Shown here piece after piece: positions 1 to 64,000 of a stretch of 64,000 bases of DNA (within the stretch, counting starts at the first letter, position 1; every line of letters starts with the position of its first letter). Position numbers and translations under genes: made by a program. Source of the stretch: Gammaproteobacteria bacterium Ga0077536 (GTDB lineage: Bacteria; Pseudomonadota; Gammaproteobacteria; Ga0077536). The stretch spans positions 62,001-126,000 of the forward strand of contig LNEL01000056.1 of the NCBI GenBank assembly GCA_001464935.1, given 5' to 3'. The notes below the pieces were generated by a model. It did not search any database and was not told where the DNA came from. It saw nothing but the letters and a program-made list of their open reading frames with translations.

Positions 1-133
1 GCAGGGCGAGCGGCACCTGGGTCGTCTTGCCGGCCCCGGGGGGCGCTTCGAGCACGAGGCGCGTGTGTGCGGCGAGGCTGTCGAGCAGCGCGGGCAGGAC
101 GTCGTGAATCGGTAGGCGGGGTTCGGCGGGCAT
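1..133 (-). CDS. hrpB: ATP-dependent helicase HrpB, N-terminal fragment (runs off window edge)
   Basis: Reverse complement of 1-133 reads [44 protein letters not shown], a Walker A context typical of the HrpB N-terminus. Confidence 0.85.
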
Positions 134-244
134 CGGCAACGCTGTGACGGGCGAGGCCGCATTCTGGGAGCAGCGGCGCGGCTTGCCAACCGGCGTCGCA
201 GAGTAGCGGCGTGGCCCGCGCGGGGCCACGCCGGATTGGCTCGC

Positions 245-1930
245 TCAGGCAGCGATGCCAGGCGCGACGCCCGTCTGCTGGTTCACCGCCGACAGGATCG
301 CGCGCAACGACGCCTCGACGATGTCGCTGCTGCGGCCGACGCCGCAGTAGCGCTGGCCGTCGACGTTGATCTGCACATAGGCGACCGCGTCGGCGCCGGC
401 ACCCGCGCTCGAGCTCAGGGTGTGCTCGCTGTACTCGATGAGCACCAGGCGCTTGCCGCTGTGCTGCTCGAGGGCGTTGACGAAGGCGCCGACGACGCCG
501 GACGCCTTGCCCTGCAGCGTGAGTGTCGCTGCGCCATGGCGCAGAGTGGCAACGAGCCGGTCTTCGTCATGTTCGCGCGTGACCTGGTAGCCGGCCAGTT
601 CGTACGGGGTGCGCTGGCCGAGGTAATGCCGTTCGAACAGCTCGACGATCCGCGACGGCTCGACTTCGGTCGCCGTGACCTCGGCGTATTTCTGCACCAC
701 GCCGCTGAAGTCGATCTGCAGCCAGCGCGGCAACTCGAAGCCCGCCTGCTGTTCGAGCACGTAGGCCACGCCGCCCTTGCCGGACTGGCTGTTGATGCGG
801 ATGACTTCCTGGTAGGAGCGGCCGAGATCGCTCGGGTCGATTGGCAGGTAAGCGACTTCCCACGGATCCCCGGCGGCGCGCCTGGCGAGGCACTTCTTGA
901 TCGCGTCCTGATGGCTGCCGGAAAACGCCGTGAACACCAGATCGCCGGCATACGGGTGACGCGGGTGCACCGGCAACTGCGTGCAGGCGGTGACACAGCG
1001 GATGATCTCGTCCATTCGCGAGAAGTCGAGCTGCGGGTCGATGCCCTGGCTGTAGAGGTTCATCGCCATCGTCACGATGTCCATGTTGCCGGTGCGCTCA
1101 CCGTTGCCGAGCAGCGTGCCCTCGACGCGATCGGCGCCCGCCATCACCGCGAGTTCGGCGGCGGCCACCGCACAGCCGCGGTCGTTGTGCGTGTGCAGGC
1201 TCACGACGATCGAGTCGCGTCGCGACACGTGGCGGCAGAACCATTCAATCTGATCGGCATAGATGTTCGGCGTCGCCATCTCGACCGTGGACGGCAGGTT
1301 GATGATGCACGGCCGTGCCGGCGTCGGCTGCCAGACGTCGATCACCGCATTGCAGATCTCGACGGCGTAGTCGATCTCGGTGCCGGTGAAGCTCTCGGGC
1401 GAATACTGGAAGGTCCACTCGGTCGTCGGATGGCGCGCCGCGAACTGTTTGACGAGCCGCGCGCCCTCGGTCGCGATCGCGGTGATGCCGGCGCGGTCGA
1501 GACCGAACACCTGCTCGCGCTGCACCGTCGATGTCGAGTTGTAGAGATGCATGATGGCGCGCTTCGCTCCGACGAGCGCCTCGAACGAGCGTTCGATCAA
1601 CTCCGGCCGCGCCTGCGTCAGCACCTGCACGGTCACGTCGTCCGGAATCAGACCGCCGTCGATGAGGCGGCGGCAGAAATCGAAATCAGGCCCTGACGCG
1701 GCCGGAAAGCCGATTTCAATCTGCTTGAAGCCGACCCGCACGAGCATCTCGAACATCTGCAGCTTCTGCGCGACGTTCATCGGTTCGATCAGGGCCTGGT
1801 TGCCGTCCCGCAGATCGACACTGCACCAGGCGGGCGCGCTGGTGATGACCTGGTCGGGCCAGGTGCGGTCCTTGAGCCCGATCGGGCGGAAGGGGCGGTA
1901 CTTGCGGTGGTCGAAGGCGGCCATGGGCAT
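245..1930 (-). CDS. leuA: 2-isopropylmalate synthase
   Basis: 561 aa; KYRPF...DRTWPDQVITSAPAWCSVDLRDGNQALIEPM and HTHNDRGCAVAAAELAVMAGADRVEGTLLGNGERTGN motifs. Confidence 0.95.
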   Translation of the reverse strand: MPMAAFDHRKYRPFRPIGLKDRTWPDQVITSAPAWCSVDLRDGNQALIEPMNVAQKLQMFEMLVRVGFKQIEIGFPAASGPDFDFCRRLIDGGLIPDDVTVQVLTQARPELIERSFEALVGAKRAIMHLYNSTSTVQREQVFGLDRAGITAIATEGARLVKQFAARHPTTEWTFQYSPESFTGTEIDYAVEICNAVIDVWQPTPARPCIINLPSTVEMATPNIYADQIEWFCRHVSRRDSIVVSLHTHNDRGCAVAAAELAVMAGADRVEGTLLGNGERTGNMDIVTMAMNLYSQGIDPQLDFSRMDEIIRCVTACTQLPVHPRHPYAGDLVFTAFSGSHQDAIKKCLARRAAGDPWEVAYLPIDPSDLGRSYQEVIRINSQSGKGGVAYVLEQQAGFELPRWLQIDFSGVVQKYAEVTATEVEPSRIVELFERHYLGQRTPYELAGYQVTREHDEDRLVATLRHGAATLTLQGKASGVVGAFVNALEQHSGKRLVLIEYSEHTLSSSAGAGADAVAYVQINVDGQRYCGVGRSSDIVEASLRAILSAVNQQTGVAPGIAA

Positions 1931-2063
1931 GTGATCTCCGTGTCGGACGCGGCGGCGTCGGGTATATCGGGTCCCGGCAGTCCGGGAAGTGGCGGGCAGT
2001 ATAGGGAAGCAGGCGTGGTGAATGACGCCAAATTGGCCATTCGGAGCGTCTGATATTGCGTCT

Positions 2064-2095
2064 ATTCACCAACAAAATTGATTCTGTTGGTGAAT
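2064..2095. promoter_or_regulatory. Perfect 11-bp inverted repeat, putative Lrp/AsnC-family operator
   Basis: ATTCACCAACA-(10 nt)-TGTTGGTGAAT, in the divergent intergenic region between leuA and the Lrp-family gene. Confidence 0.6.
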
Positions 2096-2158
2096 ATCAC
2101 CACAGAAGACTAGAATCCGGAAAATGTCGGGCGATTCCCGCCCGTCCGGAGTTCGCCG

Positions 2159-2632
2159 ATGAAGCTCGACCGCCTCGACAAACGGATCCTGGCCGTGATG
2201 CAGGCCGACGGCCGCATCACCAATCTGCAGCTCGCCGAGAAGGTGGGGCTGTCGCCGACGCCCTGCGCGCGACGCGTCCGGCAGCTCGAGGAGGCCGGCA
2301 TCATCGAGCGGCACGTCACGCTGTTGAACCAGCAAAAGCTCGGGCTGAACATCACCGCGATGATCGGCATTACGATGGACCGCCACACGCCCGAGCGCTT
2401 CGAAGGTTTCGAGCGCCAGGTGCGCCAGTTCCCGGAAGTCGTCGAATGCAGCATCGTCACCGGCCAGGCGGCGGATTACCTGCTGAAGGCGGTGCTGCCG
2501 GACATGACCTATTACGAGGAATTCCTGCTCGGCAGACTCACCCGTATCGAAGGCGTGACGGGCGTCCATTCGAGCTTCGTGCTGCGCAAGATCATCGCGA
2601 AGACCGAACTGCCGCTGGAGCACATCCGCTGA
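2159..2632 (+). CDS. Lrp/AsnC family transcriptional regulator
   Basis: 157 aa; KLDRLDKRILAVMQADGRITNLQLAEKVGLSPTPCARRVRQLEEAGIIERHVTLL HTH plus RAM-like C-terminus. Confidence 0.95.
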   Translation: MKLDRLDKRILAVMQADGRITNLQLAEKVGLSPTPCARRVRQLEEAGIIERHVTLLNQQKLGLNITAMIGITMDRHTPERFEGFERQVRQFPEVVECSIVTGQAADYLLKAVLPDMTYYEEFLLGRLTRIEGVTGVHSSFVLRKIIAKTELPLEHIR

Positions 2633-3412
2633 TCAGCCGGCGATGTCCTCGGCAAGGCCCACGCGGCCCAGGCCCGGCAGCTTCAGCGCCGGCCGCAGAA
2701 GGTCGACCCCGAGCACGAGTCCGAGCACGTTGAACTCGATGCCCTCACGCCGCGCGACCAGCGCGCCGAACCAGCCGCCGCACGACAGCTGGTAGCCGGT
2801 GCCGCTGGGCGCCGGGCCGAACCACCGTCCCTCGCCGAGATAATCCTTGCCGATGGCGGTCGGCGGCAGCGACACACCCAGTGCCGGTACCTCACGCGCA
2901 ATCCAGGCGACGAACGTGTTGCTGTTGGGGCCCGGCCAGATGCGGTAACGCTGTGCATGCGGGTAACTGGCAACGGCTGCCTCGATCTGTGGAATGAGTG
3001 CCGCCGCGGCCGGCCCGCGGATGTCGCGCACGAGCCAGGGATCGGCGTCGTACCAGCTGCGATCGGGCAGATCCGCGCGTGATTCGACGACCGTGCCGGC
3101 GCGCGCCTGCTTCCAGCCGAGCACCTCGTGCACCGTGTAACTGCCGGCGCCGGCGGCCTTGGTCGCCACCCAGGTGTGCACGCCGAACAGGCCGCGCCAG
3201 TGGAAGGCGCGCGCGGCGTACACCTGCACCACGGCCTCGGGTGTCGACGCCGCCGGCGGCGCGATCCCCGCGCTGCTGCGGTCGGCCGTGCGCCAGTCGG
3301 CGTCGAAATTGATGTCGCCGCGCGCGCCGACGAGCAGCGGGCCGCTGACCAGCATGGTGATGACCACCAGCAGCGCGCGCGTGAGACGGCGGCGGGCGGC
3401 GCGCGTCGTCAC
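2633..3412 (-). CDS. DUF3750 domain-containing protein
   Basis: 259 aa with N-terminal hydrophobic segment; VQVYAARAFHWRGLFGVHTWVATK and GPNSNTFVAW motifs. Confidence 0.75.
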   Translation of the reverse strand: MTTRAARRRLTRALLVVITMLVSGPLLVGARGDINFDADWRTADRSSAGIAPPAASTPEAVVQVYAARAFHWRGLFGVHTWVATKAAGAGSYTVHEVLGWKQARAGTVVESRADLPDRSWYDADPWLVRDIRGPAAAALIPQIEAAVASYPHAQRYRIWPGPNSNTFVAWIAREVPALGVSLPPTAIGKDYLGEGRWFGPAPSGTGYQLSCGGWFGALVARREGIEFNVLGLVLGVDLLRPALKLPGLGRVGLAEDIAG

Positions 3413-3915
3413 GCGTCGCCGGTTCCCGCGTCCATGGTGATCACCGCAATCCGCAGCGCGTCGGCGAGTTGCTGTGCGTAACGCTGTGCCTGATCGCGCT
3501 TGGCAAAGGACAGGACACGCGCGCGCTGTCCGTGCTGCTCGAGGCTCACGTCATGGGTGGCACGCTCCCGGTGCGCGGCGCTGACGATGAGCTTTGCCTG
3601 CGTATCGACGGGAATCTGCTGCCCGGTCGCCGGCAGTGCGAGGCCAAGCACCGTCGCGCCGAACCTGAGCTGGCGTGACTCGCGGTCGACTTCGACATGG
3701 CGCGCACCGGTGAACAGCACGAGGCCGATCAGCACGTCGAGCGCCGAGGCTGCGGCGGTGAGGTAAAGCACGGGAGTGGGTGCCGCGGCCATGACGACAC
3801 CGAGCAGGAACAGCGGCCCGCTCGCCATCAGTGCCACGCCGACGGCGCGCGCGAGGCGCGAGAACGGAATCACGTAGCGGGTGCGCGCGGCATCGACGGC
3901 GATGGTTTTCATCAT
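3409..3915 (-). CDS. Putative membrane protein of unknown function
   Basis: Start set at MMKTIAVDAARTRYVIPFSRLARAVGVALM; two hydrophobic helices. The longer ORF to 4518 is low-complexity Arg-rich upstream and probably not coding. Confidence 0.6.
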   Translation of the reverse strand: MMKTIAVDAARTRYVIPFSRLARAVGVALMASGPLFLLGVVMAAAPTPVLYLTAAASALDVLIGLVLFTGARHVEVDRESRQLRFGATVLGLALPATGQQIPVDTQAKLIVSAAHRERATHDVSLEQHGQRARVLSFAKRDQAQRYAQQLADALRIAVITMDAGTGDA

Positions 3916-4023
3916 GACCTGCACGATAGCCTGTGCCAGCCACACGCGAAAGCCGGGTTCTCCCGGCCCCCGCATGAGCGCCGGAAAGCCGGCCGGTCCG
4001 CGCGTCGACACGAGGGTCCACGG

Positions 4024-4362
4024 ATGAAGCTGTGCACGGTTGAGCAGGTGATCAGCGAGCCTGCGGGCGACTATTTCCAGTTCAGTCCCGGGCGGCGCGC
4101 CGGCATTCCGTGGCGGCATGATTCGGTCTATGTGCCGCTGGCGGTGTTCGGGCTGATCGCGCCGCCGGTGCGCCACAGTGTCCGCTGGTTTCACGCCAAC
4201 GGCGTCACGCCGCTCGATGCGGCGGCGGCGAGTCAGCTGGCCGATGCGTTGCAAGCGTATGCGGCGACGTTGCCGGACACCGACGCGGCAGCACTGGCGG
4301 CCAGTCTCGGCGACTGGTTGCGCGCGCACGGCGCAGCTGGGATCACGATCGAGCGGCTGTGA
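4024..4362 (+). CDS. Hypothetical protein (112 aa)
   Basis: ORF MKLCTVEQVISEPAGDYFQFSPGRRAGIPWRHDSVYVPLAVFGLIAP...; protein-like composition, start inside ORF 3697-4362. Confidence 0.5.
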   Translation: MKLCTVEQVISEPAGDYFQFSPGRRAGIPWRHDSVYVPLAVFGLIAPPVRHSVRWFHANGVTPLDAAAASQLADALQAYAATLPDTDAAALAASLGDWLRAHGAAGITIERL

Positions 4363-4645
4363 GCAGGGCGCGGACACCGTGGCAGAGAACAATTGATCGC
4401 GAGTCTGCGTGATGCAGGCAGCACTCGCGGCCTGAGCACCTCGGCGCCGCGCGCTCCCATGTCTTTCTCGCCGTTCCCGGTGCGCTCCGTGGCCGGCGCA
4501 GCCCGTGTTCGGTGGCATTGCGTCGGTCGGTGGGCATCGTTGTGCCTGATCTCCGTCATGCGCAGGCCGCGAGACTTATCCCTTACACTGTGGAACGCGC
4601 ACGTCCGGCATGTCGCCGGCCTGCAGCCTGAAGCAGACGATACCC

Positions 4646-5239
4646 ATGAAAGCCGCCAAACCGCGCTCCGCCAGCTCCGTGTTACGCCGCCAGGCGCCCG
4701 GGCGCCTGCTCGAACTGTTCTATCCGATCTATTACAGCGTCGGTTATGCGATTGCGAATACGCTGCGCAGCGGCACGCTGACGCGGCAGCAGGCGGCAAT
4801 TCTGTGGCTGATACACTCCGAAGGCGTCGACGGCACGAGCATGCGGCGCAAGGACGTCGAGCGCTTTCTCGGCGACTGGTTCGAAGTCACGAACTCTGCC
4901 ATTTCCAAAGCGCTGCGCGCGTTGTCCCGGCCGCCCCATGAACTGCTGAACCTCGTCGAGGATCCGAACTCCGGCCGCGAGAAACAGATCATCCTGACCA
5001 GCAAGGGCATCCGTTTCGTCGAACGGATGATGCATGACGGCCGCCTGCACTGCGCGTGGATCGCCGAGCGCCTCAGCGACGAGGATCTCGCGAACGGCAT
5101 GAAGTTCATGGCCGCCGTCAGCGAGCTCGCGCGCGAATGGCCCGGCAGCCTCGATCAGGCGGTGCCGCGCGCGCAACGCGCACTGCCGGCGAACACTCAG
5201 CGCGGCATCAGGCGCAGCGGCAAAGTCGCAAAGCCGTAG
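4646..5239 (+). CDS. MarR-like winged-helix transcriptional regulator
   Basis: RLLELFYPIYYSVGYAIANTLRSGTLTRQQAAILWLIHSEG...MRRKDVERFLGDWFEVTNSAISKALRALSRPP; start at MKAAKPRS. Confidence 0.8.
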   Translation: MKAAKPRSASSVLRRQAPGRLLELFYPIYYSVGYAIANTLRSGTLTRQQAAILWLIHSEGVDGTSMRRKDVERFLGDWFEVTNSAISKALRALSRPPHELLNLVEDPNSGREKQIILTSKGIRFVERMMHDGRLHCAWIAERLSDEDLANGMKFMAAVSELAREWPGSLDQAVPRAQRALPANTQRGIRRSGKVAKP

Positions 5240-6444
5240 TTCAACGAGCCGCCGGTCTGGCGGCGCGCGGGCGAGCGTCCCGGTTCGAGCGCGCGACCGC
5301 GGTCGAAGAAGGCGTTGATCATCGTCTCGCATTCGAGCCGCGCCAGGTTCGCGCCCATGCAGTAATGAATACCGTGGCTGAACGTGAGGTGGCGGTTGGC
5401 GTTCGGTCGCGTCAGCAGGAATTCGTCCGGACGCTCGAACACCGCCGGGTCGCGATTGGCAGCGGCGAAGAAAATCGCGACCCAGTCACCGGCCTTGATC
5501 GGCACGCCACCGACTTCCGTGTCGCGCACGCAGACGCGATGCAGCCGTTGCACCGGCCCCGAGTGGCGCGCCGCCTCTTCCATGAACGGCCGCAACAGCG
5601 CGCGATCCGCCTGCAGCTGTGTGAACAGCGCCGGCATCTCGACGAGATAGCCAAGCAGGTTGCCGAGGTAGTAGGTGGTGGTCTCCGCGCCGGCGACGAC
5701 CAGCGTCACGCAGAACCGGATCACTTCTTCGCGCGACAGACGCTGGCCGTTTTCTTCGGCCTCGATGAAGGCGGTGATCAGATCGTCCGGCAATGACACG
5801 CCGCGCGCGAGGTCGGCCAGCCGGGTGTCGACTGCTGCGGTGAAATAAGCGTCGACTTCGCGATTGCACTGCTGGCGCACGGCCGGCGACAGCGGCGTGC
5901 CGTCGTCGTTCTCCGCCGTGACCATGAACGCATTGGCCCAGCGTCGAATGTCGCGATAGTCCGCTTCGGGGACGCCCATCAGCCGACACATCACGCGGGC
6001 CGGCAGTTCCGGCGCCAGGTTGCGCATGAAATCGAACTCGCCGTCATGCATAGGCTCGTCATCAAGCATGCGCGACACGGTCTGTGTCATCCACGCCGTC
6101 AGGCTTGCTATCCGCGCCGCGGTGAAAGCCTTCGAGGCCATCGCGCGCAGAATCCCGTGATAGGGCCGGTCGTGATTGACGAGCATCAGCGTAGTGCCCG
6201 CGGACTGTTCCTGCATTTCGTCGCGCGAAGAGAAGATTTCATGTTCGCGGCAGACCTGCTGCACATCGGCGTAGCGCAACATCGCCCAGGCCGGCCGCGG
6301 TACATCCTGGCCGGGGATGGTGCCGGGCGGATAGTCCTCGTAGCCGAAGATCGGCGAACGTTCGCGCAGCGCTGCGTAGTAGGGGTAGGGGTTCGCGATC
6401 ACGTCGGGTTGACTCAGGTCGGCGGCAGACAGGGTGGCGGGCAT
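5197..6444 (-). CDS. Cytochrome P450
   Basis: 415 aa; I-helix AGAETTTYYLG, EAARHSGPVQRLHR, heme-binding FSHGIHYCMGANLARLE. Confidence 0.95.
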   Translation of the reverse strand: MPATLSAADLSQPDVIANPYPYYAALRERSPIFGYEDYPPGTIPGQDVPRPAWAMLRYADVQQVCREHEIFSSRDEMQEQSAGTTLMLVNHDRPYHGILRAMASKAFTAARIASLTAWMTQTVSRMLDDEPMHDGEFDFMRNLAPELPARVMCRLMGVPEADYRDIRRWANAFMVTAENDDGTPLSPAVRQQCNREVDAYFTAAVDTRLADLARGVSLPDDLITAFIEAEENGQRLSREEVIRFCVTLVVAGAETTTYYLGNLLGYLVEMPALFTQLQADRALLRPFMEEAARHSGPVQRLHRVCVRDTEVGGVPIKAGDWVAIFFAAANRDPAVFERPDEFLLTRPNANRHLTFSHGIHYCMGANLARLECETMINAFFDRGRALEPGRSPARRQTGGSLNYGFATLPLRLMPR

Positions 6445-6600
6445 GGCGTGGCTCCGGTAACGGCGCGAAAACGGCGTCTTGACAACACTATAGCCAAATA
6501 ATAACTATGTCGTCACGACACAATTAGAGCCCGACAAAATGCTTCGCCGCAGCACATCGGGCAGGCCCGCCACGCAACGGCACAGTCTGGAGAGCAAGCC

Positions 6601-7083
6601 ATGAGCAAAATCGACGTCGACAAAACCGTGCGCGATCTCGCCGCCGGCGAACTGGCAGCCTGGATCGCCGAACACCTCCGCGTCTACGTCGACAGCGGCG
6701 GGCGCGAGGGCCACCTGTGGGATGCAACGGCGGCGGGCGGCTTGCCGGACACGCCCTGTCTGCTGCTGACGACCGTCGGCCGCCGCAGCGGCACGCGGCG
6801 CACTATGCCGCTGATCTACGGCTGCGCGGACGGGCACTACGTCGTCATCGGGTCGAAAGGGGGCGCGGATACACAGCCCGCGTGGTATCTGAACCTGCTG
6901 CAGCATCCGCTGGTCGACCTGCAGGTCGGCACGCAACAGCTGCCGGCACGCGCGAGGATTGCTGCCGGCGAAGAGCGCGCCCGGCTGTGGGCGCTGATGG
7001 TCGCGGTCTTTCCGCCGTACGCCGCCTACCAGCGCAAGACCTCGCGCGAAATCCCCGTCGTGGTGCTCGAACCGGTGGGCTGA
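6601..7083 (+). CDS. Nitroreductase/quinone reductase family protein (deazaflavin-dependent nitroreductase-like)
   Basis: 160 aa; PCLLLTTVGRRSGTRRTMPLIYG...YVVIGSKGGADTQPAWYLNLLQHP is typical of the DDN family. Confidence 0.85.
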   Translation: MSKIDVDKTVRDLAAGELAAWIAEHLRVYVDSGGREGHLWDATAAGGLPDTPCLLLTTVGRRSGTRRTMPLIYGCADGHYVVIGSKGGADTQPAWYLNLLQHPLVDLQVGTQQLPARARIAAGEERARLWALMVAVFPPYAAYQRKTSREIPVVVLEPVG

Positions 7084-7115
7084 GCGCTCCGCGCGAAGGC
7101 TGCGTGGGCGTCTGG

Positions 7116-8093
7116 CTACTGGCGGGTGCGGGTCGACGGCGCGAGGTCGACCGGCGGCGTGAACATGCGGCCGACGTCCACCGCATCGAAGCGGAACTGC
7201 TGACCGCAGAAATCGCAACCCACTTCCACGAGTTCGCGCTCGGCGACGATGCTTTCGATCTCCTCACGGCCGAGGCCGATGAGCATGTTGTTCACGCGAT
7301 CGCGCGAACACGAGCAGCTGAAGCGCGTGCGCTGCGGTTCGAAACGACGCAGCTGCTCTTCCCAGAACAGGCGGCGCAGGATGCTGTCCTCATCGAGCGT
7401 CAGCAGCTCCTCGCGCGTCAGCGTGGCGCCGAGCATCGCAATCCGGTTGAAGTCTTCGTTCGAGCCGATCTGATCTTCGTCGCGTCCGCCACCGAGGTTG
7501 CCCGTGCCACTGAGCGGCATCCGCTGCAGCAGCAGGCCGGCCGCGACCTCATCGTTGGCCGCGAGCACCAGTTTCGTGTCGAGCTGTTCGGACTGCAGCA
7601 TGTAGTGTTCGAGCACGGACGACAGCGCGCCGAGCGGCTGGCGCAGATCGTCGTACAACGGCACGACGCCCTGGTAGGCCTGCGTGCCTGGCGCGCGATC
7701 GCGCGGGTCCAGCGTGATCGCGCAGCGCGCGTCACCGCCGACATTGACCATTTGCACGAGACCGGCGTCATCAGCAATCTCGCCGGTGACTTTCGCGGTG
7801 GTCCTGAAGCTCAGGTCCGAGCGCACTTCGGCCACCGCCAGCCGCACCGGCCCGTCGCCGTGCAATTGCAGGATGAGGGCGCCGTCGAACTTGATGCTCG
7901 ACTGCATCAGCATGCCGGCCGCCGCCATCTCGCCCATCAGGGCCCGGACCGGTGGCGCAAAGGCGCCGACCGATGCGCGTCGCTGCAGCGCCTCGCGCCA
8001 GTCCGGCCCCAGGCGTACGAGCGCGCCGCGGACCGGCAGACCGTCGAACAGGAATTTGTGCAGGAGGCCAGTGTTCAAGTGCGGATCCGCCAA
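7116..8093 (-). CDS. hslO: Hsp33 family redox-regulated chaperone (start uncertain; TTG at 8093 or upstream in-frame codon)
   Basis: LLHKFLFDGLPVRGALV..., C-terminal zinc site FSCSCSRDRV...GCDFCGQQFRFD (CxC ... CxxC). Confidence 0.9.
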   Translation of the reverse strand: MADPHLNTGLLHKFLFDGLPVRGALVRLGPDWREALQRRASVGAFAPPVRALMGEMAAAGMLMQSSIKFDGALILQLHGDGPVRLAVAEVRSDLSFRTTAKVTGEIADDAGLVQMVNVGGDARCAITLDPRDRAPGTQAYQGVVPLYDDLRQPLGALSSVLEHYMLQSEQLDTKLVLAANDEVAAGLLLQRMPLSGTGNLGGGRDEDQIGSNEDFNRIAMLGATLTREELLTLDEDSILRRLFWEEQLRRFEPQRTRFSCSCSRDRVNNMLIGLGREEIESIVAERELVEVGCDFCGQQFRFDAVDVGRMFTPPVDLAPSTRTRQ

Positions 8094-8206
8094 CTGTGGA
8101 GGCTGGCCATTATCGCTGAAAGCCAGGTGCCCGCGTGTCGACTCCGCTGCGGATCTGGCCTTGCGCCGGCGGCTCAGACCGGTGCCGACCCGAAGCCGGG
8201 CGGCGC

Positions 8207-8473
8207 TCAGGTCTGCGGCGGTGATTTGGCACTGCCGGCCTTGCGCCAGGTGCCCCACTGGTACAGGCCGTAGCCGATGCCGCTGCCGGCGATGATGATG
8301 ACCCACTGTACCGTCGTCCCGATGTCGGGCTGCGGAATCAGGCCGAGCACCGAAGCGGGCAACCAGTCCGGGTAATCCACCGCGACCCAGTAGACGGACG
8401 CGAGGGTCATGACAACCATGCCGACCACCTGCGCGCCGGTCGCCCACAAGGCTTTCGAGTGTGAAGTCGACAT
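8207..8473 (-). CDS. Small membrane protein (88 aa)
   Basis: MSTSHSKALWATGAQVVGMVVMTLASVYWVAVDYPDW... two predicted TM segments. Confidence 0.6.
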   Translation of the reverse strand: MSTSHSKALWATGAQVVGMVVMTLASVYWVAVDYPDWLPASVLGLIPQPDIGTTVQWVIIIAGSGIGYGLYQWGTWRKAGSAKSPPQT

Positions 8474-8904
8474 GCAGGCCTCGCTATGGAAAAAGGGACG
8501 GTCCCGATGGCCGCACCGCCATCATGACGCGCGTACGCACGCCGGACGCGTTATTTGTACACAGTTGCAGGGTTGCTTTGTTTCATCCTGGTGAACTAAT
8601 GCAATCAATTGCTTCACGGGCCTGCTGCCAGTCCCTGGCAGTCGTCGGGGCAGGAGTGTCTCGGACAGTGAGCGTGACGGCCGCCGTTGTCTGCAAGCGA
8701 TCTTCCCGCAGAGGCAGGACGCAGGCCGGTCGCGACGATGGGCGGGACGCGGAACAGGGGCTGTCCCCTGGCACTGGCCCATCTCACAGGCCCACAGCGC
8801 TCACTCCTGGTGCGTTCGCGCTCAAGGCCGACTGTTCATTACCGCTATAAAAGCTATATACGATTCATTTGACGAGCGGATGGCTCCAGCCATGAACGTT
8901 CATC

Positions 8905-10032
8905 GTGGTGCATAAACGACTCCTGGCCGGCGAACTCAGCCCGGGCACTCCAATCCCCTGGCGGGTGTTCGATGCCAGCGGTCGCCTGTTGCTGCGTGAA
9001 GGGCACCGTTTCGCGGACGAAGCCGCGATCGAGGCGTTCGTTGCGCGCGAGGTGTATCGCGGCCCCACCGACGATGAGGCCAGGCAGCTGCCCGCGAAGG
9101 CGCCGCCACAGATCGATCCCTTTGCCACGTTGATCGAGCACACGCAGCGCCTCGCCCGCGGTCTGGTCGACCTCGCGTGCATGCACTGCGCTGACGCCAA
9201 CGCGTGGGCGATGTCGCTGGTTGACGTCGTGGAGTCCCTCGACGGCATGCATGTCGACGCGGTGCTCGGCGCGCTGCTGCTGATGGACGAACTGAAATAT
9301 TCGATCTCGCACGCATGGATGGTCGCGACCGTGTGTGACCTGATGGCGCGGCGACTCGCGCTGCCCGATGCGCAGCGACGCAGTTTCGTCGCGGCTGCGT
9401 TCACGTCGAACGTCGGCATGCTGCAGGTCCAGGACCTGCTGTCGAGCCAGCCTGGCCCGATGACGCCCGAACAGGACGCGATCGTGAAGCACCATCCCGT
9501 GCGCAGCCGGCAGCTGCTGGCCGCCGCCGGTGTGCACGACTCCCTGTGGCTGTCGGCCACGCTGCAGCATCACGAGCGCCTCGACGGCTCGGGCTATCCG
9601 CGTGGCCTGAAAGACGAAGCCGTCGTCCTCGGCGCGCGACTGCTGGCGCTTGCGGACATCTATGCAGCGATGATCCTGCCACGCACCTATCGCGATGGCG
9701 TGCACGCAAAGGAAGCGCTGCGGGAAATCTTCATGCAGCGCGGCAGCCGGATCGATGCCGGGCTCGCGTCACTGTTCATCAAGGAGATAGGCGTGTTTCC
9801 GCCCGGTGTCTTCGTCAAGCTCGCGAACGGCGAGACGGCAGTCGTCGTGCGCCGCAATCCACGTCACGCCAACAAGCCGATCATCAGCAGCCTGCTGAAT
9901 CCGTTCGGCACCCCGCTCGAGCGCCCGCTGATACGCGACAGCGCGGAAGCCAGCCCCTACGCGATAGTCGATGTGCTGCCGCGACAAGCGTTGCCGTTCG
10001 CGCTCGCCCGGATCTGGGGGTACGGCGCGTAA
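8905..10032 (+). CDS. HD-GYP domain protein (putative c-di-GMP phosphodiesterase), DUF3391-like N-terminus
   Basis: 375 aa, GTG start; HHERLDGSGYPRGLKDEAVVLGARLLALADIYAAM. Confidence 0.85.
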   Translation: MVHKRLLAGELSPGTPIPWRVFDASGRLLLREGHRFADEAAIEAFVAREVYRGPTDDEARQLPAKAPPQIDPFATLIEHTQRLARGLVDLACMHCADANAWAMSLVDVVESLDGMHVDAVLGALLLMDELKYSISHAWMVATVCDLMARRLALPDAQRRSFVAAAFTSNVGMLQVQDLLSSQPGPMTPEQDAIVKHHPVRSRQLLAAAGVHDSLWLSATLQHHERLDGSGYPRGLKDEAVVLGARLLALADIYAAMILPRTYRDGVHAKEALREIFMQRGSRIDAGLASLFIKEIGVFPPGVFVKLANGETAVVVRRNPRHANKPIISSLLNPFGTPLERPLIRDSAEASPYAIVDVLPRQALPFALARIWGYGA

Positions 10033-10123
10033 CAGCGGGCAGCGCGCACCGGCCCTCGAGTCCGCAGGCCGGCGGCGGTGTGCCCGGCACCCGCTCGGGC
10101 AGCGCCGCCGGTGCTGCGCGTAC

Positions 10124-12253
10124 TCAGCCTGCGCGCGCGACTTCGACGAGGTTGTCGGAGAAGCTGGGCGCGTGTCCCATGTTGACGAACTCGGCCGAGC
10201 TGATCACGTTCACGGTGCCACGGTTCAGCTGCCGCCAGTAGCCGAGCGTCGCGACGACGACGCCCGCGTTCACGTCGCCGGTGATCTGTGCAAGACCTTC
10301 GAACGCGCCGCGATCGTTGAACACGCGCACGGCATCGCCCGAAGCGATGCCACGCGCGGCGGCATCAGCCGCGTTGATCAGCACGAACTGTTCGCCCTGG
10401 CCTTTGATCTTGTGCTCCATGTTGGCGTAACAGGAGTTCAGGAATCCGTGGCTCTTCGGCGAGACGATGTTCAGCGGATAGCGCTGCGCGAGCGCAGGAT
10501 TCGTCTGCGGGCTTTCGCGTGAAGGCACATAGTCCGGCAGCGCGTCGAGCGGCTCGCCGCCCTGCATGTCGTCGTACATCTGGCGAAAAGGTCCGGCGAC
10601 GAAGTTGCCGCCGGCGGCAATGCCCGATTTGAACTCGAGGCGTCCGGACGGTGTCGGGAACTTCCCTTCGCGATGCGGCGCGCGATCGTCGGCGCCGCCG
10701 ATCGACAGATGCACGTAGCCGTGTTCGCGCAGGTACGCCAGGTCGAAACCCTCGCAGGCTGCCGCGCCCCAGTCGACGTAGTGTTCCAGACACTCGCTGT
10801 CCGACCAGCTGAACTGCGGATCGGTGTAGCCCATGCGCTGCGCCAGTTGCCGGAAGATTTCGTAATTCGAGCGCGCCTCGCCCGGCGGCTCCACGCACTT
10901 CTCGTTGTAGGTGAGATAGTTGTGTCCCCAGGACAGGATGATGTCCTCCATCTCCGCGCCCATCGCCGCTGGCAGCACGATGTCCGCATAGCTCGCCGTG
11001 TCGGAGATGAAGTGATCGGCGACGACCAGGAACAGGTCTTCGCGCAACAGGCCGGCGACGATCTTGTCGCACTCCGGTGCCTGCGTGACGGGATTCGAGT
11101 TCCAGCACATCATCGCCTTGATCGGCGGATCCATCGGGATCTCGTTGGTCAGATGGCGCCCGATCTGCAGATTGTTGACGACGCGCGTGCCCTTCGGGAT
11201 CCAGTCCGGCCGGCAGATCACGTCGAAGCGATACGGATGTTCCCACACCGGCATCGCGAGGATGCCGCCGCCGACCTCGCGCCATGCGCCGGTCAGGCCC
11301 GGCAGGCAGCACACGGCACGGATGGTCTGGCCGCCACCGTGGTGGCGCTCGAGGGCCACGCCGATGCGGATCGCCGCCGGCTTCGCTGCGGCATATTCGC
11401 GCGCGAGCTGGCGGATGTCCTCTGCCGGGATGCCGGTGATGCCGGCGGCCCACTCGGGCGTGCGTGTCCTGGCGCGTTCGGCGAGTTCGTCGAAGCCCAG
11501 CGTGTAACGTTCGACGTAGTCGCGATCGACGAGGCCTTCCTCGATGATCACGTGTATCAGCGCCATCGCGAGCGCGCCGTCGCTGCCGGGTCTCGGTGCG
11601 AGATGCCAGTCCGCCTCTTTCGCCGTTCTCGATTTGTACGCATCAATCACGACGACCTTCGCGCCGGCCTTCTGCGCGTCCTTGACCACGTGCCAGTGAT
11701 GCAGATTGGTGCTGACGCTGTTGCAGGCCCAGATCACGATGTATTTCGAATGTCTGAAGCTTTCCGGGTCCATGCCGCCGCTCGGGCCGTAGGTCATCAG
11801 CCACGCAGTCGCCGACCCTTCGCCACAGAACGTGCGTTCAGTGACCGTCGCGCCCATGCGGTTGAAGAACGAGTCGCCGCCGTTCAGGCCGTGCACGAGT
11901 CCCTGATGACCCAGGTAACTGTAGGGCACGATCGCCTGCGGGCCGTGGGTGTCGATGATCGCTTTCCAGCGCGTGGTGATCTCGTCGAGCGCTTCGTCCC
12001 AGCTGATGCGCTCGAACTGCCCGCTGCCTTTCGGTCCCGTGCGCCGCAACGGATGCAGCAGCCGATCCGGGTGATAGTGGCGCTTCTCGTAGTCCTTCAG
12101 CTTCACGCACAGCCCGCCCCGCGTCAGCGGGTGATCGGGATTGCCGCGTACGCCGGTCAGCTTGCCGTTCTCGACTTCGAACACCATCGAACAGGTATCG
12201 GGACAGTCGTGCGGGCAGCCGCCATGGTGGGTCGTTTTCATCACCGTCGCCAT
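10124..12253 (-). CDS. Molybdopterin-dependent oxidoreductase (DMSO-reductase superfamily)
   Basis: 709 aa; N-terminal Fe-S motif GGCPHDCPDTCSM, GNPDHPLTRGGLCVK, MPTCWNSNPVTQ-like MMCWNSNPVTQAPECDKI, C-terminal VRVFNDRGAF beta-barrel region. Confidence 0.9.
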   Translation of the reverse strand: MATVMKTTHHGGCPHDCPDTCSMVFEVENGKLTGVRGNPDHPLTRGGLCVKLKDYEKRHYHPDRLLHPLRRTGPKGSGQFERISWDEALDEITTRWKAIIDTHGPQAIVPYSYLGHQGLVHGLNGGDSFFNRMGATVTERTFCGEGSATAWLMTYGPSGGMDPESFRHSKYIVIWACNSVSTNLHHWHVVKDAQKAGAKVVVIDAYKSRTAKEADWHLAPRPGSDGALAMALIHVIIEEGLVDRDYVERYTLGFDELAERARTRTPEWAAGITGIPAEDIRQLAREYAAAKPAAIRIGVALERHHGGGQTIRAVCCLPGLTGAWREVGGGILAMPVWEHPYRFDVICRPDWIPKGTRVVNNLQIGRHLTNEIPMDPPIKAMMCWNSNPVTQAPECDKIVAGLLREDLFLVVADHFISDTASYADIVLPAAMGAEMEDIILSWGHNYLTYNEKCVEPPGEARSNYEIFRQLAQRMGYTDPQFSWSDSECLEHYVDWGAAACEGFDLAYLREHGYVHLSIGGADDRAPHREGKFPTPSGRLEFKSGIAAGGNFVAGPFRQMYDDMQGGEPLDALPDYVPSRESPQTNPALAQRYPLNIVSPKSHGFLNSCYANMEHKIKGQGEQFVLINAADAAARGIASGDAVRVFNDRGAFEGLAQITGDVNAGVVVATLGYWRQLNRGTVNVISSAEFVNMGHAPSFSDNLVEVARAG

Positions 12254-12637
12254 CGCTCACCTCCGGTCGTTGCGCCCGTGGTGCGGGCGTCGTGATGGCC
12301 GGTGCCAGCGCACCGGCCTGTGCGGCGATGCTGGCAGAAACGGCCAGTCGCATAAAACGTTCATCGTGCGGGGTTATCCGGTCGAACCTGCCCGACAGGC
12401 GGGCTCACGTCGCGCTGCGTCGCGGCGCAGGGGGCGCGAAAGCGGTGCGGACCCGGCCCTGCGGTGCAGCAGCAGCACATATTCAACTTCCTGAAAACCC
12501 AATCGAATCCAGGTCGCTGACGGCTTGGCACCGCGGTTGCTAACCGTCATGCAGGCATGGCGCGCTGCGGCGTGCCGCCAACGCAGCGGCGCAATCGTCG
12601 CCGTCGGGGATCAGTGGGGTCAACGGGGAGAAAGTGC

Positions 12638-13987
12638 ATGAGCAGAGTCGCCATCATCGGCGCGGGGCCCAGCGGGCTGGCCGTGCTGCGCGCCTTCGAA
12701 TCGGCCCGCCAACAGGGCGCCGACATTCCCGAACTCGTCTGCTATGAGCGTCAGGCGGACTGGGGCGGCTTGTGGAACTACACCTGGCGCACGGGTCTCG
12801 ACCAGCATGGCGAACCCGTCCACGGCAGCATGTACCGCTACCTGTGGTCGAACGGACCCAAGGAATGTCTGGAGTTCGCGGATTACAGTTTCGAAGCGCA
12901 TTTCGGGCGCCCGATTCCGTCGTACCCGCCGCGCGCGGTCCTGCAACACTACATCGCCGGGCGCGTCGAGCGGGCCGGCGTGCGGTGCCATGTGCGCTTC
13001 AACACCATGGTCAAGCGCGTCACCTGCTCGGCTGATTCGCCGCGCTTCACGGTGAGCGTGCGCGACCTGCTGACGGACGCGCACAGCACCGAGGAGTTCG
13101 ATTACGTCATCAATGCGAGCGGACACTTCTCGACCCCGAACGTACCGGACTTCCCCGGGCTCGAGCTGTTCCCCGGCCGCGTGCTGCATGCGCACGACTT
13201 TCGCGATGCCTGCGAGTTCGCGGGCAAGGACCTGCTCGTGATCGGCGCGAGCTATTCGGCCGAGGACATCGGCATCCAGTGCCACAAGTACGGCGCGAAG
13301 TCGGTGACGTTCAGCTATCGCACGCGACCGATGGGCTTTGCGTGGCCGGATGGTTGTACCGAACGCCCGCTGCTGACGAAAGTCGTCGGTCGCACGGCCC
13401 ATTTCAGGGATGGATCGACGCGGGAGGTCGATGCGATCGTGCTGTGCACGGGTTATCTGCATCACTATCCGTGGCTGCCGGACGACCTGCGCCTCGGCGG
13501 TCGCAATCGGCTTTACCCGCCCGGGCTCTACAAGGGCATCTTCTGGGACGCGCTGCCCGGGTTGATGTACATCGGCGCCCAGGATCAGTACTACACGTTC
13601 AACATGTTCGACGCGCAGGCCTGGTACGCGCGCGACGTGGTGCTCGGGCGCATCGCACTGCCCGACGCGGCCGTGCGCCAGGCCGATATCGCGAAGTGGG
13701 TGAGCCGCGAAGAGGCGGTCACGGACGCGTTCGACGCCATCGACTATCAGACCGGGTATGTGCGCGAACTGCTCGACGCGACGGATTATCCGCCGCTCGA
13801 TGTCGATCACGTCGCACAGCTGTTCAAGGAATGGGAGCACCACAAGATGGAGAACATCCTGACCTATCGCGATCGCTCCTATCCATCCGTCCTGACCGGC
13901 ACCCGCGCGCCGCCGCATCACACCGTGTGGATGCAGGCCCTCGATGATTCGCTCGACGCCTTTCTCGCGACACCCGCCACCTCGTGA
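12638..13987 (+). CDS. tmm: Trimethylamine monooxygenase (class B FMO)
   Basis: 449 aa; [103 protein letters not shown]; strongly resembles characterised bacterial Tmm. Confidence 0.9.
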
Positions 13988-16284
13988 GCAAGCTGGCGGC
14001 ACCGCGCTTCGCGCTGGCGCGACTGCACCAGGTGCCGGCGCCGCGCGTGTGGCGCGAGCGCATCGCGGGCGGGGCTGCGCTGGTGCTGGAACTCGACGCG
14101 GGCGACCGGCTCGCGCTGACGGATCCAGAGGGCGGGCAACAGGCGCTCGTCTTCGTCTCGTCGGCCGGCGCGCTGCCCTTGCCCGCGGGTGGCCCGCGGG
14201 CGGACCTGTCGCTGCCCGATGCGAGCGGCGAAGCGCGCGCCGCCATTGCAGATCGGCTCGCCGCGCTGTCGCTCGCCGCTGAGGATTTCACGGCGGCCGC
14301 CGTGCTCGCAGGCGAGGGCGAGCCCGGCGCGACATGGCAGGGGCAGGCGCACGGGGCCGTCGTGGTGGTGATCGCCGCTCCGGGCGCGCCAATGTCGCCT
14401 GACACCCAGACCCCGGCCACACCGCTGACGCTCACGATCGAGCGCGCGGCAGAACATGCGAACCGGCTGCCACCGGCATTGGCCACGCCGCGGCTGGAGA
14501 TCCGCGTGCCGGCCGCCGAGGCGCGTGCGTATCGCGTCGCGCGCGGCGAGTTCATCCAGGTGATCGATGTCGACGGACAACAGTGTTCGGATTTCGTCGC
14601 GTTCGATGCCCAGGCGCTCGCGAACGGCGCCGTGCACGGCATCGATGCCACGACCACCCGCACGCTGCTGGGCAGCGCATTCGCCAGTCCCGGCCTGCAC
14701 GCGAAGTATTTCGATGATCGCATGTGCCCGCTGCTCGAGGTCGTGCGCGACACGGTCGGGCGTCACGACACGTTCCTGCTCGCCTGTGCGGCCAAGTACT
14801 ACGAGGACGCCGGTTATCCTGGCCATGCCAGCTGCAGCGAGAACTTCAATCGTGAACTCGCGCCGCACGGCATCGGCGCGCGCGCCGGGTGGCCGGCGGT
14901 CAACCTGTTCTACAACACGCAGGTGCAGGCGGACGGCAGCATCGGCATGGATGAACCGTGGTCACGCCCCGGCGACTATGTACTGTTTCGCGCACTCACC
15001 GATCTCGTGTGTGCGTCGTCCGCGTGTCCGGACGATATCGACCCGGCGAACGGCTGGTCGCCGACCGACATTCATGTGCGCGTCTACGCCGCCGACCGGC
15101 AATTCTCTCCAGGAGTGGCTCACCGCATGACACCCGACTCGCCGCCGCAACTGACCCGCACGACGGGTTTCGACGCGCGCACGCGCGCGCTGACGCGCCA
15201 TTTCGTCGAGTATCGGGGTTTCTGGCTGCCGGCCTGCTACACCGCCGACGGATCCATCGCGGAGTACTGGGCCTGTCGCGAACGCGCGGCCATGATTGAT
15301 CTGTCGGCATTGCGCAAGTTCGAGGTCATCGGCCCGGACGCGGAACAGCTGCTGCAGCTGGCATTGACGCGCGACGTGCGCAAGCTCGCCACAGGTCAGG
15401 TCGTGTATTCGGCAATGTGTCACCCCCACGGCGGCATGCTCGACGACTGCACGCTGTTTCGCTTCGGGCCTGCCAACTTTCGCCTCGTCGCCGGCGACGA
15501 TTACGTCGGGCCGTGGTTGCGGGAGATTGCCAGCGTCAACGGGCTCGATGCGCGCGTGAAGTCGTCCACCGATCAGCTCCACAACGTGGCGGTGCAGGGG
15601 CCGGCTTCGCGCGACATCCTGCAGGGGCTTGTCATCACGCCGCCACATCAGCCTGCATTGGCCGAGTTGGGCTGGTTCCGTTTCACGATCGGGCGCCTCG
15701 CCGATCAAGCCGTTGTGGTGTCGCGCACGGGCTACAGCGGCGAACTCGGGTATGAAATCTGGTGTCATCCGGCCGCCGCTCCCGCCGTCTGGGATGCCGT
15801 GATCGCGGCGGGCCGACCGCATGGCCTCGCACCGCTCGGCCTCGCCGCGCTCGACGTCCTGCGCATCGAAGCGGGGCTGGTGTTCGCCGGCCATGATTTC
15901 TGCGATCAGACCGATCCCTTCGAGGCCGGCATCGGTTTCACCGTGCCGGCGGGCAAGGCCGAGGCCTATGTCGGCAGTGACGCGCTCGCGCGTCGCCGCG
16001 ACCACCCGCAGCGCCGGCTCGTGGGGCTCGACGTCCACGCCAACGACGCCGTGGCGCATGGCGACCCGCTCTACGCGGGGCGGGCGCAGGTGGGCGTCGT
16101 CACCAGCGCTGCACACTCGCCGCTGCTGGCGCGTCAGATCGCGCTCGCACGCGTCGACGTGGGGTATACCGCGCCCGGCACGGCACTCGAAGTCGGCAAG
16201 CTCGACGGCCATCAGAAGCGCCTGCCAGCGAGCGTGGTGCGCTTTCCGCACTACGATCCCGACAAGACCCGCGTGCGCGCCTGA
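13984..16284 (+). CDS. tdm: Trimethylamine N-oxide demethylase-like protein: DUF1989 domain fused to GcvT/THF-binding domain
   Basis: 766 aa, GTG start overlapping tmm stop by 4 nt; DUF1989-like [21 protein letters not shown]...CMxx...C then GcvT-like [31 protein letters not shown]...[11 protein letters not shown]. Confidence 0.85.
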
Positions 16285-16442
16285 GCGGGCGCGGCGGGCC
16301 CTGCGCCCGCAGCCTGGGCGGGGCAGCTGCCACTGCGCGGACAGCGCCGCGCGTTGGCGGCTCAGCGGCGGCTTCGTCCGGGCTCGGATCCAGCGTCCCT
16401 GTCGTGCGCGGTGCCGCACGGCAAGCGACGCAGGCGATGACG

Positions 16443-16712
16443 TCAGCGGCGCGCGCGAGGTCTCGCCGCGACGACGATGCTGACGGTTTCGCTGTCCGGA
16501 TCGAACATTACTTCGGCGTCGCCGCGCTCGAGCTGGCGCATCACGTGCGCCACCTTGTCGTCGAGCGAGTATTCGTGCGTACCGTAATCCGTGCCCTCGC
16601 GCAGCACGAAGGCCTCGACGAGACCGCGCAGCGCGTCGGCGCTGATCTCCCGATAGGGCACGGGCACGGGTGGTTCAGTGGGGTGGGTGTCGAACTCGCG
16701 GTGGTCGCTCAT
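16443..16712 (-). CDS. yheU: YheU family protein (UPF0270)
   Basis: VPYREISADALRGLVEAFVLREGTDYGTHEYSLDDKVAHVMRQLERGDAEVMFDPDSETVSIV. Confidence 0.9.
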   Translation of the reverse strand: MSDHREFDTHPTEPPVPVPYREISADALRGLVEAFVLREGTDYGTHEYSLDDKVAHVMRQLERGDAEVMFDPDSETVSIVVAARPRARR

Positions 16713-16821
16713 GCGGCGATTATGCAGCAGCGGGCGCAGCGGTGCTGTCCGCTGCGGGTCGACGGCGCGCGCGACGCCGCGAAATCGGTACGATAGGTCC
16801 ACAACCGAGCCGGAGCCCCAC

Positions 16822-17763
16822 ATGCCGACCGTTCCGTCCCGCGCTGCCGATCTGGGCGTCAGCCTGCCGATGCTGCCGCTCGATCGCAGCTACGACCCGC
16901 GCTACGGCGAGGTGGTCGAGATCTCGCCGCTGGTGCGCCGCGTGCTCGCGCCGAATCCGAATCCGTTCACGTTCCATGGCACCGGGACCTATATCGTCGG
17001 CCGTGGCCGGGTGGCGGTGATCGATCCGGGTCCGCTGCTGCCCGCGCACGTCGACGCACTCGCCCGCGCACTGCGCGGCGAGACCGTGACGCATCTGGTG
17101 ATCACCCACACCCATAGCGATCACTCGCCAGCCGCCGTTCCGCTGCAGGCGCTGACCGGGGCGCCGACGCTGGGCTTCGGTCCGCACGGTGCAGGCAAGC
17201 GTGACGCCGGCATTGCGGTCGAGGAGGGCGGCGACATGGCATTCGTGCCGGACCGGCGGCTCGTCGATGGCGAGGTGATCGAGGGCGACGGCTGGGCGCT
17301 CGAGGCGGTGTACACGCCCGGCCACACGTCCAATCACCTGTGCTTCGGGCTGCGCGAGGAGCGCTGTCTGTTCAGCGGCGACCACGTGATGGGCTGGTCG
17401 ACGACCGTCATCGTGCCGCCCGACGGCGACATGGCGCAGTACTTCGCGAGCCTCGACACCCTGCTGCGCCGGGGCGATCGCCGCTACTACCCGACCCACG
17501 GCAATCCGATCGAGGATCCGGCGACCTTCGTTGCGCGGCTGATCGAGCACCGGCACGCGCGTGAGCGCCAACTGCTCGCCTGCCTCGCGCGCGGACTTGC
17601 GCGCATTCCGGACATGGTGGCGGTGATCTACTCGGAGGTCGATGCGCGCCTGCACCCGGCGGCGGCGATGTCGGTGCTCGCGCATCTCGAGCACATGGTC
17701 GCGACCGGCCGCGTCGTCTGTGACGGTCCACCCACGGCGCGAAGCGTCTATCGCGCGATCTGA
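16822..17763 (+). CDS. MBL fold metallo-hydrolase
   Basis: 313 aa; GTGTYIVGRGRVAVIDPGP, HTHSDHSPA, YTPGHTSNHLCF, FSGDHVMGW. Confidence 0.92.
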   Translation: MPTVPSRAADLGVSLPMLPLDRSYDPRYGEVVEISPLVRRVLAPNPNPFTFHGTGTYIVGRGRVAVIDPGPLLPAHVDALARALRGETVTHLVITHTHSDHSPAAVPLQALTGAPTLGFGPHGAGKRDAGIAVEEGGDMAFVPDRRLVDGEVIEGDGWALEAVYTPGHTSNHLCFGLREERCLFSGDHVMGWSTTVIVPPDGDMAQYFASLDTLLRRGDRRYYPTHGNPIEDPATFVARLIEHRHARERQLLACLARGLARIPDMVAVIYSEVDARLHPAAAMSVLAHLEHMVATGRVVCDGPPTARSVYRAI

Positions 17764-18419
17764 TCCGCCGGCAGCGCGGCGTCGGGCACGATGACGAAAC
17801 CGTCGTCGGCGTCGCCATAGCCGCTGAAGCGACCCTCCGCGAAACGCTGCGCGGCCAGCGCGCACAGCGCGGCATCGACCTTGTCGATGTTCGTCAAGGC
17901 GCGAATGTCGACGCCGGCCCGCGTCAGCAGTTCGCGCCGCACGCGGCGCTTCTGTCGTGCCGACACGATGCGCCCGGCCAGCGCGCAGGCCACCGCCTGC
18001 GGAAAGGTTTCGAAACAGCATCGCGGCACATCGCGCACACCGGTGTACAGCGCGTAATGCGCCAGCAGTGATCGATAGAGGCGCTCTCCTTCGAACATCC
18101 AGCCGTACCAGCCCGCGCGCTGCCGCTGCTGTGCCGCCGCCTCGTGTGCCACCGCGGCGTCCCGCGTGGGACTGGCGAAGCACGCGATGCCGGCAGCCTG
18201 CAGCGCCGCCTCCGCCGGCCGCCGTCGGCCGTCGCGACTCCAGCGACACGGCGCATCGACGCCGACGTGGCGCGCGCCGAGGTCGAGGCACCAGCCGACG
18301 ATCTCGGCCGGATCGCACGCGTGGCACTGCGCCGCGTAACGACCGTCGACGAGGGCGACCGCGTGGTAGCCCTTGCGCGGTCCGCCGACGTCGATGCCCA
18401 CGACCGCCGCCGCCTTCAC
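17748..18419 (-). CDS. DUF429 domain-containing protein (predicted RNase H-like fold)
   Basis: AVVGIDVGGPRKGYHAVALVDG...VGVDAPCRWS...ETFPQAVACAL...DKVDAALCALAAQRF; GTG start at 18419 is likeliest. Confidence 0.75.
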   Translation of the reverse strand: MKAAAVVGIDVGGPRKGYHAVALVDGRYAAQCHACDPAEIVGWCLDLGARHVGVDAPCRWSRDGRRRPAEAALQAAGIACFASPTRDAAVAHEAAAQQRQRAGWYGWMFEGERLYRSLLAHYALYTGVRDVPRCCFETFPQAVACALAGRIVSARQKRRVRRELLTRAGVDIRALTNIDKVDAALCALAAQRFAEGRFSGYGDADDGFVIVPDAALPADQIAR

Positions 18420-18718
18420 GGCGGTGGATGCAGGCGCTCGGCGACGAACCAGGCTTCGACCTTCTGGCGCGCCCACGGCGTGCGCCGCAGGAAGGTCAGG
18501 CTCGACTTGATCGAAGGATCGAACTGGAAGCAGCGAATCGGAATGCGCTGCGCCATCACGGCCCAGCCGTGGCGCGCGAGCAGTTCGTTCAGGATGGCTT
18601 CGAGCGTGATGCCGTGCAGGGGATCACGCGAGACATGGTCGGATGGCGGCACCGGCGTCAACGCTCTCGGAGTAGGGCAATGGCCGGATCGTACTGCCAA
18701 TTGATGCAATGCGAGCAT
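18416..18718 (-). CDS. VF530 / DUF2132 family DNA-binding protein
   Basis: RDPLHGITLEAILNELLARHGWAVMAQRIPIRCFQFDPSIKSSLTFLRRTPWARQKVEAWFV; a downstream GTG start (18652) is also possible. Confidence 0.85.
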   Translation of the reverse strand: MLALHQLAVRSGHCPTPRALTPVPPSDHVSRDPLHGITLEAILNELLARHGWAVMAQRIPIRCFQFDPSIKSSLTFLRRTPWARQKVEAWFVAERLHPPP

Positions 18719-18861
18719 GCATCGAGGGATGTCGATCGCCTGCGCCGTGACTGGATGTGCAGCGCAACACGCTGGAACAGGCTCGACGTCACCGCGCGAT
18801 TCGTCTAGAAAGGTTGCACGAAGTCCGGCCGGTGGCGGCGGACAGCAGCGGGAGACAGCGT

Positions 18862-19677
18862 ATGGACCAACCTGACATCGTGCCGGCGACGCCGCGTACC
18901 ACCGGCCGCGTGCCGCGTGAGGCTGCCATTTCGATCGTGCCGCCGGTGCGCGTCGTCTCCTTCGACGCCCCGTTTCGCTGGCTGCGACTCGGCCTCGCCG
19001 ATTTTCGCGCCGCCGGCCTCGCCAGCGTGTTCTACGGCATCGTGTTCGCGTGCATGGGACGTCTGCTGACCTACGTCTTCAGCCATGCCTACGAATACGT
19101 GTGGGCGCTGACCAGCGGTTTCATGCTGGTCGGGCCGTTTCTCGCACTCGGGCTTTACGATCTCTCGCGTCGACGCGAACTCGGTCAGCCGATGTCGCTG
19201 CGGGCGAGTCTGTTCGCCTGGCGCAAGAATGTGTCGTCGCTGGGCATCTTCGGTCTCGTGCTCGGTGTCCTGCTGCTGCTGTGGTCGCGCGCATCGCTGA
19301 TCGTGATCGCGGTGTCCTTTCCCGACCAGATGCCGACCTTCGAAAACTTCACGCGCAACCTCCTCGAACCCTCGCACCTGCAGTTCCTCGCGGTGTACTG
19401 CACCGTAGGCGCCGTGTTCGCGAGCCTCGTGTTCGCCACTGCCGTCATTTCCGTGCCGATGATGCTCGATCGCGATGACACCGACGGCATCGTTGCCGCG
19501 CTGACCAGCCTGCGCAACTGCGCCGACAATGTTGGCGTGATGCTGCTGTGGGGCGTGCTGATCACCGCGTTGACGGCGGCCGGCTTTGCGCTGTTCCACA
19601 TCGGGCTCGTCGTCGTCGTGCCGGTCATCGGGCACGCGACCTGGCATGCCTATCGGGAAATCGTCGCCCGCCCCTGA
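18862..19677 (+). CDS. DUF2189 domain-containing integral membrane protein
   Basis: 271 aa, multiple TMs; WLRLGLADFRAAGLASVFYGIVFACMGRLL, GHATWHAYREIV. Confidence 0.85.
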   Translation: MDQPDIVPATPRTTGRVPREAAISIVPPVRVVSFDAPFRWLRLGLADFRAAGLASVFYGIVFACMGRLLTYVFSHAYEYVWALTSGFMLVGPFLALGLYDLSRRRELGQPMSLRASLFAWRKNVSSLGIFGLVLGVLLLLWSRASLIVIAVSFPDQMPTFENFTRNLLEPSHLQFLAVYCTVGAVFASLVFATAVISVPMMLDRDDTDGIVAALTSLRNCADNVGVMLLWGVLITALTAAGFALFHIGLVVVVPVIGHATWHAYREIVARP

Positions 19678-19850
19678 CGGGGCTACGTCGCGCGCGCGCC
19701 CTGCACCAGGCCGGACACTGCATGCCCCGCAAGCGGGCAGAAACGGCCCGGGGTGTCGCGTCAGCACGCCCGATCCCCCTGCATGGAAGTTGCATGCGTA
19801 TCAGCGCTCGGTGCAACGGGCGCGTCCGTCCATTCGTTCTGCACAGGGAG

Positions 19851-20702
19851 ATGACATTGATTCAGGTGGGCAGCATCAAGGAAATCTGGCGCTATCCGGT
19901 GAAGGGGATGGCAGGGGAGCAACTGCGCGAATGCGCGCTTGGCGAGCAGGGGATCCCTGGCGACAGGATCTGGGCGCTGCGTGACCAGGCGCGCGCGGAG
20001 GTCCAGAGTTGCAAGACGCGCCCCGATCTCCTGCGGTGTGTCGCGCGCAGCCGGGGCGACGGTCACGTCGATATCGCGCTCCCCGACGGCACGAGCGTCG
20101 CAAGCGACGACCGCCGTGTGCATGCGGCGCTCAGTGCGCTCGTCGGGCGTGACTCGAGCCTCGAAGCGCTGCGGCCGGCGTCGGACTACGATTTCTTCCG
20201 TCGCCACAAGCGCGACGCGCACACGTGGATCGAGGAACTCGCCGCGACCTTCGAGCGCGCACCCGGCGAGCCCCTGCCGGATCTCGCGCTGTTGCCGCCG
20301 CCGCTCGTCGACTGCGTGTCGATGCCCGGTTCGTTCTTCTTGGTGACGCCGCTGCACTTCGTGACCACGGCGAGCCTCACGCATCTGAAGACGCTGAATC
20401 CCGCCTCGGACTGGGACGCGCGCCGCTTCCGGCCCAATGTCCTGATCGAGACCGTGCCGGCGCTGGCCGGGCTGGTCGAACAGGCCTGGATCGGCCGCCG
20501 CATCGTGATCGGCAGCGCAACGGTGGACTGTGTCGGCGCGACGCCGCGCTGTGGCGCGGTGACGCGGGCGCAGGCGGGGCTCGCGACGGACACGAGCCTG
20601 CTGCGCACGGTCGTGCGCGAAGCCGATCAGAACGTCGGCGTCTATGGCATCAGCGCCGCCGCGGGCACCGTGCGTGTCGGGGACGCCGTGTTCATCGACT
20701 GA
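19851..20702 (+). CDS. MOSC domain-containing protein
   Basis: 283 aa; IWRYPVKGMAGEQLRECALGEQGIPGDRIWALRD, RRFRPNVLIE, CVGATPRCGAVTRAQ...NVGVYGISAAAGTVRVGDAV. Confidence 0.85.
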   Translation: MTLIQVGSIKEIWRYPVKGMAGEQLRECALGEQGIPGDRIWALRDQARAEVQSCKTRPDLLRCVARSRGDGHVDIALPDGTSVASDDRRVHAALSALVGRDSSLEALRPASDYDFFRRHKRDAHTWIEELAATFERAPGEPLPDLALLPPPLVDCVSMPGSFFLVTPLHFVTTASLTHLKTLNPASDWDARRFRPNVLIETVPALAGLVEQAWIGRRIVIGSATVDCVGATPRCGAVTRAQAGLATDTSLLRTVVREADQNVGVYGISAAAGTVRVGDAVFID

Positions 20703-20885
20703 GCCCTGCGCCCTCGGGCACGCCGCCCCGGGGGCTCGCGCACAGCAACGAATCCTCGGCCGGGTGACCGAGCACCAGCCGGCCGTAGTTTGCGGCCGCG
20801 GTGACGATGTCGAGGAAGGCGTGCACGGCGAGCATGTCCATATCGCGAAAGCAGCGTTGCAGCGGCGAGTGATCGTGAATGGGGT
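20692..20885 (-). pseudogene. C-terminal remnant of an acyl-CoA dehydrogenase/flavin monooxygenase (HsaA/DszC-like) family protein
   Basis: Minus-strand reading HDHSPLQRCFRDMDMLAVHAFLDIVTAAANYGRLVLGHPAEDSLL resembles the family C-terminus; no upstream body on that strand. Confidence 0.5.
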
Positions 20886-20910
20886 CGCGGCAGGCACAGG
20901 CGGATGCGAC

Positions 20911-21392
20911 ACGGCAGCGCTGCACGCGTTCGCCGCGCGGTCTATCGACACCGTCGCGGTCAGCGAGATTGCCGACGCGGCGGGCGTCGCGCACGGGCTC
21001 GTGTGCCATGACTTCGGCAGCAAGCGCGGTCTGTATCTCGATGTGTTGCGCGTAGTCGCGTGCCAGCACGGCAAAGTGCATCGGGTCGACGACACGCTGT
21101 CGCCCGGTGCGCGGATCCGGCAGCTGCGGACACAGCACATGACCCATAGGGGGCGTCATCGCCGGCCCGCCCTCAGCCTGTTCCGCGGTGGTCTCGGCAT
21201 CCGCAGGCCTGGCAGATCATCGATGACTCACGCTGGCGCGCCACGGCCTGGATCGCCCGCCAGCTCGGGCTCGACGCGGAGCATCCGTCACTGAAATTGA
21301 TGCTGCGCGCGATGAGTGGCGCAGCGCGACTGGACCCTGCGCTCGAGGTGCGCGCGGCCTTGCGCGCGCTGCAGAAGACGGCGACGCGATAG
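20911..21392 (+). pseudogene. Frameshifted, 5'-truncated TetR family regulator remnant
   Basis: Frame 1: ALHAFAARSIDTVAVSEIADAAGVAHGLVCHDFGSKRGLYLDVLRVVA (TetR HTH). Another frame: HPQAWQIIDDSRWRATAWIARQLGLDAEHPSLKLMLRAMSGAARLDPALEVRAALRALQKTATR* (TetR C-terminus). Confidence 0.75.
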
Positions 21393-21465
21393 TCCTCGCC
21401 ACGGCGGCGAACGCGAGCGCGCTGACGCCATCACGACGCGCCCCAGCGCCGATGCGTCAGGTCCT

Positions 21466-22461
21466 TCAGGTCCGCTGGCGCAGGGTGGCAAACGTGCGCA
21501 TCAGGCCCATCACGCGCCCGACATAGGCACTCGCGTCGTGATCGCCGCAGCGCTGTCCCTGGCGCAGTCGCAAACCTCGCGCCGCATGCACCGCGCCGGC
21601 GCCGGCCCCGCACAGGTGGGTGATGATCGCGAGTTCCTGCTGCTGGCGCAGCGTTGCGCGCCTGATCCCTTTGCGCTGCAGGATCTCGCGCACGCGCCGG
21701 TCGAGGTTCGAGGCGGCCAGCTCGACGGCATGCGATGGAACTACCCTCATGTACAGGCTGTTGAACCAGCAACTGTCCCAGTCGTGCCACGGTCCATCGG
21801 CCACCACGCGATGATCGCGGATGCAATAGCCACGTGCCTCATCGAAGGTGCCGTCGGTGAACTGGTACATGCCGACGGCACTCGACGCGGGACGGTAGAT
21901 TTCGAACGGTTTGCGCGTCGCCGACCATCGCCAGTAAGTTCGCGCGACCGGATTGCCGGAGGCTTCCTTCTGCGCCAGGGCGGCCAGCAGTTCGGGCGTC
22001 ATGATCGGCGTCGAGTGCGCAAGGAACAGCGGCGCGTAGGTGCGCCAGGTCTCGGCGGGGGTCTTGTACCAGTCGTCGCTGATCGGAAAGAACAGCTCTG
22101 ACGGCTTGCGGATGACCTGGTAGACCCAGTTCACCGTCGGGATGAGCAGCGCCAGCAGCACCACGCTCGCGAAGAACCAGACGAAGCCGGGCACGCGACG
22201 CAGCCGGGTAACGCGTCGCGCCCAGACTTTGTCGGGCACCGCGCGGGCAGGGGCCCTGGCCCGCACCGGCGTCGCCGGTGACGCGCTGGCGCCCGCTTTG
22301 CGCGCGCCTGTTGTCGCCTTGGCCTTCGGCCGCTTCGGCCCGGGCGCGCCGTCGCCGGGCTGCGCGCGCGCCGCCGCCGGCCTGGGCTTGACGGAAGGCT
22401 TGGCGGCGGGCGTTGGACGCTGACGTTTCGCGGGTGTTGGAACCGGTGGCGGGCGCGGCAT
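21466..22461 (-). CDS. Transglycosylase SLT-like domain protein with Ala/Pro/Lys-rich N-terminus and one TM
   Basis: 331 aa; LLAALAQKEASGNPVARTYWRW...SSAVGMYQFTDGTFDEAR, TM VWFFASVVLLALLIPTVNWVYQVI. Confidence 0.75.
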   Translation of the reverse strand: MPRPPPVPTPAKRQRPTPAAKPSVKPRPAAARAQPGDGAPGPKRPKAKATTGARKAGASASPATPVRARAPARAVPDKVWARRVTRLRRVPGFVWFFASVVLLALLIPTVNWVYQVIRKPSELFFPISDDWYKTPAETWRTYAPLFLAHSTPIMTPELLAALAQKEASGNPVARTYWRWSATRKPFEIYRPASSAVGMYQFTDGTFDEARGYCIRDHRVVADGPWHDWDSCWFNSLYMRVVPSHAVELAASNLDRRVREILQRKGIRRATLRQQQELAIITHLCGAGAGAVHAARGLRLRQGQRCGDHDASAYVGRVMGLMRTFATLRQRT

Positions 22462-22517
22462 CGGCCGAGCTTAGCCAACATCGGCCGCGTTGCGCCAGAC
22501 GCGGCGCGGCGGGGGCG

Positions 22518-24308
22518 TCAGCCCGCGCGGGACAATGCCCTGGCGGGCGGCGCGTCGAGGCCGCAGCGGGCGAGCAGCCACGCCGTGGCTTCGTCGGCAG
22601 GCAGCGGCCTCCCGAACAGGTAGCCCTGGCCCTTGTCGCAGGCGAGTCGCGCCAGCAGCGCGGCCTGACCTGCCGTCTCGATGCCTTCGGCCACCGTGCT
22701 CATGCCGAGACTCTGCGCGACGCGCACGGTCGCTTCGATCAGCACGACGTGATGCGGACTCGTCTCTGCCTGGCTCACGAACGAACGGTCGATCTTCACG
22801 ACGTCGACCGGCATCTGGTGCAGACAGGCCAGCGATGAATAGCCGGTGCCGAAATCGTCGAGTGCGATCAGCACGCCCAGCGCTTTCAATTCGGAGAGCC
22901 GGGTCTTGATCACATCGTCCTGCGCGGCGAGGCTTTCGGTGATCTCCAGCTGCAACATGCGCGGTTGCAGCCTGTTGACGGTCAGGGCGTGATGCACGCG
23001 TGACACGAGGTCGGCCTCGGCCAGCTGGGCGCGCGACACGTTGACCGACATCGTCTGCGGCGCGTCGGTCCCCAGCGCCGACTGCCAGCGGGCAAGCTGG
23101 CGCGCCGACTCCTGCAGCACGAAGTCGCCAATCGGCCCGATGAGCCCGGTGTCCTCGGCGACTTCGATGAATTCGATTGGCGGCACGACGCCGCGCGTCG
23201 GGTGGCGCCAGCGCACGAGCGCCTCGACGGACACGCAGCGCTGATCGGGGAGGCGCACGATCGGCTGATACACCACGTAGAGCTGCCGTTCTTCCAGCGC
23301 GCGGCGCAGATCGGATTCCACCGTGCCGCGGCGCTGCGCGCGCTCCTTCATGGCGAGATCGAAGACGCTGTAGCGGGCGCCGCCGGCACGTTTGGCATCG
23401 CGCATCGCGATGCCGGCGAACTGCAACACCAGTTCAGCGTCGTCATCGGTCTGCGCGCGCAACACCACCCCCATGCTCGCGCCCGCGTGCAGTTGATGCG
23501 CGCCGATGCCGTAGGGCTTCGCCAGCGCATCGAGCAGTCGCTGCGCGACGACGTGGACGTCCTCTGCCTGGCGCAGGCTTTCCAGCACGACGACGAACTC
23601 GTCGCCGCCGAGTCGACCGGTGGTGTGATGGGGCTGGCCGTTGAGCGCCAGCGCGTCACCGCTGCGGATGCTGCTGTTGATGCGCCCCGCCATCATCTTC
23701 AGCAGTTCGTCACCGACGCCGGTGCCGTGCGTGACATTCACGTGGTTGAAGCGGTCGCAGTTGATCAGCATGACGGCGAACTGGTAGTCGGGGTCAGCGC
23801 GCGCGCGGTCGATTGCCACGGCGATGCGCTCGACGACAACCGTGCGGTTCGGCAGCGCCGTCAGCGCGTCGGTGCGCGCGGCGTCGCGCACGCGCGTGGC
23901 GATGCGCTGCTGTTCCTGTTGCACGGCATGCGTGACATCGCTGAGGCTCGCCATCAGCGTCATCGAATCGAGTTTCAGCAGGCTCAGCGACAGCGTGCGC
24001 GCCCCGCCACCGCCGCACACGCGGGCCGGCAGCGTCAGTCGACGATCATCGCAGATCATGCCGTCGGGGCCCATAAAAGTCGCCGCAGTACGGCGCAGAT
24101 CCGGCGCAATCGGATCCAGCACGTCGAACAGGTTGGTCAGATCGCCGTCGGCAGCCAATGGCATCAGCAGCTGGGCCGACATGGGATTGATCATCGTGAT
24201 TTCGCCGTCGGGCGTGGTCTGCAGCAGGCCAATCGGCGCCTGGTAGAGAAACCGGATCAGGGCTTCGTGAGTCGTCGAATTGTCCGTGCGCATCGGTGAT
24301 GCGCTCAT
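22518..24308 (-). CDS. PAS-GGDEF-EAL protein (c-di-GMP signalling)
   Basis: 596 aa from [64 protein letters not shown]. Confidence 0.93.
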
Positions 24309-25624
24309 CCGTGCGCGGCGGCTGGCGCCGCGGGTGCCATTTCTTCCGACCAGCGTTCGACGCGATTGCGGCCCGCGGCCTTGGCCGCATACAGCGCGAC
24401 ATCGGCGCGCCGGTACAGGGCTTCGAGCGTGTCGATGCCGGCTTCCATCGTCGCCACGCCCGCGCTGACGGTGTACTGAATCTGCACGCCGTCGACCTCG
24501 ACCCGGTTCGCAGCCACCCGCTGGCACAGGCGCTCGGCGACGATACGAGCACCGTCGAGCGAGGTGCCGGGCAGCAACACCGCGAATTCCTCGCCGCCGA
24601 CCCGCGCGACGAGATCCGTGGTCCTGAAGGTCGCGCTCATGCCTGCGGACAGATGGCGCAGGACCGCGTCACCGGCGAGATGGCCGTGCGCGTCGTTGAT
24701 GCGTTTGAAATGGTCGGCGTCGATCAGCACCAGCGACAATGGCAACGGGGTCCGCTTCCAGCGCTGAATCTCGCGTTCCCCCGCTTCGAAGAAGGCGCGA
24801 CGATTCGACAGCCCGGTCAGGTGATCGCACAGCACCGAACGACGCATCGCTTCGTTCGCTTCGCGACGGTCGGTGATGTCGCGCAGGATGAGGCTGTAGG
24901 CGCGCTCGGTCGACGGCACTTCGAGGCGGTCGTCGAGCGGCGCGATCAGGCAGCTGCCCCAGAAGCGGGAGCCGTCGGCACGTCGTCGCCAGCCTTCGTC
25001 GAGACTCCAGCCGTCGATGTCCGCTTCCCGCAGCCGGTCGTGCAGACGATGGGCCGGCAGCGCGCCGTCGGCGTGAAACAGGTCGTAGGTCGCGCCGTCG
25101 GTGACGTCCGCCGCAAAACCCGTCAGACGTCCGATGCTCGGATTCCACGCGCGGATGCGGCCGCGGTGATCGAGCGTCATCATCGTGTATTCCGTGATGC
25201 CGCTCGTGATCGTCGACATCCACACCTGGTTCTGTCGCAACTCGTGCTCGCGCCGCACGGATTCGGTGACATCGCTGAGCACGGCCATCAGGCGCGAGTG
25301 GTCGAGTTTCAACAGGCTCAGCGACAGGATGCGCGCGTCGTCGTCATCGGCCTTCCGGTCGATGCGCAGGTGGTGTGCATCGCAGATCATGCCCTGCGCG
25401 TCCTTGAAGTCGTGCACACGCTGACGCAGGTCCGGGGCGATGTCCTCGAGCGCGTCGAACAGGTTGTCGAGCTCGCCGTTGTGCGTCAGCGGCATCATCA
25501 GCTGCGCGCACAGCGGATTGGCCATCACGATCGTGCCGTCGGGTTCGGTCTGGGCGATGCCGATGGGCGCGATGTACAGGAACTGCAGCAGCGCTTCGTA
25601 CTCGGCGAGTTCGGCATCAGACAT
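24305..25624 (-). CDS. PAS-PAS-GGDEF diguanylate cyclase
   Basis: 439 aa; N-terminal PAS, second PAS around [42 protein letters not shown] (GGEEF). Confidence 0.93.
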
Positions 25625-25637
25625 CGAGCGGGTCCGG

Positions 25638-26030
25638 TCAGGCGCGGCGCGATACCAGCACGTAACGAAGTTCCTGGCGCGGATGCGCGAGCAGTCGCAG
25701 TCGAACTTTGACCGGGCGCATTCTGAGGGTCAGCACGTAATCGATGGTGACATCGAGTTCGGCGCTCGCTGCCGCGGCATCTTCGAAGCGCTGCGCGACC
25801 ATGAAATTGTTCATGCAGGGCGCGACGACCGTGAACAGGTGATGGTCGAGCACGCGTTGCGGTGAGAGTCCGGCCAGCTTCGATTCGGTTGCGTTGTAGC
25901 GACGCACGACGCCGGCCGTATCGAAGCCGATGACACCAAACTCGAGTTCGTCGATCTCCTGCTCGCGGGCGTCGCCGAGGAAGCCCAGGACATGGGCATC
26001 GTCAAAGCCAATGGCAATTGTTTCGTTCAC
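25638..26030 (-). CDS. Photoactive yellow protein-like PAS protein
   Basis: 130 aa from GTG at 26030: (V)[73 protein letters not shown]...[15 protein letters not shown]. Ungapped match over the Y42/E46/C69 region recalled from Halorhodospira halophila PYP. Confidence 0.85.
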
Positions 26031-26229
26031 AAGGTTTCTCCAGGGTCGGTGGCGTCCCGTCGCGCTCGGAGCGCGACCCGATGCGTACGGCTTTCGCGCC
26101 GGGACTTGTTCCGTAGCGGCCGATCGCAAGTTCGCTTGAATCGCTGTAGGACAGGCTGGGCGTGGCCGGAGAGGGATCCGGCGCCGGCGGGAGGGGGGGC
26201 TGGTCGCGCCAGGCTGGCGCGGCAGCGGT

Positions 26230-26266
26230 CCGGCCGGCGGACGCGTCGGGCGCGTCGGCCGGCCGG
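26230..26266 (-). terminator. Strong GC hairpin 3' of the TonB receptor gene (terminator-like, no U-tract)
   Basis: CCGGCCGGCGGACGCG-TCGGG-CGCGTCGGCCGGCCGG; arms pair 15/16, 7 nt beyond the stop codon. Confidence 0.45.
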
Positions 26267-26273
26267 TGAGTGA

Positions 26274-28448
26274 TCAGAACGCGATTTCCACGCCGCCCTG
26301 GACCAGCAGCGGCATGCCGACCCGGATGCCGCGGGTGCGGTCGACGATGTAGTCGCGGTCGAGCAGGTTCTTCGCGGCGAGGAACAGCGTCGCGTCGTAC
26401 TTCTTGACGGGATAACTGGCGGCGAGGTTGAAGATCGTCGACGACTTGATGCGCCCGACCTGGCCGTTGCCGTTCAGCGGCGCGACTTCGGTGTTCGCGA
26501 AATCGGCGAACTGCGACGACGTATGCACCGCTTCGAGGCGCAGGTCGAAACCGGTCCCGTGCGTGTAACCGACGGTGGTCGTGGCGAGGTGTTCCGGCGC
26601 ATAGGGCAGCCGGTTGCCTTCGCGGGAGCCGGCAACGATCCGGCCGTTCGCCACTTCGGTCACCGCGGTTTCCTGGTCGGCGGTCGGGAGATAGGTATAT
26701 GCCAACTGCAGGTACCAGTTGTCGCGCGTCGACAGCAGTTGCTGGCTGTCGAGGCGACCGGAGAGTTCGAGGCCCTCGTACAGGGTCTCGCCCTGGGCCA
26801 GCGGCGTCGATCCGCCGGCGATCGAACCGACCTGGATCTGGTTCTCGAAGTCGTTGCGGAACAGCGTCGCCTCGACGTGGGCGCCGGGCCGCACGTCGCT
26901 GCGCACGCCGAATTCCGCGTTCCAGCTCAGTTCGGCATCGACCTCGGTGAAGGTTGCCGACGCGATGCCATTGGGCGTGACGATCAGGTCCTCGACGCGC
27001 GGCGGCGCGAAGCCGCGATGCACGCCACCGAACAGCGTCACGGTGCTGGTGGGGTTGTAGGTGACGCCGAAGCCCGGAATGACCTCGGCGACATCATCGT
27101 CTCCCGTCGCACCGCCCAGATTGTTCTGGCGATCGTTTTCCACGTATTCGACGCGCACGCCCGGGGTCACGGCGAACTGGCCGAGCAGGAAGCGGTTCTG
27201 CGCGAACATCGAGTAGGCATCGACGCCGCGTTCCTGGTTTTCGACGATGGTGCCCGCGCGCGCGGTCGCCGTGCGCCCGTTCTGCTGGATGCGATCCTGC
27301 GACTCGTAATGTGCGCGCACCCCGGCCTGGAATTCGTTGTCGATGCCGAACAGCCTGTGTCGCGCGAGCAGGCGCGGTTCGACGCCATAGGTGTAATAGC
27401 TGCGCTGCCGGCCCTGGATCGAATTGCAGGCATCGGGGTCGACGCTTCGGCCCGCGAGCCGCGCATTGGTGAACGCCGCGCCGCACTGACCGTCTGTCGT
27501 GGTGCTGGACTGGCGCCACCAGTCGCGCTTGAAGTGCGTGAAGTAGACGTTGGTCGTCAGGATCAGGTCAGACGAGAACGCAATTTCGTGAGCCAGCGAC
27601 GCGCCGGTGCGATCGACATTGAAGTTGTCGTTGTCGAACGGGTTGTACTGGTAACCGAAGTTGCGGAGTTCCGCGTCGGTGATGCCGGAATAGCCGACCG
27701 AGGAATCCTCGCCGTAATAGCTCGCCTTGAGCGTCAGCGCCTGGTTGCCGGCGAATTCGAGCACGCCCTTGAGGCTCACGTCGTCTATTTCGGTGTGTTC
27801 GTTGTCGCGTGCGCCGTCGCCCTGCTTGCGCAGGTAGTCCATCAGCATGCCCTTGCCGCCGAGGCTCAGACGCCCGTTGAAATAGTCACGGCTGCCGCCG
27901 CTGAGCGTCATACCGCCCTGAAACTCCTGGGGCGGCGTCGGCGTCACGTAATTGATGACGCCACCGATGGTCTGCGGTCCGAACAGGATTTGCTCGGAGC
28001 CTTTCAGGACCTCGACGCTGTCGAAGCGCTCGATCGGCGGATGGTAGTAGCTCGCATTGTCACCGTAGGGTGCGTAGGCGAGCGGCAGACCGTCCTCGAG
28101 CAGCAGCACTTTGGTCGAGCGGGTCGGATTCAGGCCGCGCAGCCCGATGTTGGGTCGCAGGCCGAAGCCTTCCTCGTCGCGCACGTGCACACCCGGCGCC
28201 TTGCGCAAGGCTTCGTTGACCGTGAACACACGACTCTGCCGCAGTTCGTTCTGGTCGATGATGGTGGCCGAGCCTGCGATCTCCGGCAGCCTGCTCGATG
28301 ACCCGATCACCTCGACGGTCGGCAGTGCCGTCACCGGTGCGCCGGAGTCGGCCTCCTGGGCCGAGGCGGTGCTGACGAAGCCGCCGGCGACGGCCAGCAG
28401 GGCCAGTCGGCGGGGCGCGGAACGACGGAAGGCGGGGCGGCGCGGCAT
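26274..28448 (-). CDS. TonB-dependent receptor (FecA-like siderophore/iron receptor)
   Basis: 724 aa; signal peptide ending ASAQEA, plug LRKAPGVHVRDEEGFGLRPNIGLRGLNPTRSTKVLLLEDGLPLAYAPYGDNASYYHPPIERFDSVEVLKGSEQILFGPQTIGGVINY. Confidence 0.95.
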   Translation of the reverse strand: MPRRPAFRRSAPRRLALLAVAGGFVSTASAQEADSGAPVTALPTVEVIGSSSRLPEIAGSATIIDQNELRQSRVFTVNEALRKAPGVHVRDEEGFGLRPNIGLRGLNPTRSTKVLLLEDGLPLAYAPYGDNASYYHPPIERFDSVEVLKGSEQILFGPQTIGGVINYVTPTPPQEFQGGMTLSGGSRDYFNGRLSLGGKGMLMDYLRKQGDGARDNEHTEIDDVSLKGVLEFAGNQALTLKASYYGEDSSVGYSGITDAELRNFGYQYNPFDNDNFNVDRTGASLAHEIAFSSDLILTTNVYFTHFKRDWWRQSSTTTDGQCGAAFTNARLAGRSVDPDACNSIQGRQRSYYTYGVEPRLLARHRLFGIDNEFQAGVRAHYESQDRIQQNGRTATARAGTIVENQERGVDAYSMFAQNRFLLGQFAVTPGVRVEYVENDRQNNLGGATGDDDVAEVIPGFGVTYNPTSTVTLFGGVHRGFAPPRVEDLIVTPNGIASATFTEVDAELSWNAEFGVRSDVRPGAHVEATLFRNDFENQIQVGSIAGGSTPLAQGETLYEGLELSGRLDSQQLLSTRDNWYLQLAYTYLPTADQETAVTEVANGRIVAGSREGNRLPYAPEHLATTTVGYTHGTGFDLRLEAVHTSSQFADFANTEVAPLNGNGQVGRIKSSTIFNLAASYPVKKYDATLFLAAKNLLDRDYIVDRTRGIRVGMPLLVQGGVEIAF

Positions 28449-28470
28449 CGGAACCTCGAAGCTTAGTGTT

Positions 28471-28489
28471 AATAAGAACGATTCGCATT
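28471..28489 (-). promoter_or_regulatory. Putative Fur box upstream of the TonB-dependent receptor
   Basis: AATAAGAACGATTCGCATT on + (AATGCGAATCGTTCTTATT on -), close to the 19-bp Fur consensus, 23 nt upstream of the start codon. Confidence 0.6.
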
Positions 28490-28637
28490 ATGTCTTTCGG
28501 GCCTCGATAACGCAAGCGTTGCAAGGTATTTCCGATCGGGGAGGACGACAGTGGCCCGTCGGGTCGACGCGCCGGCTGGTCCGCCCGGTGGCGCACCGGC
28601 GAACGAGCGCCTGCGGCCCGTTCGCGGCGGCGTCGCT

Positions 28638-30116
28638 TCAGGGCTTGCCGCTGTAGGGGACGTGCGCTGGGGCCGTGGTGCTTTCCCAGCCGCCGCCGAG
28701 TGCGAGATAGATGTTGATCAGCTGCTGGGTGAGGTTGATCTCGGAAAGCGCCAGCTGGTCCTCGATCGACAGCAGGCTCCGCTCGGCATCGAGCACGGTC
28801 AGGAAGTCCTCGACGCCTTCGCGATAGCGCAACTGGGCGAGTTCGCTCGCGGTGCGGCTGGCGTCGCGCGCGGACTGCAGTTGCGCGCGACGATCGCGCT
28901 CGTTGAGCCAGGCGCTGAGCGCGCTGTCGACTTCTTCGAGCGCGGTCGTGACGGTCGCCTCAAAGCGCGCCATGTTCGCGGCCGCCGCGCTGTCCTGCTG
29001 CCGGATGCGCGCATAGATGCCTTCGCGATCGAACAGGTTCCAGCTGACCGCCGGCCCGAGTCCGAAGAACGGCGCGCCGGCGGAGGTGAGGCCTGACAAG
29101 GGTGCCGCGCCGACCCCGACCCTGGCGCCGAAGGTCACGGTCGGAAAGAGCTCCGCCGTCGCCACGCCGACGTTCGCCGACGCCGCGGCGAGCGCGCGCT
29201 CCGCCGCCTGCACGTCGGGGCGTCGGCGCAGCAGATCGGCCGGTGTGCCGAGTGCGACGAACGCCGGCATCGCCGGCAGCGGTGCATGCGGTCCCAGCGT
29301 CGCGCTCAACGCGCCGGGCGCCTGTGCCGTCAGCGTTGTCAGACGGTTCAGCGCGGCCGTGGTCTGCGCATCGAGACTCGGGATCGTCGCCTGGCTCGTC
29401 AGCAGCTGGGTGCGGGCCCGCGCGACGTCGAGTTCGGTCGCCGCCCCTTCCGTGTTCAGCAACGTCACGAGTTCGAGCGCCTGCCGCTGCACCGAGACAT
29501 TGCGCCGGGCTACTTCGAGTCGCGTCTGGGCCCCGCGCAGATCGACGTAGGCGCGCGCGACGCGGCCGAGCACGGCGGTGACGACACCGTTGCGCAGGGC
29601 TTCCTGCGATCCGATCTCGGCGGTGGCCGCCTCGACCGAGCGACGGATGCGCCCGAACAGATCGAGCTCCCATGACAGGTCGAGGCCGAGGCTCGCGCTC
29701 GCCAGGGTCGGCAGCGCGTTGTCCGGTTCCAGCTGTGGCACGAGCGCAGACGAATTGCGCTGTTCCTGCACCGATGCGTTCGCATCGATCGTCGGACGCC
29801 GCCGCGTCTCGACGGCCGCGAGCGCGGCGCGCGCGGCTTCGACGTTGGCGACCGCCACGCGCAGGTCGTAGTTCGCACCGAGCGCAGCCGTCATCAACGC
29901 ATCGAGCTGGCTGTCGTGCAATTCACGCCACCACGCGTCGGGCGGTGCAGTCGTCGACAGTCGGCTGTCGGCCGTGCCCGACGACGGGAAGCTCGCTGCG
30001 CTGTCGGCCGTGCTGACGGGCGGGCCCGCGTAGTCGGGACCGACCGCCGCGCAGCCCGCGAGCAGCGCGACGGCGAGGCCGAGGACAAGTCCTCGAGCGG
30101 GGGCTCTGGCGATCAT
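28638..30116 (-). CDS. Efflux transporter outer membrane factor (OprM/NodT-type lipoprotein)
   Basis: 492 aa; lipobox LLAGCAAVGPDY, PPDAWWRELHDSQLDALMTAAL, RRRPDVQAAERALAAASANVGVATAELFPTV. Confidence 0.95.
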   Translation of the reverse strand: MIARAPARGLVLGLAVALLAGCAAVGPDYAGPPVSTADSAASFPSSGTADSRLSTTAPPDAWWRELHDSQLDALMTAALGANYDLRVAVANVEAARAALAAVETRRRPTIDANASVQEQRNSSALVPQLEPDNALPTLASASLGLDLSWELDLFGRIRRSVEAATAEIGSQEALRNGVVTAVLGRVARAYVDLRGAQTRLEVARRNVSVQRQALELVTLLNTEGAATELDVARARTQLLTSQATIPSLDAQTTAALNRLTTLTAQAPGALSATLGPHAPLPAMPAFVALGTPADLLRRRPDVQAAERALAAASANVGVATAELFPTVTFGARVGVGAAPLSGLTSAGAPFFGLGPAVSWNLFDREGIYARIRQQDSAAAANMARFEATVTTALEEVDSALSAWLNERDRRAQLQSARDASRTASELAQLRYREGVEDFLTVLDAERSLLSIEDQLALSEINLTQQLINIYLALGGGWESTTAPAHVPYSGKP

Positions 30117-33100
30117 GGATGGGCCTCGCCGGTCGGCGCCGGCGGCTTGCGGTGGCGTTCGACGAACTGCGCGAAGCGTCGGGCCACGATGTAGAACACC
30201 GGCGTGAAGATGAGGCCGAAGAAAGTCACGCCGAGCATGCCGAAGAACATCGCAGTGCCGAGTGACTGGCGCATCTCGGCGCCGGCACCGGTCGCAATGG
30301 CCAGCGGCACCACGCCCATGATGAACGCGAACGAGGTCATCAGGATCGGTCGCAGGCGCGTGTGTGCGGCGCGCGCGGCGGCGGCGACGGGGTCGAGCCC
30401 GTCCCGCTCACCCTGGCGCGCGAACTCGACGATCAGGATCGCGTTCTTCGCCGCGAGCCCGATCAGCACGATGAAACCCACCTGCACCAGGATGTCGTTC
30501 TCCATGCCGCGCAGGTTCACACCCGTCACGGCCGCGAGCAGGCACATCGGCACGATCAGCACCACCGCCAGCGGCAGCATCCAGCTTTCGTACAGTGCGG
30601 CCAGCACCAGGAACACGAAGGCCACCGCGAGCGAGAACGCGATTGGGGCGGTGTTGCCGGCAAGCTTCTCCTGCAGGGCCATGTCGGTCCATTCGAAGCC
30701 GAAGCCATCCGGCAGGACCTCGGCGGCAATCCGCTCCATCGCCGCCAGCGACTCACCGGTCGACACGCCCGGGGGTGTCACGCCCTGCACTTCGGCGGCG
30801 AGATAGAGGTTGTAGCGCGACACGCGATGGGGGCCGGTCAGGTCCTGGAACGTCGTCAGCGAGCCGAGCGGCACCAGCGCGCCGCTGTCGGAGCGCGCGC
30901 GCAGCTTCAGCAGGTCCTCGCGCTGATCGCGGTAACCCCCTTCGGCCTGCGCGGTCACGCGGTAGGTGCGGCCGAGGAAGTTGAAGTCGTTGATGTACGC
31001 GGAGCCGAGATAGATTTCCAGGGCGTCGAGCACGCGTTCGGCCGGCACGCGCAGTTTCTCGGCGCGCACACGATCGATGTCGGCGAACACTTTCGGCGTC
31101 TTGGTGTTGAAGGTGGTGAACACGCGGGCGACGTTCGGGTCCTGGTTCGCGCGCGCAATCAGTTCCTGCGTCACGCGCTCGAGTTCACGCACGCCGTATC
31201 CGCCGCGGTCCTGCACGTACAGTTTCCAGCCGCCGCCGGTGCCGATGCCACGTACGGGCGGTGGCGGCACCACGAAGGCCATCGCTTCCTGGATGGTGCC
31301 GAGCTTGGCCTGCGCCGTGGCCACGGTGTCCTCGATGCTCAGACCCAGCGCTGCCCGTTCCTCGTAGGGCTTCAGCGGCGCGAACACGGCGCCCGCGTTC
31401 GACGCATTGGTGCGCGTCGCGCCGTCGAAGCCGGCAAAGCCCGCGTTGTGGGCCATTTCCGGCATCGCCAGCAGCAGCTTCGTCGCGCGCCGCACGACCT
31501 CGTCCGTGCGCGACACGGAGGCGCCGGGCGGGAGCTGGTAGACCGTGATCAGGTAGCCCTGATCCTGTTGCGGGATGAAGCCCGTCGGCGTGCGATTGAA
31601 TTCGACGACCGTCAGTGCGACGAGCCCGGCGTACACCAGCAGCATCAGCGCCGTGATGCGCAGCACCCGCCTGGTGAGCCAGGCATAACTGTCCGACAGG
31701 CGGGCGAAGCCCGCGTTGAAGGTCACCGCAATCGCCGTGAACGGCGCGAGCAGCACGCGCGCCGCGACCGGCCGCCGGTGATCGGGATCGTGGGCCTTCA
31801 GCAGCAGCGCGCCGAGGGCGGGCGACAGGGTCAGCGACACCAGCGCGGAGATGATCGTCGCGCTCGCGACCGTCAGCGCGAACTGGCGGTAGAACTCGCC
31901 GGCGATGCCGGTGATGAAGGCGGTGGGCACGAACACCGCCGTGAGCACCAGTGCGATGGCAATCAGCGCACCGCCGACCTCGTCCATCGTGCGATGCGCC
32001 GCCTCGCGCGGCGCCAGGCCCTGCGCGAGATAACGCTCGATGTTCTCGACGACGACGATCGCGTCATCGACCGCGATGCCCACCGCGAGCACCAGGCCGA
32101 ACAGTGTCAGGTTATTGATCGAGAAGCCGAAGGCGGCCATCACCGCGAATGTGCCGATCAGCGAGATCGGTATCGCGACGATCGGGATGACCGCGGCGCG
32201 CCACGACTGCAGGAACAGCAGCACCACGAACACCACGAGCAGCATCGCCTCGAATATCGTCAGGTACACCTCGTGCACCGACTGCTCGATGAACTTCGTC
32301 GGATTGAACGCAATCGTCGCGTCCACGCCGGACGGAAAGTCCTTGCGCATCTCCTCCAGCAGGTCCTCGATCGCCTGCGCAGTCTCCAGGGCGTTCGATC
32401 CCGGACGCTGGAAAATCGGGATCGGCAGCGCCGTCTTGCCGTCGAGATAGCCGATCGTCGAATAATCCTGCGCGCCGAGCTCGACCCGCGCGACATCGCG
32501 CAGCCGGGTGATGCGTCCGCTCGGCGTGCGCTTGACGATGATGTCGCCGAACTGCTCGGGATCGATGAACCGGCCCTGGCTCTCGATCGGCAGTTCGAAC
32601 GCGGCCGGCGCCGGCACCGGCAACTGGTTCAGCCGGCCCGAGGCGACCTGCACGTTGTTCTGCCGCACGGCGTCGACGATTTCGTCGGCCGTCAGATCGC
32701 GGGCCGTCGCGAGTTCGGGGTCGATCCAGATCCGCATCGAGTACGCGCGCTCCGCGAAGATGCTGAACTGGCCCACGCCTTTCAGGCGCGCGAGCCGATC
32801 GACGACCTGCGTGCGCGCGTAGTTCGACAGGTAGGTGCCGTCACGCGAGCCGTCCGGCGAATGCAGATGCATCACCATCAGCATGTCCGGCGAATTCTTC
32901 GCGACGTTGACGCCGAGCCGCCGCACGTCTTCCGGCAGGCGCGGCTCGGCAATCGCGACGCGGTTCTGCACCAGCACCTGCGCAAGATCGAGGTTCGTGC
33001 CGAGTTCGAAGGTCACGCTGATCGTCAGCCGGCCGTCGCCGGTCGACGAGGACTGCAGGAACAGCATGCCGTCGACGCCGTTGATCTCCTGCTCGAGCGG

Positions 33101-33295
33101 CGTCGCGACGGTTTCGGCGATGGTCTCGGCGCTGGCCCCCGGATAGGTCGCCGTGACCTGGATGGTCGGCGGCACGATTTCGGGGTACTGCGCGACCGGC
33201 AGCACGAAGTAGGCAATCGCGCCCACGAGGGTGATCACGATCGAAATCACCGACGCGAAGATCGGCCGCTCGATGAAGAAGTGGGACAGGCGCAT
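30113..33295 (-). CDS. RND efflux permease (HAE1/AcrB family)
   Basis: 1060 aa; FFIERPIFASVISIVITLVGAIAY, VGIAVDDAIVVVENIER, ENDILVQVGFIVLIGLAAKNAILIVEFAR. Confidence 0.97.
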   Translation of the reverse strand: MRLSHFFIERPIFASVISIVITLVGAIAYFVLPVAQYPEIVPPTIQVTATYPGASAETIAETVATPLEQEINGVDGMLFLQSSSTGDGRLTISVTFELGTNLDLAQVLVQNRVAIAEPRLPEDVRRLGVNVAKNSPDMLMVMHLHSPDGSRDGTYLSNYARTQVVDRLARLKGVGQFSIFAERAYSMRIWIDPELATARDLTADEIVDAVRQNNVQVASGRLNQLPVPAPAAFELPIESQGRFIDPEQFGDIIVKRTPSGRITRLRDVARVELGAQDYSTIGYLDGKTALPIPIFQRPGSNALETAQAIEDLLEEMRKDFPSGVDATIAFNPTKFIEQSVHEVYLTIFEAMLLVVFVVLLFLQSWRAAVIPIVAIPISLIGTFAVMAAFGFSINNLTLFGLVLAVGIAVDDAIVVVENIERYLAQGLAPREAAHRTMDEVGGALIAIALVLTAVFVPTAFITGIAGEFYRQFALTVASATIISALVSLTLSPALGALLLKAHDPDHRRPVAARVLLAPFTAIAVTFNAGFARLSDSYAWLTRRVLRITALMLLVYAGLVALTVVEFNRTPTGFIPQQDQGYLITVYQLPPGASVSRTDEVVRRATKLLLAMPEMAHNAGFAGFDGATRTNASNAGAVFAPLKPYEERAALGLSIEDTVATAQAKLGTIQEAMAFVVPPPPVRGIGTGGGWKLYVQDRGGYGVRELERVTQELIARANQDPNVARVFTTFNTKTPKVFADIDRVRAEKLRVPAERVLDALEIYLGSAYINDFNFLGRTYRVTAQAEGGYRDQREDLLKLRARSDSGALVPLGSLTTFQDLTGPHRVSRYNLYLAAEVQGVTPPGVSTGESLAAMERIAAEVLPDGFGFEWTDMALQEKLAGNTAPIAFSLAVAFVFLVLAALYESWMLPLAVVLIVPMCLLAAVTGVNLRGMENDILVQVGFIVLIGLAAKNAILIVEFARQGERDGLDPVAAAARAAHTRLRPILMTSFAFIMGVVPLAIATGAGAEMRQSLGTAMFFGMLGVTFFGLIFTPVFYIVARRFAQFVERHRKPPAPTGEAHP

Positions 33296-33300
33296 CGAGG

Positions 33301-34467
33301 CTATTTCCCGCCGGCGGCGTCGGCCGTGGTCGGCGTGACCGGCTGCCCGGGTCGCGCGCGCTGCACGCCGACGACCACGATGCGATCGGTCGCTGTCAGT
33401 CCCTCGCGCACGACGCGCAGGCCGTCGATCAGTGGCCCGAGCAGGACCGGCCGCGCTTCAATGACATTGTCGGGCTTCACCACCATCAGCAGTTTCGTCG
33501 CCTGGTCGGTGACGACCGCGGCGTCCGGAATCAGCAGCGCATCGTGCTCGCCTTCGCCGTAGAGCCGTGCGCGCGCGAACATGCCGGGCAGCAGCACGTG
33601 GTCGGGATTCGCAAAGGTGGCCCGGCCGAGCATCGTGCCGGTGACGGGATCGAGTTCGTTGTCGACGAAAGTCATGCGGCCCTTGTGCGGCCAGCCGTCT
33701 TCGTCGATCAGCCGGGCCTCGACCGGGTTCTGCACCTCGCGTGAGGATCGCCGGGTGCCGGCGCTGTCCAGGCGCGTATAGCGCATGAACTCGGACTCGG
33801 ATGCTTCGATTTCGAGTTCGATCGGATCCAGCGACACGATGGTCGTCAGCAGGGTCGAGTCGGCGCTGCCGCCTGAAATGACATTGCCGACGTCCACGCG
33901 CAGGTCCGACACGCGCCCGGCCATTGGCGCCCGTACTTCGGTGAAGCCGAGATCGAGTTCGGCCTGCTGTTGCACGGCCGTCGCGGCGGCGACGTCCGCC
34001 TGCGCCGAATCGCGTTTCGCGCGGCGTTCTTCCAGCGTCTCGCGGCTCATCGCCTTCGACGCCTCGAGGCGCTGCCCGCGCTCGAGTTCGAGCTGCGCGA
34101 GTTTCAGCTGGGTCTGCGCGCGCGCGACGTCGGCTCGCGCGCGCGCGACGCCGGCGGTGAACGGCCGCTGATCGATCACGAACAGCAGTTGGCCGGCTTC
34201 CACGAGCTGGCCTTCGTCGAAATGCACGGAGTCGAGATAGCCCGACACCCGCGCCCTGACTTCGACGCGCTGCTGCGCGACGAAGCGGCCGGTGTATTCA
34301 TCCCATTCGGTGATGCGCTTCTGCACGGGCAGCGCGACGGTGACGGTTGGCGGTGGCGGAGCGGGCGGGGCATCCGCGGTCATCGCGGGCAGCGCGAGAA
34401 CCAGCAGCGCGGCCATGAGCACGAGGCGGGTGGCGACAGGGGGCATCGGTGAACTTTCGGCAGGCAT
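33301..34467 (-). CDS. RND efflux periplasmic adaptor subunit (AcrA/MexA family)
   Basis: 388 aa; TGRFVAQQRVEVRARVSGYLDSVHFDEGQLVEAGQLLFVIDQRPF. Confidence 0.95.
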   Translation of the reverse strand: MPAESSPMPPVATRLVLMAALLVLALPAMTADAPPAPPPPTVTVALPVQKRITEWDEYTGRFVAQQRVEVRARVSGYLDSVHFDEGQLVEAGQLLFVIDQRPFTAGVARARADVARAQTQLKLAQLELERGQRLEASKAMSRETLEERRAKRDSAQADVAAATAVQQQAELDLGFTEVRAPMAGRVSDLRVDVGNVISGGSADSTLLTTIVSLDPIELEIEASESEFMRYTRLDSAGTRRSSREVQNPVEARLIDEDGWPHKGRMTFVDNELDPVTGTMLGRATFANPDHVLLPGMFARARLYGEGEHDALLIPDAAVVTDQATKLLMVVKPDNVIEARPVLLGPLIDGLRVVREGLTATDRIVVVGVQRARPGQPVTPTTADAAGGK

Positions 34468-34541
34468 GGCAGCGCATTATCGCAGATGCAGCCGCCGTCC
34501 TGTGCATGACGGTCGTCAAGCGGCGCGCAGGCCGCCGTGGC

Positions 34542-36077
34542 TCACACCCTCAGCACAGGCGATGGCTGCGGGATGCCGTCCGCGTCGAGCGAATAGGCGT
34601 AGGCCTCTTTCATTTGGAAATTGCCGCTGTCGGTGTAGACGAGCAGACGCTTGCCGTTGGTGCGCGTCTTGACCATGCCATAGGCGGTGCGGCTGAAGCC
34701 GAAGAACTCGCCGCGCTGCCGGTCCTCTGCGCTCGTCGGCTTCGCCAGGGTCGACCAGCCCTCGACCTTGAAGAAGGCCACCAGTTCGGTGACGAAGATC
34801 AGGGGCTCGGGGACGCGCGACCAGCGGCCCAGCGCGCCCATCAGGGTAGCCCGCGGGTGGATGTATTCCTTGCGTGCGTGCTCGTCGCCGCTGGAGACGA
34901 TGCTGACGATCGGCGACACCGCCTGCAGCAGCGCACCGGAGAAGTCCGATGATCCGTGATGGGGCACCTTGAAAATCTCCGACTGCAGGTTCAACCGGCC
35001 CGCGCGGTGTTCGTTCGCGAGATAGCGGCTGGCCTGGTTGTTCAGATCGCCCGTGAACAGATAGCTGAAGCCGCCGTAGCGCAGGCGGAACACGATCGAA
35101 TGGCCGTTGATCGTGTGGGATGCCGAATGGCCGCCGAAATCCTCGATTTCCGTGGCCAGCGACTCGTGGCCGACGCGCGGCCCGTGCGGCGGATCGCCGA
35201 GAAAGCGCAGCGCGGGCTTGCCGTCGATGGTCGAGGTCAGCGGCCCCAGCACCTCGATTTTCAGATCGCCCTTGTTGAAGAACGAGAACGCGTCGTCGTC
35301 GCCGAACTGCAGGCGACGGCACTCGACCGGTGCCCGCGCGTGGTAGGTCGCGAGTGCCTTTTTCCACGCCAGGAAGGGCTGGTTCATCTCGCTGTCCGGC
35401 ACGTCGAGCAGATTGTCGACGAGACCCGTCAGCCACGTCTGTTTGCCGACGCGCGTGGTCGGCCCCAGCAGGTCGACATCGGACACCCGTTTGCCGTCGC
35501 GCGTGGCGGGTCGCTTCACGAGGCCATTGTGATAGTAGCGGCGCGGCTGCATGAACAGGCGCTTGCGTTTCTCGCGGTTCGTCTCCGAGTCGAGGATCTC
35601 GCGCAGGCCGGCGAAGTGATCGGCGTCGCCGTGGGTGACGAGCAGGCAGTCGATCCGGCGCGGCTTCGCCGCCGTCGTGCCCCGAAAGCGGCCGGCGAGG
35701 TAGCGCGCGAAGAGCTGATTGTCGCCGCCGTCGACGAGGATCACCTTGCCGTTCGGCGCTTCGATCACCGCGCCGTCGCCCTGCTGCACGTCGACACAGT
35801 TGACCTTCAGCACGTCGTTCCTGCGCACGGGTCTGATCAGCGTCGCGAGGTCGATGCGCGCCGATTTGCGCGGTTCGATGTAGCCCTTTTCCTTGACCGG
35901 CAGGATGCTGCCGTCCGGCTGTTCGTTGAAATGCACCGTCTCGATTTCGATGTGCGTGGCCGTGCGGGCGCTGACGGTGACTTCGTCGCCCCACGCCAGC
36001 GTGCGCCGCAGCCGCTTGCGGCCCGGCGCCGCCCACACGTCGACCAGATCGACCGCAATCACGCCCTTGCTCGCCAT
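34542..36077 (-). CDS. Soluble ComEC/Rec2-like MBL-fold hydrolase with SH3-like N-terminal region
   Basis: 511 aa; VNCVDVQQGDGAVIEAPNGKVILVDGGDN, LLVTHGDADHFAGL, FSYLFTGDLNNQ, FKVPHHGSSDFS; no TM segments seen. Confidence 0.8.
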   Translation of the reverse strand: MASKGVIAVDLVDVWAAPGRKRLRRTLAWGDEVTVSARTATHIEIETVHFNEQPDGSILPVKEKGYIEPRKSARIDLATLIRPVRRNDVLKVNCVDVQQGDGAVIEAPNGKVILVDGGDNQLFARYLAGRFRGTTAAKPRRIDCLLVTHGDADHFAGLREILDSETNREKRKRLFMQPRRYYHNGLVKRPATRDGKRVSDVDLLGPTTRVGKQTWLTGLVDNLLDVPDSEMNQPFLAWKKALATYHARAPVECRRLQFGDDDAFSFFNKGDLKIEVLGPLTSTIDGKPALRFLGDPPHGPRVGHESLATEIEDFGGHSASHTINGHSIVFRLRYGGFSYLFTGDLNNQASRYLANEHRAGRLNLQSEIFKVPHHGSSDFSGALLQAVSPIVSIVSSGDEHARKEYIHPRATLMGALGRWSRVPEPLIFVTELVAFFKVEGWSTLAKPTSAEDRQRGEFFGFSRTAYGMVKTRTNGKRLLVYTDSGNFQMKEAYAYSLDADGIPQPSPVLRV

Positions 36078-36181
36078 GTCGCCTCCCTGACGCGTCCTCG
36101 ACCGGCCGTTCCCGTGCTTGCAAGCTTGGCAAAGCCGGGATTGAATGGCAATAATTACAAATAAAGATCAGATAATTGAAT

Positions 36182-37495
36182 ATGAAAACTAGAAAAATTC
36201 TAGGATGGGGTCTCGGTGTGGGTCTGGGTCTGGTGCAGTCGTCGGCGATGGCCGGCGGCGGCTACTTCGCGATGGGCTATGGGCCAATGGCCCGACACAT
36301 GGCAGGGGCAACGACGGCGTACGCCGAAGACGCCTTTGCCGGCGCGTCGAATCCGGCGAAATGGCTCGCGGCGGGCAATCGCGTCGACATCGGCGGCGAA
36401 TTCTTCATGCCCTACCGGCGCGTCGAGCGCACGGGCTCGAACACGGTCCACGATTTTGCGACCACCAGCGCGAAGGACATCTTCGTGCTGCCCGAGGGCG
36501 CCATCAGCCGGCGCATCAACGAGCGCCTCGCGTGGGGTGTGACGGTCTACGGGAACGGCGGACTCAACACCGAATATCGCGGCAACAACGGCGTGCCCGG
36601 TTCGAACCTCGCGCCGGCCGCCTGCGGCAACAAGCCCGCGAACTTCCTGCTCGGCTGCGACAAGCTCGGCATCGACATCGTGCAACTCGTCACGGCGCCC
36701 GGCGTCGCCTACGAAGTCCTGCCCGGGCACACGCTGGGCATCGCACCACTGCTGGTGTTCCAGCGCTTCGAGGCCTATGGCTTCCAGGCTTTCCGCGCGT
36801 TTTCCAAGAATCCGACCGACGTCAGCAACCGCGGCTGGGACTGGGCGCCGGGTCTCGGCGTGCGCGTCGGCTGGCTCGGCGAGATTTCGTCGCGCCTGAG
36901 CCTCGGTGCCGCGTGGGCAAGCCGCGTGTACATGGACGAGTTCGAACAATACGACGGCCTCATCGCCGACGGCGCGCTCGACATCCCCGAGAACTATTCG
37001 CTGGGACTCGCCTGGCAGGCCACGCGCGATCTCACCGTCACCTTCGACTACCAGCGCATCAATTTCGGCGACGTGCCCGCGACCGGCAACGGCGTGCTGA
37101 ACACCTTGCTGAACCCGGTCGACGATGCGCTGGGCACCAGCACGGGCACGGGCTTCAACTGGGAAAACCAGGACAATTTCCGCACCGGCGTCGTGTACGA
37201 CGTGAACCCGACGCTCGCGCTGCGCGCGGGCTATGCCTATGGCGCGCGGCCGCAGCGTGACGACGGGATCAACTCCGTGACGATGAACATGCTGACGCCG
37301 AACGCCGAACACCAGTTCAGCGCCGGGCTCACATGGCGGCCATCACCCGGTGGCGAATTTCACGTCGGCTACAGCCGCTTCATCGCATCGGCCTACGAAG
37401 GCCCGTCGGCGACCGCGCTGCTCGGCATTGGCGGCACCGAGCGCATCGAGGCGCATGTGAACACGGTGATGCTCGGCTGGTCATGGCGCCAATGA
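36182..37495 (+). CDS. OmpP1/FadL-like outer membrane transport protein
   Basis: ATG at 36182 (TTG at 36176 also possible); GGGYFAMGYGPMARHMAGATTAYAEDAFAGASNPAKWLAAGNRVDIGGEFFMP, C-terminal beta strand VMLGWSWRQ. Confidence 0.85.
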   Translation: MKTRKILGWGLGVGLGLVQSSAMAGGGYFAMGYGPMARHMAGATTAYAEDAFAGASNPAKWLAAGNRVDIGGEFFMPYRRVERTGSNTVHDFATTSAKDIFVLPEGAISRRINERLAWGVTVYGNGGLNTEYRGNNGVPGSNLAPAACGNKPANFLLGCDKLGIDIVQLVTAPGVAYEVLPGHTLGIAPLLVFQRFEAYGFQAFRAFSKNPTDVSNRGWDWAPGLGVRVGWLGEISSRLSLGAAWASRVYMDEFEQYDGLIADGALDIPENYSLGLAWQATRDLTVTFDYQRINFGDVPATGNGVLNTLLNPVDDALGTSTGTGFNWENQDNFRTGVVYDVNPTLALRAGYAYGARPQRDDGINSVTMNMLTPNAEHQFSAGLTWRPSPGGEFHVGYSRFIASAYEGPSATALLGIGGTERIEAHVNTVMLGWSWRQ

Positions 37496-37529
37496 CCGGC
37501 GGGCCTGTTCAGTCGCGTCGCGGGGCGCG

Positions 37530-40500
37530 TCAGCGTTCGATCGAATAAAGCACGTCGGCGCCGGTGCGGGTCCCGGTTTCGGCTTCCAGGCTCCAGTGCT
37601 TGCCGAGCAGGTAGCGCAGGCGCACGGTGTTCGCGCGGTCGATGAGCCCGACGCCGTAACCGACATACAGCTTCGGTGACAGGAACTTGCCGACGTTCAG
37701 CGCGAGATCGCTCGCCGCGGGGCTGCCGCTCAGTTTCAATTCGTCGAGGCCGAAACTGCGCGCAATGCGCTCGGTCAGCACGTTGCCACGACGCAGGCCC
37801 AGCGCCGACGCGGCCTCGATCAGCGCGCCGGCATCGGTGGACGACGCGCCGCTCAACGGCCGCCCGATCAGCAGGTAGCTGAGAATGTCACCATCGGGCA
37901 GCGCCGGCGTCGAATAGAGCGTGGTGCGGGGGTCGCGCAGACGGCCGCTGACGCGCATGCCGGCCGTGATGTCGTCCACCTTGCGTTCCGCGCGCGCATC
38001 GACCGCCGGGTCGTCGAGCGCCTGGCCGCTGTAGAACACGCGACTGTCCCTGATCGTCAGCGCCTGGCCGTAGGCGCTGTATAGGCCATCGGCGATTTGT
38101 AGCTCGCCGCTCGCGCGCGTGGCCTGCCGCGGCCGATCGCTGACGCGCAGCGTGCCGTACAGGCGGCCGGTAAAGCCCTGCGCGGCCAGCGTGACCTGGT
38201 CACCGAGCGTGACGCGGATGTCCGCATCGAGCATCGAACCCTCGGTGTCCGGCGGCGCGCGACCGACGACGATCACGTCGTCCGAGCGCTGCGTGCCCGG
38301 GCTGCCGGGACGCAGCGCGAAATGTCCCTCGGGGATCTCCACCGTGCCCCTGAGGCGGGTCAGGGCCGCTCGCCAGTCGAGCGCGAGATCAACGCTCGCC
38401 AGCAGGCTCGCTTCCGGCAGATCGACCACCTGCAGGCGCTCGCTCGTCACCGCCAGCGTCGCGAACAGGCCCGCCGTGTCCTGACCGGCTTCACCGCGCA
38501 GCGCCGCACGTCCGGCGCCCGAGCGCAGACTGCCCGTCACGTCGAAGCGCTCCGTGCCGGACGCCGTGATCGCGAGCGCGGCCTCCTCGATCGCAATCCC
38601 CAGCCGGTTCAACTCGGCGCGTTCGACGGTCAGTGTCGCGCGGCCGGCGGTCTGCGGGTCGGCCACGGTGCCGGTCAGCGCGAGATCGAGCGCGGCTCTG
38701 CCGCGCAGCTCGCCGATGTCGTCCGTCTGCGTGACCCACGGCGCGAGCGCGTCGGCACTGGCCGTCAGCCGCCCGGACACCGGCAGCGTGCGCCAGCGTT
38801 CGAGCGGCCACGGGCCGTCGTGCAGCGTCAGCTCGAGCGCGAGCGGGACCGTCGAGGGCTCCACGATCGTCGCGTTCGCCGCCAGCCGCAGCTCGCCGTT
38901 CGTGGTGTTGACGCGCCATTCGAGTCCGCGATGCACGATCGGCGGCCACGGCTCGCCCAACGGCGGCAGTGCGCCGCCCGCCAGCGCCAGCCGGCCGGTG
39001 GCCGAGTCGAGCAACAGCGCCTGACCGCTGAGCGCCAGTTCCCCCGTCACGGCGCCGCGCTGCCACGCCGCTGCCGGCGGCAGGGACGCAAGCTCGAAAG
39101 CCTCCGCGTCGATCGCCAGCTGCCATCGACCCTGCGCATCCTGTGCCGCCGCCACGCACAGGGCGCCGTCGCCGTCCCAGCACTGGCGTGCGAGCTCGAA
39201 GGTGCCGTCGGTGACCGGCCCGACGATGGCAAAGGCGGCCGGTGCGCGCAGGGCGAGATCCGGGTGTGCGGCCCGCGCGAGGCGGCCGCTCAGCAGGCGG
39301 CCCTGCCAGCGCCCGGGCGTGCTGCCGTCGCCGTCGAGCGCGAGCGTCAGTCGCGAGGTCCCGGCGCGCGCATCGAGATCGAGATGGTGATCGGCGAGCA
39401 CCCCGTGCGCGTCGAGCGTCAGGGACTCGAGCGTGTGGGTCTCGCGGCGCGCGTTCTGGAGGTCGATGTGCAGTTGCTGCGCGACCGTCGCGCGCGGATC
39501 CACGCGCCAGCGGGCGTTCAGGGCGGCGACGGCCAGCTCGCCCAGGCGTACATCGCCGGCAACGAGTTCGCCGGTGGTCGCAGGCAGCGGCAGCGTGCCG
39601 GTCAGCGTGCCGTGGCCGTGCAGGTGGCCCTGTGCGGCGGGCCACAGGTCGGCCAGCGCCGGCGCGGCGACGCGCCAGCGCAGACTGCCCGAGTCGCCGA
39701 TCGTGCCCGTGGCCTCGAGCGTCGCCGCACCCGAGCGCAGCGCGAGGGCGTGCACCGTCAGCGTCGAGCCCGCGCGCTCGATGTCCGCCTCGCCGCCGAG
39801 CGGTCGACCGCGCAGGCGGCCGCCGAGCTTCGACAGCCGCAGCGAGAAGGCCGCCGCCGTGCCGGTCGACTGCAGGTCGAACGCCAGGCTGCCCGGAAAG
39901 TCCGCCGCGAACCACGCAGGATCGACCTCGCTGCCGTGCAGCCGGGCGTCCCAGGCCAGCGCCGGGCCGGACCAGTCGAGTCGCGCGTCGCCGCTCAGCC
40001 GCCCGGCGCCGGTGTCGGCGACGAACGGACGCACGACGAGACTGTCCAGCGTGCCGCTGAACGAGCCGCGCACGGTGCCCGCCGGCAGGTCGTCGATCTG
40101 CAGCGCGAACTCGCTGCTGCCGGTATGGGACTCGAGGCTGCCGGCCGCGTCCGCGCGGCCGTGCACGCTGCGCACCTGTCGTCCGTCGTCCAGCGTGTGG
40201 CGGAGCTCGCGCCACTGGCCCTCCAGATCCCAGCGGAGCCCGGGCACCCAGCCCACGTGGCCGCTGGCATGTGCGTCGCCGCCGGTGGCGAACGTGGCGT
40301 CGAGTGCTGCGATACGCAGCTCGCCCGGCGTGCCGTGGGCCTCCAGGGTCCAGTCGGTGTCAGGCCACGTCCCGGCGCGGGTGGCCGCGCGCAGCGTCAG
40401 CGCATAGTCGGACTGCCGGCCCCGCAACGTGAAGCGGCCGTGCGGACTGTGCAGCCGGGGCTCCGCCAACAGCGGCCAGCGCAGCGCGGACCAGTGTCCG

Positions 40501-41549
40501 CTGAGATCCACGCGGACGTCGGCGCCGGCGGCCGGCAGTTCGAGGACGCCCTGCAGATCGAGCTGTGCCGCGTCGGCGTCGCGCAGCGCGAAGCGTTCGA
40601 TGGCGATGACGCCCTGGGCGTCACCGCTGCCGCGCGCCTCGAGGGTCCAGTGACCGAACTCGCGCGTGTGCAGGGCGAGCGCGGTCTCGAGCGTGAACGC
40701 AGCGCCGACACCGCTGGCACTCGCTTCGCCGCCGAGCGTCGCGTCGATCGCCGCCACCGGCGGCAGCGGCTGCCCGGGCGGCAAAGCGAGCGCGACCTGC
40801 CAGCGGGGGCTGCCGTCGGCGATGTCGAGCGTGCCCTGCGCCTGCGCGACGAGCGGCGCGGTCAGCCGATGCGTGAACGCGAGCCTGCTGCCAGCGCCGT
40901 CGACCTCGCCCGCCCCGGCAACGCGCGCGGCGTCGGCGCCGTGTTCCCAGCGCAGCGTCGCTGCCAGCGCGGACGGTGTCGTCCCGCCCCAGCGGCCCTC
41001 GAGGTGGACGCGCGTGTCGGCCAGTGCGACGTCGAGACCTTGCAGCGTCAACGGGCCGCCCGCCGGCCATTGCAGGCGCGCGGCGAGTCCGGTGGCGTCG
41101 AGCGGCGCCGCCGCGCCGCCGATCACGCGCAGGCGATCGATGCGCGCGTCATCGATCGTCACGTCGAACGGCATCGCCGGCAGGGAGGGCAGCTGCGTCG
41201 GGGGCGGGCCTGCCGTCGGCGCCAGGGTGAGCTCCAGCCCCGACACTTCGAGGCGAGTCAGCCGCAGGTGGCCTGCGAACAGGGTCGACGGCCGAAGGCT
41301 GAAGCTGACACGGTCGGCGGTCACGCGCAGGCCGTCGGTCACGTAGCGCAGATCGCTCAGCGTCGCGCCGTCGCGCAGGCTGCCCGCGACCGCGCCGGCC
41401 CGCAGACCGTCGGGGGGCAGCGCGCGCTCGGCCGCCGCCAGCAGCAGCCGCAGCCCGGTCTGCGTCATCAGAAGCAGCGGCGGCAGGGCCAGCAGGCCGG
41501 CCATCAGCAGGCTGGCGACGACGAGCACCGTGGTGCGCTGCCGGCTCAC
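37530..41549 (-). CDS. tamB: Translocation and assembly module subunit TamB
   Basis: 1339 aa from GTG at 41549 (VSRQRTTVLVVASLLMAGLLALPPLLLMTQTGLRLLL); C-terminal DUF490 YGQALTIRDSRVFYSGQALDDPAVDARAERKVDDITAGMRVSGRLRDPRTTLYSTPALPDGDILSYLLIGRPL. Confidence 0.93.
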   Translation of the reverse strand: MSRQRTTVLVVASLLMAGLLALPPLLLMTQTGLRLLLAAAERALPPDGLRAGAVAGSLRDGATLSDLRYVTDGLRVTADRVSFSLRPSTLFAGHLRLTRLEVSGLELTLAPTAGPPPTQLPSLPAMPFDVTIDDARIDRLRVIGGAAAPLDATGLAARLQWPAGGPLTLQGLDVALADTRVHLEGRWGGTTPSALAATLRWEHGADAARVAGAGEVDGAGSRLAFTHRLTAPLVAQAQGTLDIADGSPRWQVALALPPGQPLPPVAAIDATLGGEASASGVGAAFTLETALALHTREFGHWTLEARGSGDAQGVIAIERFALRDADAAQLDLQGVLELPAAGADVRVDLSGHWSALRWPLLAEPRLHSPHGRFTLRGRQSDYALTLRAATRAGTWPDTDWTLEAHGTPGELRIAALDATFATGGDAHASGHVGWVPGLRWDLEGQWRELRHTLDDGRQVRSVHGRADAAGSLESHTGSSEFALQIDDLPAGTVRGSFSGTLDSLVVRPFVADTGAGRLSGDARLDWSGPALAWDARLHGSEVDPAWFAADFPGSLAFDLQSTGTAAAFSLRLSKLGGRLRGRPLGGEADIERAGSTLTVHALALRSGAATLEATGTIGDSGSLRWRVAAPALADLWPAAQGHLHGHGTLTGTLPLPATTGELVAGDVRLGELAVAALNARWRVDPRATVAQQLHIDLQNARRETHTLESLTLDAHGVLADHHLDLDARAGTSRLTLALDGDGSTPGRWQGRLLSGRLARAAHPDLALRAPAAFAIVGPVTDGTFELARQCWDGDGALCVAAAQDAQGRWQLAIDAEAFELASLPPAAAWQRGAVTGELALSGQALLLDSATGRLALAGGALPPLGEPWPPIVHRGLEWRVNTTNGELRLAANATIVEPSTVPLALELTLHDGPWPLERWRTLPVSGRLTASADALAPWVTQTDDIGELRGRAALDLALTGTVADPQTAGRATLTVERAELNRLGIAIEEAALAITASGTERFDVTGSLRSGAGRAALRGEAGQDTAGLFATLAVTSERLQVVDLPEASLLASVDLALDWRAALTRLRGTVEIPEGHFALRPGSPGTQRSDDVIVVGRAPPDTEGSMLDADIRVTLGDQVTLAAQGFTGRLYGTLRVSDRPRQATRASGELQIADGLYSAYGQALTIRDSRVFYSGQALDDPAVDARAERKVDDITAGMRVSGRLRDPRTTLYSTPALPDGDILSYLLIGRPLSGASSTDAGALIEAASALGLRRGNVLTERIARSFGLDELKLSGSPAASDLALNVGKFLSPKLYVGYGVGLIDRANTVRLRYLLGKHWSLEAETGTRTGADVLYSIER

Positions 41550-43351
41550 AGGTCGGGCCCGACGATCACGTGCAGCCGCCACGAGCGATCGTCTTCGGTC
41601 ACGCCGTTGGCGACATCCACGCGCACCAGGCCGACCGGCGACAGCCAGCGCACGCCGATGCCGACGCTGTACGCCATCGGATCCGACCACGAGTTCACCG
41701 CGTTGCCGAAGTCGCTGAACACCGCCGCGCGCCAGGGCCCGCGGATCTCCTGTTCGAGCTCGACACTGCCGAGCGCGAGATAGCGTCCACCAACGACCTT
41801 GCCAGCGCTGTTGCGCGGGCCGAGGGAGCGGAAGTCGAAACCGCGCAGACTGTTGTCGCCGCCGGCAAAGAAGCGCTGCGTGACGGGCAGCCGATCGAAA
41901 TCGGATATCGCGGTGGCGCCGAGCTCCGCGCGCGTGATGAGACGCGTGCGCCCGATCGCGTGGATGAATTTCCCGTCGACGCGCAGCTGCGCGAACGAAA
42001 TGCCGGACAGCAGCGCCGACTGCGCGCCGCGCAGGCTCATGCCGAGGCGCAGTCCGCGCCGCGTGTCGATGCGATTGTCCGCCCAGGTCCGCAGCCAGCG
42101 TCCGGACGGAATCAGCAGTCTGCTGGTTTCCGTCTCGTTGCCGACGTCGAAGCGCTCGACTTCGTAATCGAGCGCCAGCGTTTCCTGCCAGCCATGGCGC
42201 ACGGCGAGGTGCGCGGCGCCGAACTGCAACCTCGTGCTGTCGCTGACGTCGGTGTTTTCCTGCAGCAGGCTGGTGGTGATCGACAGCGCATTGGTATGCG
42301 CGGGCATCAATGGAATGGTGTATCCGCCTGACAGACTGCTCAGCACCGGCGACAGGCGCAGATCGGCATCGAGTCGATGGCCCCGCGCATTGATGTAGGG
42401 ACGCTGCCACGCGGCGCGGGCGCGCGGGCCGGTGTCGGTGCCGAAACCCAGACCGAACGAATAGCGCTGCGCTTTGCGCGGCGTCAGCGTGATGTCGATC
42501 GGCACGCGATCGCCGGCGGCCAGATCGCTGCGCGGCTCGACGGTCACGCTCGTGAAATAGTTGCTGTCGGTGAGGCGGCTCTGCAGGGTGAGCAGATCCT
42601 CCGCCACATACGGGGCGCCGGTCTGGAAATCGACGAAGCGGTTCAGGAAGTCTTCGGCGAGCACGGTGTCCGGCCAGCGGACGGGGCCGTAGCGATAGCG
42701 GTGGCCGCTGTCGACGACGAGTGCGATGTGCGCCGTGCCTGCCGCCGGATCGATCAGGACTTCGTGCCGGACGAACGCTGCGTCGAAATAACCGCGATCG
42801 GACAGGCGGCGTTCGAGTTGCCGCTTGCCGGCCTCGTAACGCTCGTGCCGGAAAACCTCGCCCGTGGCGAGCGGGAACTCGTCGATCTGCCCGGCCAACT
42901 CAGGGTCCTCGCCGGCGGCGCCGGTCAGTTCGACGCGCAGCGCCGCGACCCGTACCGGGTCGCCGAGTGTCACCCGGTAGCTGGCGCGCCAGGCGTCGGC
43001 GTCCTGTTCGATGCTCGGGGTTATCGTCGCCCGGTAGTAGCCCAGCGCCTCCAGGGCGGCGCCGAGGCTGGCCGGTGCGCGCCGGTGCAGGGCCTGGATG
43101 CGACCCGGTGAAATGTCTTCGAACGCCGGTCCCAGCGCGGCGTCCAGATGCTTCAGCAGTTGCCGGCGCAGGGCGGATTTCACGCCTGTCAGTTCGAATG
43201 ACAGGCTGTCGGCGCTGGCCGACGGGCCGGCGCACGCCGCGCCGAGCACCGCGACCAGCACGGCGAGTCGCGCGCGACCACGGGCCGGCGTCGCCACCGG
43301 GTGCAGGCAATGTTCAGGGCTTCGGCCGGAAAGCCGGTTGCGACGTATCAA
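41546..43351 (-). CDS. tamA: Autotransporter assembly complex protein TamA (Omp85 family)
   Basis: 601 aa; POTRA-like repeats, RFFAGGDNSLRGFDFRSLGPRN, WSDPMAYSVGIGVRWLSPVGLVRVDVANGV. Confidence 0.95.
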   Translation of the reverse strand: MIRRNRLSGRSPEHCLHPVATPARGRARLAVLVAVLGAACAGPSASADSLSFELTGVKSALRRQLLKHLDAALGPAFEDISPGRIQALHRRAPASLGAALEALGYYRATITPSIEQDADAWRASYRVTLGDPVRVAALRVELTGAAGEDPELAGQIDEFPLATGEVFRHERYEAGKRQLERRLSDRGYFDAAFVRHEVLIDPAAGTAHIALVVDSGHRYRYGPVRWPDTVLAEDFLNRFVDFQTGAPYVAEDLLTLQSRLTDSNYFTSVTVEPRSDLAAGDRVPIDITLTPRKAQRYSFGLGFGTDTGPRARAAWQRPYINARGHRLDADLRLSPVLSSLSGGYTIPLMPAHTNALSITTSLLQENTDVSDSTRLQFGAAHLAVRHGWQETLALDYEVERFDVGNETETSRLLIPSGRWLRTWADNRIDTRRGLRLGMSLRGAQSALLSGISFAQLRVDGKFIHAIGRTRLITRAELGATAISDFDRLPVTQRFFAGGDNSLRGFDFRSLGPRNSAGKVVGGRYLALGSVELEQEIRGPWRAAVFSDFGNAVNSWSDPMAYSVGIGVRWLSPVGLVRVDVANGVTEDDRSWRLHVIVGPDL

Positions 43352-43614
43352 TCAACGAATCCGGGTTCTCTCAGGGGGCGGGCGGCACGACGGGCCGGTT
43401 GGCGGGTCGCGCCCGCCCTGTGTCCGACGCTGGTGCCGGGCAGGGGTTCCCCTCGGCGCCATGCAGGGAAGCTTAGCGCGCGCAAGCGGGCCCGGCTGTC
43501 AGCAGCACTCACCTCTGCGCTCGATGCGGCGGGCGATGATGCGACGGACGGGTACACTGGATGACAGGCCGGGAACGGCGCGTCGAATGTGATGAACGAC
43601 CCTGTGGAGGGCAC

Positions 43615-43833
43615 ATGAAAGTCGAGATCGAATACTGCGTGATGTGAAGCTACAAGCCGCATGCCCTCCGTGCGAGGGACCGCTTGCAGCAGAGAGGCGC
43701 CACCGAGGTCCGCCTGGTCGAAGGTGGCCGGGGGGTGTTCGACATTCGCATCGATGGGGAAGTCGCCTACACGAAGCACGCCACCGGCCGCTTTCCGACC
43801 GATGCCGAACTCGACGCACTGCTGGGCAGCTGA
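43615..43833 (+). CDS. SelW/Rdx (SelT/SelW/SelH) family selenoprotein, UGA-encoded Sec at codon 11 (43645-43647)
   Basis: Reading through TGA: MKVEIEYCVMUSYKPHALRARDRLQQRGATEVRLVEGGRGVFDIRIDGEVAYTKHATGRFPTDAELDALLGS*; CxxU motif, conserved GGRGVFDIRIDGE and TGRFPT tail, GGAGG-like RBS just upstream. Confidence 0.88.
43653..43686 (+). promoter_or_regulatory. Putative bacterial SECIS element
   Basis: Apical stem CCCUC(43664-43668)/GAGGG(43674-43678) with loop CGUGC, lower stem CAAGC(43653-43657)/GCUUG(43682-43686); loop begins 21 nt after the UGA. Confidence 0.75.
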
Positions 43834-43948
43834 CGCTGACGGCCGACGAATAGTCGGTCAGATCAATTACTTCATCTGTGGGCGGCGACGGCTGGTGCAC
43901 GCAACCGCTAGAATGGCTGCACGCATGCACCAAGGAGGAGCGCGCTTG

Positions 43949-44440
43949 ATGAAGGTGGTACTCGTCCTCGTCAGTCTGATCTTCGTGGCCTCAGTGGGCC
44001 TGCTCGTCGCGGGACGCATGGGCCTGCTCGCTGGCAGCATGCCGTCCGATCTCGGCGTGCGTGAGGGCAAGCTGAAGCCGCCATCACCGACCCGCAACAG
44101 TGTCAGCAGCCAGGCCGACCGTCATCGCGATGCGCCCCAGCGCGCGTACGCGCTGATCGACCCGCTGCGCTACGACGGCGACGCCGCCGCGGCGATGCCG
44201 CGTCTCATCGGCGTGCTGAAGCGCATGCACGGCGCGACCGTGATCGAAGCCCGTCCCGATTACGTCTACGCGCAGTTCACGACCCGCTGGCTCCGTTTCG
44301 TCGACGACGTCGAGTTCCTGCTCGCGCCGGGTGAAGGCGTGATCCACGTCCGTTCGGCGTCCCGGCTGGGCCAGGAAGACCTCGGCGCAAACCGTCGCCG
44401 CATCGAGGCCATTCGCGCCGAATTCGCCGACGCGCGCTGA
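43949..44440 (+). CDS. DUF1499 domain-containing protein
   Basis: ATG at 43949; SMPSDLGVREGKLKPPSPTRNSVSSQA...LKRMHGATVIEARPDYVYAQFTTRWLRFVDDVEFLLAPGEGVIHVRSASRLGQEDLGANRRRIEAIRA. Confidence 0.9.
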   Translation: MKVVLVLVSLIFVASVGLLVAGRMGLLAGSMPSDLGVREGKLKPPSPTRNSVSSQADRHRDAPQRAYALIDPLRYDGDAAAAMPRLIGVLKRMHGATVIEARPDYVYAQFTTRWLRFVDDVEFLLAPGEGVIHVRSASRLGQEDLGANRRRIEAIRAEFADAR

Positions 44441-44723
44441 GACCCCGCAAAGGGACCGTGCGGTGCCAGCAGATTCCTGCGCGGCCTGTTGAGGGCCTGA
44501 TCCTGCACCGCGTGGCAAACCCATGCTCGGCGCGCAGCAGCCTGCGCCCGCGACTCCTGCACGTCCCTGCCTGGCGCCCTGTCCGACTTACCGCGTATGA
44601 GGGACAAGCGCGCGAGGCCCGCCGCGCTGCCACATCCTTCCGTTCGGCTATGATCCGGGCGCCCGGCGGCCTCTCCGGCCGGCGCAGTCAACTCTCTTTC
44701 CCATCCTGACCCAGGAGTGCTCC

Positions 44724-45488
44724 ATGTCCGGCATGCTCGAAGGCAAAGTCATTCTCGTCACCGGTGGCAGCACCGGGATCGGCCGCGCAACGTCCACCAT
44801 CCTCGCGCGCGAAGGCGCCAAGGTAGTGATCGCCGACATCCAGGATGCGGAAGGCGCGAACACCGTCGAGATGGCGCGCGCGGCGGGTGGCCACGCCGAG
44901 TATCACCACGTGGACGTCAGCGACTACGCCGCGGTCAGCGCCCTAGTCAGCGGCATCGCCGCGCGTCACGGGCGGCTCGATGGCGCTTTCAACAACGCCG
45001 GTATCGAAGGTCCCACCGCGAAAATCTTCGATTACTCGGTCGAGGAGTGGAACCGCGTCGTGCGCATCAACCTGACCGGTGTGTTCATCTGCATCAAGTG
45101 CGAGATCGAGCAGATGAAAAAGCAGGACGGCGGCGGCTCCATCGTCAGCACCGCATCGGCCGCGGGCCTCATCGGCATTCCGGGCGCGAGCGCCTACAAC
45201 GCCGCGAAGCACGGTGTGATCGGGCTGACCAAGACGGCCGCGCTCGAATACGCGAACCGCAACATCCGCTTCAATGCGGTCTGTCCCGGCTTCATCGAAA
45301 CCCCGATGCTGAACCGCGTCACCGACCAGAGCGTGAAGATTCGCGACACCCTGATCGCAGGTGTGCCGATGAAGCGCGTCGCGCAGGCCTCGGAGATCGG
45401 CGACGCGGTCGCGTGGCTGTTGTCGGAACGCTCGAGCTATGTCACCGGCGTCGCGCTGCCGGTCGACGGCGGCTGGGTCGCGCAGTAG
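44724..45488 (+). CDS. SDR family oxidoreductase
   Basis: 254 aa; VTGGSTGIGRATS, NNAGIEG, SAAGLIGIPGASAYNAAKHGVIGLTK, YVTGVALPVDGGW. Confidence 0.95.
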   Translation: MSGMLEGKVILVTGGSTGIGRATSTILAREGAKVVIADIQDAEGANTVEMARAAGGHAEYHHVDVSDYAAVSALVSGIAARHGRLDGAFNNAGIEGPTAKIFDYSVEEWNRVVRINLTGVFICIKCEIEQMKKQDGGGSIVSTASAAGLIGIPGASAYNAAKHGVIGLTKTAALEYANRNIRFNAVCPGFIETPMLNRVTDQSVKIRDTLIAGVPMKRVAQASEIGDAVAWLLSERSSYVTGVALPVDGGWVAQ

Positions 45489-45495
45489 GCCTCGC

Positions 45496-45533
45496 GCCGG
45501 CGCGGCGTCTCCGTCCGCGTCGGCCCTTTTTTT
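45496..45533 (+). terminator. Rho-independent terminator downstream of the SDR gene
   Basis: GCCGGCGCGG-CGTCTCCGT-CCGCGTCGGC (9/10 pairs) followed by CCTTTTTTT. Confidence 0.8.
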
Positions 45534-45644
45534 CACCCGATCCGCCGAAAGCGCTTCACGCACAAACACTTGGCGCGACGCACCGCTTAAGTGCGCCCGC
45601 CCCGCGGACGCTAAGGTCCCATCGCACTGGTCGGTGGGGGACAC

Positions 45645-47288
45645 ATGTTCGGCTTTTTGCAGGGCTTTCGCCTGCGCACCAGCGTGCTGCTGGTGGTGAT
45701 TGCGGTGAATCTGTTGAGCAGCGGCATTTTTGCCGCCTACGTTTATCGCGTGCATCGCGCAGACCTGCGTAGCGCGCTCGACCAGAAGCTGATGACGACG
45801 GCGGCGGCGCTGAAGCTCGCGGCCGACGCGCATCATGATCGGCTCGCCCGTGACGGCACGCTGTCGACTGCCGACTACGTCGCGCTGCTCCACCGCCAGG
45901 CCGCCTTCGCGCGCGCTGCCGGCGTCGACTACGCGTACACGATGATCGAGCGCGACGGCCAACTGCTGTTCACCTCCGACAGCCCGACCGCGGAGGACTT
46001 CGCCGACCAGAGTTATGCGGGACTCTTCGAACCCTACAGCGACGCGTCGAGCGGCCTGCGCGAGGCGGCGGCCACCGGCGAACAGCGCTACGACGAATAC
46101 ACCGACAAGTGGGGCTCGTTCCGCTCCGTGTTCGTTCCCGCGCGCACCGACGCCGGCAACGAGTACGTGCTCGGCGTCGACATCAGCATTGCCTATATCA
46201 ACGGCGAGTTGCGCCGGACGCTGCTGCAGGCCCTGCTGATCGCGTTGGTGCTGTTGCTGACCAGTTGTGCGCTGACGTATGCGCTGTGCGGTCTGGTGTT
46301 CCGCCCGTTGAAAGCACTGGTCGAACAGGTCGATGCGATCGCGGCCGGCGACCTCGGGCGCGAGGCGCCGATCGAGGGCAAGAATGAAATCACCCAGCTC
46401 GGCACGCAGATCAACACGATGAGCGCCGCGCTGCGGCAGATGATCGGCCAGCTGCAGGCCTCGTCCGCGAGCCTGCGACAGACCGCCTACGCGCTGTCGC
46501 AGCAGACGGCCGAATCCGGGCGCCGCACGGACTCGCAGCTGAGCCATGTCGAAGCCGCGTCGCGCGCGGCGCTGGCCATCCATCGCGGCATGGACGCGGT
46601 GCTGCGTGAAATCGACCACACGCGCGCGGCGACGGCCGAGGCGGTGAACACGGCCGGCAGCGGGCGTGACGTCGTCGCGAAGGCCACCGCGAACGTCGAG
46701 CGGGCGCAGGCCCAGAGCGAAGCCGTGGCGCGCTCGATCGAACGCCTCAACGGTCGCGTCGCCGATATCGGCGCCATCATCAACGCCATTCGGGAAATCG
46801 CCGATCAGACCAACCTGCTCGCGCTGAACGCCGCGATCGAGGCTGCGCGCGCCGGCGAGCAGGGCCGCGGGTTCGCCGTCGTCGCCGACGAGGTGCGTTC
46901 GCTGGCCGCCAAGACGCTCGGCGCGACCCGGCAGATCGAACAGACCATCGGCGCCGTGCTGAGCGAGTCGGCAGCGACCACGCAAACCGTGATGGCCGGC
47001 ACCGACGATGCGCGCGCCGCCAGCCTGTGCATGACCGAGGTCGATCGGGCGCTGGCAGCGATCACCACCTCGTCGACGCATGCGCACGGCGAGTTCGAGA
47101 AGATAGTCGCGCTGTCGTCGCGCCAGGCCGAGACCACGCTCGAGATCGCCGACACCCTCGACAAGTCGAAGGACATTTCGGCTGAAACGGCCAGCGCGGT
47201 GCGCGCCCTCGCGATCGAAGCAGAGAACCTCGTGCAGCTCGCCGATGCGCTCGCCGCGAGCACCGGCCGCTTCAGCCTCGGCGGCTGA
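45645..47288 (+). CDS. Methyl-accepting chemotaxis protein
   Basis: 547 aa; two TMs, HAMP, signalling tip [43 protein letters not shown]. Confidence 0.95.
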
Positions 47289-47341
47289 GGCCGCAGGGCA
47301 TCAACGGTCGCCTGTCGCCGGAGGCCGGGCCGGCGGCGCGA

Positions 47342-47530
47342 TCAGAACAGGTCTTCGCCCAGTTCGTTCAGTTCGTCGCGCAGGTCACGCGCGACATTGC
47401 CGCTCAGGCGCAGCGCCGTGCGACGCCCGGCGCTGTCGATGAAACTCAGCAGGATGCCGTGACGGGGGTCGTGCCGGACCTCCGTCAGCACGTCCATGAT
47501 CTCGGTGTCAGGGTGAATGGCCTGGGCCAT
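47342..47530 (-). CDS. Small hypothetical protein (62 aa)
   Basis: MAQAIHPDTEIMDVLTEVRHDPRHGILLSFIDSAGRRTALRLSGNVARDLRDELNELGEDLF; compact, RBS-like GGAG upstream. Confidence 0.55.
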   Translation of the reverse strand: MAQAIHPDTEIMDVLTEVRHDPRHGILLSFIDSAGRRTALRLSGNVARDLRDELNELGEDLF

Positions 47531-47629
47531 GGCTCAACTCCGCGAGGGTGACGGCGGAGCAGCCTGCGCCGGCAATTTTGCCGGTCGATGACAACCGGGG
47601 CCTGGCGGCCCCGGTTCGAGACCCCCGTG

Positions 47630-49612
47630 TCAGCCGGCCGCCGGCCGCGTCATTGAGTTCCGCAGCTGCTGTGTCGCCGCTTCATCGAGCCGCAGGCCTT
47701 CCGGATCGCGCGCCGGATCGCCGGTGATCGCGACGCCATAGGCCGTGCGCGCATGCTCGAGGCTGATGTAGCCGTTGCGCACGTCCGCGAGCACCCTTGC
47801 CGGTTCGCGCGCGGTGGCCTCCCCCCAGCCGCCGCCGCCGCTCGTCAGGTAGCGTGACATCGCCCCCGGCGCCGTGCGCCAGATCGGCACCCGCGCGAAG
47901 TAGAAGTACTCGCCATCCGCCTTCGGCGCGAGCGTCTGCGGATCGAGCATGCCCGCGATCGGCGTCGACTCGGCGTACGCACTCGCGTCGAAAGGCACGA
48001 GATGACCCGGTGACTGCAGCACGCGGGCCGCGGGTTCGAAGAACCACGCCGCGCCGAGACTGCCGTCGCCGCCGCCATAGGCGCCAGTGCCGCTCGGCCG
48101 CTTCAGCTTCAGCGGCATCGAGTAGTGCTCGGCCGCTGCCAGCCACATCGTGTCCTTGACGACACTCGCGCCGCCGCGGTTGTAGCCGATGCCCGCGCTG
48201 TCCGGCACATATTCCTTGCGCAGCACGACAACCGGCGAATCCTGCTCGATGGCTTCGGTCGGCGGATCCATGTTGTTGATCATGTAGGCGACGTTGTAGC
48301 TGTCGCCGTCCGCCTCGCGGCTCGCGCCCCATGGCCCGTGTTCGCCGCCGCAGACCGCGATATTGGTCCACGGCCGGCCGTCGGGCCACACGCCGTGCGC
48401 GTTGTGGCCGCTGATCGAGCCATAGTCGCCGCCGATCGCGTCCGGCCCGATCGCTTTGCCGATCGCGCGGAACAGCGCCATCATCAGCGGCATCGTCACT
48501 TCCCAGTACAGCATGATCGCGCCGTTCGGCGGCATCGCGCTGACGATCGTGCCCGGCGGCAGCACCATGTCGATGTCGCGGAACGCGCCCGAGGTGAACG
48601 GGCTCAGCGGATCGAGCGTCAGCTTGAAGGCGACGAGCACCGCAGTCTTCGCGTCGAGCGGGCCGGCGTTGATGCACGTGCGTGCCTGACGCGAGGTACC
48701 GCTGAGATCGACCTCGACATGCTCGCCACGCTTCGTCACTTTCGCGCGCACGACATACTGTTCGTCGTCGCCCGCGCCGTCGCAGTCGATGCCGTCTTCG
48801 GCTTCGTACACGCCATCCGGCAGCTTGTTCAGCGCATCGCGCATGGCTTCCGCGCCGGTGTCGACGCAGTAGCGTACCGTGCCGAGATAGGCGTCGATGC
48901 CATAGCGCGTGACGCTCTCCTGGATCAGCCGCTCGCCGAGCTGGAGCTGGCGGAAGATGGTCACGATGTCCGGATACAGCAGCGGCGCGAGGCGCGTGTT
49001 GTCGAACAGCAGGCTGAAGGTCTGCCGCACGGGCCTGTCGTTCGCGTACAGCAGCATCGGGCCGAGCACGAGGCCGTTCTCGTAGACATTCGTCTTCGTG
49101 CCGCTGAAGCCGCCCGGCACCACGCCGCCCATGTCGAGCTGGTGTGCGCGCACATTGAGGAAGGCGACCAGCCGATCACCGGCGAACACCGGCCGGATGA
49201 AGCACAGATCGTTGACGTGCGTGCCGACGCGGTAGGGATCGTTGCAGATCAGCACGTCACCGGGCTTCAGGTTCTCCGGCCCGTACTCTTCGACGGCGTT
49301 GCGTACGGCGTCGGCCATCGTGCCGATGAACACCACCAGGCTCGCGCTGACGGCCGGCATCGGGTAGTCGAGATCCGGCGGGCCGGACACGGTGATCGCG
49401 AAGTCGTACCAGTCGCGGATGATGGGCGAGAACGCGTTGAACATGAGCCCCGTGCTCATGTGCTGCACGGCATAGCGCAGACGGTTGCCGAGCACGGTGG
49501 CGGTGAAACGGTCGCAATGATAGGTGTCGCGGAACGCCTGTTCATCGAGATCGCGCAGGCGGTGGCCACTGCCGCCGCGGGGCGTCGGCGCTGATTTGAG
49601 TGGTTCGTTCAT
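47630..49612 (-). CDS. Hydantoinase B/oxoprolinase family protein
   Basis: 660 aa; GDVLICNDPYRVGTHVNDLCFIRPVF, FNNAMANAG-like region replaced by DYGSISGHNAHGVWPDGRPW, GGASREADGDSYN. Confidence 0.92.
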   Translation of the reverse strand: MNEPLKSAPTPRGGSGHRLRDLDEQAFRDTYHCDRFTATVLGNRLRYAVQHMSTGLMFNAFSPIIRDWYDFAITVSGPPDLDYPMPAVSASLVVFIGTMADAVRNAVEEYGPENLKPGDVLICNDPYRVGTHVNDLCFIRPVFAGDRLVAFLNVRAHQLDMGGVVPGGFSGTKTNVYENGLVLGPMLLYANDRPVRQTFSLLFDNTRLAPLLYPDIVTIFRQLQLGERLIQESVTRYGIDAYLGTVRYCVDTGAEAMRDALNKLPDGVYEAEDGIDCDGAGDDEQYVVRAKVTKRGEHVEVDLSGTSRQARTCINAGPLDAKTAVLVAFKLTLDPLSPFTSGAFRDIDMVLPPGTIVSAMPPNGAIMLYWEVTMPLMMALFRAIGKAIGPDAIGGDYGSISGHNAHGVWPDGRPWTNIAVCGGEHGPWGASREADGDSYNVAYMINNMDPPTEAIEQDSPVVVLRKEYVPDSAGIGYNRGGASVVKDTMWLAAAEHYSMPLKLKRPSGTGAYGGGDGSLGAAWFFEPAARVLQSPGHLVPFDASAYAESTPIAGMLDPQTLAPKADGEYFYFARVPIWRTAPGAMSRYLTSGGGGWGEATAREPARVLADVRNGYISLEHARTAYGVAITGDPARDPEGLRLDEAATQQLRNSMTRPAAG

Positions 49613-49622
49613 CGCAGTGTCC

Positions 49623-51644
49623 TCACTTCAGTTCGATGGCGATTTCGCCGAGGCGGCCAACGGTGGCGACCTGGCGCCGCCCGATGTGCGTCGTCGACAG
49701 GGCTTCGCGGATGATGGCGGGGCCGGTGACAACATCGCCGGCGCGCAGGCTCGCGCGGTCGTAGATGTTTGCCACCTGTTCGTCATCGGACAGGTAGCGC
49801 AGCACGGTCGTGCCGACCGGCGCCAGCGGCGCCCCGCTGCGCGTGGGCAGGGTCGGAAACTGCACCTTCGGCGTCGGCACTTCGGCGCGCACGCGATAGG
49901 TCACACCCTGCACCGGAATCGCCTCGAAGCGGTCGCCATTGCGCTGTTCGTACTCGGCGTGGAAGTTCGCGATCATCAAGGCCACGGCCTCGGCCGTGAT
50001 CGCACCGTTCGGCACGTCGATGAACGGCGTCTCCCAGGTCTGGCCGAGCAGCTGGCCGTCGAAGCTGCGCGAGAAATGCGTGTCCGCCGGCAGGCCCAGG
50101 CGCGCGCGGAGCTTGTCCTCCATGTCGCGATAGACCGCGTCGATCGCCGCCGCCGACTCGGGCGTGAGGATGGTGTAGGCGCTGCGGCTCGCCGTATAGG
50201 CCTGTTCGGCGCTGAGCAGGCCCAGCGCCGAGAACAGGCCCGGATGCGGCGGCACGACCACCCGTTTCACATGGATCAGTTCCTGGATCGCAGGCAGCAG
50301 CAGCGGGCCGGCGGCGCCGTAGGCCATCAGCGTGTAGTCGCGCGGGTCGATGCCGTTCTTGATCGCGATGTTGAACACGCCCTCGGCAATGTTGTTGAGA
50401 CCGATGTCATACGCATAGCGCACGCGCTGCGCGAATTCGAAGCTGCAGTCGAGATCCGCGACCGCGCGCTGGGAGAGCTGCGGGTCGAGCTTCATGCGCC
50501 CGCCGGCGAAGCCGTTCGGATCGAGCAGCCCGATCAGCAGGCAGATGTCCGACATCGTCGGTCGCGTGCCGCCCTTGCCGTAGCACGCAGGGCCCGGATC
50601 CGCGCCCGCACTGCCGGGGCCGACGGTGATGTCGCCGGACGCGGACACCGCGACGAGGCTGCCGCCGCCGGCGCCTATGCTCGAGATTTCGTTCGACAAG
50701 GCGTTCACGACTAGATCGTGTTCGAGCTCGAACATCGTGTTGACGAACGGCTTGCCGGCCGTGACGAGGCTGATGTCGCAGGACGTGCCGCCGATGTCGG
50801 CGCAGATGAGATTGCGTTCGTCGATCAGATCGCCGAAATGCGCGCTGCCGACGGTGCCGCCGGCCGGGCCTGCGAACACCACCTGGAACGGGCTTTCCAT
50901 CGCGACATCGGACGGCACCAGTGTCGCCGCACAGTCGGCGAAGTTCAGCTGGCCCTTGAAGCCGAGGCCGCGCAGGCCCTCGTCGAGCTTCTGTGTGTAG
51001 GCCTGGTAGATGAACTTCATGAAGACATCGATCAGCGTCGTCGAGGCGCGTGCGTATTCCTTCGCGAGCGGCGAGACTTCGCTCGAGATCGAGCAGGGCA
51101 CGGGCCCCAGTTCCTCCAGCACCAGTTCACGCAGGCGCTGCTCGTGCGCCGGGTTCACATAGGCGTTGATGAGACAGATCGCCACGCCCTGCACCTGGCA
51201 GCGCGCGAGCACGCGCAGCTCTTCGCGCGCCTGCAATTCGTCGAGCGCGGTGAACACGCTGCCGTCGGCCTTGATGCGCTCGAGGATACCGCGGCGCAGG
51301 TAGCGCTGGACCAGCGGCCGCGACGCATCGCCGAACGAGCGGCGCCAGCGCGGATCGGTCAGCGCCGCACCGGGCCGCCAGCTGCGGCCCATGTCGAGTA
51401 TGTCGCGATGGCCGGCGGTCGTCAGGAAACCGACCTTCGGCAGCGAGCGCGTGATGATGGCGTTCAGCCCGTGCGTGCTCGCGTGATTGAAGACTTCGGA
51501 GGCGCTGACATTGAGCTCTTCCGCGCCGGCGATCACGCTGCGGAAGACTTCGCGCACATTGGTCGCGATCTTGGCCGTTCTGATTTCTCCGCCCTGCACC
51601 GACACCACGTCGGTGAAAGTGCCGCCCACGTCCACCGCCATCAT
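49623..51644 (-). CDS. Hydantoinase A/oxoprolinase family protein
   Basis: 673 aa from MMAVDVGGTFTDVVSVQGGEIRTAKIAT; ADIGGTSCDISLV, GPGSAGADPGPACYGKGGTRPTMSD. Confidence 0.95.
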   Translation of the reverse strand: MMAVDVGGTFTDVVSVQGGEIRTAKIATNVREVFRSVIAGAEELNVSASEVFNHASTHGLNAIITRSLPKVGFLTTAGHRDILDMGRSWRPGAALTDPRWRRSFGDASRPLVQRYLRRGILERIKADGSVFTALDELQAREELRVLARCQVQGVAICLINAYVNPAHEQRLRELVLEELGPVPCSISSEVSPLAKEYARASTTLIDVFMKFIYQAYTQKLDEGLRGLGFKGQLNFADCAATLVPSDVAMESPFQVVFAGPAGGTVGSAHFGDLIDERNLICADIGGTSCDISLVTAGKPFVNTMFELEHDLVVNALSNEISSIGAGGGSLVAVSASGDITVGPGSAGADPGPACYGKGGTRPTMSDICLLIGLLDPNGFAGGRMKLDPQLSQRAVADLDCSFEFAQRVRYAYDIGLNNIAEGVFNIAIKNGIDPRDYTLMAYGAAGPLLLPAIQELIHVKRVVVPPHPGLFSALGLLSAEQAYTASRSAYTILTPESAAAIDAVYRDMEDKLRARLGLPADTHFSRSFDGQLLGQTWETPFIDVPNGAITAEAVALMIANFHAEYEQRNGDRFEAIPVQGVTYRVRAEVPTPKVQFPTLPTRSGAPLAPVGTTVLRYLSDDEQVANIYDRASLRAGDVVTGPAIIREALSTTHIGRRQVATVGRLGEIAIELK

Positions 51645-51871
51645 CGGATGTTGTCCGTCTGCAGCCGCACGTGCCCGAGCAACGCCCAGCGCTCGCGACT
51701 CACGGAGGCCAGGCAGTCCTGACATTTGACGACCATGAACCAGCCGCCCTCGGACAGCACCGGGTAACGCATCAGGGCACCGGCCCCGCAGGACGGGCAC
51801 GCACCCTCGACCACTTCGCGCACCTGGCGCGGCGCGACGTCGGTCGGGCGCGGAAAACTGAAATTGCTCAT
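51641..51871 (-). CDS. Small zinc-ribbon protein (76 aa), possible third subunit of the hydantoinase/carboxylase-like complex
   Basis: MSNFSFPRPTDVAPRQVREVVEGACPSCGAGALMRYPVLSEGGWFMVVKCQDCLASVSRERWALLGHVRLQTDNIR; stop overlaps the start of the hydantoinase A gene. Confidence 0.75.
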   Translation of the reverse strand: MSNFSFPRPTDVAPRQVREVVEGACPSCGAGALMRYPVLSEGGWFMVVKCQDCLASVSRERWALLGHVRLQTDNIR

Positions 51872-52179
51872 CGACGAAAGCTCCCCTCGAGATTCAGATG
51901 GTTCCCCCGCACGCAGGATCGGACTCGACGGGGGTGAACGATGCGCTGGCGCGACATTCGCTGGCGGATGTTCGACGGCTTTCACCGCTCGCGCAACGGG
52001 CGCGAAGACGGTCATTTTCGCTGCAGTGCGATGGGTGCGGGCGCGTGTGCTTTCCGGTCCCGGTACTGGCAGCCAGGGCTGATGCCGGGTCAGCCCCGGC
52101 TTCGCCGCGGGCGCCTCGCCAGCCCTCGCCGCCCTCAGGCGTGGCACCGCCCTGGTAATCGACGCTTGCGCGCCGCCCA

Positions 52180-52704
52180 TCAGAACGCGAGACGCCGCAC
52201 CGGCTCCTTGCCGTCCCAGCCTTTCGCGGCGTCCTCGACCATCAGGAACAGATCCTTGAACACCGACGAGTTGTCCCACAGTTCGGTGTAATGGCCGATC
52301 TCGGCCACGGTGTCGAAGTAGGTCAGTGGGGCGCCGCCGACGGTGCACTCGAACGCGGCAGCGAACCCCTTCGCACGGTAATGCGCGCAGGCCGCGGCGT
52401 AATCGACGGGCATCACGCCGAAGTGGTGGACGCCGACGCGCCCGGCGTCGAGGAATTCCTTGTAGACGCTCGGCTCGTCGTTGTGCTGGTAGATGAGCTC
52501 TATCTGCAAATCGCCGCTGTTGCCGATCGCCAGGCTCACGTCGACGTTCGACGGTTGGCCATGGAAGCGCTGGTCGAGCAGCGCACAGTGCTCGAACAGG
52601 AAGAACGGACCGGCTTTCAGTTCGCTCGTCCAGTAGTGCAGTGCGGCGTCGAGATCGCGCACCACGTAGGCGAGCTGGCGAATGGTCTGGAGGGGCTGGG
52701 TCAT
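52180..52704 (-). CDS. VOC family (glyoxalase/bleomycin-resistance-like) protein
   Basis: 174 aa; IRQLAYVVRDLDAALHYWTSELKAGPFF, VGVHHFGVMPVDYAAACAHYRAKGF. Confidence 0.9.
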   Translation of the reverse strand: MTQPLQTIRQLAYVVRDLDAALHYWTSELKAGPFFLFEHCALLDQRFHGQPSNVDVSLAIGNSGDLQIELIYQHNDEPSVYKEFLDAGRVGVHHFGVMPVDYAAACAHYRAKGFAAAFECTVGGAPLTYFDTVAEIGHYTELWDNSSVFKDLFLMVEDAAKGWDGKEPVRRLAF

Positions 52705-52822
52705 GTGGCTTCCTCTGTGATGGGTTGATCGTCGACACTAAGCCCGATGGGACGGGTTTGGCCAGTGTCGGCCGCGCGTTCCACCGCGCATCGCCAATAA
52801 CATCACCAGAGGGGGCTCCACC

Positions 52823-53803
52823 ATGTATCCAGCACGCTTCGGCCTGTTCCTGTTGCCGAACGACGTCCGGGAGGCCATCACGGCCGCGCGCCGCGCCGAG
52901 GACGACGGTTACTATTCGATCTCGGTCAACGATCACTTCTATTCGCCGTTCGGCGGCGCGCGCACGCCGCAGCTCGAATGCTTCACCGTGCTGACGGCGA
53001 TGGCGATGGTGACACGCCGCGTGAAGCTCGCGCCGGCCGTTGTCGCTGCGTCGTTCCGCTCGCCGTCGCTGCTCGCGAAGTGTGCGACCACACTCGACCA
53101 CGCCAGCGAGGGCCGCTTGATCCTCGGCCTTGGCGCCGGCTGGCAGGTCAGCGAATACGTCGCCCATGGCTACCCGTTCCCGCCGACGCCGCAAAGGGTC
53201 GAAGAGCTCGCCGAACAGCTGCAGATCCTGAAGGCGTTGTGGACGCAGGAGCAGCCGAGCTTCAAGGGCAAGTATTTCTCGATCACCGACGGCGGCAACA
53301 ATCCGAAGCCGCTGCAGCAGCCGGGCCCGCCGATCATGCTCGGCGGCTCGGCGCCGTCGATCCTGAAGCTCGCGGCCGAGCATGCCACCGTGCTGAACAT
53401 CATCCCGCCGACCTCCAACGGCAAGGACTTCCCGAACGATCCCGTCGCGACGGTGAAGTTCACGATGGACGTGATGAAGAAGAAAATCGCGGCCCTGGGC
53501 GAGCTGATGACGGCAAACGGACGCAAGCCCGGCGACATGGAGCTCGGCGGCCTCCTGCTGCTCGGCATGTCGCGCAACGAGCACGACAGTGGCCTGCGGG
53601 ATCTCGCGAAGAACATGGGCTTTCCGGACTACGAGACCGCCCAGCGATCGCCCGTCGCGCTGCTCGGCACGCCGGCCCAGATCCGCGACGAGCTGGCCCG
53701 TCGGATTGCCGACACCGGTGTCACCTACTACATGATGTTTCCCGCGACCGACGAGTCCTGGAGCCTGTTCTCGAAGGAAGTGCTGCCGCACTTTGCGCAC
53801 TGA
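52823..53803 (+). CDS. LLM class flavin-dependent oxidoreductase
   Basis: 326 aa; VKLAPAVVAASFRSPSLLAKCATTLDHASEGRLILGLGAGW, PPIMLGGSAPSILKLAAEHA. Confidence 0.95.
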   Translation: MYPARFGLFLLPNDVREAITAARRAEDDGYYSISVNDHFYSPFGGARTPQLECFTVLTAMAMVTRRVKLAPAVVAASFRSPSLLAKCATTLDHASEGRLILGLGAGWQVSEYVAHGYPFPPTPQRVEELAEQLQILKALWTQEQPSFKGKYFSITDGGNNPKPLQQPGPPIMLGGSAPSILKLAAEHATVLNIIPPTSNGKDFPNDPVATVKFTMDVMKKKIAALGELMTANGRKPGDMELGGLLLLGMSRNEHDSGLRDLAKNMGFPDYETAQRSPVALLGTPAQIRDELARRIADTGVTYYMMFPATDESWSLFSKEVLPHFAH

Positions 53804-53816
53804 CGGGCCAGTTCGC

Positions 53817-54365
53817 ATGGCGCTGAAAGCCACGGTGTACAAGGCGGAGCTCGCCGTCAGCGATGTCGACCGGCATTACTACGCGACGCATCCATTGACC
53901 CTGGCCCGCCATCCGTCGGAAACGGACGAGCGGCTGATGATCCGGCTGCTGGCGTTCGCGCTGTTCGCGGACGAGGCGCTGATCTTCGGCCGCGGTCTCA
54001 GCACGCAGGACGAGCCGGATCTGTGGCAGAAGGATCTGACCGGCGACATCCTGCACTGGATCGACGTCGGCCAGCCCGAAGAGCAGCGCCTGCGCCGCGC
54101 CTGCGGGCGCGCCCGCCGGGTCACCGTGATCACCTACGGCGGCCGCGCGTCGGACCTGTGGTGGGAGAAGAACGGTGCATCGCTCGCGCGCCTCGAGAAC
54201 CTCACGGTGCTCGATGTGCCCGCCGACCTCAGCGCCGCGCTCGCGGCCCTCGCGAGCCGGTCGATGCAGTGGCAGGCACTGATCCAGGACGGTGAGCTGC
54301 AATTGATGAGCGAAGCCGGTACCGTCAGCGTGCAGCCTCGCGTGCGTCAACGCGCAACGCGCTGA
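53817..54365 (+). CDS. yaeQ: YaeQ family protein
   Basis: 182 aa; MALKATVYKAELAVSDVDRHYYATHPLTLARHPSETDERLMIRLLAFAL...GLSTQDEPDLWQKDLTGDILHWIDVGQPEEQRLRRACGRA. Confidence 0.95.
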   Translation: MALKATVYKAELAVSDVDRHYYATHPLTLARHPSETDERLMIRLLAFALFADEALIFGRGLSTQDEPDLWQKDLTGDILHWIDVGQPEEQRLRRACGRARRVTVITYGGRASDLWWEKNGASLARLENLTVLDVPADLSAALAALASRSMQWQALIQDGELQLMSEAGTVSVQPRVRQRATR

Positions 54366-54410
54366 ACGGGGTGCGCAGTTTTCCCGGTTGTGCTTGGCTC
54401 TGACCGCGTT

Positions 54411-54547
54411 CTTGGCCACCGAGAACACCGAGAACGAAAGGATCAGAAAGCACGCTTCCGAAGCCCGGCGTGCTCGCGCCGACCACGGAGACAGAAGGCC
54501 TCCCCAACAATATTGTCTCTCTTCCTCTCGGTGTTCTCGGTGGCCAA
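54411..54547. repeat. 22-bp perfect inverted repeat (dispersed-repeat-like element)
   Basis: TTGGCCACCGAGAACACCGAGA at 54411-54432 and its reverse complement at 54526-54547, separated by 93 nt. Confidence 0.8.
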
Positions 54548-54609
54548 TCAAAACATCGCCGCCGGCACCACCGCCAAGGCCGGCATGAATACCGGCCGCC
54601 TGGCGCGGA

Positions 54610-55896
54610 TCACGCCTTGCTGCGCCGGCCGCTCTCCACCGGTGCCGGCCGCCGATGGAACTGGCCGTCCTTCATGACCATCGTGATCTTGCGCTGATCC
54701 TGCAGCAGCGTGAGGTCCTGCAGCGGATCGCCGTCGATCAAAAGCAGATCGGCGAGCCAGCCTTCTTTCACGCGGCCGAGCAGTTCGCCGCTCGCGCCGG
54801 CCCAGGCCTCGCCACCGTATGCAGTCGCCGCGCGCAGCGCCTCCCAGGGTTTCATGCCGAACAGATTCACCATGTGCTCGAGATCCCGGCAGTCCTGGCC
54901 GATGGGCAGCCACGCGAAACCGTAGTCGCCGAAGGGCAGCACGCGGATGCCCGCCTGGTGCATCTTCGTCATCGCCTTGCAGCCTTCGACGAGCTCACGC
55001 TTGTTGCCGATCGCCGTTGCGACTTCTTCGGTGATGCCCCAGTCCTTCGCTTCATAGGTCGTGTTGTAGCGCGCGGCGATGGCCGGGATCACCCAGTGCT
55101 TGCCGGCGTGCTTCGCGAGCAGCGCGATGGTGGCGTCGGTGGCGAAGGTCGCGTGATTGATGAACTCGACGCCATACCGGATGCACTGGCGCACGCCGCT
55201 GTCGGCATGCGCATGCGCGGCGACGCGCCGGCCGAGTTGCAGCGTTGTTTCGCAGATCGTGCGCACTTCGTCTTCGGTCATCGGGTTCACCTCGCCGCCG
55301 AGACGTCCGAGCGTGAAGCTGTCGCCGGCGTTGTTGAACTTCACGATGTCCACGCCTTCACGGATCATTTCCCGGATCGACCTGCGGAATTCCTCGACCC
55401 CGTTGCACACGAGTCCGATCGACGGCACGTGGCGGTCGAGGCGCGAGTCGTCGCCGACGCCGCCCGTCACCGTGTACTCCGGCGTGCAGGCGCGAATGCG
55501 CGGTCCGGGAAACTCGCCCTTGTTCACGGCATTGCGCACCACCAGTTCGAGCCGCGGCTTCGCCGACGCCATGCCGACGACGGCGGTGAAACCATAGTCG
55601 AGATAGGTCTTCGCATTGCGCAGCGTCACGAGCAGGTTCTCTTCGACGGGGAGCGCCGTGATGTCGGCGAGGCTGACCGCGTTGTTGTATGTGAAATGGC
55701 AATGCGCGTTGACGAGTCCCGGCATCAGCGTCGCGCCGCCGCCGTCGACGAGGTCCCAGCCCTGGTCGCGCGGCAGGGTGTGGCGGCCCGTCGCCACGCG
55801 GGTGATGCGATTGCCCTCGATCAGCACTTCGCCGGGATCGAGTTTGTGCTTCGTGCCCTCGAAGATCTTCACGTTGTGAAAGAGTGTCGGTGTCAT
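54610..55896 (-). CDS. Amidohydrolase family protein
   Basis: 428 aa; LMPGLVNAHCHF, HAHADSGVRQCIRYGVEFINHAT, LLLIDGDPLQDLTLLQD. Confidence 0.95.
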   Translation of the reverse strand: MTPTLFHNVKIFEGTKHKLDPGEVLIEGNRITRVATGRHTLPRDQGWDLVDGGGATLMPGLVNAHCHFTYNNAVSLADITALPVEENLLVTLRNAKTYLDYGFTAVVGMASAKPRLELVVRNAVNKGEFPGPRIRACTPEYTVTGGVGDDSRLDRHVPSIGLVCNGVEEFRRSIREMIREGVDIVKFNNAGDSFTLGRLGGEVNPMTEDEVRTICETTLQLGRRVAAHAHADSGVRQCIRYGVEFINHATFATDATIALLAKHAGKHWVIPAIAARYNTTYEAKDWGITEEVATAIGNKRELVEGCKAMTKMHQAGIRVLPFGDYGFAWLPIGQDCRDLEHMVNLFGMKPWEALRAATAYGGEAWAGASGELLGRVKEGWLADLLLIDGDPLQDLTLLQDQRKITMVMKDGQFHRRPAPVESGRRSKA

Positions 55897-55953
55897 CGGT
55901 CTCCCCTTCGCGAGCGGGCGTCCGGATTCGGCGCCCTTGCTTTGGCTGGTCTG

Positions 55954-56310
55954 TCAGGCTGGCGGCGGTGTGCCTGCCGAGAGCTTCTCCCGCAGTCCGG
56001 CGGGCAGCGCGTCGGGCGGGAGCCCACCGTCCGGCGTCTGCCAGTACGCGGCGGCGACGGTCAGCAGCGCGTCGACGTCACGCAGCGTGCAGTGGCTGAA
56101 GCGCCAGGTCCACCGCCGTGCGCCGCGCAGCGCGACATTGCAGGGACTCGGGCAACCGCTCAGACACGCGACTTCGCGCACCGTCAGCGCCACGCCGCGC
56201 ACGTCGATTGCCGCCTGGAGCGCGTGCGCCAGTGGCGCGCCCCGTGCGGCCCCGGCCGCGCCGCCGTCACGCGGGCAGGTGGTGCACACGAACAGCAACG
56301 GTGAAGGCAC
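55954..56310 (-). CDS. DUF1636 family putative metal-binding protein
   Basis: GTG start; LLFVCTTCPRDGG...VREVACLSGCPSPCNVALRGARRWTWRFS. Confidence 0.8.
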   Translation of the reverse strand: MPSPLLFVCTTCPRDGGAAGAARGAPLAHALQAAIDVRGVALTVREVACLSGCPSPCNVALRGARRWTWRFSHCTLRDVDALLTVAAAYWQTPDGGLPPDALPAGLREKLSAGTPPPA

Positions 56311-56320
56311 GCGCGTGCCG

Positions 56321-57118
56321 TCACGCGCTGGTGGCGATCTGGTAGAAGCGTTGCAGCGCGGCCTGCACTTCCGCCGGTTTCTCGACCGCCGTCCAGTGTC
56401 CGCAATGGGCAATCATCTCGATCGTCGCATGCGGCAGCGAGGCGGCGAGCGCCGCGACGCTCGCCGACGGCGCGGTGGTGTCCTCTTCGCCCGAGACCAG
56501 CAGCACGGGGCAGGTCACGCGCGCCGGATCGGCGCGCTGCCCCGCTGCGAGCGCGAGGCAGTGCAGCGCATAGCCCTCGGGGTTCTGACCCAGCATCATT
56601 TCGCGCACGAAGCCGACCGTCACGGGTCTGGTCGATTTCGTCTCTGCCGACAGCCCACGCTCGCAGACGACGTCCGCAATCGGCGCCATGCCGTCCTGTC
56701 GCGCCGCGGCGGCGCGTGCCTCGAGCGCGGATCGCGCGGCGTCCGGCAGTTCGGCGAGCGGGCCCAGCAGCGCGAGGTCGCGTACGCGCGTCGGCGCGAG
56801 CACCGCGAGGTGCTGGCAGACGATGCTGCCCATCGAATGTCCCGCGACATGCGCGGATTCGATGCCGAGCGCATCGAGCAGCGCGAGCAGATCGCGCGCG
56901 AGGCTGGTGAAGGACACGGTCGGGTCGAGTGCCGAGCGGCCGGCGCACGGCAGGTCGGGCACGATGACGCGCATCGTCGGCGCGAGCGCCGCGACCACCG
57001 GCGCCCAGAAATTCGAGGTGCCGCCTAGTCCGTGCACGAGCAGCAGCGCCGCGCCTTCGCCGTGCACATCGACGACGATCCGATGACCGTTGACGTCAAG
57101 TTGCAGGTGCGTGCTCAT
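56321..57118 (-). CDS. Alpha/beta hydrolase
   Basis: 265 aa; LLLVHGLGGTSNFWAPV, AGHSMGSIVCQHLAVLAP, CPVLLVSGEEDTTAP, CGHWTAVEKP. Confidence 0.95.
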   Translation of the reverse strand: MSTHLQLDVNGHRIVVDVHGEGAALLLVHGLGGTSNFWAPVVAALAPTMRVIVPDLPCAGRSALDPTVSFTSLARDLLALLDALGIESAHVAGHSMGSIVCQHLAVLAPTRVRDLALLGPLAELPDAARSALEARAAAARQDGMAPIADVVCERGLSAETKSTRPVTVGFVREMMLGQNPEGYALHCLALAAGQRADPARVTCPVLLVSGEEDTTAPSASVAALAASLPHATIEMIAHCGHWTAVEKPAEVQAALQRFYQIATSA

Positions 57119-57990
57119 TTGACGCGATTCTCGAGTTCACCGATACCGGCGATAGCGATTCGCACGACGTCGCCGGCCTGCAGGAACTTCGGCGGCTTGA
57201 AGCCGACGCCGACGCCGGCCGGCGTGCCGGTGGCGATGATGTCGCCGGTTTCGAAGGACATGCTGCCGGAGATGGTCGCGATGATCGCCGGGATGTCGAA
57301 GATCATGTCGCGCGTATTCGCCTGCTGGCGCAATTCGCCGTTGACCCAGCAGCGGATGTCGATGTTCCGGTAGTCCAGTTCGTCCGCCGTGACCAGCCAC
57401 GGGCCGATCGGGCAGAAGGTGTCGATTGATTTGCCGAGCAGCCACTGCTTGTGCTTGACCTGCAGATCGCGCGCGGTGACATCGTTGATGACCGTGTAGC
57501 CCCATACGTGTGCGAGCGCGTCGCCGCGCCCGATGCGGCGGCCCGGACGGCCGATCACGACGCCGAGTTCCGCCTCGTAGTCGATCTCGTGGCTGAGCTC
57601 CCACGGCGGCAGCACGTCGTCGCGCGCGCCTGTCATCGTGCACGGCGCCTTGGTGAAGATGATCGGATCGTCGGGAATCGGATCGGTCAGGCTTTTCGCC
57701 GATCCGTCGTAGCCGCTCTTGGTGAATTCCGCGGCATGCGCCGCATAGTTCTTGCCGACGCACAGGATGTTCTTGCGCGGGCGCGCAATCGGCGGCAGCA
57801 GGCGCACGTCTTTCAACGCCACGCGTTCCCCGCTGCCGCGCGGGCGCTCGCCGGCGAGATCGCGTTCGATCAGCGCGATCATCGGATCCGCGGCGCCGGC
57901 CTCGTGCGGGAGGAGGTCGATGACGCCCTGGTCCGGGTCGACTATCCCCAGGTGCACGCTGTGCTGATGTTCGAAACGGGCGATCTTCAT
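57115..57990 (-). CDS. Fumarylacetoacetate hydrolase family protein
   Basis: 291 aa; NILCVGKNYAAHAAEF, DYEAELGVVIGRPGRRI, GYTVINDVTARDLQ, GDIIATGTPAGVGVGFKPPKFLQAGD. Confidence 0.95.
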   Translation of the reverse strand: MKIARFEHQHSVHLGIVDPDQGVIDLLPHEAGAADPMIALIERDLAGERPRGSGERVALKDVRLLPPIARPRKNILCVGKNYAAHAAEFTKSGYDGSAKSLTDPIPDDPIIFTKAPCTMTGARDDVLPPWELSHEIDYEAELGVVIGRPGRRIGRGDALAHVWGYTVINDVTARDLQVKHKQWLLGKSIDTFCPIGPWLVTADELDYRNIDIRCWVNGELRQQANTRDMIFDIPAIIATISGSMSFETGDIIATGTPAGVGVGFKPPKFLQAGDVVRIAIAGIGELENRVK

Positions 57991-58051
57991 GGGGACTCCG
58001 TACATGATTCGGTCGAAAGCGTGAAGGGGGCGGGTGCGCCGCGCTGGCGGT

Positions 58052-58067
58052 TGAACCAGTTGGTTCA
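58052..58067. promoter_or_regulatory. Palindromic operator 1 (TGAACCAGTTGGTTCA)
   Basis: GntR-type palindrome in the divergent FAH/GntR intergenic region; near-identical to a second copy at 58126-58141. Confidence 0.75.
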
Positions 58068-58125
58068 GCGAGCCCGGATGATAGGCAGCCGCCCTGATGC
58101 GCTCAACCGTCAGCGGCGCTTAAGA

Positions 58126-58141
58126 TGAACCAATTGGTTCC
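58126..58141. promoter_or_regulatory. Palindromic operator 2 (TGAACCAATTGGTTCC)
   Basis: Perfect core GAACCAATTGGTTC; centre 74 bp from operator 1. Confidence 0.75.
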
Positions 58142-58160
58142 ATCCCAGGACGGCACTGCC

Positions 58161-58844
58161 ATGACACCGGCACAGGCGGCGGCCGCGCGGCTCGCGCGGC
58201 ACCTCGGGGAGCAGATCGCGAACGGTACGTTGGGCATCGGGGTCAAGCTGCCCGCCGAGCGCGCGCTCAGCGTGCAGTTCGGCGTCTCGCGCAGCGTCGT
58301 GCGCAAGGTGCTCGCGCGCTATCTCGACGACGGCATTCTGCGCCGGACCGCCGGCAGCGGCACGTTCGTCGCCGCGTTGCCGCGCGGCGGCGGCAGTGGT
58401 GCGTTGCCGCGGACGGCCATCACGCACGTCAGTCCCACTGAACTGATGGAGGCGCGGCTGCTGCTCGAACCCCTGCTGCCGGTGCTCATCGTGCGCCACG
58501 CGACGCCCGTCGACTTCGAGCGTCTCCAGCACTGCCTCGAGGAAGCGGAGCGCGCCCCGACCTTCGAAGAGTTCGAATACTGGGACGGCGCGCTGCACGA
58601 AGCCCTGTCGCAGGCCGCCCACAACGGCTTCTTCACGCTGACCTTGCGCCTGATGACCGAAGTGCGGGACAGCGGCGAATGGGGCCGCCTGAAGCGCGAG
58701 GCGCTGACCCCCGCACGCCGGCGCCGCTATCAACAGCAACACCGGGCAATCGTCGCGGCGCTGTGCGACCGCGACGAACAGGCCGCGAGCGCGGCCCTGC
58801 GGGCGCACCTGACCGAGGTCCAGGCCAACCTGTTCGGGGCCTGA
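58161..58844 (+). CDS. FadR/GntR family transcriptional regulator (FCD domain)
   Basis: AARLARHLGEQIANGTLGIGVKLPAERALSVQFGVSRSVVRKVLARYLDDGILRRTAGSGTFV; the ATG at 58125 overlaps operator 2, so ATG 58161 is preferred. Confidence 0.9.
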   Translation: MTPAQAAAARLARHLGEQIANGTLGIGVKLPAERALSVQFGVSRSVVRKVLARYLDDGILRRTAGSGTFVAALPRGGGSGALPRTAITHVSPTELMEARLLLEPLLPVLIVRHATPVDFERLQHCLEEAERAPTFEEFEYWDGALHEALSQAAHNGFFTLTLRLMTEVRDSGEWGRLKREALTPARRRRYQQQHRAIVAALCDRDEQAASAALRAHLTEVQANLFGA

Positions 58845-58939
58845 CCGGCGCCCCCGGCGTCGCGCCGGACCATGCAGAAATCGCGCCGTTGGCCGCTATG
58901 ACTGGTGCAGGGCGATGTCCGCCCGACAGCACCAGGAAC

Positions 58940-60820
58940 ATGAGCACCGTACGCGAGTCCACGGGCCCCGCGCCCACCCCTGTGACAGCCCCGGACCACG
59001 GCGCAGATGCGCTCGTCGGTCTGCTGCAGAAGGAAGGCCTCGTCGCGGACACCCAGTTGCGCTATGCGACCCGCGTGCGCGCCAAGCTCGACAGCCATGT
59101 CTCGCTGCTGAAAGTCCTGCAGGATCTCGACATCATCAAGCCGGAACACATCCGGCAGGCCGTGCGCGCGAATCCGAAGTCGGTGCGCCTCGGCGACCTC
59201 CTGATCGAACTCGGCCATCTGCGCGACGCGGACCTGCGCGCGGCCCTCGCGGCCCAGGCCGCCGCCACCGAGCGCCGCAAGCTCGGCGAGATCCTGGTCG
59301 AGAGCCATTTCATCACCGAACAGAAGCTGACCGACGTGCTGGCCGACCTGCTCGGCATCGAGGCGGTGGAGCCGCGCGTCAGCGAGATCGAGCCGACCCT
59401 GCTCGCGCGCATCAATCTGCGCATGTGCCAGGAGTGCGTGCTGATCCCGGTCGCCGAGCGCGACGGCAGTGTGACGGTCGCCTTCGGCGACCCGCTCGAT
59501 GCGCGCCACCGCGGTGTCGCCGAGCAGATGTTCGGCAGTGCGTTGACGGCCGCGATTGCCCGCCCCAGCCTGATTCGCGAAGCGCTGGCGGCCTACGAGC
59601 GCGGTGTGCGCTCGATCAGCGCCACCGTCAGCGAACAGACGGCGATGTCGATCGTCAACGACATCATCCGCGACGCCCTGCAGGCCGGCGCGAGCGATAT
59701 CCACATCGAACCTTACAAGAGCCGCCTGCGCGTGCGCCTGCGGCTCGACGGCGTGATGGTCGAGCACTGCGACATCGATCGCGATCTCGCACCGTCGGTG
59801 ACGAGCCGGCTGAAGATCATGGGCAATGCGGACATCGCCGAGCGGCGCCGTCATCAGGACGGCCGGATCCAGTTCGAGGATCCGCAGAGCGGCGAGACGG
59901 CCGACATCCGCGCGTCGTTCTATGTGACGGTGTTCGGCGAGAAAATCGTGCTGCGTCTGCTGAACCGCAAGACAGAACTCATCAGCATCGATGACATCGG
60001 CATGGGCCCGCGCATGCTCGACCGCTTCCGCTATGACGCGCTCGACGTGCCGACCGGAGTCGTGATCATCACCGGCCCGACCGGCTCGGGCAAGACGACC
60101 ACGCTCTACAGCTGCGTCGACTACCTGAACGACCCGAACACCAGCATCGTCACCGCCGAGGACCCGGTCGAATACGTCATCGACGGCATCGCGCAGTGTT
60201 CGATCAACCCGAAGATCAACCTGACCTTCGAAGAAACCTTGCGCCACATCGTGCGCCAGGACCCGGACATCATCGTGCTCGGCGAAATCCGCGATCGCTT
60301 CTCGGCGGACACCGCGATCCAGGCGGCGCTGACCGGCCACAAGGTGCTGACGACCTTCCACACCGAGGACAGCATCGGCGGTCTGCTGCGGCTGCTGAAC
60401 ATGGAGATCGAGGCCTTCCTGATTTCCTCGACCGTCGTCTCGGTGGTCGCGCAGCGGCTGCTGCGGCGGGCCGCGGAAATCCGTCGCCTCGGCTGCGCCG
60501 CCGAGGACCTGCAGGGCGCACATTTCATGTTCGGCCGTGGCTGCGCGGCTTGTCGCTACACCGGCTACAAAGGCCGGGTGTGCGTGTTCGAACTGCTGGT
60601 GCTCAATGAAATGGTGAAGGACGCCATCCTCAATCGCCGCACGTCCTACGAGATCCGCCGCATCAGCGTCGAGACCTCGGGTCTCGTGACGCTGGTCGAG
60701 GACGGTCTGTTCAAGGCTAGTCTCGGCATTACATCGCTGCAGGAAGTGCTGCGCGATCTGCCGCGCGTGATGAAACCCCGGCGCATCGAGGAAATCCGGC
60801 GCCTGCTCGGAGCGGTCTGA
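58940..60820 (+). CDS. GspE/PilB family secretion/pilus-type ATPase
   Basis: 626 aa; GPTGSGKTTTLYSC, IVTAEDPVEYVIDGIAQCSINPK, IIVLGEIRDRFSADTAIQAALTGHKVLTTFHTED, CAACRYTGYKGRVCVFELL. Confidence 0.93.
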   Translation: MSTVRESTGPAPTPVTAPDHGADALVGLLQKEGLVADTQLRYATRVRAKLDSHVSLLKVLQDLDIIKPEHIRQAVRANPKSVRLGDLLIELGHLRDADLRAALAAQAAATERRKLGEILVESHFITEQKLTDVLADLLGIEAVEPRVSEIEPTLLARINLRMCQECVLIPVAERDGSVTVAFGDPLDARHRGVAEQMFGSALTAAIARPSLIREALAAYERGVRSISATVSEQTAMSIVNDIIRDALQAGASDIHIEPYKSRLRVRLRLDGVMVEHCDIDRDLAPSVTSRLKIMGNADIAERRRHQDGRIQFEDPQSGETADIRASFYVTVFGEKIVLRLLNRKTELISIDDIGMGPRMLDRFRYDALDVPTGVVIITGPTGSGKTTTLYSCVDYLNDPNTSIVTAEDPVEYVIDGIAQCSINPKINLTFEETLRHIVRQDPDIIVLGEIRDRFSADTAIQAALTGHKVLTTFHTEDSIGGLLRLLNMEIEAFLISSTVVSVVAQRLLRRAAEIRRLGCAAEDLQGAHFMFGRGCAACRYTGYKGRVCVFELLVLNEMVKDAILNRRTSYEIRRISVETSGLVTLVEDGLFKASLGITSLQEVLRDLPRVMKPRRIEEIRRLLGAV

Positions 60821-61665
60821 TGGGACACGAGAAATCCCTGCTCGATACGATCAGTGAACGTCTGCAGGCGGAAGACTTCGAGTTGCCCGTCTATTCGCCG
60901 ATTGCGGCCCGGGTGCAGACCCTGGCGAGCAATCCGAATACCGAGCTCGAACAACTCGAAAAAGTGTTGCTGCACGACGCGACGCTGTCGGCTGAAATCC
61001 TGCGGCTGGCGAACTCCTCGTTCTTCGCCGGCCTCAACAAGATTGAAACCGTGCGCGCGGCGATCACGCGACTCGGCTTCCAGCAAATCGTCAGTCTCGC
61101 GGTCGTCTGCGCGCAGCGCGAGCAGTTCCGCTCCGGTGACCGGGAACTCGCCGGCTGGATCGGCCAGCTGTGGCGGCATTCACTGGCCTGCGCAGTGGCC
61201 GGCAAATGGATTGCCGAGCGTTGCGGTTATCGCGAGCGCGCGAGCGAAGTGTTCCTGGCCGGCCTGTTCCATGACATCGGCAAGCTCGTGCTGTTCAAGG
61301 CCATCGAAGACTGTCGGGCTCGCCAGCTGATCCAGGCAGGGCTGCCGAATGCGCTGCTGCTCGAAATCGTCGGTGCGCTGCACGCGGAGCAGGGCGCGCT
61401 GCTGCTCGAGCGCTGGCAGCTGCCGCCGCTGTACGTCGACATTGCGCGGCAGCACGCTGCGCCCGAGCCCGACGAACTGAATCCGATCGGCCTGATGGTG
61501 CGGCTGGCGAACCTGACCTGTCTGAAGCTCGGTCTCGATCTGCGGCACGAACCCTCGATCTTGCTCGCCTCGACCCCCGAGGCCGCGGCGCTGGGCATCA
61601 AGGAAGTCGCGCTCGCCGAACTCGAAATCATGCTCGAAGACGGGGTGATGAAGCTCGCGGTGTAG
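60820..61665 (+). CDS. HDOD domain-containing protein
   Basis: 281 aa; LPVYSPIAARVQTLASNPNTELEQLEKVLLHDATLSAEILRLANSSFFAGLNKIETVRAAITRLGFQQIVSLAV; start overlaps the preceding stop. Confidence 0.92.
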   Translation: MGHEKSLLDTISERLQAEDFELPVYSPIAARVQTLASNPNTELEQLEKVLLHDATLSAEILRLANSSFFAGLNKIETVRAAITRLGFQQIVSLAVVCAQREQFRSGDRELAGWIGQLWRHSLACAVAGKWIAERCGYRERASEVFLAGLFHDIGKLVLFKAIEDCRARQLIQAGLPNALLLEIVGALHAEQGALLLERWQLPPLYVDIARQHAAPEPDELNPIGLMVRLANLTCLKLGLDLRHEPSILLASTPEAAALGIKEVALAELEIMLEDGVMKLAV

Positions 61666-61782
61666 GCACGGCGCTGCCCCGCACCGCATCGAAATTTCCG
61701 TCGTCTGCGGCGTCACGGCCATCTGGTGGCGCGCACGGTGTCGGCATAAGCTCCCGTCCTCAACCGATCGGGAGTGTCCGTC

Positions 61783-62127
61783 ATGCGGATCGACGTACGG
61801 GGCAGCCACGGCGGGTCCGATGGCGGCTACCGCCGCTGGATAGAGAGCCATGTCCGTCAGGCTTTTGCGCGCGTCGATCGACGCATCGAGCGCATTGCCG
61901 TCCACCTGTCCGACGTCCACGGCCCGCGCGGCGGCATCGACAAGCGGTGCGTGGTGCATGTGTGCCTGGAGCGCGGTCTCGAAACCGTGGTGCAGGAGCG
62001 CGACGCGGACATCCGCGTGCTGCTCGACCGCGTGATCGGTCGCAGCCGCCGCGTCGTGAACCGGCTGGGCGCGCTGCGCCTGCGTCGCAGCCACGCCGCG
62101 CGGCCGGCGCACGCCTGGCCGCCGTGA
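61783..62127 (+). CDS. HPF/RaiA-like (ribosome hibernation factor-like) protein
   Basis: 114 aa; YRRWIESHVRQAFARVDRRIERIAVHLSDVHGPRGGIDKRCVVHVCLE. Confidence 0.65.
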   Translation: MRIDVRGSHGGSDGGYRRWIESHVRQAFARVDRRIERIAVHLSDVHGPRGGIDKRCVVHVCLERGLETVVQERDADIRVLLDRVIGRSRRVVNRLGALRLRRSHAARPAHAWPP

Positions 62128-62149
62128 CGCTCCCAGCGCAGCCCTGCGT

Positions 62150-63007
62150 TCAGCCAGCCCGCGCGGCGCCCGGGCCCAGCGCAAAGGCGCGATCGCGGTC
62201 GGCACCGAGGCTCGCGGGTGGCTGCACCGGCGCACGCCGGCCGTTCGGCACCTGCGCCTCGACATTGCCGCTGTAGTAACCGAGCAGGTCGAGAAACGTC
62301 GGCGACAGCGTCGCCACGGTGTCCGGCCACAAGACCGCGTTCCAGTTGATCTGCGGGCGCAGCCAGCGCATCACGTAATAGCCGAACAGCGCCGCGCGGT
62401 GCTGGTCGCGCGAGCGGTTGTCGCCGGTCTGGTGCCACAGGCGGCCGTCCATCACGAGCAGGCTGCCGGCGGGCGCGAGCACGGGCACGGTGGCGACCTG
62501 CTCGTCGGCGGCCGGGCCGCGGCCGCGCCGATGCGAGCCGGGGACATAGCGCGTGCCGCCGTTCTCCTCGGTGAAATCGTCGAGCACCCACGCGACATTG
62601 CAGGCGAGTGGCTGATCCGGCCATGGCGGCAGCACATAGCCCTGATCGGCATGCAGCGCCATGCGGCCGCTGCCGGGTGCGGTGATGTTCGCGCTGAAAT
62701 TCGAGATCAGGAACGACTCGCCCAAGGTCTGGCGCACGAACTGCAGCGCGTCCGGCCGCTGGATCAGGTCGACGAACACCGGATCGAGATTGAACAGGTG
62801 GAAGACGCGTCGATTGCGCGTGTCGGTGTCGAACGCATACCCGCGTGTCGGCACGCCGTCCGCTTCACTGGCGTCAGCGGCGGCCTCGAGGCGCGCGCGC
62901 ACCTCGCGCGTGGCGGCCGCTGACAGGACCCCGGTCAGCACCACGAGCCCGTCGTCGCGCAGGGCCTGCAGCGCCCGTTCGCGATCGGGGGTGACGACGG
63001 CGCTCAT
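62150..63007 (-). CDS. Phytanoyl-CoA dioxygenase (PhyH) family protein
   Basis: 285 aa; ALHADQGYVLPPWPDQPLACNVAWVLDDFTEENGGTRYVPGSHRRG. Confidence 0.92.
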   Translation of the reverse strand: MSAVVTPDRERALQALRDDGLVVLTGVLSAAATREVRARLEAAADASEADGVPTRGYAFDTDTRNRRVFHLFNLDPVFVDLIQRPDALQFVRQTLGESFLISNFSANITAPGSGRMALHADQGYVLPPWPDQPLACNVAWVLDDFTEENGGTRYVPGSHRRGRGPAADEQVATVPVLAPAGSLLVMDGRLWHQTGDNRSRDQHRAALFGYYVMRWLRPQINWNAVLWPDTVATLSPTFLDLLGYYSGNVEAQVPNGRRAPVQPPASLGADRDRAFALGPGAARAG

Positions 63008-63879
63008 GCCGACTGCATCTGGGCGCGCAGCGAGCGCTGATGGCCCGGCACGGCGGGAATGTCCTCGAAGCCGGCGGGCGCGGGCCGCAGCTTTGGAAAC
63101 GCCGGGTGGCGAAACGGCTGCCCGGCGACCAGGCGCTCGTGCAGCCCTGCGACCAGCGGCGCGGGCGCCGGCGCCGGACGCGTCGCGTAGACGGCGTCAT
63201 CGCCGAAGAAGCGCAGCGACAGCGTGCGTCGCCGCGCGCCGGTGGTGGCAGCGCCGCCGTGCAGGATCTGCGGATGGAACACCACGACATCGCCCGGTTC
63301 GACGGCAAAGGACACGATATCCCAGTCCGCGCGCGTCGCCTCGATGTCGGGTAGCCGCGGGAGGCCTTGCGCATAGATCGGGCGGGTGTCGTCGGCCGCA
63401 TCGAAAGCCGACCCGTCATACAGCGGGCCGCGATGCGAGCCACGCACGAACTCGAGCGAATGTTCGCGGGCCACGGCGTCGAAACTCAACCACATCACCG
63501 CCATCTGTTCGCCGTCGAGGGCCAGGTATGGCGAGTCCTGATGCCACGGCGTGCGACGCATCGCCCGCCCTTCCTTGAGGAAAATCTGCTCGTACAGGAA
63601 CCATACATCCGGCGCCTGCCACAGCCCTGCGACGAGATCCGCAATGACCGAGTCACACAGCAGCTCGCGATACGCGAGCGCGGCTTCGGGGTGGCAGAGA
63701 TCCTGGTAGAAAGTACCGTCTTCGCTTTCGTAGAAGCGGCAGGCCGATGCGGTCGGATGCGCGCGGCTCCAGTCGAACAGATCGCGCGCCGCCGCCACCG
63801 TCGCGGCATCGAGCGCGCCCGGCAGGTAGACGACGCCGTGTTCGCGCCATTCGGCGGCTTGGTCTGACAGGATCTTCAT
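63004..63879 (-). CDS. Phytanoyl-CoA dioxygenase (PhyH) family protein
   Basis: 291 aa from MKILSDQAAEWREHGVVYLPGALD; TPWHQDSPYLALDGEQMAVMWLSFDAVAREHSLEFVRGSHRGPLYD, DVVVFHPQILHGG. Confidence 0.93.
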   Translation of the reverse strand: MKILSDQAAEWREHGVVYLPGALDAATVAAARDLFDWSRAHPTASACRFYESEDGTFYQDLCHPEAALAYRELLCDSVIADLVAGLWQAPDVWFLYEQIFLKEGRAMRRTPWHQDSPYLALDGEQMAVMWLSFDAVAREHSLEFVRGSHRGPLYDGSAFDAADDTRPIYAQGLPRLPDIEATRADWDIVSFAVEPGDVVVFHPQILHGGAATTGARRRTLSLRFFGDDAVYATRPAPAPAPLVAGLHERLVAGQPFRHPAFPKLRPAPAGFEDIPAVPGHQRSLRAQMQSA

Positions 63880-63952
63880 CGAGAATGCTCCTTGCATGGG
63901 CGACCGGCAGAATGGACTTGATACGCGATCGCCGTCCGCTTGCCAAGCCGCG

Positions 63953-64000
63953 TCAAAGACCTTGTTCATCGGCGGCAACGGCCATCTCCCACGACCAGCG
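63953..64000 (-). CDS. Possible C-terminal end of a gene entering from beyond the window
   Basis: Minus-strand open frame RWSWEMAVAADEQGL* at the edge; too short to assign. Confidence 0.2.
   Translation of the reverse strand, partial: RWSWEMAVAADEQGL

Follow-up and report, generated by a model that had tools for sequence, protein, structure and literature searches.

The analysed window, a 64,000-nt stretch of contig LNEL01000056.1 from Gammaproteobacteria bacterium Ga0077536, carries a three-gene operon on its minus strand, and the first gene of this operon, pyp, encodes a photoactive yellow protein (PYP). The pyp gene (25638–26030, minus strand, stop codon included) starts with GTG, encodes 130 aa, and was present as a single copy in a search of the whole host genome. 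The ORF of the original prediction is therefore real and of the length given there; its strand, left unstated, is minus. Read directly from the sequence, the upstream stretch GGAG-AAACCTT-GTG offers a good ribosome-binding site, the probable GGAG element (26038–26041, minus) standing 7 nt before the start codon. A promoter scan found nothing.

Gene 2 (24305–25624, minus, 439 aa) begins 13 nt past the pyp stop codon and has the architecture D-PAS-GGDEF, where D is an N-terminal domain described below. It has a GGEEF active site together with an RxxD inhibitory site and matches TIGR00254 (E 2.4e-47), and it is predicted to be an active diguanylate cyclase. The ATG of gene 3 (22518–24308, minus, about 596 aa) overlaps the gene 2 stop codon (ATGA). 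Its product is organized as D-GGDEF-EAL, with a GGDEF domain without the RxxD site and with EALVRW and the other EAL and metal-binding motifs intact; it matches EAL phosphodiesterase models and is predicted to be a phosphodiesterase or a bifunctional enzyme. These two genes, the most informative part of the locus, had been omitted from the original prediction.

We also examined the surroundings of the operon. A 331-aa ORF (21466–22461, minus) lies 56 nt past gene 3 and might be a fourth operon gene; it reads as a membrane-anchored, lytic-transglycosylase-like protein, with no Pfam match at 0.001. Before pyp, likewise on the minus strand (26274–28448 and 28638–33295), come a TonB-dependent receptor and then what reads as an outer-membrane efflux protein together with an RND pump, with no obvious light link. 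The region 38000–42000 has a G+C content of about 0.74, compared to 0.65–0.71 elsewhere in the window.

Identity and chromophore pocket of the window PYP

By sequence comparison, the 130-aa ORF is a PYP homologue beyond doubt. In phmmer searches of PDB sequences its best 33 matches were all PYPs or PYP-derived proteins, including the PYP domain of Rhodospirillum centenum Ppr (1mzu; E 2.4e-18) and the PYP of Halorhodospira halophila (E 5.5e-12). The only NCBIfam match was TIGR02373 photo_yellow (E 1.3e-23), and its 83.4 bits fall short of the equivalog cut-off of 143.05 bits. We did not assign the protein to this equivalog because of that score, and the model covers only a part of the family, recovering about 20% of BLAST-found PYPs according to PMC9664959. 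Pfam PAS_4 and PAS both exceed their cut-offs on the window PYP, so automatic naming would end at a PAS domain, as had been anticipated in the original prediction.

The four pocket residues proposed earlier were all recovered by alignment. Cys72 (codon 25815–25817, minus) aligns with Cys69 of H. halophila PYP, the position of the chromophore thioester, and the original prediction thus placed the cysteine correctly. The codons from Tyr45 to Glu49 (25884–25898, minus) span the equivalents of Tyr42 and Glu46, the hydrogen-bond partners of the phenolate, and Met104 (25719–25721, minus) corresponds to Met100. The ungapped 45-residue block reported against H. halophila PYP was likewise correct, although the full alignment has a gap between Cys69 and Met100. 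In the numbering of H. halophila, used from here on, the equivalents of Phe28, Gly29, Tyr42, Glu46, Phe63, Ala67, Pro68, Cys69, Tyr94 and Met100 are invariant in all 82 clade-C PYPs, the group to which the window PYP belongs (see below).

An AlphaFold2 model of the window PYP built with 39 aligned relatives had a mean pLDDT of 90. The best 40 Foldseek matches of the model were all PYP entries or PYP-derived proteins, and its superposition on H. halophila PYP, a check proposed at the outset, gave a TM-score of about 0.84 at 2.0 Å. The window PYP is thus like H. halophila PYP and Ppr-PYP (1mzu) in fold and in chromophore residues, at about 26–38% identity in structural alignments, but departs from them at Ala50, Leu52, Leu62, Leu96 and Thr97 and in the MNNFM that follows Cys69. 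Alanine and leucine in place of Thr50 and Arg52 had been put forward as changes that could tune the spectrum or the kinetics. We rejected the view that they are special tuning changes, since the published consensus of 984 PYPs (Dohmen et al. 2025, PMC12826048) has Ser47, Leu49, Ala50, Leu52 and Thr97, and Leu52 (82/82) and Ala50 (79/82) are the norm in clade C.

Clade C membership and origin of the cassette

In our tree, the 82 clade-C PYPs formed a monophyletic group that excluded the 13 PYPs of other kinds (support 0.81, stem 0.85), and all D-linked PYPs fell within this one clade. Together with the sequence, the pocket residues and the predicted fold, this placement bears out the PYP identity in the original reading of the ORF as a PYP-like blue-light sensor, a reading that was partly supported as a whole. 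The clade is marked by a 10-residue signature opened by the chromophore cysteine, C-M-N-N-F-M-V-A-x-R (69–78), where other PYPs mostly have C-T-(D/N), and by a second stretch, L-T-L-R-M, at positions 96–100. Phe92, Phe96 and Trp119 are missing from clade C; the window PYP has Ile92, Leu96 and Tyr119 with Met100, and leucine at position 62.

Clade C is an already named group, described by Xing, Gumerov and Zhulin 2022 (PMC9664959) as mostly Burkholderiales and with no characterised member. The window PYP agrees with that description in keeping Cys69, Tyr42, Glu46 and Met100, in losing Phe92, Phe96 and Trp119, and in having adjoining GGDEF genes, an adjacency that the same paper gives as ‘often’. 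It is a new member of clade C, and its GGDEF/EAL neighbourhood had been published as frequent. It differs in its host, which belongs to another order with no further clade-C PYP among the genomes searched.

The window PYP nests within Burkholderiales sequences in the tree, nearest to a Variovorax PYP (L023), and the cassette is present in one of the 36 genomes of the host's order, the window genome alone. Horizontal acquisition of the cassette is likely on account of this nesting and of the sole carrier in the order. The G+C content of the pyp locus (0.66–0.69) is unremarkable compared to the surroundings. Clade-C pyp with D was also seen in two metagenome-assembled contigs binned to Gemmatimonadota (L047, Gemmatimonadaceae) and Myxococcota (L065, Archangium), reflecting either horizontal transfer or mis-binning.

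A PAS-fold domain common to both enzymes

The N-terminal domains of about 130 residues in genes 2 and 3, here called D, are identical at 67/121 positions (55%). D occupies residues 1–128 of gene 2 (25241–25624, minus) and the stretch 23922–24308 (minus) of gene 3. Neither window D matched Pfam; a single marginal PAS match (0.016) was obtained among 43 D members, and a search of PDB sequences returned no relative of D. A model of D built with 43 relatives (mean pLDDT 92) gave 17 Foldseek matches at E ≤ 0.001, chiefly PAS or LOV domains, with the best E-values between 6e-5 and 1e-3 and TM-scores of 0.44–0.60. Given PAS-fold matches of the model and no Pfam match, D is, as modelled, a PAS-superfamily module missed by public profiles, and TM-scores of only 0.44–0.60 mark it as a diverged member. 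It resembles the superfamily in predicted topology and differs from it in escaping Pfam and in having no PDB sequence relative.

The D domains of EAL proteins formed a lineage of their own, which held 55/57 EAL-type and 0/64 GGDEF-only D domains; the two EAL-type domains outside it came from ORFs with two D domains in one frame. Since the two types are separated in this way, one old duplication gave rise to cyclase-type and hydrolase-type D, and many lineages have kept both.

Linkage of D with clade-C PYP

D is a separate PAS-fold family with a near-exclusive linkage to clade-C PYP. In 81/81 clade-C loci, which comprise the window and 80 relatives, pyp is followed directly by a D-domain ORF of the same orientation. 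These loci had been picked by PYP similarity, and an independent genome survey was made for that reason, covering 394 genomes from one family, that of a Massilia genome, with thresholds of E < 1e-30 for clade-C PYP and E < 1e-20 for strong D. PYP and D occurred together in 95 genomes, D only in 1, PYP only in 0 and neither in 298 (Fisher p 6e-92, a statistic that ignores shared ancestry). PYP adjoined D in each of the first 30 D loci from the survey (L141–L170). Four further D loci consisted of two with PYP, one orphan and one that ends with its contig. Strong D was found only in the window genome among 36 genomes of the host's order and 369 of its class; PYPs of other clades occurred without D in two other genomes of the order and in six of the class.

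In the orphan (genome G514, L197:4488-5753) the D-PAS-GGDEF gene is intact and preceded by a TetR-like gene, and no PYP was found in the genome, so D can persist alone. As the sole orphan D in the 394 genomes, it may represent decay after pyp loss or a D with another partner. A second copy of D was seen beside a 32-residue PYP remnant in another genome (G535:C1:3751190-3751686), apparently a decaying second operon.

The outputs attached to D vary, and include PAS-GGDEF, GGDEF-EAL, HisKA/HATPase and PAS alone. We identified three D-histidine kinase fusions (L011:8152-9570, L016:8151-9539 and L065:1195-2442), and Pfam confirmed HisKA/HATPase for L011 and L065; the fusions of L011 and L016 come after a D-GGDEF-EAL gene adjoining clade-C pyp. 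In two Massilia loci (L062:6120-7190 and L063:6379-7212) the first downstream protein is D-PAS with no GGDEF. Across these architectures, the input module D stays while the output changes, and such retention across unlike outputs is unexpected of a mere passenger of one enzyme. With neighbours controlled for, the distance correlation of PYP was no better for D than for the GGDEF domain, and this test lent no further support to a PYP–D contact.

Chromophore supply

The host assembly (4.83 Mb, 92% complete) was searched for a tyrosine ammonia lyase (TAL) and a p-coumaroyl-CoA ligase, the genome check suggested with the original prediction. The outcome was negative for both: the 92%-complete genome gave no PF00221 match for an aromatic ammonia lyase, and its best TIGR02372 match for the ligase scored 48.2 bits against a cut-off of 334.7. 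The missing enzymes weaken the claim that the window PYP is a light sensor but do not refute it, because TAL is absent from most published pyp operons and because at least 16 of 45 clade-C genomes lack a complete lyase other than the HutH type. A PF00221 lyase was present in 43 of these 45 genomes and absent from two, which are counted among the 16. As those genomes have at most a HutH-type complete lyase, a dedicated TAL is not part of the clade-C package. With no aromatic ammonia lyase in the host, p-coumarate would be either imported or made differently; import of plant p-coumarate is, we infer, the simplest source, in keeping with a published remark on possible uptake by certain PYP bacteria.

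We examined and rejected TAL as the usual clade-C companion, since most of the lyases carry the SH signature of the HutH type. We take SH to denote HutH and HHL to denote classical TAL; the canonical HHL type was found only in Pseudohongiella (G408) among the lyases examined. Some clade-A PYPs have a YHG-type lyase nearby, and in Methyloversatilis such a lyase precedes clade-C pyp by about 3 kb; the motif was read there in one of four loci. MIO-type ammonia lyases were seen about 3 kb upstream of pyp in L022, L025, L026 and L030 and also near pyp in L183, L024 and L031; where checked, the selectivity motif of the lyases near clade-C or clade-A pyp was YHG, unlike SH or HHL. The best AMP-ligase candidate among those studied in detail (L004/L199) was rejected as a p-coumarate enzyme, since it is a benzoate-CoA ligase and belongs to a box benzoate cluster.

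Discussion

We propose that the clade-C PYP of the window shifts the products of genes 2 and 3 through their shared D domain, producing a light-dependent change of c-di-GMP, an explanation that we hold to be somewhat better than evenly probable as a whole. The chromophore on Cys69 would be p-coumaric acid or a close phenolic, its phenolate held by Tyr42 and Glu46. Blue light would isomerise this chromophore, the protein would become looser near the loops of Cys69 and Met100, and in one light state PYP would bind the N-terminal D of each downstream protein. The cyclase (gene 2) and the GGDEF-EAL phosphodiesterase (gene 3) would then shift together, probably in opposite directions, so that c-di-GMP and biofilm or motility would change sharply with light. 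A region of PYP that includes positions 69–78 and 96–100 rearranges on signalling. These two stretches are natural candidates for facing D, because they are invariant in a clade-specific manner, flank the chromophore and lie in the region that moves on signalling.

A further proposal, on which we place an even chance, is that D is a dedicated receiver for clade-C PYP, such that one free-standing photoreceptor docks on a c-di-GMP synthase and on a c-di-GMP hydrolase, in some bacteria on a histidine kinase, and drives them oppositely with light. A search of the open literature for a shared partner domain of this kind found nothing in the accessible text of PMC9664959 and PMC12826048 or further afield, and in that literature, where an earlier mention is possible, we found no prior description of a D domain borne by the two enzymes as well as by alternative kinases. 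Counted against the mechanism are the PYP–D distance correlation, the orphan D, the absent lyase and ligase, the loss of Phe92, Phe96 and Trp119 in clade C, and Leu62 of the window PYP.

Some of these points bear on whether D is the contact at all. A photoactive PYP could act on c-di-GMP via the second PAS domain of gene 2, via GGDEF or via another protein, with D as a separate PAS sensor in the same operon. Operon neighbours are inherited together, and linkage alone would give much of the PYP–D pattern; in the distance correlation, PYP agrees best with the GGDEF part, and a D without PYP exists in G514. However, D is the sole part common to all the partners, whether their output is GGDEF, GGDEF-EAL, histidine kinase or PAS only, and it is absent where genomes hold only PYPs of other clades. 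We regard a PYP that bypasses D as unlikely.

Other points concern the signal. The clade-C PYP of the host may not be a p-coumarate light sensor, its cysteine pocket instead holding another phenolic or a thiol-reactive ligand or sensing redox, with the operon coupling that signal to c-di-GMP. The missing PF00221 lyase in the host, the lyase counts in the clade-C genomes (including the two with none), the loss of Phe92, Phe96 and Trp119, and MNNFM after Cys69 in place of TD/TN all lean this way, and a shift from light to redox has been proposed for methylobacterial Ppr-PYPs (PMC9664959). Those proposed redox variants, according to the same paper, lose Cys69 and Tyr42, whereas clade-C PYPs without exception (82/82) keep Tyr42 and Glu46, the known holders of the phenolate, along with Cys69 and Met100, and an operon without TAL is the usual case among published pyp operons anyway. 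We consider a ligand or redox sensor of this kind quite improbable. It is also conceivable that the three genes are a non-functional or recently acquired cassette from a Burkholderiales-like donor, perhaps silent for want of chromophore, as might be suggested by a single carrier among the 36 genomes of the order, by the nesting of the window PYP among Burkholderiales beside Variovorax, and by a host with no chromophore genes. No reading frame or catalytic motif of the three genes is disrupted, and the G+C content of the locus matches its surroundings; we give a silent cassette very little credence.

The proposed coupling of PYP to both enzymes through D has parallels in two described systems. 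In Idiomarina loihiensis a single-domain PYP likewise adjoins a c-di-GMP enzyme, and blue light lowers biofilm formation, according to PMC9664959 and PMC12826048. That PYP belongs to clade A and its neighbour is a GGDEF gene, whereas the window has two enzymes of opposing predicted activity that share an N-terminal domain, and in the searched genomes this domain accompanies clade C only. A PYP input is also joined to a c-di-GMP output in Ppd of Thermochromatium tepidum (PYP-phytochrome-GGDEF-EAL), but there as one fused protein with a phytochrome, whereas the window proteins are separate and would be linked through D.

A 2025 review names the downstream partner of single-domain PYPs as an important gap, even though PYP is among the physically best-studied photoreceptors. 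The linkage of D to clade C provides a named, small and expressible candidate partner that is open to a direct binding test. The missing ammonia lyase raises a second question, namely the source of the chromophore in these bacteria. The operon would be a natural two-way light switch for c-di-GMP, which would also make it of use in optogenetics.
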